Assembly: GCA_024278215.1 (NCBI GenBank)
Contig: JAJRTR010000081.1
Coordinates: forward strand, 1-18,525
Direction of reading: 5' to 3'
From: a bacterium
GTDB taxonomy: Bacteria; UBP15; UBA6099; JAJRTR01
Length of the DNA: 18,525 nucleotides
Shown here: positions 1-18,525 of the stretch, piece after piece
How positions within the stretch are numbered: position 1 is the stretch's first letter
How the letters are laid out: every line of letters begins with the position of its first letter
Position numbers and translations under genes: made by a program
The notes under the pieces: model-generated
Told to the model about the DNA's origin: nothing
Seen by the model: only the letters and a program-made list of their open reading frames with translations
Database searches by the model: none

Positions 1-1
1 C

Positions 2-625
2 ATAACGCAGGGTGCGTCAATCCCCGTGCCTCTGCAGATCGGTCTCGGCGTAAGACCTGTAGCCGACCAGAAAATGTTCCTCCAGGGCAACCTCGTGCAG
101 ACCGAACACCAGTACGACATAGCCATCGAGGGCGAAGGGTTCTTCCAGATACGGCTCCCCAACGGCGAAATCGCATACAGCAGGGACGGCTCGTTCAAGA
201 TCGACAAGGACGGCAGTCTCGTCACGGCGAACGGCTACTACGTGGAACCGGCAATGACAATCCCGCAGGATACGCTGCACTTCAACGTAACGGAAGACGG
301 GGCGGTAACGGTCAATCTCCCCGGCCAGGTGGACCCCCAGCAGATCGGGCAGTTCACGCTCGTCAGGTGGATCAACCCCGCCGGTCTAAACAGGATCGGC
401 AACAACCTGTTTGTTGAAACAGCCGCATCCGGCCCACCCATCGAAGGCCAGCCGACACTCGAAGGATTCGGCAATCTCAGACAACTATTCCTCGAACAGT
501 CAAACGTCAAGATGGTCGAGGAAATGGTCGACCTGATCGTCGCACAGCGTGCTTATGAAGTCAACTCGAAAGCGATCCAGACTTCAGACGACATGCTCGG
601 CGTAGCGACCAATCTGAAACGCTGA
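2..625 (+). CDS. flgG: Distal rod protein FlgG, 5' end cut by window edge
   Basis: FlgG forms the distal rod that carries torque from the motor through the P and L rings to the hook. The frame is open from base 2, so the protein runs in from outside the window. The 207 visible residues start at a segment matching about residue 55 of typical FlgG (about 260 aa), so roughly 50 are missing. Family marks visible are GLGVRPVA near the start, the EGEGFFQI and YSRDGSF core, and the C-terminal coiled segment with MVDLIVAQRAYEVNSKAIQ and DDMLGVATNLK. The GTG at 26 is internal, since the conserved segment continues upstream of it. The stop is TGA at 623-625. flgA follows after 68 bases and flgF would be expected upstream. 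Identification is secure. Confidence 0.96.
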   Translation: MTQGASIPVPLQIGLGVRPVADQKMFLQGNLVQTEHQYDIAIEGEGFFQIRLPNGEIAYSRDGSFKIDKDGSLVTANGYYVEPAMTIPQDTLHFNVTEDGAVTVNLPGQVDPQQIGQFTLVRWINPAGLNRIGNNLFVETAASGPPIEGQPTLEGFGNLRQLFLEQSNVKMVEEMVDLIVAQRAYEVNSKAIQTSDDMLGVATNLKR

Positions 626-652
626 TAGTCCATAGATAAATCTTTCGGGGAA

Positions 653-699
653 CCGCACGGGCCGCGCCGGCAACAAATGCAAGCGGGTGGCCCGTGCGG
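653..699 (+). promoter_or_regulatory. Perfect 11-bp inverted repeat over the flgA start
   Basis: The arms CCGCACGGGCC (653-663) and GGCCCGTGCGG (689-699) are exact reverse complements around a 25-base loop. The right arm contains the GTG at 694-696 and the end of its possible Shine-Dalgarno GGGTGG (685-690). No T-run follows, so it does not look like an intrinsic terminator. As RNA it could hide the flgA start, or it could mark the true start as further downstream. Confidence 0.6.
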
Positions 700-1695
700 A
701 AGGTGAATTCGGAAACCGGGGTGATAGACATAACAATCCGCCAGACGATTATCATAACAGCTCTTATTGCGCTGGCCGCGCAATCTTCGCTCGCTATGGG
801 GCTTATTTCAGTAGTCGATTCGGCTACCGTAACAGCTCGCACGATAACAGTCGGCGACATCGCGTCCATCTCCGGAATCACTGATCAGCAAAAAGAAAAA
901 ATCGCAAGCCTGAGTTTCGACACGGCACCACCGCCGGACAGGACAAAAACCCTGAACGCAAGACAGATCAAAGGGCGGCTATACAACGCAGGTGTCAAGG
1001 TCGATAATTTCAAACTGGATATACCCGATCAGATTTCCATACACCGCGAGGCCACCATCGTCAAAGGCGAAGACATAATGGCAGCCGCCCGGCAGTACTT
1101 GCGGCGAAACATGATATGGAATGTGGATTCGGTGGAAATCGCGGTAAAACGTGTGCCACGGGATATTACGCTCGAATACGGGGAAGTTAACTTCGATTTT
1201 GTGATGGACACGGACCCGAAGAAGTACGGAGTGCAAAACTTCAGGGTCCTTATAAAACAGAACGGAGAAACTGTTCGCATAATCAGCCTTGCAACATATT
1301 TCCGTATCATGGCCAATGTCGTAGTGGCGGCAGTCGACATGGAAGCAGGACATGTAATCGGCGAAAACGATTTAACATACAGCAAAAAGGACCTCGGCAC
1401 ACTAAGGCCCGGCGCTTATGATAAGGCCGAACCACTGATAGGAAAACGTGTTTTTCGCTTGATAGGGAAAGGCGAATTGATCACACACACAAACGTGGAA
1501 GAGGTCCCCGACATAAATACCGGGGACATGGTCAATCTGGTAATCAGGGGCCCGAGTTTTGAAATCTCCGCACAGGGCAAAGCGCTGCACAAGGGCTACA
1601 TCGGAGACACGATAAAAGTCCTGAATATACAATCGCGAAAAGTTCTGCACGGACTTGTAGTTGATTCGAGCACAGTGGCAATCATCGGCCCGTAA
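694..1695 (+). CDS. flgA: Flagellar P-ring assembly chaperone FlgA
   Basis: FlgA is a periplasmic chaperone that helps FlgI monomers form the P ring. The product is 333 residues from GTG 694, longer than the usual 220 or so because of an extended N-terminal part. A hydrophobic segment (TIIITALIALAAQSSLA) about 17 residues in is a signal peptide. The C-terminal half carries the SAF-type domain, with VVVAAVDMEAGHVIGENDL, a LIGKRVFRLIGKGELI segment and a final beta module ending HGLVVDSSTVAIIGP. The start is uncertain: GTG 694 has a possible GGGTGG Shine-Dalgarno but lies in an inverted-repeat arm. GTG 703 and GTG 721 are also in frame, and 721 gives a more normal signal-peptide length (324 aa). 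It lies between flgG and flgH, as in many diderms. Function is secure, the start is not. Confidence 0.92.
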   Translation: MRKVNSETGVIDITIRQTIIITALIALAAQSSLAMGLISVVDSATVTARTITVGDIASISGITDQQKEKIASLSFDTAPPPDRTKTLNARQIKGRLYNAGVKVDNFKLDIPDQISIHREATIVKGEDIMAAARQYLRRNMIWNVDSVEIAVKRVPRDITLEYGEVNFDFVMDTDPKKYGVQNFRVLIKQNGETVRIISLATYFRIMANVVVAAVDMEAGHVIGENDLTYSKKDLGTLRPGAYDKAEPLIGKRVFRLIGKGELITHTNVEEVPDINTGDMVNLVIRGPSFEISAQGKALHKGYIGDTIKVLNIQSRKVLHGLVVDSSTVAIIGP

Positions 1696-1712
1696 ATGTG
1701 CCCGTAAATGTG
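1689..1712 (+). repeat. Tandem 12-bp duplication at the flgA stop
   Basis: The unit CCCGTAAATGTG occurs twice head to tail (1689-1700 and 1701-1712). The first copy contains the flgA stop TAA (1693-1695). The second places its end just before the AAGGAG Shine-Dalgarno of flgH, so the duplication sets the flgA-flgH spacing. Confidence 0.8.
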
Positions 1713-1726
1713 AAGGAGTTTTTTTC

Positions 1727-2308
1727 ATGAAAAGAATTATCATAATGATGGCAATTGCGGCAGTATTGGGCGTTTTCGCAGTGAAGGCACCGGCGACATC
1801 GCTCTGGACCGACACTTCCGACTCGCTCTACGCAGACCAGAAAGCACTTTTCGTCGGTGATATCGTGACAATAGTGGTAAGCGAACGAACAAGCGCGACA
1901 CAGAACGCCAAAACGGGTATCAAGCAGAGCACCAACCCAACCGGCAAGTCCGGAGAAGGCCTCATCAGCAAATTCCTTCAGAATTTCGATTACAAAGCGC
2001 AGGACTCATACAGCGCGGACGGCAAAACCAATGCGGGAAGCACACTGAACACGACCATCAGCGCCGAAGTAGTCGAGATATTGCCCAACGGCAACCTGAT
2101 AATCGAAGCGCGCAGATCACTCGTTGTCAACGCGGAAACACAGACGATGATCCTCTCGGGCATAATCCGCAGCCAGGATGTTGTGCGCGACAATCGCGTG
2201 TCTTCACAGCGGATTGCAAACCTCAGCATAAGGTACCAGGGCAAAGGCCCGATCTCGAATCGTCAGAGGCCCGGCATCCTCAACAAAATATTCAACATGA
2301 TCTTCTAA
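1727..2308 (+). CDS. flgH: Flagellar L-ring protein FlgH, without lipobox
   Basis: FlgH forms the L ring, the outer-membrane bushing around the rod. The ATG at 1727 is chosen because AAGGAG (1713-1718) precedes it by 8 bases and it begins directly with a signal peptide (MKRIIIMMAIAAVLGVFAV, likely cut after APA). The 193-residue product shows the family core: SLYADQKALFVGDIVTIVVSE, then a TTISAEVVEILPNGNLIIEARRS block, an ILSGIIRSQDV segment and RIANLSIRYQGKGPI near the end. It is shorter than the E. coli protein (232 aa) and contains no cysteine at all. The lipid anchor normal for FlgH is therefore absent, and export should use signal peptidase I. flgI follows after 16 bases. Confidence 0.95.
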   Translation: MKRIIIMMAIAAVLGVFAVKAPATSLWTDTSDSLYADQKALFVGDIVTIVVSERTSATQNAKTGIKQSTNPTGKSGEGLISKFLQNFDYKAQDSYSADGKTNAGSTLNTTISAEVVEILPNGNLIIEARRSLVVNAETQTMILSGIIRSQDVVRDNRVSSQRIANLSIRYQGKGPISNRQRPGILNKIFNMIF

Positions 2309-2324
2309 CACGGGAAGGGAAACA

Positions 2325-3416
2325 ATGAGAACGTCAATAAAAGTAGTTCTAACAGCAATATTCGCAATTACAATCACGGCAACCACGACACTGGGCGCGG
2401 TCAGGCTCAAGGACATTGCGCGTGTCGAAGGCGTGCGCGAGAACCAGTTGCTGGGATACGGCATAGTCGTGGGGCTGGACGGTACCGGCGACGGCATAAC
2501 CATGACAAAACAGACTGTCGCAAACATGATTCAAAGACTCGGTCTGACACTGGACATCAATCAAATCAATGTGGACAACATAGGTGCTGTCATGGTCACA
2601 GCCAACCTGCCCGCTTTCGCAAAACCCGGCGACACCATAGATGTAGTAGTGTCATCCGTCGGCGACGCCAATAGCCTTCAGGGCGGCACACTGATTATGA
2701 CCGCCCTCAAAGGCGCGGACGACAGGGTCTACGCAGTGGCCCAGGGCCCGGTCTCACTCGGCGGCTGGACAACCGGCAAGGGAGGCGCCAACAAGAAAAA
2801 GGGGCATCCCACAGTCGGCAGGATACCGGACGGGGCAACGGTCGAGCGCGAGGTGCCCACCGAGATCCTCGAAAACGACAGACTCTTCCTCACACTGCAC
2901 AATCCCGACTTCACAACCGCCAGCAATATTGTCAGGGCCATCAATTTCAGAAACGGCAACGATATTGCTAAAGCAGTGGATCCTTCCACTATCGAGATCA
3001 TACCGCCTGCGGATGCTATCGACGATATTGTTCCCTTTATCGCCGATCTCGAAAATATTCCGGTCGAGCAAGACCAGGTTGCCCGTGTTGTCATCAACGA
3101 AAAAACCGGCACAATCGTCATGGGCGGCGACGTGACGATCTCTCCGGTCGCCATCGCCCACGGTACTCTCACAATAACCGTAAAACCACAGACCGACGTA
3201 TACCTTCCCGGCCCGTTCACCGACGTGAACAAAGCGACAACCGTCGAAACCAACGATGTCACAGCCGAAGAGAAAAAAGTAGCATTCAACCGCGTGTCGA
3301 CGGGAGATGTTGTTGACGCACTCAATAAAATGGGCGTATCCGCAAGTGACATCATCGCCATCCTGCAGGCACTGAAAGTGTCGGGAGCGCTGCAAGCAGA
3401 AGTAATAACAATGTAA
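2325..3416 (+). CDS. flgI: Flagellar P-ring protein FlgI
   Basis: FlgI is the periplasmic subunit of the P ring, which surrounds the rod in the peptidoglycan layer. At 363 residues it has the standard family length. It begins with a clear signal peptide (cut likely after TTTLGA, about residue 25), followed by the family start VRLKDIARVEGVRENQLLGY and GIVVGLDGTGD. Other marks are the AFAKPGDTIDVVVSSVGDA block, the QGPVSLGG segment and the C-terminal VVDALNKMGVSASDIIAIL plus LQALKVSGALQAE. The Shine-Dalgarno GGGAAGGGA (2312-2320) precedes ATG 2325 by a few bases. Together with FlgA and FlgH upstream it gives a complete P/L ring set, so the cell is a diderm. Confidence 0.97.
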   Translation: MRTSIKVVLTAIFAITITATTTLGAVRLKDIARVEGVRENQLLGYGIVVGLDGTGDGITMTKQTVANMIQRLGLTLDINQINVDNIGAVMVTANLPAFAKPGDTIDVVVSSVGDANSLQGGTLIMTALKGADDRVYAVAQGPVSLGGWTTGKGGANKKKGHPTVGRIPDGATVEREVPTEILENDRLFLTLHNPDFTTASNIVRAINFRNGNDIAKAVDPSTIEIIPPADAIDDIVPFIADLENIPVEQDQVARVVINEKTGTIVMGGDVTISPVAIAHGTLTITVKPQTDVYLPGPFTDVNKATTVETNDVTAEEKKVAFNRVSTGDVVDALNKMGVSASDIIAILQALKVSGALQAEVITM

Positions 3417-3423
3417 TATAAAT

Positions 3424-3433
3424 AAAGAGGTGA
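3424..3433 (+). promoter_or_regulatory. Shine-Dalgarno that sets a TTG start for flgJ
   Basis: AAAGAGGTGA matches the anti-Shine-Dalgarno complement at 9 of 10 positions and lies 5 bases before TTG 3439. The alternative GTG at 3430-3432 is part of this site and has no ribosome binding site of its own upstream. Confidence 0.7.
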
Positions 3434-3438
3434 ACGAC

Positions 3439-3861
3439 TTGAACTTTTCAGGAATAACCAGTCCGCTCGGAGCACCTAAGGAAACAACCGGTGATACATT
3501 TGCCGGAGAGCTCAAAAACCGCCTGGGCAACATACACACGCCGGACGCCGCGTCGGCGAAAGAAATGAAACAGCTCAAAGAGGCTGTCCAGGGTTTCGAA
3601 TCCTATTTCCTCTACATTCTAATGAAGGAAATGCGAAAAACTGTACCGGAAACAGGATTTATCAACGGTGGAAACGCCGAAAAGATTTTCAGGGACCAAC
3701 TCGACCAGGAACTGACTATACAGATGGCGAAAGCTCCGGGCGGTATCGGTATCGGAAAGATGCTCTACGATCAGCTCGCAAAACCCATGCTGAAACCCAC
3801 CGCGACGGCGGACGTCTCCACGACACCGATACAGGGAGACTCGCTGCCGCTCCGGCGATGA
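3439..3861 (+). CDS. flgJ: Rod-binding protein FlgJ, N-terminal domain only
   Basis: This is the rod-cap domain of FlgJ, which helps the rod assemble. From TTG 3439 it is 140 residues. The conserved core (from EMKQLKEAVQGFESYFLYIL through MKEMRKTVPETG, NGGNAEKIFRDQLDQELT and GGIGIGKMLYDQL) matches the rod-binding family. The C-terminal muramidase domain of the gammaproteobacterial protein (about 313 aa) is absent, and a short Pro/Thr-rich tail follows instead. TTG is preferred over GTG 3430 because the Shine-Dalgarno overlaps that GTG. A separate wall hydrolase must open the peptidoglycan, and none is in this window. The stop overlaps the start of the next gene in an ATGA, pointing to coupled translation. 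Confidence 0.93.
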   Translation: MNFSGITSPLGAPKETTGDTFAGELKNRLGNIHTPDAASAKEMKQLKEAVQGFESYFLYILMKEMRKTVPETGFINGGNAEKIFRDQLDQELTIQMAKAPGGIGIGKMLYDQLAKPMLKPTATADVSTTPIQGDSLPLRR

Positions 3862-5036
3862 ATATTATGGCTATAAAAGTTCTAATTCTTAAATATCTGG
3901 GCCGCGCAGCGCCTTACGTGATGGATGACTTCCACGACTATTTCAACTCATGCGGCCATGAGGCGCTATTGCTGGATTTCCCCAGAATCAAGGAGAAATG
4001 CAAAACCGGAGAGGAAAAGTCGACGATATTGTACACAACCATGCTGAATGCGCTCAGCGAGTTCAAACCCGATATGGTAATGGGCTACGGAGCAACATCG
4101 GCATTCGCACTTTCACTTCAAAGCGGCAATATCATCAACCTTGTAACTATGCTGAAGATTCCGTGCGTCTCGATATACTACGACAACCCGCTTACCCCCA
4201 GTTGCTTCGACTCTTCGCATCCACTCATGGATAGTAACCTGAGCTACTTTTTTATCTGGGACAGGCACTATGTCAATGAGTTCAAGAAACTGGGCATAGA
4301 AAAATCATATTATTGCCCCATAGCAGCCAATATAAGAAGGTTTAAGAAGTTTCCCCGAAATGATGATGACGCACAGCGGTTCGGCGCCGATGTTTCTTTC
4401 GTGGGGTCATATACCCTGAAACGCGAACTGATCCTGCGCCCGCTGCTCGACGCCGGGCTCGACCTCGTTATCTGGGGTTACGACTGGGATAAAGCGGCCG
4501 ACCCCCGCTTCCGTGCCGCCAACCGCGGCGTGGCCGACAACCAGACGGAACTGGTCAAAGTATACAACTACAGCAAAGTGAACATAAACATAACAGTGGA
4601 CCAGGGCATATCGAGCCTCAACATGCGGGTCTTCGACTGCATAGCGTCCGGCGGATTCCTCGTCTCGGACTACAAAAGCGATTTCGACGAACTGTTCGAC
4701 AAAGACGAAGTTGTAACATACAAAAGGAACACGGAATTGCCCGGCATCGTGAAATATTACCTCGAACACGAAGACGAAAGAATCGCAATGGCAAGAAAAG
4801 CACGGAAAAAAGTGCTGGCTGAACACAATTACGCCAAAAGAGTCGAATTTATAGTAAAAACAATGGAAGAAGAAGGCGCTTTCGACGGTGGAAAATGGTG
4901 GCGGAAACTTGGACCCGTAAATGAAGCGCTTTCACAGATTTTCACACTGGTTCCGTCAGGAGCAGAAGCTACAGAAGACGAACCTTCAAAGCTTGAGATA
5001 GAAGAAAATGAATATGAGGAGTCAGTCTCTCAATGA
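3858..5036 (+). CDS. CgeB-type glycosyltransferase inside the flagellar operon
   Basis: The 392-residue protein looks like a family-1-type glycosyltransferase of the CgeB group, with two Rossmann-like halves. The N-terminal half starts IKVLILKYLGRAAPYVMDDF and contains KPDMVMGYGA and IPCVSIYYDNP. The C-terminal half has the typical ADVSFVGSYTLKRELIL, then LVIWGYDW, then NMRVFDCIASGGFLVSDY (from residue 255) with an acidic FDELFDKDEVVTY stretch and a closing HNYAKRVEF segment. There is no signal peptide, so it is cytoplasmic. It overlaps flgJ and the flgN-like gene by ATGA junctions at both ends, so it is co-translated with flagellar genes. Flagellin or a flagellar export substrate is the likely acceptor, but donor and acceptor cannot be read from sequence. 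A start at ATG 3867 is also possible. Confidence 0.85.
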   Translation: MNIMAIKVLILKYLGRAAPYVMDDFHDYFNSCGHEALLLDFPRIKEKCKTGEEKSTILYTTMLNALSEFKPDMVMGYGATSAFALSLQSGNIINLVTMLKIPCVSIYYDNPLTPSCFDSSHPLMDSNLSYFFIWDRHYVNEFKKLGIEKSYYCPIAANIRRFKKFPRNDDDAQRFGADVSFVGSYTLKRELILRPLLDAGLDLVIWGYDWDKAADPRFRAANRGVADNQTELVKVYNYSKVNINITVDQGISSLNMRVFDCIASGGFLVSDYKSDFDELFDKDEVVTYKRNTELPGIVKYYLEHEDERIAMARKARKKVLAEHNYAKRVEFIVKTMEEEGAFDGGKWWRKLGPVNEALSQIFTLVPSGAEATEDEPSKLEIEENEYEESVSQ

Positions 5037-5542
5037 GTGAAAACACAATAGCGAATCCATGGAATGCCCTCTGCGACATAATAGACGGACTTAACAGCGA
5101 ATATGAAAAACTGCAAGTGATCATGCACACAAAACAGCGACTTCTGATAGAAAACAAGAACAGCGAGTTCCAGGAACTGAACAAAGAGGAGCAGGCTTTT
5201 ATAAACGAAATTGAAAAGATGGAAAACAAAAGACTGGAAATCTCAAAAGCCTGTATGCCGGATTCGGACGGGCCTCCGACGCTGCAACAACTTCTCGAAA
5301 CTGCACCGGAAGACGTCAGGGAATCTCTCGAACTTAATGCAGTGAAACTGATGGAACAACTCAACGGCATAGCATCAGCGAATCGCGGAGTGTACGAACT
5401 GATAAATGAAGCAATGAATTTTGTGAATTTCCAGTTGAACCTGCTGGGCACCGAACAGGAAAAAGTAACTATATACGAGGGATCGGGCAAGATGCGTGAC
5501 CAGAAACCCAAGATGAAAGGCATCTTCAACCAGAAAGCATAA
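5033..5542 (+). CDS. flgN: FlgN-family export chaperone for FlgK and FlgL
   Basis: FlgN-type chaperones bind the hook-filament junction proteins FlgK and FlgL in the cytoplasm and deliver them to the type III export gate. The 169-residue protein is almost entirely helical and charged, with the family pattern of two long helices (residues about 10-65 and 85-140), a LLIENKNSEFQELNKEEQAF core and a C-terminal ELINEAMNFVNFQLNLLG segment. It has no signal peptide or cysteine pair. Sequence identity in this family is low, so the call rests on helix pattern, length and position directly before flgK. Its ATG overlaps the glycosyltransferase stop, with GAGGAG at 5016-5021. No flgM gene lies next to it, although flgM often does. 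Confidence 0.85.
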   Translation: MSENTIANPWNALCDIIDGLNSEYEKLQVIMHTKQRLLIENKNSEFQELNKEEQAFINEIEKMENKRLEISKACMPDSDGPPTLQQLLETAPEDVRESLELNAVKLMEQLNGIASANRGVYELINEAMNFVNFQLNLLGTEQEKVTIYEGSGKMRDQKPKMKGIFNQKA

Positions 5543-5575
5543 TCACCTGGCGGCATTGCTATAGCAGCCCGGCCC

Positions 5576-5583
5576 GCCGATAA
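5576..5583 (+). promoter_or_regulatory. Sigma-28-type -10 box before flgK
   Basis: GCCGATAA is an 8/8 match to the FliA (sigma-28) -10 consensus, about 50 bases before the flgK start. The expected -35 position (around 5557-5564, TGCTATAG) does not resemble TAAAGTTT, so the promoter may be weak or the match fortuitous. A complete sigma-28 promoter before flgL makes it plausible. Confidence 0.4.
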
Positions 5584-5585
5584 CA

Positions 5586-5606
5586 GCGCAGACTTCTAAT
5601 CTGCGC
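5586..5606 (+). other. Perfect 7-bp hairpin in the flgK leader
   Basis: GCGCAGA (5586-5592) and TCTGCGC (5600-5606) pair around the 7-base loop CTTCTAA. There is no T-run, so it is not a normal terminator. Stem and loop have the shape of a tRNA anticodon arm (see findings), but no other tRNA parts are present. It lies just after the possible sigma-28 -10 box and would be at the 5' end of that transcript. Confidence 0.6.
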
Positions 5607-5634
5607 ACTATGACATGAAAGATGAGGAGAAACA

Positions 5635-8211
5635 ATGAGATCGACATTTTTCGGAATCGAAACAATGAGACGCGCGCTCTTGAGCCAGCGCACTGTAATG
5701 GACACAGTCGGGCACAATATAGCAAACGCAAGCACAAAGGGCTACAGCAGGCAGAGAGTTTCCCTGACACCCACAGGCGCGTTCCCTTACCCCGGCACCA
5801 ACCGGGTGTACGGTGCGGGCCAGATCGGCACTGGAGTTATCGTCGAGTCGATCTCGCGAGTGCGCGATCAATTCGTCGACGGACAGGTGCGAGTCGGCCT
5901 GACCTCCACGGCGCAGCTTAACGTCGAAAAAAGCACTCTCAGCCAGATCGAAAATGTCTTTATGGAACCGGCGACCACACAGGGCTTCAGCGGCGCGATG
6001 GGTGACTTCTTCGACGCATGGCAGGAAATCAGCAAGTATCCCGACAACACCGCCGCACGCAACCAGGTCATTGCCATGGGACAGAATATGACCGATGTCA
6101 TCAGAAATATCGACCAGACTCTGCGCGACATCAGGGTCGATCTCAACGGCCAGATACAAAAAGATGTCGCGATCGTCAATGGAATATTAAAAGACATAGC
6201 GAGCCTTACCCCGGAAATCGCCAAAGTATTCACTCATGGAATGTCACCCAACGATCTGCTCGACAAACGCGACCTGCTGATCGACGAATTATCCCAGTAT
6301 GTTAATGTCGATGTCCAGGACAGCGAATACCTCGGCGGACTCGCCATCAGTATCGGTGGTCGTGAGTTGATGCGCAACGATACTGTATACGACCTTACTC
6401 TCGAACCCAACTGGGACCATCCGTCACAAAATACAAAAACCCCTTACATGAACGACGTGTCACAGTCCGACTTTTACATGCTCTCGCAATTCAGCGCGGG
6501 CGAACTCAAAGGCGCCATAAACTCCCGCGACGTCATCCTCCCCGAAGTACAGAGCAAATTCGAGGAAGTTGTCAGCACCTTCGTCAATTCGGTCAATAAT
6601 GTGCACAGCCAGGGACTCGGCATCTCTGTCGAGGATTACAGCACATTCGGTGCCGGCACTACAGCGAAGATCAGCAATAACGCCAATTACGCCCAGATCG
6701 CCGCCACCGATACACAATATTTCTCCGTAGGAGAACAGATTCAGATCGTCGACCCGACCGACGACTCAAAAACTATCACCGTCACAATAACCGACATACA
6801 GACCGACGGCACAGGCAACGGACGGCTCTACTTCGACAATATCGGCTCACTTGTAAAAACCGAAGAACAGGCCGCGGGTGTCTACACGGATGTTACTTTC
6901 GATATTGACGCCGGCGCAGAAATCAGGAAACTTGTCGTGGACAAATATAACTTCTTCGAGACCAACGAGCTTCTCTCGAGAAACCTCGTCGGAGACACAA
7001 GCCCCGATTATTACAACCAGATGACAAGCACGATCAAATTCCCTCCTGGCGTAAGCCTCGACACCACCATCGGCGAACTCGAAAACATTCTCGGCGTCCA
7101 GATCGCCCCCTCCAACGCCACAAACGCTCCAAGGCTCAGACTCGACAACAACGCCCTCACAGACACCATTGACGACAACATGACACTCGAAGAAGTTTTC
7201 CGCAGAATCCAGAAAGTACATCCACTCACAAACGACGGCAATGCTTTCGGAATCAAATTCGACGAAGTAAACCATAACGTCGTGTTAACCGGCGTCACCT
7301 ATAACGCGCTCGCAGAACTTGGCGGTGAGAACGGCAGCGAGTGCAACCTGTTCAGAATACTCGGCTTTGAAGGCCAGAACCTGTCGAGCTATGCGCTTCA
7401 GGAAGGAACACAACTCAACACTACGCTCGGCGACCTCGGCATAAGCAATGGCTGGATTCAGATAGACAACACGCTCATTCAAATAGACAACTCCGTAACA
7501 CTCCAGGCCGGCATCAACGACATAAACGCCGCACTGAACAATACAGTGGAAGCAAAATCGTACAACACACAGATTTTCTTCGACGAAGGCACGCGACGCC
7601 TGCGAATCGTATCGGATCACGCCTTTTCCGCCGACACCCCCGACCCGTCGATATTCCCGGCAACACCACCGAACGCCGCATCAAACTTCCTCACAGTCAC
7701 CGGCCTCCAACAACAGGATTCCGCGCCGACCTATTCAAAAAAACAATCTCTCATTTCCACAACAACATCCGACATCGGCGCCCGCCTCTCTGTCAATTCC
7801 GCCCTCATCGAAGATGTCAATAGAATAGCTTCGGCGTCATCTTACGCAGGCATACCGGGCGACAACTCGATTGCCCTCGAAATAGCCTCCCTCAAAAACG
7901 CAATGCTGATGGGCGATTCATCCACGGGCAGACTCGGTTCACCGACTCTGACAATCGACGATTCCTATAACGACATAATCGCCGATGTCGGCGTGAAATC
8001 GGCAACAACCCAGAACTCCGCCGACGCCGCCGACAAGTTCCTCGAATATTATCAGAACAGGCAGCAGGAAGTATCAGGCGTGTCGCTGGACGAGGAAATG
8101 ACAATACTCATCGAAGCCCAGCATTCCTTTCAGGCAGCATCAAGGATGATCAATGTCGTTGACGAAATGCTAAGCACTGTGATCAACAATATGGGACTGG
8201 CGGGCAGATAA
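5635..8211 (+). CDS. flgK: Hook-filament junction protein FlgK (HAP1), enlarged
   Basis: FlgK is the first hook-associated protein, joining hook to filament. The N-terminus MRSTFFGIETMRRALLSQR and the residue 23-39 signature DTVGHNIANASTKGYSR are diagnostic. The C-terminus has the matching coil (LDEEMTILIEAQHSFQAASR, MINVVDEMLSTVI). At 858 residues it is far longer than the E. coli protein (547). The extra length is in the middle, exposed part (about residues 330-720), including a flagellin-IN (hook IN) type module near residues 594-660 (NTTLGDLGIS then VTLQAGINDINAALN). GAGGAG at 5624-5629 precedes ATG 5635. It is read after a 92-base gap from flgN that carries a sigma-28-like -10 box and a hairpin. 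An in-frame ATG at 5665 is internal. Confidence 0.96.
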   Translation: MRSTFFGIETMRRALLSQRTVMDTVGHNIANASTKGYSRQRVSLTPTGAFPYPGTNRVYGAGQIGTGVIVESISRVRDQFVDGQVRVGLTSTAQLNVEKSTLSQIENVFMEPATTQGFSGAMGDFFDAWQEISKYPDNTAARNQVIAMGQNMTDVIRNIDQTLRDIRVDLNGQIQKDVAIVNGILKDIASLTPEIAKVFTHGMSPNDLLDKRDLLIDELSQYVNVDVQDSEYLGGLAISIGGRELMRNDTVYDLTLEPNWDHPSQNTKTPYMNDVSQSDFYMLSQFSAGELKGAINSRDVILPEVQSKFEEVVSTFVNSVNNVHSQGLGISVEDYSTFGAGTTAKISNNANYAQIAATDTQYFSVGEQIQIVDPTDDSKTITVTITDIQTDGTGNGRLYFDNIGSLVKTEEQAAGVYTDVTFDIDAGAEIRKLVVDKYNFFETNELLSRNLVGDTSPDYYNQMTSTIKFPPGVSLDTTIGELENILGVQIAPSNATNAPRLRLDNNALTDTIDDNMTLEEVFRRIQKVHPLTNDGNAFGIKFDEVNHNVVLTGVTYNALAELGGENGSECNLFRILGFEGQNLSSYALQEGTQLNTTLGDLGISNGWIQIDNTLIQIDNSVTLQAGINDINAALNNTVEAKSYNTQIFFDEGTRRLRIVSDHAFSADTPDPSIFPATPPNAASNFLTVTGLQQQDSAPTYSKKQSLISTTTSDIGARLSVNSALIEDVNRIASASSYAGIPGDNSIALEIASLKNAMLMGDSSTGRLGSPTLTIDDSYNDIIADVGVKSATTQNSADAADKFLEYYQNRQQEVSGVSLDEEMTILIEAQHSFQAASRMINVVDEMLSTVINNMGLAGR

Positions 8212-8235
8212 AGGAGCCAATTGCAGCCAGCCACA

Positions 8236-8253
8236 GCAAAATCGGAATTTTGC
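8236..8253 (+). other. 7-bp hairpin downstream of flgK
   Basis: GCAAAAT (8236-8242) and ATTTTGC (8247-8253) form a perfect stem with a CGGA loop, 24 bases after the flgK stop and just before the flgL promoter. No T-run follows. It may slow or stabilise the 3' end of the flgK message. Confidence 0.45.
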
Positions 8254-8267
8254 AATCGGCACAAAGG

Positions 8268-8294
8268 TAAAGTAATCGGCAAATATGCCGATAT
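8268..8294 (+). promoter_or_regulatory. Sigma-28 (FliA-type) promoter for flgL
   Basis: TAAAGTAA (8268-8275), exactly 11 bases, then GCCGATAT (8287-8294). Against the consensus TAAAGTTT-N11-GCCGATAA this is 6/8 and 7/8 with ideal spacing. Transcription would start near 8301, about 30 bases before flgL. The site also contains the inverted repeat ATCGGC-N6-GCCGAT (8275-8292). It implies that flgL is a late, sigma-28-dependent gene. Confidence 0.8.
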
Positions 8295-8330
8295 ATAATA
8301 TAGATAAAAACATTCGAATGGAGTGGGCTT

Positions 8331-9560
8331 ATGCTTACAGGAGGATACTCAAGAGTAACAAACACGATGATGACGAATACTTTTATTCGCGACATCCATC
8401 GCAATCTCAGCACAATAGATAAATTACAACGACAAATATCCACAGGCAAGAAAATACAATATCCTTCCGACGATCCTGTCGGGGCAGACCGCGCGCTGGA
8501 CTATCGCCAGACAGTAAACGAACTTGACCAGTATTCAAAAAATGTCGACGATGCGAACACGCTTGCCAGCAATATCGACACAGTGTTCCAGCACATGGAA
8601 GACCTCCTGCTGCGAGTTCGTGACCTGGCGGTCAGAGCATCCAATGAAGCGCCTCAAAACCAGGCGAACAGAGACACCATCGCCGACGAAATCAACAGCC
8701 TTCTCAGCGCAATGGTCTCCCAGGCCAACCAGAAATTCGACGGCAAATATCTTTTCTCAGGCCTGAAAACCGGCACGACACCTTTCGAGGCAAAAACCAG
8801 CATCACATTCAACTATACGACAGGTGCAGGCGGCAACATGGAGATAGAGATGCCATCTACCACCATAGAAGGCACCACAACACAATCCGATGCCATCACC
8901 GACACCAACTCGGTCAAAGCGGTTCTCGTCAACGGGCAAAACTATGTAACGGCACTCGGCGGCTCGTACACTGTGGACCCGACAACAAATATCATCACGC
9001 TGGCCGGCGGCCCTGCATTAAACGATTCAGACGTGGTCGAGCTGAGATTCGACAAAGTCGTCTCTGTCGATTACAACGGCGACATGGCAACCAGAGAAGT
9101 GGAAATCAGCGAAGGCACAACAGTGAAAATGTCCTACGCCGGTGCCGTGTCCAACGATGCAAACACCCAATCAGTATTCGGAAAGTACAGCGGCGAAGGC
9201 ACCGACATGGCATCGGTCGAAGCATTCCAGAAAATGATGCAACTTAGAGACAATATTTACAAATACGGCAACGGCGGAACAATAGATGATATCATGAAGG
9301 GCATCGACGACATCGACGACGTCAGGGAGACGATAACCAACGCGCGGTCCGAACAGGGTGGTCGCGTCAACCGGCTCGAACTTGCAAAAAACCGTATAGA
9401 ACAAATGAACATTTACACATCAAAAATACTTTCAGACCGTGAAAATGTCGACATGGCCGAGGCAATCAGCGAACTCGTACTTGCCCAGAATATCTATCAG
9501 GCATCCCTCCAGTCCGGAGCAAAAATTATTCAGACAACACTACTTGACTTTTTACGGTAA
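8331..9560 (+). CDS. flgL: Hook-filament junction protein FlgL (HAP3)
   Basis: FlgL is the second junction protein, placed between FlgK and the filament. The 409-residue protein has the flagellin-like N-terminal coil of FlgL (RVTNTMMTNTFIRDIHRNL, then LQRQISTGKKIQYPSDDPVG) and AMVSQANQKFDGKYLFSG near residue 130. The C-terminal coil has ENVDMAEAISELVLAQNIYQ and ends TTLLDFLR. It is longer than the E. coli protein (317), the excess being a beta-rich central region of about residues 140-300. The start ATG 8331 has GGAG 7 bases upstream. Its own sigma-28 promoter lies in the 119-base gap after flgK. The last codons overlap the promoter for fliW-csrA. Confidence 0.95.
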   Translation: MLTGGYSRVTNTMMTNTFIRDIHRNLSTIDKLQRQISTGKKIQYPSDDPVGADRALDYRQTVNELDQYSKNVDDANTLASNIDTVFQHMEDLLLRVRDLAVRASNEAPQNQANRDTIADEINSLLSAMVSQANQKFDGKYLFSGLKTGTTPFEAKTSITFNYTTGAGGNMEIEMPSTTIEGTTTQSDAITDTNSVKAVLVNGQNYVTALGGSYTVDPTTNIITLAGGPALNDSDVVELRFDKVVSVDYNGDMATREVEISEGTTVKMSYAGAVSNDANTQSVFGKYSGEGTDMASVEAFQKMMQLRDNIYKYGNGGTIDDIMKGIDDIDDVRETITNARSEQGGRVNRLELAKNRIEQMNIYTSKILSDRENVDMAEAISELVLAQNIYQASLQSGAKIIQTTLLDFLR

Positions 9561-9571
9561 TGGAGTATAAT
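9544..9571 (+). promoter_or_regulatory. Sigma-70 promoter for fliW-csrA
   Basis: TTGACT (9544-9549), a 16-base spacer, then a perfect TATAAT (9566-9571). The -35 lies inside the last codons of flgL and the -10 just beyond its stop. It would start transcription near 9578 and give fliW a leader of about 150 bases. It implies housekeeping expression of fliW and csrA independent of sigma-28. Confidence 0.7.
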
Positions 9572-9678
9572 AGGATACAATACTAATATTAAAGCCACAG
9601 GCTGTACGTGAAGTAAGCGTACTTATGTCAATCCCTCACAGGTTTCACCCAATCGACAACAAAGTCAAATTTTAAGGT

Positions 9679-9703
9679 ATGCGGCTTTAGGATATAGCCG
9701 TAT
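9679..9703 (+). promoter_or_regulatory. CsrA-type GGA hairpin in the fliW leader
   Basis: An 8-bp stem (9679-9686 with 9696-9703, one G-U pair) presents the 9-base loop TTAGGATAT, whose AGGAT core fits the known CsrA binding motif. A second GGA lies in the fliW Shine-Dalgarno AAGGAGG (9715-9721). This two-site arrangement is typical of CsrA-repressed leaders. Binding itself is inferred. Confidence 0.5.
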
Positions 9704-9727
9704 TGATATTTTTCAAGGAGGATACCT

Positions 9728-10204
9728 TTGAAGGTAACCACCACTCGATTTGGTGAGCTTGAGGTAGCAGACGAAGAAATATTTGAACTTACTTCACCGC
9801 TGCCCGGATTCCCGGAAACAATACATTTTTTCTTGATCCAGAAGGACAAGATAGCGCCCTTTCAGTGGTTGCAATCCGTTGAAGAGGCAAATTTAACTTT
9901 TGTAGTAGTAGAACCATATCATTTTTTTCACGACTATTATCCTAAAATCAGCGCTTTCGACGCCGGTGAGATCAAAGCGGAACGAGCAGAGGAAATAAGA
10001 CTATTCGTAATTGTCGTTCTGCCGGAAGATATGACAAAAATGACGGCAAACCTGCGAGGACCACTGATCATCAATCCAAAACAAGGCAAAATCAAACAGG
10101 TTTTTATCGAAACAGACAGATGGACTGTCAGAGAATCAATTGTAGAAGCCATAAAAAGAAAAGAACAGGCAACAATAGAGAAAAATAAGCAGGAAAAAGC
10201 ATAG
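9728..10204 (+). CDS. fliW: Flagellin-binding CsrA antagonist FliW
   Basis: FliW binds free flagellin or CsrA. When flagellin is exported, FliW is free to hold CsrA off the flagellin message. The 158-residue protein shows the family pattern: TTRFGELEVADEEIFEL and PLPGFPETIHFFLI near the start, FQWLQSVEEANLTFVVVEP, LFVIVVLPEDMTKMTANLRG, and LIINPKQGKIKQVF near residue 120. The start is TTG 9728 with AAGGAGG (9715-9721) 6 bases before it. A short charged Lys/Glu tail ends the protein. csrA follows after 36 bases and flagellin is next, as in Bacillus subtilis. The rare start and the GGA in its ribosome site suggest controlled translation. Confidence 0.95.
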   Translation: MKVTTTRFGELEVADEEIFELTSPLPGFPETIHFFLIQKDKIAPFQWLQSVEEANLTFVVVEPYHFFHDYYPKISAFDAGEIKAERAEEIRLFVIVVLPEDMTKMTANLRGPLIINPKQGKIKQVFIETDRWTVRESIVEAIKRKEQATIEKNKQEKA

Positions 10205-10240
10205 GAAAACAGTCGTTTATGAGCCAGGAGGGCCGGGAGC

Positions 10241-10486
10241 TTGCTCGTTCTATCACGAAAACTTGAAGAAAGTATAATGATCGGCGACGAAATAGAAATC
10301 AAAGTCATAGCCGTTCACGGAGAAACCGTAAAACTCGGGATCACTGCACCGAGGAGCATACCGGTACACAGAAAAGAAGTCTATGTGGAAATAGAAAAGG
10401 AAAACATCAGAGCAGCCGCGATGGGTGCGACAGTAGACAGAATAGATCTGCTGGAACACATTTTCAAAGAAGACAGGAAGCTCTGA
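10241..10486 (+). CDS. csrA: Carbon storage regulator CsrA
   Basis: CsrA is a small dimeric RNA-binding protein that represses translation by binding GGA motifs near ribosome sites. The 81-residue product starts [20 protein letters not shown] and has the RNA-contact arginines at positions 6 (in LSRK) and 44 (in PVHRKEVY). The C-terminal helix region is longer than in E. coli (61 aa), as in the Bacillus-type proteins. The start is TTG 10241, supported by the invariant MLVL start and by AGGAGG at 10226-10231. It is paired with fliW upstream and flagellin downstream, so flagellin is its expected main target. Two GGA motifs in its own ribosome site allow autoregulation. Confidence 0.97.
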
Positions 10487-10540
10487 ACCGTTAAATAGAT
10501 TTAATAAACTCGACGCGGGAGTTATAAGAGAAACTCCAGG

Positions 10541-10554
10541 CGGCATGAACCTTG
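10541..10554 (+). promoter_or_regulatory. Possible sigma-54-like element before flagellin
   Basis: CGGCATGAACCTTGA resembles TGGCACG-N4-TTGC in its GGCA..G and TTG parts, with the correct 10-base gap after GG. It has GA where the nearly invariant GC should be, which makes it doubtful. Confidence 0.2.
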
Positions 10555-10672
10555 AAAACTGCATACCACAATTATTTAAATGACAGGTATTTAATTATTT
10601 ATCTCACTACAGCAGGTAAGACTGCGCATCCGAAATATTAAAACAAACGGAGCGCGGACTTAACCATAACAG

Positions 10673-10702
10673 CCGGCTTCACCCGGATTCGGGGAAGACC
10701 GG
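10673..10702 (+). other. 12-bp GC-rich hairpin in the flagellin leader
   Basis: CCGG-CTTC-a-CCCG (10673-10685) pairs with CGGG-GAAG-a-CCGG (10690-10702) around the loop GATT, with one bulged A on each side. No T-run follows, so it is not a normal terminator. The GGA at 10685-10687 spans the loop edge. Confidence 0.65.
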
Positions 10703-10781
10703 AAAAGCCTGAACAGTTTGAAACCTTATACGGGGTTAGGAGGTGAAACGGCTACCTGTACTCAAACATAGTAAGGCGAAT

Positions 10782-10798
10782 GAGCTAAGGAATAGCTC
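10782..10798 (+). promoter_or_regulatory. CsrA-type site 1 in the flagellin leader
   Basis: GAGCTA (10782-10787) and TAGCTC (10793-10798) form a perfect 6-bp stem that presents AGGAA in the loop. GGA in a small hairpin loop is the established CsrA target form. It lies about 50 bases before the second GGA site at the ribosome site. Confidence 0.6.
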
Positions 10799-10805
10799 GC
10801 AGTAA

Positions 10806-10826
10806 GTTTCTGGTGGCTCCAGAAAC
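10806..10826 (+). other. 8-bp hairpin between the two CsrA-type sites
   Basis: GTTTCTGG (10806-10813) pairs exactly with CCAGAAAC (10819-10826) around the loop TGGCT. Sitting between two GGA sites, it would shorten the distance between them in folded RNA. Confidence 0.6.
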
Positions 10827-10836
10827 ACGAAAAACA

Positions 10837-10844
10837 GGGAGGAG
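10837..10844 (+). promoter_or_regulatory. Flagellin ribosome site with GGA motifs (CsrA-type site 2)
   Basis: GGGAGGAG precedes the flagellin ATG by 7 bases and contains two overlapping GGA motifs. CsrA bound here would block ribosomes directly, as known for the flagellin message of Bacillus subtilis. Confidence 0.6.
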
Positions 10845-10851
10845 ATAAACC

Positions 10852-11712
10852 ATGTCAATTACTAGGATTAATACCAATGTCGAAGCCTTAATGGCTGGCA
10901 ACAACCTGAGGAAACTCGAGTTCAATATGAACCGGACGATGAATCGTCTTTCAACCGGTCTGCGGATCAACACCGCGGCTGATGATCCGTCCGGAATGGG
11001 AATTGCGAATTCCTTCAAATCTCAGCTTTCCGGCATAAGAGCGGCGACACAGAACGCCGAAGATACTCTCTCGATGATGAACATCGTCGATACTACTCTA
11101 TCAGAAATTTCGGACATTATGATCCGGATGAGAGATCTGGCCGTTCGCGCCGCAACGGACGCGACAGTCACAACAACGCAACGTGCCAACATGGAGTCTG
11201 AAGTAGTAAGTCTCAAAGCGGAGATCACACGCAAACAGGGCGCAATTTCGTTTAACTCGAAGGTTCTGTTCAACGGCTCATTGAGCGGTGGTACGGCTAC
11301 AGCGCAGGTTCAACTCGGGCCGGACAACATTGCTGCACAAAGGTTCAGCATAAACATCCCGACTCTGACGGCCACAGGTATTGGCGGTGGAATGAGCTTT
11401 AACAACGGCATGCACATCAGTCAGTCCACAAGTGCTCAAGTCGCCATCGATATCATGAACAGCGCCATCTCCAGTCTCGGTACGACAATGACCGCGATCG
11501 GCTCGATGGAACAGGAGATCGAACGCAAGATCACCGAACTCCAGGCCACAGAAGTCAACACTGCTGCCGCCCTCTCCCGCGTACAAGATGCGGATATGGC
11601 CGGCGAAATCACAGAATTCGCCAAGCAGCAGATCATGTCTCAGGCTGCCACAGCTATGATAGCACAGGCAAATGCACAGCCCCAGTCTATACTCACGTTA
11701 CTTGGAGCATAA
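10852..11712 (+). CDS. fliC: Flagellin (filament protein)
   Basis: This is the filament subunit. The 286-residue protein has the N-terminal D0/D1 signature (SITRINTNVEALMAGNNL, then MNRTMNRLSTGLRINTAADD and DPSGMGIANSFKSQLSGI) and the matching C-terminal coil (ELQATEVNTAAALSRVQDAD, then FAKQQIMSQAATAMIAQANA). The central part (about residues 135-200) is a small Gly/Thr/Ser-rich insert, so the exposed D2/D3 domains are minimal. The last residues are SILTLLGA, lacking the usual Leu-Arg end. It is the only flagellin here and ends at a strong terminator. Translation is probably governed by the FliW-CsrA pair, given the GGA sites upstream. Bacillus would call it hag. Confidence 0.97.
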   Translation: MSITRINTNVEALMAGNNLRKLEFNMNRTMNRLSTGLRINTAADDPSGMGIANSFKSQLSGIRAATQNAEDTLSMMNIVDTTLSEISDIMIRMRDLAVRAATDATVTTTQRANMESEVVSLKAEITRKQGAISFNSKVLFNGSLSGGTATAQVQLGPDNIAAQRFSINIPTLTATGIGGGMSFNNGMHISQSTSAQVAIDIMNSAISSLGTTMTAIGSMEQEIERKITELQATEVNTAAALSRVQDADMAGEITEFAKQQIMSQAATAMIAQANAQPQSILTLLGA

Positions 11713-11811
11713 ACTGGGCGAATATATCCTGCTGGCATTTTGCTGTACATACTATCATTAATCGTCAGTTTGGATTAAAAGCCTAGGGTGTTTCGTTCTA
11801 TATAATCACAC

Positions 11812-11845
11812 AAAAAGCCCTCCCACGGCGGGAGGGTTTTTTTTT
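11812..11845 (+). terminator. Intrinsic terminator after flagellin, probably bidirectional
   Basis: CCCTCCC (11818-11824) and GGGAGGG (11830-11836) form a perfect 7-bp stem with loop ACGGC, followed by nine T (11837-11845). A run of five A (11812-11816) precedes the stem, so it can also stop the convergent minus-strand transcript that ends at 11897. The other bases of the 11713-11896 gap show nothing recognisable. Confidence 0.93.
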
Positions 11846-11896
11846 GCACTTTTTTCTTGACTATTTGCTAAACGACATTTGTTGCGTGGAAATATA

Positions 11897-14800
11897 TCAG
11901 AAGTCGGCCCTGAATGTGCTTTCAAACAGGTGGCCGGTGTAATCACGGTCGTTGTCATCCGCTTTTCGGAATCTCGACATCCTGTAAAACAGGTTCAGTG
12001 AAATAATTTCAGTTAGTTTCAACTCGGAGCCGAGTTCGAGCGCCGAGTTGTCTTCGTTCAGGCTTCCGCTCCTGGAGACCTTCTGAAATGAAAACCACTG
12101 CGACAATTTTTCGCTAGGGATTCTGCCAATGCGTGTATTTATGGTATTTGTGTCATAACCGGAGGACCTCGACGATGAGTACGACTCGTTTTTCAGTTGC
12201 GCCGAGTAGTTCCATACGGGGCTCGGATTGTAACCGGCGACAATATTCCAGTTTTTGTTCGACGATGTGCTGTTTCCACTCAGATTGAACGTGTCCCGGT
12301 CGCTCCTGACGAGTGTGAAGGTGAGGTGATAGGGTCTGCCCGGCGGTCTGTAGTCGAATTTATAACGCTTTATTTTACTCTCGGTGCGCGAGTCGTCGCC
12401 GGTGAAAGAATCAGACACTGTAAATATCGGCATAAAAGTGAGGGCTTTGGTAAGGGCATAGCCGAATGTGTATGTCTCGGTTTTCGAACCGGACGACGGG
12501 CCTGTGATGCTTGGCCGGTCCTGTTGACTGTAACTGTATGAAAGCGCCTGTACTCTTCCGGTCGGCCTGGTGCTGATGGAAACTCTTGACGAATGAATAA
12601 CGCGATCATTCACAGCCGGTCTCGTGTCGCTCGTGTTCTGATCGTCGATGTCCACTTTCACCATGACCATTTCGTGCGGTCGCCAGCCGACACCTATCTT
12701 CTGCGACCTGTTCGTATTCGTATATGTCTCACCGCCGCTCGCCGTTTCGGTTTTACTTGTATCGAACATTGTTGTGAGCTTGAGATTCTTCGTCGGGCTG
12801 TAGTTGAATCCGATCTTTCTGCTCGTGTTTTTGCGCCCTGTATTTGTCTTCACATTATCGGTCTGTTTCATGCCGGTATAACCGATAGTCAGGTCGGCTT
12901 TTTTCAGCATCGGCACAGGGATCGCCGCATTGAGCCCTTTCTTTGTTTCCGATGTATCCGCCCTGCGAGGCGAATAGTCGTCGAACCGGTCTCTCGTTTC
13001 ATAAGTTACCGCAAGCGTTTTGAAGAAGGAATTGCTGAACGTCAGTTTATGTTTCTGCTGTTTTGATCTTGTATTGTGAAGTTCGAAAAGGTCCTGCGCG
13101 GTATCGACATCGACATAATCGGACTTGAGTGTCAGGTTGCTGAGAATCTTCCGGCTGATCCCGATAGTGAGTTTACCTGTTTCGAGATTGCTCTCGCCAC
13201 CGATGGGCGTAAAGAATGTGTCGCCGTTCCACACGCTGAGGTTCACGCTGGTTTTACTTCCACTGTATGCCGCGTTCATCTGAACGACATTCCCGCTCTC
13301 GACACCGATAAACGGGGGATAATACTGGTAGTCCGCGAGAATCACTGTGCCGGCCGGAATCAGAACCCGCATCGTCACCCTGCCCTGCGTGACCTCCAGA
13401 CTATAATCTGTGTTGAGTCTCAGGACAGAGTCGTCGGCAAGCCTGTCGTCGAAATACAGGATCACCGTGCCTGGCACAATATCCTGCTGACCGAGGTCGA
13501 ATGTGCAGGCCGCGGTATTGCCGGCCTCGGGAGTGCAGTCCAGGTCCGCCGACGCCGCATCACGAACCACTATATTCAAGTTGTTAATCGGTTTGGCCGA
13601 TATATCCGCATCGCTTCTTGCCGCCTCCAGCGCCACTTTCACTTTACCGCCGGGCTTAAACTCCATCCTGAAATCATCTACCGTATGATCGTAATCAGAT
13701 TCAAGCAGCGTGTCCGACGGATAAGAATACGCGTCGATACGGAGGTAATCATAAGTCTGGAATTCCGTGCTCGCGGCGTCGATGAACTCGACTCTGTTAA
13801 AATCCTCGTCGACTATGTAGTCAACACCGCGCGTTTTCTGAACACATAAGTTCAGGTCCTCGTCGGTACAGAAATAAACTTTTTCGGAGCCGTAATAAAT
13901 CGTACCGCTCATCTTTGTTGAATCGGGATAGGCGTAAGGTTGTCCGGATTCGTCATGAAAGAGGTTCACTTTCGTGTTGTATTCAGTGACTTCGCTCGGA
14001 TAGTAGAAATAAGTGATCCTGAAGGCGTCGCTTGCAGAGGATGTCGGCTCGGCGAGGAGAAACTCGAAGTTTGCATAATATTCCGCGATTTTTGCATTGC
14101 CGAGCAGAAAATTCGTGTCTCCCAACTCGGATAACATGTTATAATCCTGATTCGCTTCCAGCGTCACCCCGTTCTCGGTAATTATCTCGGAATCCTTTAC
14201 TATCAGGTCGCCGCTTTCGAGCCCGACAGACAATATCCTGGAGGAATCGAGCCCCGGTATCTCCTCCACAACTTTTTCACGCAGTTTCTGTGTCGACCTG
14301 TTCGCTGCCTTCACAAGATGCGAATAACCGTAAGACCACTTTCCGCTCCTCGTCTTCCTGTCGACGGCAAGACCTTTCAAGTCGCCCTCACTCAGCGAAC
14401 CGGTCAATCGTTGTTCATAAGTAATCGTTACAATATCGGTCGGCCCGAGAATATCGAGAAAAGAAATCTCACCGAGAAACTCGTCAAGAATATATTCATT
14501 AGCCGGAAGCACCCTGTCGTTGAGTTTGACGGCAGCTTTGTCTGCTATAATGTCTCTTGCGTTCAGATCATACGGGCCCTTGATATTCCTTCCCGTGAAG
14601 GAAGTTGTGCGCGTCTGGCTCTCGGACTTCGACATGAGAAACATAATATTGGTAAGGTCCGTGCTGTAATCGACCTGAAATCCGTTTGTCTTCTTTGCAA
14701 AAGGAGATAGTCTTCCGCCTTCAAACTTCGCCGTAAAGTCTCCATAAGTCGCACCGTAGTGACTGTGCTCCATGCGAAACATCATGTCACGATCCTGTCT

Positions 14801-17461
14801 CGGCATTTCATAAAATCTTCCGGAAAGTTTCGTATTGTCGCCAACTTCAGCGAATACGGAAAGATTAGTGCCCTGCTCAATACTTTCGGACTGGTGGGTT
14901 AATCCCTCGCGCGACAGAAACTCGCTCTCGCTACCGCCGGCTGCAAAAGTCCTGTACTTCAGATACCGGAAACCGGAAAGTGTAATATTATCATTTTTTT
15001 CTTTTTTAATTTTTGTGCCTGTGTTGTCGACAATCGAAGGGGAAGCGGGTGTTTGCGCCGCTGCTGCCAAAGGCAGAGTTGCTGTTGCGGATTCGGGCTT
15101 GGATTCTGGTGCCTGTGCAGGTGCGGGTCGAGTCGCTGTTTCATTCACAGTTGCAGATTCCTCAACTGTCTTTTTCGCTGTCGTCGCTTTCTTTTCAGGA
15201 GCAGGCGAAATCGGTTTTTGTGCTTTCTTAGTGAAAACAGATTCCTCATTTGCCGCCAGTGGGCCTGCCTCGGCAGTGGTTGTTTCAGGGGTATTTACAT
15301 CAGTTGTTTTTTCAACTTTTCTTTCTTTTGCGTACTCCTTATTCTCATCTGCGGTTTCGGACGGTGAAACTTTTCGCGGCGTTAATTCAGTTTTTTTTTC
15401 AACCGGCTGCTGTTGCTTTTCAGCGTCCTGCTTCTGTTCCTTCTTTTCCTCCGCAGGTTCCGTAGAAAAATGTTTTTCATACCATCGAAGGCCGGAATCA
15501 GGTGTCTTTCCCTCGACCGGTGTTTTCGGTGCTGTTTTCTCAGACTTTTCCTTACCCGCCATGTCGATGTCGTATATCAGCCATTCGATGCGTTCCTGAA
15601 AATCAAGTCCCTGCCTGTCCTCTCCCTGTTCAATTTCCTTTTCGCCGCCGAGTTCGCCGATCAGCCTGTCAACAGGACTTTCTTCCTGCTCTTCGCTTTC
15701 CTGTTTCTTGTCGTCCCCCGTAGCTTCCTCAACTTTTTTGTCAACCTTTTTCCTCACGACTTTCTTTTCCGGATTCTTTTTCTTCGCAGTCGTGGCGGGA
15801 ACGGCTTTTCGGAGTTCCTCTTTCTTCGCTGCCGGTGGAGTGTCCGCCTTTTTCTGTTCCGCATTTTTCGGTAACGGAGCAGGGGCGGCTTTTTCCGATT
15901 CAACTTTTTTCGCAGGAGGCAGCTTTTCAACTTTCTTAATTTCCGTCTTTTTAACGGGTGCGCGAGCGGCGGATTTCTTCCGCCTCTGTGATGTCTGCGC
16001 CTTTGTTGTTTTCGTAGTTTCAGTGATCTTTTCCGGTTCAGGCTCCTTTTTCTCCTGCACGGCAACTTTCGATGTCGTCTCTATCTCGATACTTGTTTTT
16101 TCAGTCTGCTGCCTTTTTACACCGTGCTTTGTTGCAGTCCGTTTTTTCACAGGAACCGGTACGCTTTCCTTTGCCGATGTTTCCTGTTTTTTTTCAGGAC
16201 TCTTTTCCACTTGCTCGATCTCTTGTTGTTTTTCAACCACAGACCGGGTTTCACTGCGCGGCAGAGCTTTCGTTTTTTCCGGCTTTTTTTGCGGCTCGAC
16301 CTTCTTTGTCGGCGCCTTCTTTTCTTCCGTTATCTCTTTATTCAGTTCCGAAGCGGCTTCCACTTTCTTTTTCTTTACAGGCTTCTTTTTTGTTTCAGTT
16401 TGTTGAGGCGGCGGCGGGCCTGGAACGGATTCGTCTTTAACATCGAGTTCATCCAGCAGCCTGTCCACACGCGGGAATTCTATACCCAACTCTTCAGCCG
16501 TCACATGAGGCGCTTCGTCGGATAGAAGCCTCTTTTCTTTTTTTACAACAGGTTTCGGGGCGGGCAAGTCTTTGTTTTTTACGACTGAATCAGGTTTCGG
16601 GGCCAGGGCGGGCTTAACAGCTTTTTTCACAACAGGAACCGCCTTCGGGATTGCCTTCGCGGGCTCTGACTTCTTTAGCCCTTTTTCTGTTTTCTTTTTC
16701 GATGGAGTTTCCTGTTTCTTCGGTTCAACTGTCTGAACAGTTCTGTTCGGCGGGGTCTTTTTTTTATGCTCGGTTTTTGCCGCGGCTTTGTTGACTACTG
16801 TTTTCGCTGGTGTTATTTTCTTCTTATCGCTTTGTTTTGCCTTTTTACCGGAAGGCTTCTTTTCGAGCACTTTCTTCGCTTTTTTCGTCTCGGATTTTTT
16901 TGCAAGTGTTTTCTTCGGTTGTTTTTTCTGTTTTTTCGGTGCGGCGTCTTTTTCGGAGCCACTTTTCCATTTATGTTCTTCTGCTTTTTCCTGCTCTTCT
17001 TTCTGCTGTTTCGCGATCTGTTCTTTCGCCGCGTCGAGCCAGGTTCTTGTTTTCCTCTTCTTCCACATTTTCTTAACAGCGTCATCAAGGCTCTGAAGAA
17101 GCTTGTCGACTTTCGGGAACTCGACATTGAGTTCTTTCGCAGTGTCGCCGGCGACAGAGTAGTCCACTTCGGGCTCGGCGGGTTTCTCTTCCGGTTCTTC
17201 CGCCGGAGAAGGAATAACTTCATCGAGGACATCTACAAGGTCGTCCACTTTATCGTCGAATGTTTCATCACCGACTGTACCCGCGTTAAGAGCATCGTCG
17301 ATTATTCCGATAAGTTCCTCGTAATCGACTTTCCGTTTATCTTTTTCGTAGTGTATTTTCGGTTTCACCGGCGCACCGGGCACATCGGCATACACAAAAA
17401 AACAGTCCAGATATAATATTGTTGCTATAATGAGAATTGATAGAAGTAAGTATTTACGCAT
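11897..17461 (-). CDS. Giant secreted protein: Lys/Pro/Glu-rich spacer plus outer-membrane beta-barrel
   Basis: I do not recognise this 1854-residue protein as a named family. It starts with a hydrophobic signal or anchor (MRKYLLLSILIIATILYLDC, then FFVYADVPG; LYLDC is not a good lipobox). Residues about 30-820 are low-complexity, rich in Lys, Glu, Pro, Ala and Thr, and probably unfolded. Within them the motif VD-x-L-[LIV]-x-x-L recurs at residues 72, 118, 332 and 597. From about residue 825 it turns into alternating-hydrophobic beta-strands with many aromatic and Thr/Ser residues, and it ends FESTFRADF, with the terminal Phe typical of outer-membrane barrels. Several segments repeat a pattern of the kind seen in SprA-like translocons. 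A periplasm-spanning outer-membrane protein is the best inference. There is no direct tie to flagella. Confidence 0.75.
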   Translation of the reverse strand: MRKYLLLSILIIATILYLDCFFVYADVPGAPVKPKIHYEKDKRKVDYEELIGIIDDALNAGTVGDETFDDKVDDLVDVLDEVIPSPAEEPEEKPAEPEVDYSVAGDTAKELNVEFPKVDKLLQSLDDAVKKMWKKRKTRTWLDAAKEQIAKQQKEEQEKAEEHKWKSGSEKDAAPKKQKKQPKKTLAKKSETKKAKKVLEKKPSGKKAKQSDKKKITPAKTVVNKAAAKTEHKKKTPPNRTVQTVEPKKQETPSKKKTEKGLKKSEPAKAIPKAVPVVKKAVKPALAPKPDSVVKNKDLPAPKPVVKKEKRLLSDEAPHVTAEELGIEFPRVDRLLDELDVKDESVPGPPPPQQTETKKKPVKKKKVEAASELNKEITEEKKAPTKKVEPQKKPEKTKALPRSETRSVVEKQQEIEQVEKSPEKKQETSAKESVPVPVKKRTATKHGVKRQQTEKTSIEIETTSKVAVQEKKEPEPEKITETTKTTKAQTSQRRKKSAARAPVKKTEIKKVEKLPPAKKVESEKAAPAPLPKNAEQKKADTPPAAKKEELRKAVPATTAKKKNPEKKVVRKKVDKKVEEATGDDKKQESEEQEESPVDRLIGELGGEKEIEQGEDRQGLDFQERIEWLIYDIDMAGKEKSEKTAPKTPVEGKTPDSGLRWYEKHFSTEPAEEKKEQKQDAEKQQQPVEKKTELTPRKVSPSETADENKEYAKERKVEKTTDVNTPETTTAEAGPLAANEESVFTKKAQKPISPAPEKKATTAKKTVEESATVNETATRPAPAQAPESKPESATATLPLAAAAQTPASPSIVDNTGTKIKKEKNDNITLSGFRYLKYRTFAAGGSESEFLSREGLTHQSESIEQGTNLSVFAEVGDNTKLSGRFYEMPRQDRDMMFRMEHSHYGATYGDFTAKFEGGRLSPFAKKTNGFQVDYSTDLTNIMFLMSKSESQTRTTSFTGRNIKGPYDLNARDIIADKAAVKLNDRVLPANEYILDEFLGEISFLDILGPTDIVTITYEQRLTGSLSEGDLKGLAVDRKTRSGKWSYGYSHLVKAANRSTQKLREKVVEEIPGLDSSRILSVGLESGDLIVKDSEIITENGVTLEANQDYNMLSELGDTNFLLGNAKIAEYYANFEFLLAEPTSSASDAFRITYFYYPSEVTEYNTKVNLFHDESGQPYAYPDSTKMSGTIYYGSEKVYFCTDEDLNLCVQKTRGVDYIVDEDFNRVEFIDAASTEFQTYDYLRIDAYSYPSDTLLESDYDHTVDDFRMEFKPGGKVKVALEAARSDADISAKPINNLNIVVRDAASADLDCTPEAGNTAACTFDLGQQDIVPGTVILYFDDRLADDSVLRLNTDYSLEVTQGRVTMRVLIPAGTVILADYQYYPPFIGVESGNVVQMNAAYSGSKTSVNLSVWNGDTFFTPIGGESNLETGKLTIGISRKILSNLTLKSDYVDVDTAQDLFELHNTRSKQQKHKLTFSNSFFKTLAVTYETRDRFDDYSPRRADTSETKKGLNAAIPVPMLKKADLTIGYTGMKQTDNVKTNTGRKNTSRKIGFNYSPTKNLKLTTMFDTSKTETASGGETYTNTNRSQKIGVGWRPHEMVMVKVDIDDQNTSDTRPAVNDRVIHSSRVSISTRPTGRVQALSYSYSQQDRPSITGPSSGSKTETYTFGYALTKALTFMPIFTVSDSFTGDDSRTESKIKRYKFDYRPPGRPYHLTFTLVRSDRDTFNLSGNSTSSNKNWNIVAGYNPSPVWNYSAQLKNESYSSSRSSGYDTNTINTRIGRIPSEKLSQWFSFQKVSRSGSLNEDNSALELGSELKLTEIISLNLFYRMSRFRKADDNDRDYTGHLFESTFRADF

Positions 17462-17530
17462 GTCTGTCTTTCTTCACATGGTGGCTGCAATGACCGCCGA
17501 CCCGGAATTGCCCCGCTGCCGCCCTGCCTG

Positions 17531-17536
17531 ATTATA
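17531..17536 (-). promoter_or_regulatory. Possible -10 box for the giant barrel gene
   Basis: Read on the minus strand this is TATAAT, about 70 bases before the start codon at 17461. No good -35 lies at 16-18 bases from it. The rest of the 241-base gap is AT-rich, with three copies of ATACAT at 17608-17631. No terminator for the upstream regulator gene was seen. Confidence 0.3.
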
Positions 17537-17702
17537 TATGAATAACATCCACATTTATTAGTCTATTTTGCAATTCTTAAATCAATACCGACAACCTCAA
17601 TGTTACAATACATTATTATACATTAATACATCTACGCTATGAAGTGTTTCCTGTGATCCTCTGAACGCGGTTCCGGCTTTGTCATAACAACAGGTTCTGT
17701 CA

Positions 17703-18525
17703 CTACGATATGCCGTACTGCTTAAGTTTGTAGAAAAGGCTGCGCCTGGATATGTTGAGAAGCCCGGCAGCTTTATCTTTATTGCCGCCTGTTTCCTTGA
17801 GCGCTTTCTCTATAAGCTGTTTTTCGACACTTCCGACAACCCTGTCGACGGCTGCTTTCATCGAAAAGCCGTCTTCTTTGACATCGCCGGAAAACAATGA
17901 TTCGGTATCGGGCTCTTTGCCTGTAACATAGTCAGGCAGGTCGGCAGGCGTGATCTCATTCCCGTTCGACATTAAAACACAGCGCTCGACGAGGTTGTGT
18001 AATTCACGAACATTGCCGGGCCAATCGTAATGGATCATGTAATTAACAGCTTCCGGCGTGAAGTGTTTCAGCGGCAGTTTATCATCCTTGCAAGTCAGAT
18101 CGAGGAAATGGCGCAGGAGAAGCGGTACGTCATCGCGCCTGTCCCTCAGAGGTGGCATCTGCACGGGAATCACATTCAGCCTGAAAAAAAGGTCCTTTCT
18201 GAATCTTCCATCATTTACAGCCGCCTCGAGGTCGACATTTGTCGCGGCGATAATCCTGACATCCACTATCCTTCTCCGGTTCTCACCGATTCGGCTCAAT
18301 TCGCCGTTTTCGAGGACTCTAAGCAGTTTTACCTGTATTTCTATCGGCAATTCGCCGACTTCGTCAAGGAATACCGTGCCGCCGTCAGCCTCCTCGAATC
18401 TTCCTTTTTTTGCGGATACGGCATCGGTGAAAGCGCCTTTTACGTGTCCGAACAACTCGCTCTCGAGCAGTGTGGGAGGGATCGCCGCGCAGTTTACAAC
18501 AACAAATGAACGTTCCCGCCGCCGG
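17703..18525 (-). CDS. Sigma-54-dependent activator (NtrC type), 5' end cut by window edge
   Basis: This is the central and C-terminal part of an enhancer-binding protein that uses ATP to open sigma-54 promoters. The frame is open to the window edge and reads FVVVNCAAIPPTLLESELFG before the GAFTDA loop (a common form of the sigma-54-contacting GAFTGA). Walker B is GGTVFLDEVGE. Further on come RFRKDLFFRLNVIPVQMPPL and WPGNVRELHNLVER (sensor 2). A Fis-type helix-turn-helix closes the protein (ALKETGGNKDKAAGLLNISR, then RSLFYKLKQYGIS). The Walker A and any receiver or sensory domain are outside the window. The ATG at 18455 is internal. The regulon is unknown; flagellar control is possible but unproven. 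Confidence 0.95.
   Translation of the reverse strand, partial: RRRERSFVVVNCAAIPPTLLESELFGHVKGAFTDAVSAKKGRFEEADGGTVFLDEVGELPIEIQVKLLRVLENGELSRIGENRRRIVDVRIIAATNVDLEAAVNDGRFRKDLFFRLNVIPVQMPPLRDRRDDVPLLLRHFLDLTCKDDKLPLKHFTPEAVNYMIHYDWPGNVRELHNLVERCVLMSNGNEITPADLPDYVTGKEPDTESLFSGDVKEDGFSMKAAVDRVVGSVEKQLIEKALKETGGNKDKAAGLLNISRRSLFYKLKQYGIS

Follow-up and report, generated by a model that had tools for sequence, protein, structure and literature searches.

The window analyzed here, an 18,525-nucleotide stretch that forms the whole of one contig (C51) of a 4.5-Mb draft genome of UBP15, an uncultured lineage, encodes a giant protein in which a long disordered segment precedes a very large outer-membrane barrel. 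What does such a barrel do, and what is the segment ahead of it for? We propose, with a probability of roughly 0.55, that the protein is a compact translocon of the SprA/Sov type and that its spacer acts as a periplasmic docking arm, a reading in which we infer transport, cargo, docking, and the identity of the partners.

Gene and protein anatomy

The gene (positions 11897 to 17461, minus strand) is a single intact open reading frame with an ATG start and no internal stops. Its product of 1,854 amino acids consists of a signal peptide, a Lys-rich disordered spacer of about 800 residues, and a barrel of 1,029 residues. The hydrophobic N terminus, residues 1 to 26 (17384 to 17461, minus strand), reads MRKYLLLSILIIATILYLDCFFVYA|DVPG and ends in a signal peptidase I-type site (VYA|D). 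Signal peptides also start the orthologues and paralogues, and the complete family members that were read have N termini of the same cleavable form. Judged by sequence, residues 1 to 26 therefore look like a cleavable Sec signal peptide rather than a retained inner-membrane anchor, of which we see no sign here or in these relatives. In the spacer (residues 27 to about 820; 15002 to 17383, minus strand), Lys, Glu, Ala, and Pro account for 19.8%, 13.4%, 9.9%, and 9.1% of the residues, respectively, and 17% are hydrophobic; spacer length and charge vary in the family. The barrel (residues 826 to 1854; 11900 to 14986, minus strand) ends in a terminal Phe. The layout given in a preliminary description of this DNA, a hydrophobic N terminus followed by some 800 residues of spacer and a giant barrel, is borne out by the reading frame, the composition, and the AlphaFold2 model, and the barrel start that it placed at residue 820 falls within about 5 residues of the onset of paralogue homology.

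The gene and a flagellin gene that closes a flagellar cluster are transcribed toward each other. A shared operon with the flagellin gene is ruled out by this convergence and by the differing neighbors of the orthologues. The upstream neighbor on the same strand is a sigma-54 activator gene, cut by the contig end; candidate sigma-54 promoter matches upstream of the barrel gene occur at chance level. Within the flagellar cluster, between a FlgJ-like rod-binding gene and flgN, a CgeB/Glyco_trans_1_2-type glycosyltransferase gene (window positions 3858 to 5036) is a candidate for flagellin glycosylation.

A barrel family in UBP15

Searches of Pfam, NCBIfam, and PDB sequences with the whole protein returned no match (in Pfam and NCBIfam even at an E value of 1), and with the family profile as query, the PDB yielded nothing above noise. 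Relatives were found in a UBP15/UBA6099 sample of seven genomes, comprising the genome of the window and six others of the same order (G000 to G006): the former encodes three more full-length paralogues and a weak one, and each of the latter has 4 to 7 family matches. Homology is limited to the last ~1,030 residues of the protein, and 40 columns, the terminal Phe among them, are invariant across 20 aligned barrels. Weak DUF2460 matches in 18 of 20 relatives were read as a common strand motif (DYxxDxxxGxIxF) and not as phage homology. In the barrel tree, the first branch is a third-family homologue (G002) with about 70 residues ahead of its barrel, and the window gene is grouped with four long-spacer genes and with near-spacerless paralogues of 1,111 residues. 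One no-spacer paralogue (G006; L047, around position 11203) carries an in-frame TGA and may be a pseudogene or reflect a sequencing error. Separately, all UBP15 genomes encode a roughly single-copy protein of 1,390 to 1,680 residues (as in L038, 5800 to 10782) that matches the barrel family over about 190 residues only.

Predicted fold and sequence relation to SprA

The structure prediction of the barrel part, proposed as a check in the preliminary description, was run with 23 family barrels as AlphaFold2 input; it modeled residues 826 to 1854 with a mean pLDDT of 78 and a pTM of 0.51. An independent model of a PorV-linked paralogue (G004:C52) reached 78 and 0.54. When the window barrel was compared with the PDB by Foldseek, SprA translocon chains (6h3i, 8gl6, 8gl8, and 6h3j) took ranks 1 to 4 with E values of 1.2e-14 to 3.1e-12, and the first non-SprA match followed at 5.7e-9; the same four chains came out on top for the paralogue. 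VIA-align superposed the window barrel on 6h3i over 645 residues (Z 16.9, rmsd 6.8) and the paralogue over 725 residues (Z 20.1, rmsd 5.1), spanning SprA residues 132 to 2401. Other barrels aligned with the window barrel over about 270 to 430 residues, with rmsd values of 10 to 17 and similar Z scores. Indeed, middling Z scores are frequent among large barrels, Mtr and AlgE scoring alike over shorter alignments. That the barrel has the SprA giant-barrel fold is, as far as predicted models go, well supported. Both models contain 44 strands of at least 7 residues; at pTM values of 0.51 to 0.54, the strand count and the pore shape are uncertain, and since the 44 strands include those of the module described below, we make no claim that the barrel exceeds 36 strands. 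The statement that no named system has this form thus holds for family models and PDB sequences and does not hold for the predicted fold, which resembles that of SprA/Sov, the translocon of the type IX secretion system (T9SS).

A sequence relation accompanies the structural one. Residues 953 to 1061 (14279 to 14605, minus strand; FxGRNIxGPYxLNAxxI..V.LN....EYxLDxFxGxISF) form a module shared with SprA: hhalign, run with the family profile against five genuine SprA proteins, gave a probability of 97.8 and an E value of 9.7e-13 over 108 columns, and the sequence homology is confined to these ~108 residues. The family profile found this module of about 100 residues in 112 of 386 genomes (~30%), mostly in proteins of about 850 to 1,230 residues and also in proteins of 1,700 to 2,300 residues. 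Of the long proteins, three were scanned with Pfam and each of them carried SprA_N, and one was scanned with NCBIfam and matched TIGR04189 at an E value of 3.5e-195. None of the seven UBP15 genomes, in contrast, exceeds the curated TIGR04189 cut-off of 200 bits, the best score being 34.9 bits and falling on the module only, whereas all three positive-control genomes pass it with about 625 to 775 bits. SprA_N (PF14349), whose model detects the true SprA of other genomes, was not found in the protein or in the UBP15 genomes. We therefore place the protein outside the SprA family as defined, as a relative by fold and module, and on the evidence of these profiles all seven UBP15 genomes lack a true SprA. 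A literature search on SprA outside Bacteroidota yielded nothing usable.

Genomic company and the proposed function of the barrel

All seven UBP15 genomes encode PorV-family proteins above the cut-off, and most of their PorV genes have a T9SS-like C-terminal domain (CTD) gene directly upstream. The order CTD protein-PorV-barrel occurs in G001:C45, G004:C52, and G006:C584, and the order PorV-barrel in G002:C40; in four genomes, the gene immediately ahead of the no-spacer sister paralogue encodes a protein with a FlgD_ig/T9SS-like tail. Looking at the neighbors of homologues, as the preliminary description had suggested, hence links some paralogues to PorV and CTD genes, but none adjoins the window gene or its spacer-bearing orthologues. 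Since, in addition, the CTD-like tails score under the curated T9SS cut-offs, translocation by this particular member is an argument from its family.

In the mechanism that we propose, the signal peptide would be cut off during export by Sec. Of the remaining chain, the last 1,029 residues would insert in the outer membrane and form a barrel of very large width, and the N-terminal segment of about 800 residues would stay behind in the periplasm, where it would serve as a disordered arm. Most likely, this barrel would translocate proteins, acting as a pore for cargo that carries type IX-like C-terminal domains and having PorV-family carriers beside it; the lack of a true SprA in UBP15 and the encoding of paralogues with PorV and CTD partners argue for this role. 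Alternatively, the SprA fold could do a different job, as a pore or exporter for nutrients, polysaccharide, or lipid, with the arm a mere tether. The comparable Z scores of MtrB, AlgE, and TonB-dependent receptors would fit such a function, as would the absence of a PorV neighbor at the window gene and the 4 to 7 divergent copies per genome, a pattern of substrate-specific transporters. We nevertheless consider it rather improbable, because SprA leads in both Foldseek E value and aligned length for two independent models, paralogues sit with PorV and CTD genes, and the protein matches neither the plug (PF07715) nor the barrel (PF00593) of TonB-dependent transporters nor any porin family, even at a Pfam E value of 1.

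For the translocon reading, the accessory components are of interest as well. GldM and GldL were not detected in UBP15; GldL was likewise missed in three SprA-positive genomes, so that its non-detection is no proof that a motor is absent. Every UBP15 genome has at least two Skp-like genes, which is compatible with a docking arm and not specific to it. Large secreted proteins with T9SS-like tails (frames of up to 3,880 residues) are also encoded with PorV-family genes in G000 to G006, in several pairs per genome.

The N-terminal arm

Orthologues with a long spacer occur in four other genomes; three of them are complete, with spacers of 424, 426, and 471 residues, and the fourth is cut by a contig end. 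The spacer start, residues 32 to 97 (17171 to 17368, minus strand; ELxxIIDDxL...FDDxxDxLxxxLxxxIP), is homologous in the three complete orthologues (SW z 14.2, 11.0, and 11.1; 0 of 500 shuffles). Because both the long spacer and its start are kept, sequence comparison indicates that the spacer is truly coding, and an assembly artefact is ruled out by this conserved start and by the absence of tandem repeats.

Conservation within the spacer is restricted to the first ~66 residues past the signal peptide and to a repeated motif, [IV]D-x-LL-x-x-L[DE], found at residues 118, 332, and 597 of the window protein. The candidate docking motif comprises copy 1 (residues 107 to 126, TAKELNVEFPKVDKLLQSLD; 17084 to 17143, minus strand), detected by SW alignment and pattern scan; copy 2 (residues 321 to 340, TAEELGIEFPRVDRLLDELD; 16442 to 16501, minus strand), with a z of 14.6 against copy 1; and a degenerate copy 3 (residues 595 to 605, SPVDRLIGELG; 15647 to 15679, minus strand), detected by pattern scan. 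Each complete orthologue has two copies, one of them with Q for D, and the remaining family members examined have none; the pattern was drawn up post hoc from the same sequences, so these counts are descriptive only. Short amphipathic helices of this kind within a disordered chain would be typical docking sites. In Flavobacterium johnsoniae, the disordered N terminus of SprA turns structured within a trimer of SkpA and also touches SprE; its deletion stops transport, as does the deletion of SkpA (PMC10994853). The UBP15 arm is placed like this segment, ahead of the first strand. Its conserved first 66 residues and its [IV]D-x-LL-x-x-L[DE] copies would most likely be the sites at which it catches periplasmic partners, such as a chaperone, TPR proteins, or parts of a motor, in the manner of the SprA N terminus with SkpA/SprE, and the charged body of the spacer would be a linker of variable length.

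One could also regard the spacer as a low-complexity expansion with a linker function only, the barrel alone being important. Its variable length (424 to 800 residues) and charge are in line with this, and both the nearest paralogue group (1,111 amino acids) and the basal G002 homologue manage with about 60 to 80 residues ahead of the barrel, practically without a spacer. The selective retention of the first 66 residues and of the motifs, in a spacer otherwise not kept, makes this explanation unlikely. As for its origin, we did not keep the reading that a spacer was already present in the common ancestor of all family members: the window gene lies outside both the spacer and the no-spacer groups of the sister family in the tree, which allows either that one duplicate lost it or that it was gained more than once.

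The proposal made in the preliminary description, that the protein is its own TolA-like bridge, held in the inner membrane by its N-terminal segment and binding peptidoglycan or anionic polymers through a cationic spacer, is very improbable: some 800 disordered residues would be long enough for the periplasm and the net charge here is +33 over 799 residues, but the signal peptide has a good cleavage site, the spacers of the three complete orthologues have net charges of -3, -3, and -7, so that positive charge is no family property, Pfam shows neither an SLH nor an OmpA domain in the protein, nor any further one that binds peptidoglycan, and separate SLH-domain proteins able to tether are encoded in all seven genomes. 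By its own account, that description would be refuted if the barrel matched a known transporter family and close homologues had no spacer. The barrel does match a known translocator fold and the nearest paralogue group lacks the spacer, whereas the three complete orthologues keep it, so that the refuting evidence is half there; the earlier interpretation as a whole is partly supported.

Comparison with known systems

SprA/Sov (TIGR04189; 6h3i and 8gl8) is the closest known system, sharing nearly the whole barrel in two models, the sequence module, a disordered periplasmic segment ahead of the barrel, and, for some paralogues, PorV-family neighbors. The T9SS has a single very large translocon per cell. 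The UBP15 barrels differ in size (~1,030 versus ~2,000 to 2,400 residues) and in number (4 to 7 paralogues per genome versus one SprA), in their arm of up to 800 residues, and in lacking SprA_N, a TIGR04189 score near the cut-off, and detectable GldM/GldL. TolA and TonB have similarly long periplasmic linkers rich in Lys, Ala, Glu, and Pro; theirs, however, start from an inner-membrane anchor and act upon a partner in the outer membrane, whereas here the linker follows a signal peptide and belongs to the outer-membrane barrel protein itself. OmpM/SlpA-type SLH barrels also carry an N-terminal periplasmic arm, with an SLH domain that the window protein lacks, SLH proteins being encoded by separate genes in UBP15.

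The T9SS has been reported as confined to Bacteroidetes (PMC4793230). We tentatively suggest, as a possibility of lower probability than the translocon reading itself, that UBP15 may export by a type IX-like route that has no SprA and relies on several SprA-type barrels of compact size, of which some have PorV and cargo genes dedicated to them, and that in one lineage the barrel's own arm of up to 800 residues may replace or recruit the SkpA/SprE/motor module. If so, multicopy half-size SprA-type barrels beside PorV and cargo-like genes would mean that this export principle has a wider range and is reducible; they would also give structural biology a smaller, naturally occurring version and allow the purpose of the cap, the large loops, and the N-terminal tail of SprA to be tested directly.

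The module additionally gives access to a large class of outer-membrane barrels that has no name. In other phyla, barrels with the SprA module (~1,000 to 1,200 residues) fall outside every Pfam and NCBIfam family and resemble the UBP15 barrels in size and module (hhalign 98.9% over 190 columns); they differ in that homology is found in the N-terminal fifth only, that they lack a long spacer, and that some occur alongside a true SprA. One of them (L120) differs further in its neighbors, lying downstream of an NHL-type propeller gene and adjoining an Omp85 protein gene. Genes for such barrels of ~1,100 residues in other phyla are followed immediately by an Omp85/POTRA gene; the latter is clear in L120 and L124, and its BamA/POTRA matches are weak in L122 and L121. 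Barrel and Omp85/POTRA gene, with the NHL gene in L120, apparently form a conserved, unnamed operon.

Two further observations concern cell envelope attachment. SLH-domain proteins occur in all seven UBP15 genomes and OmpA domains in three, which suggests an SLH-type tethering of the outer membrane in UBP15. SLH-type cell walls require pyruvylation, and in another phylum a polysaccharide pyruvyl transferase gene (L118, 6034 to 7101) lies directly ahead of a SprA-module barrel.
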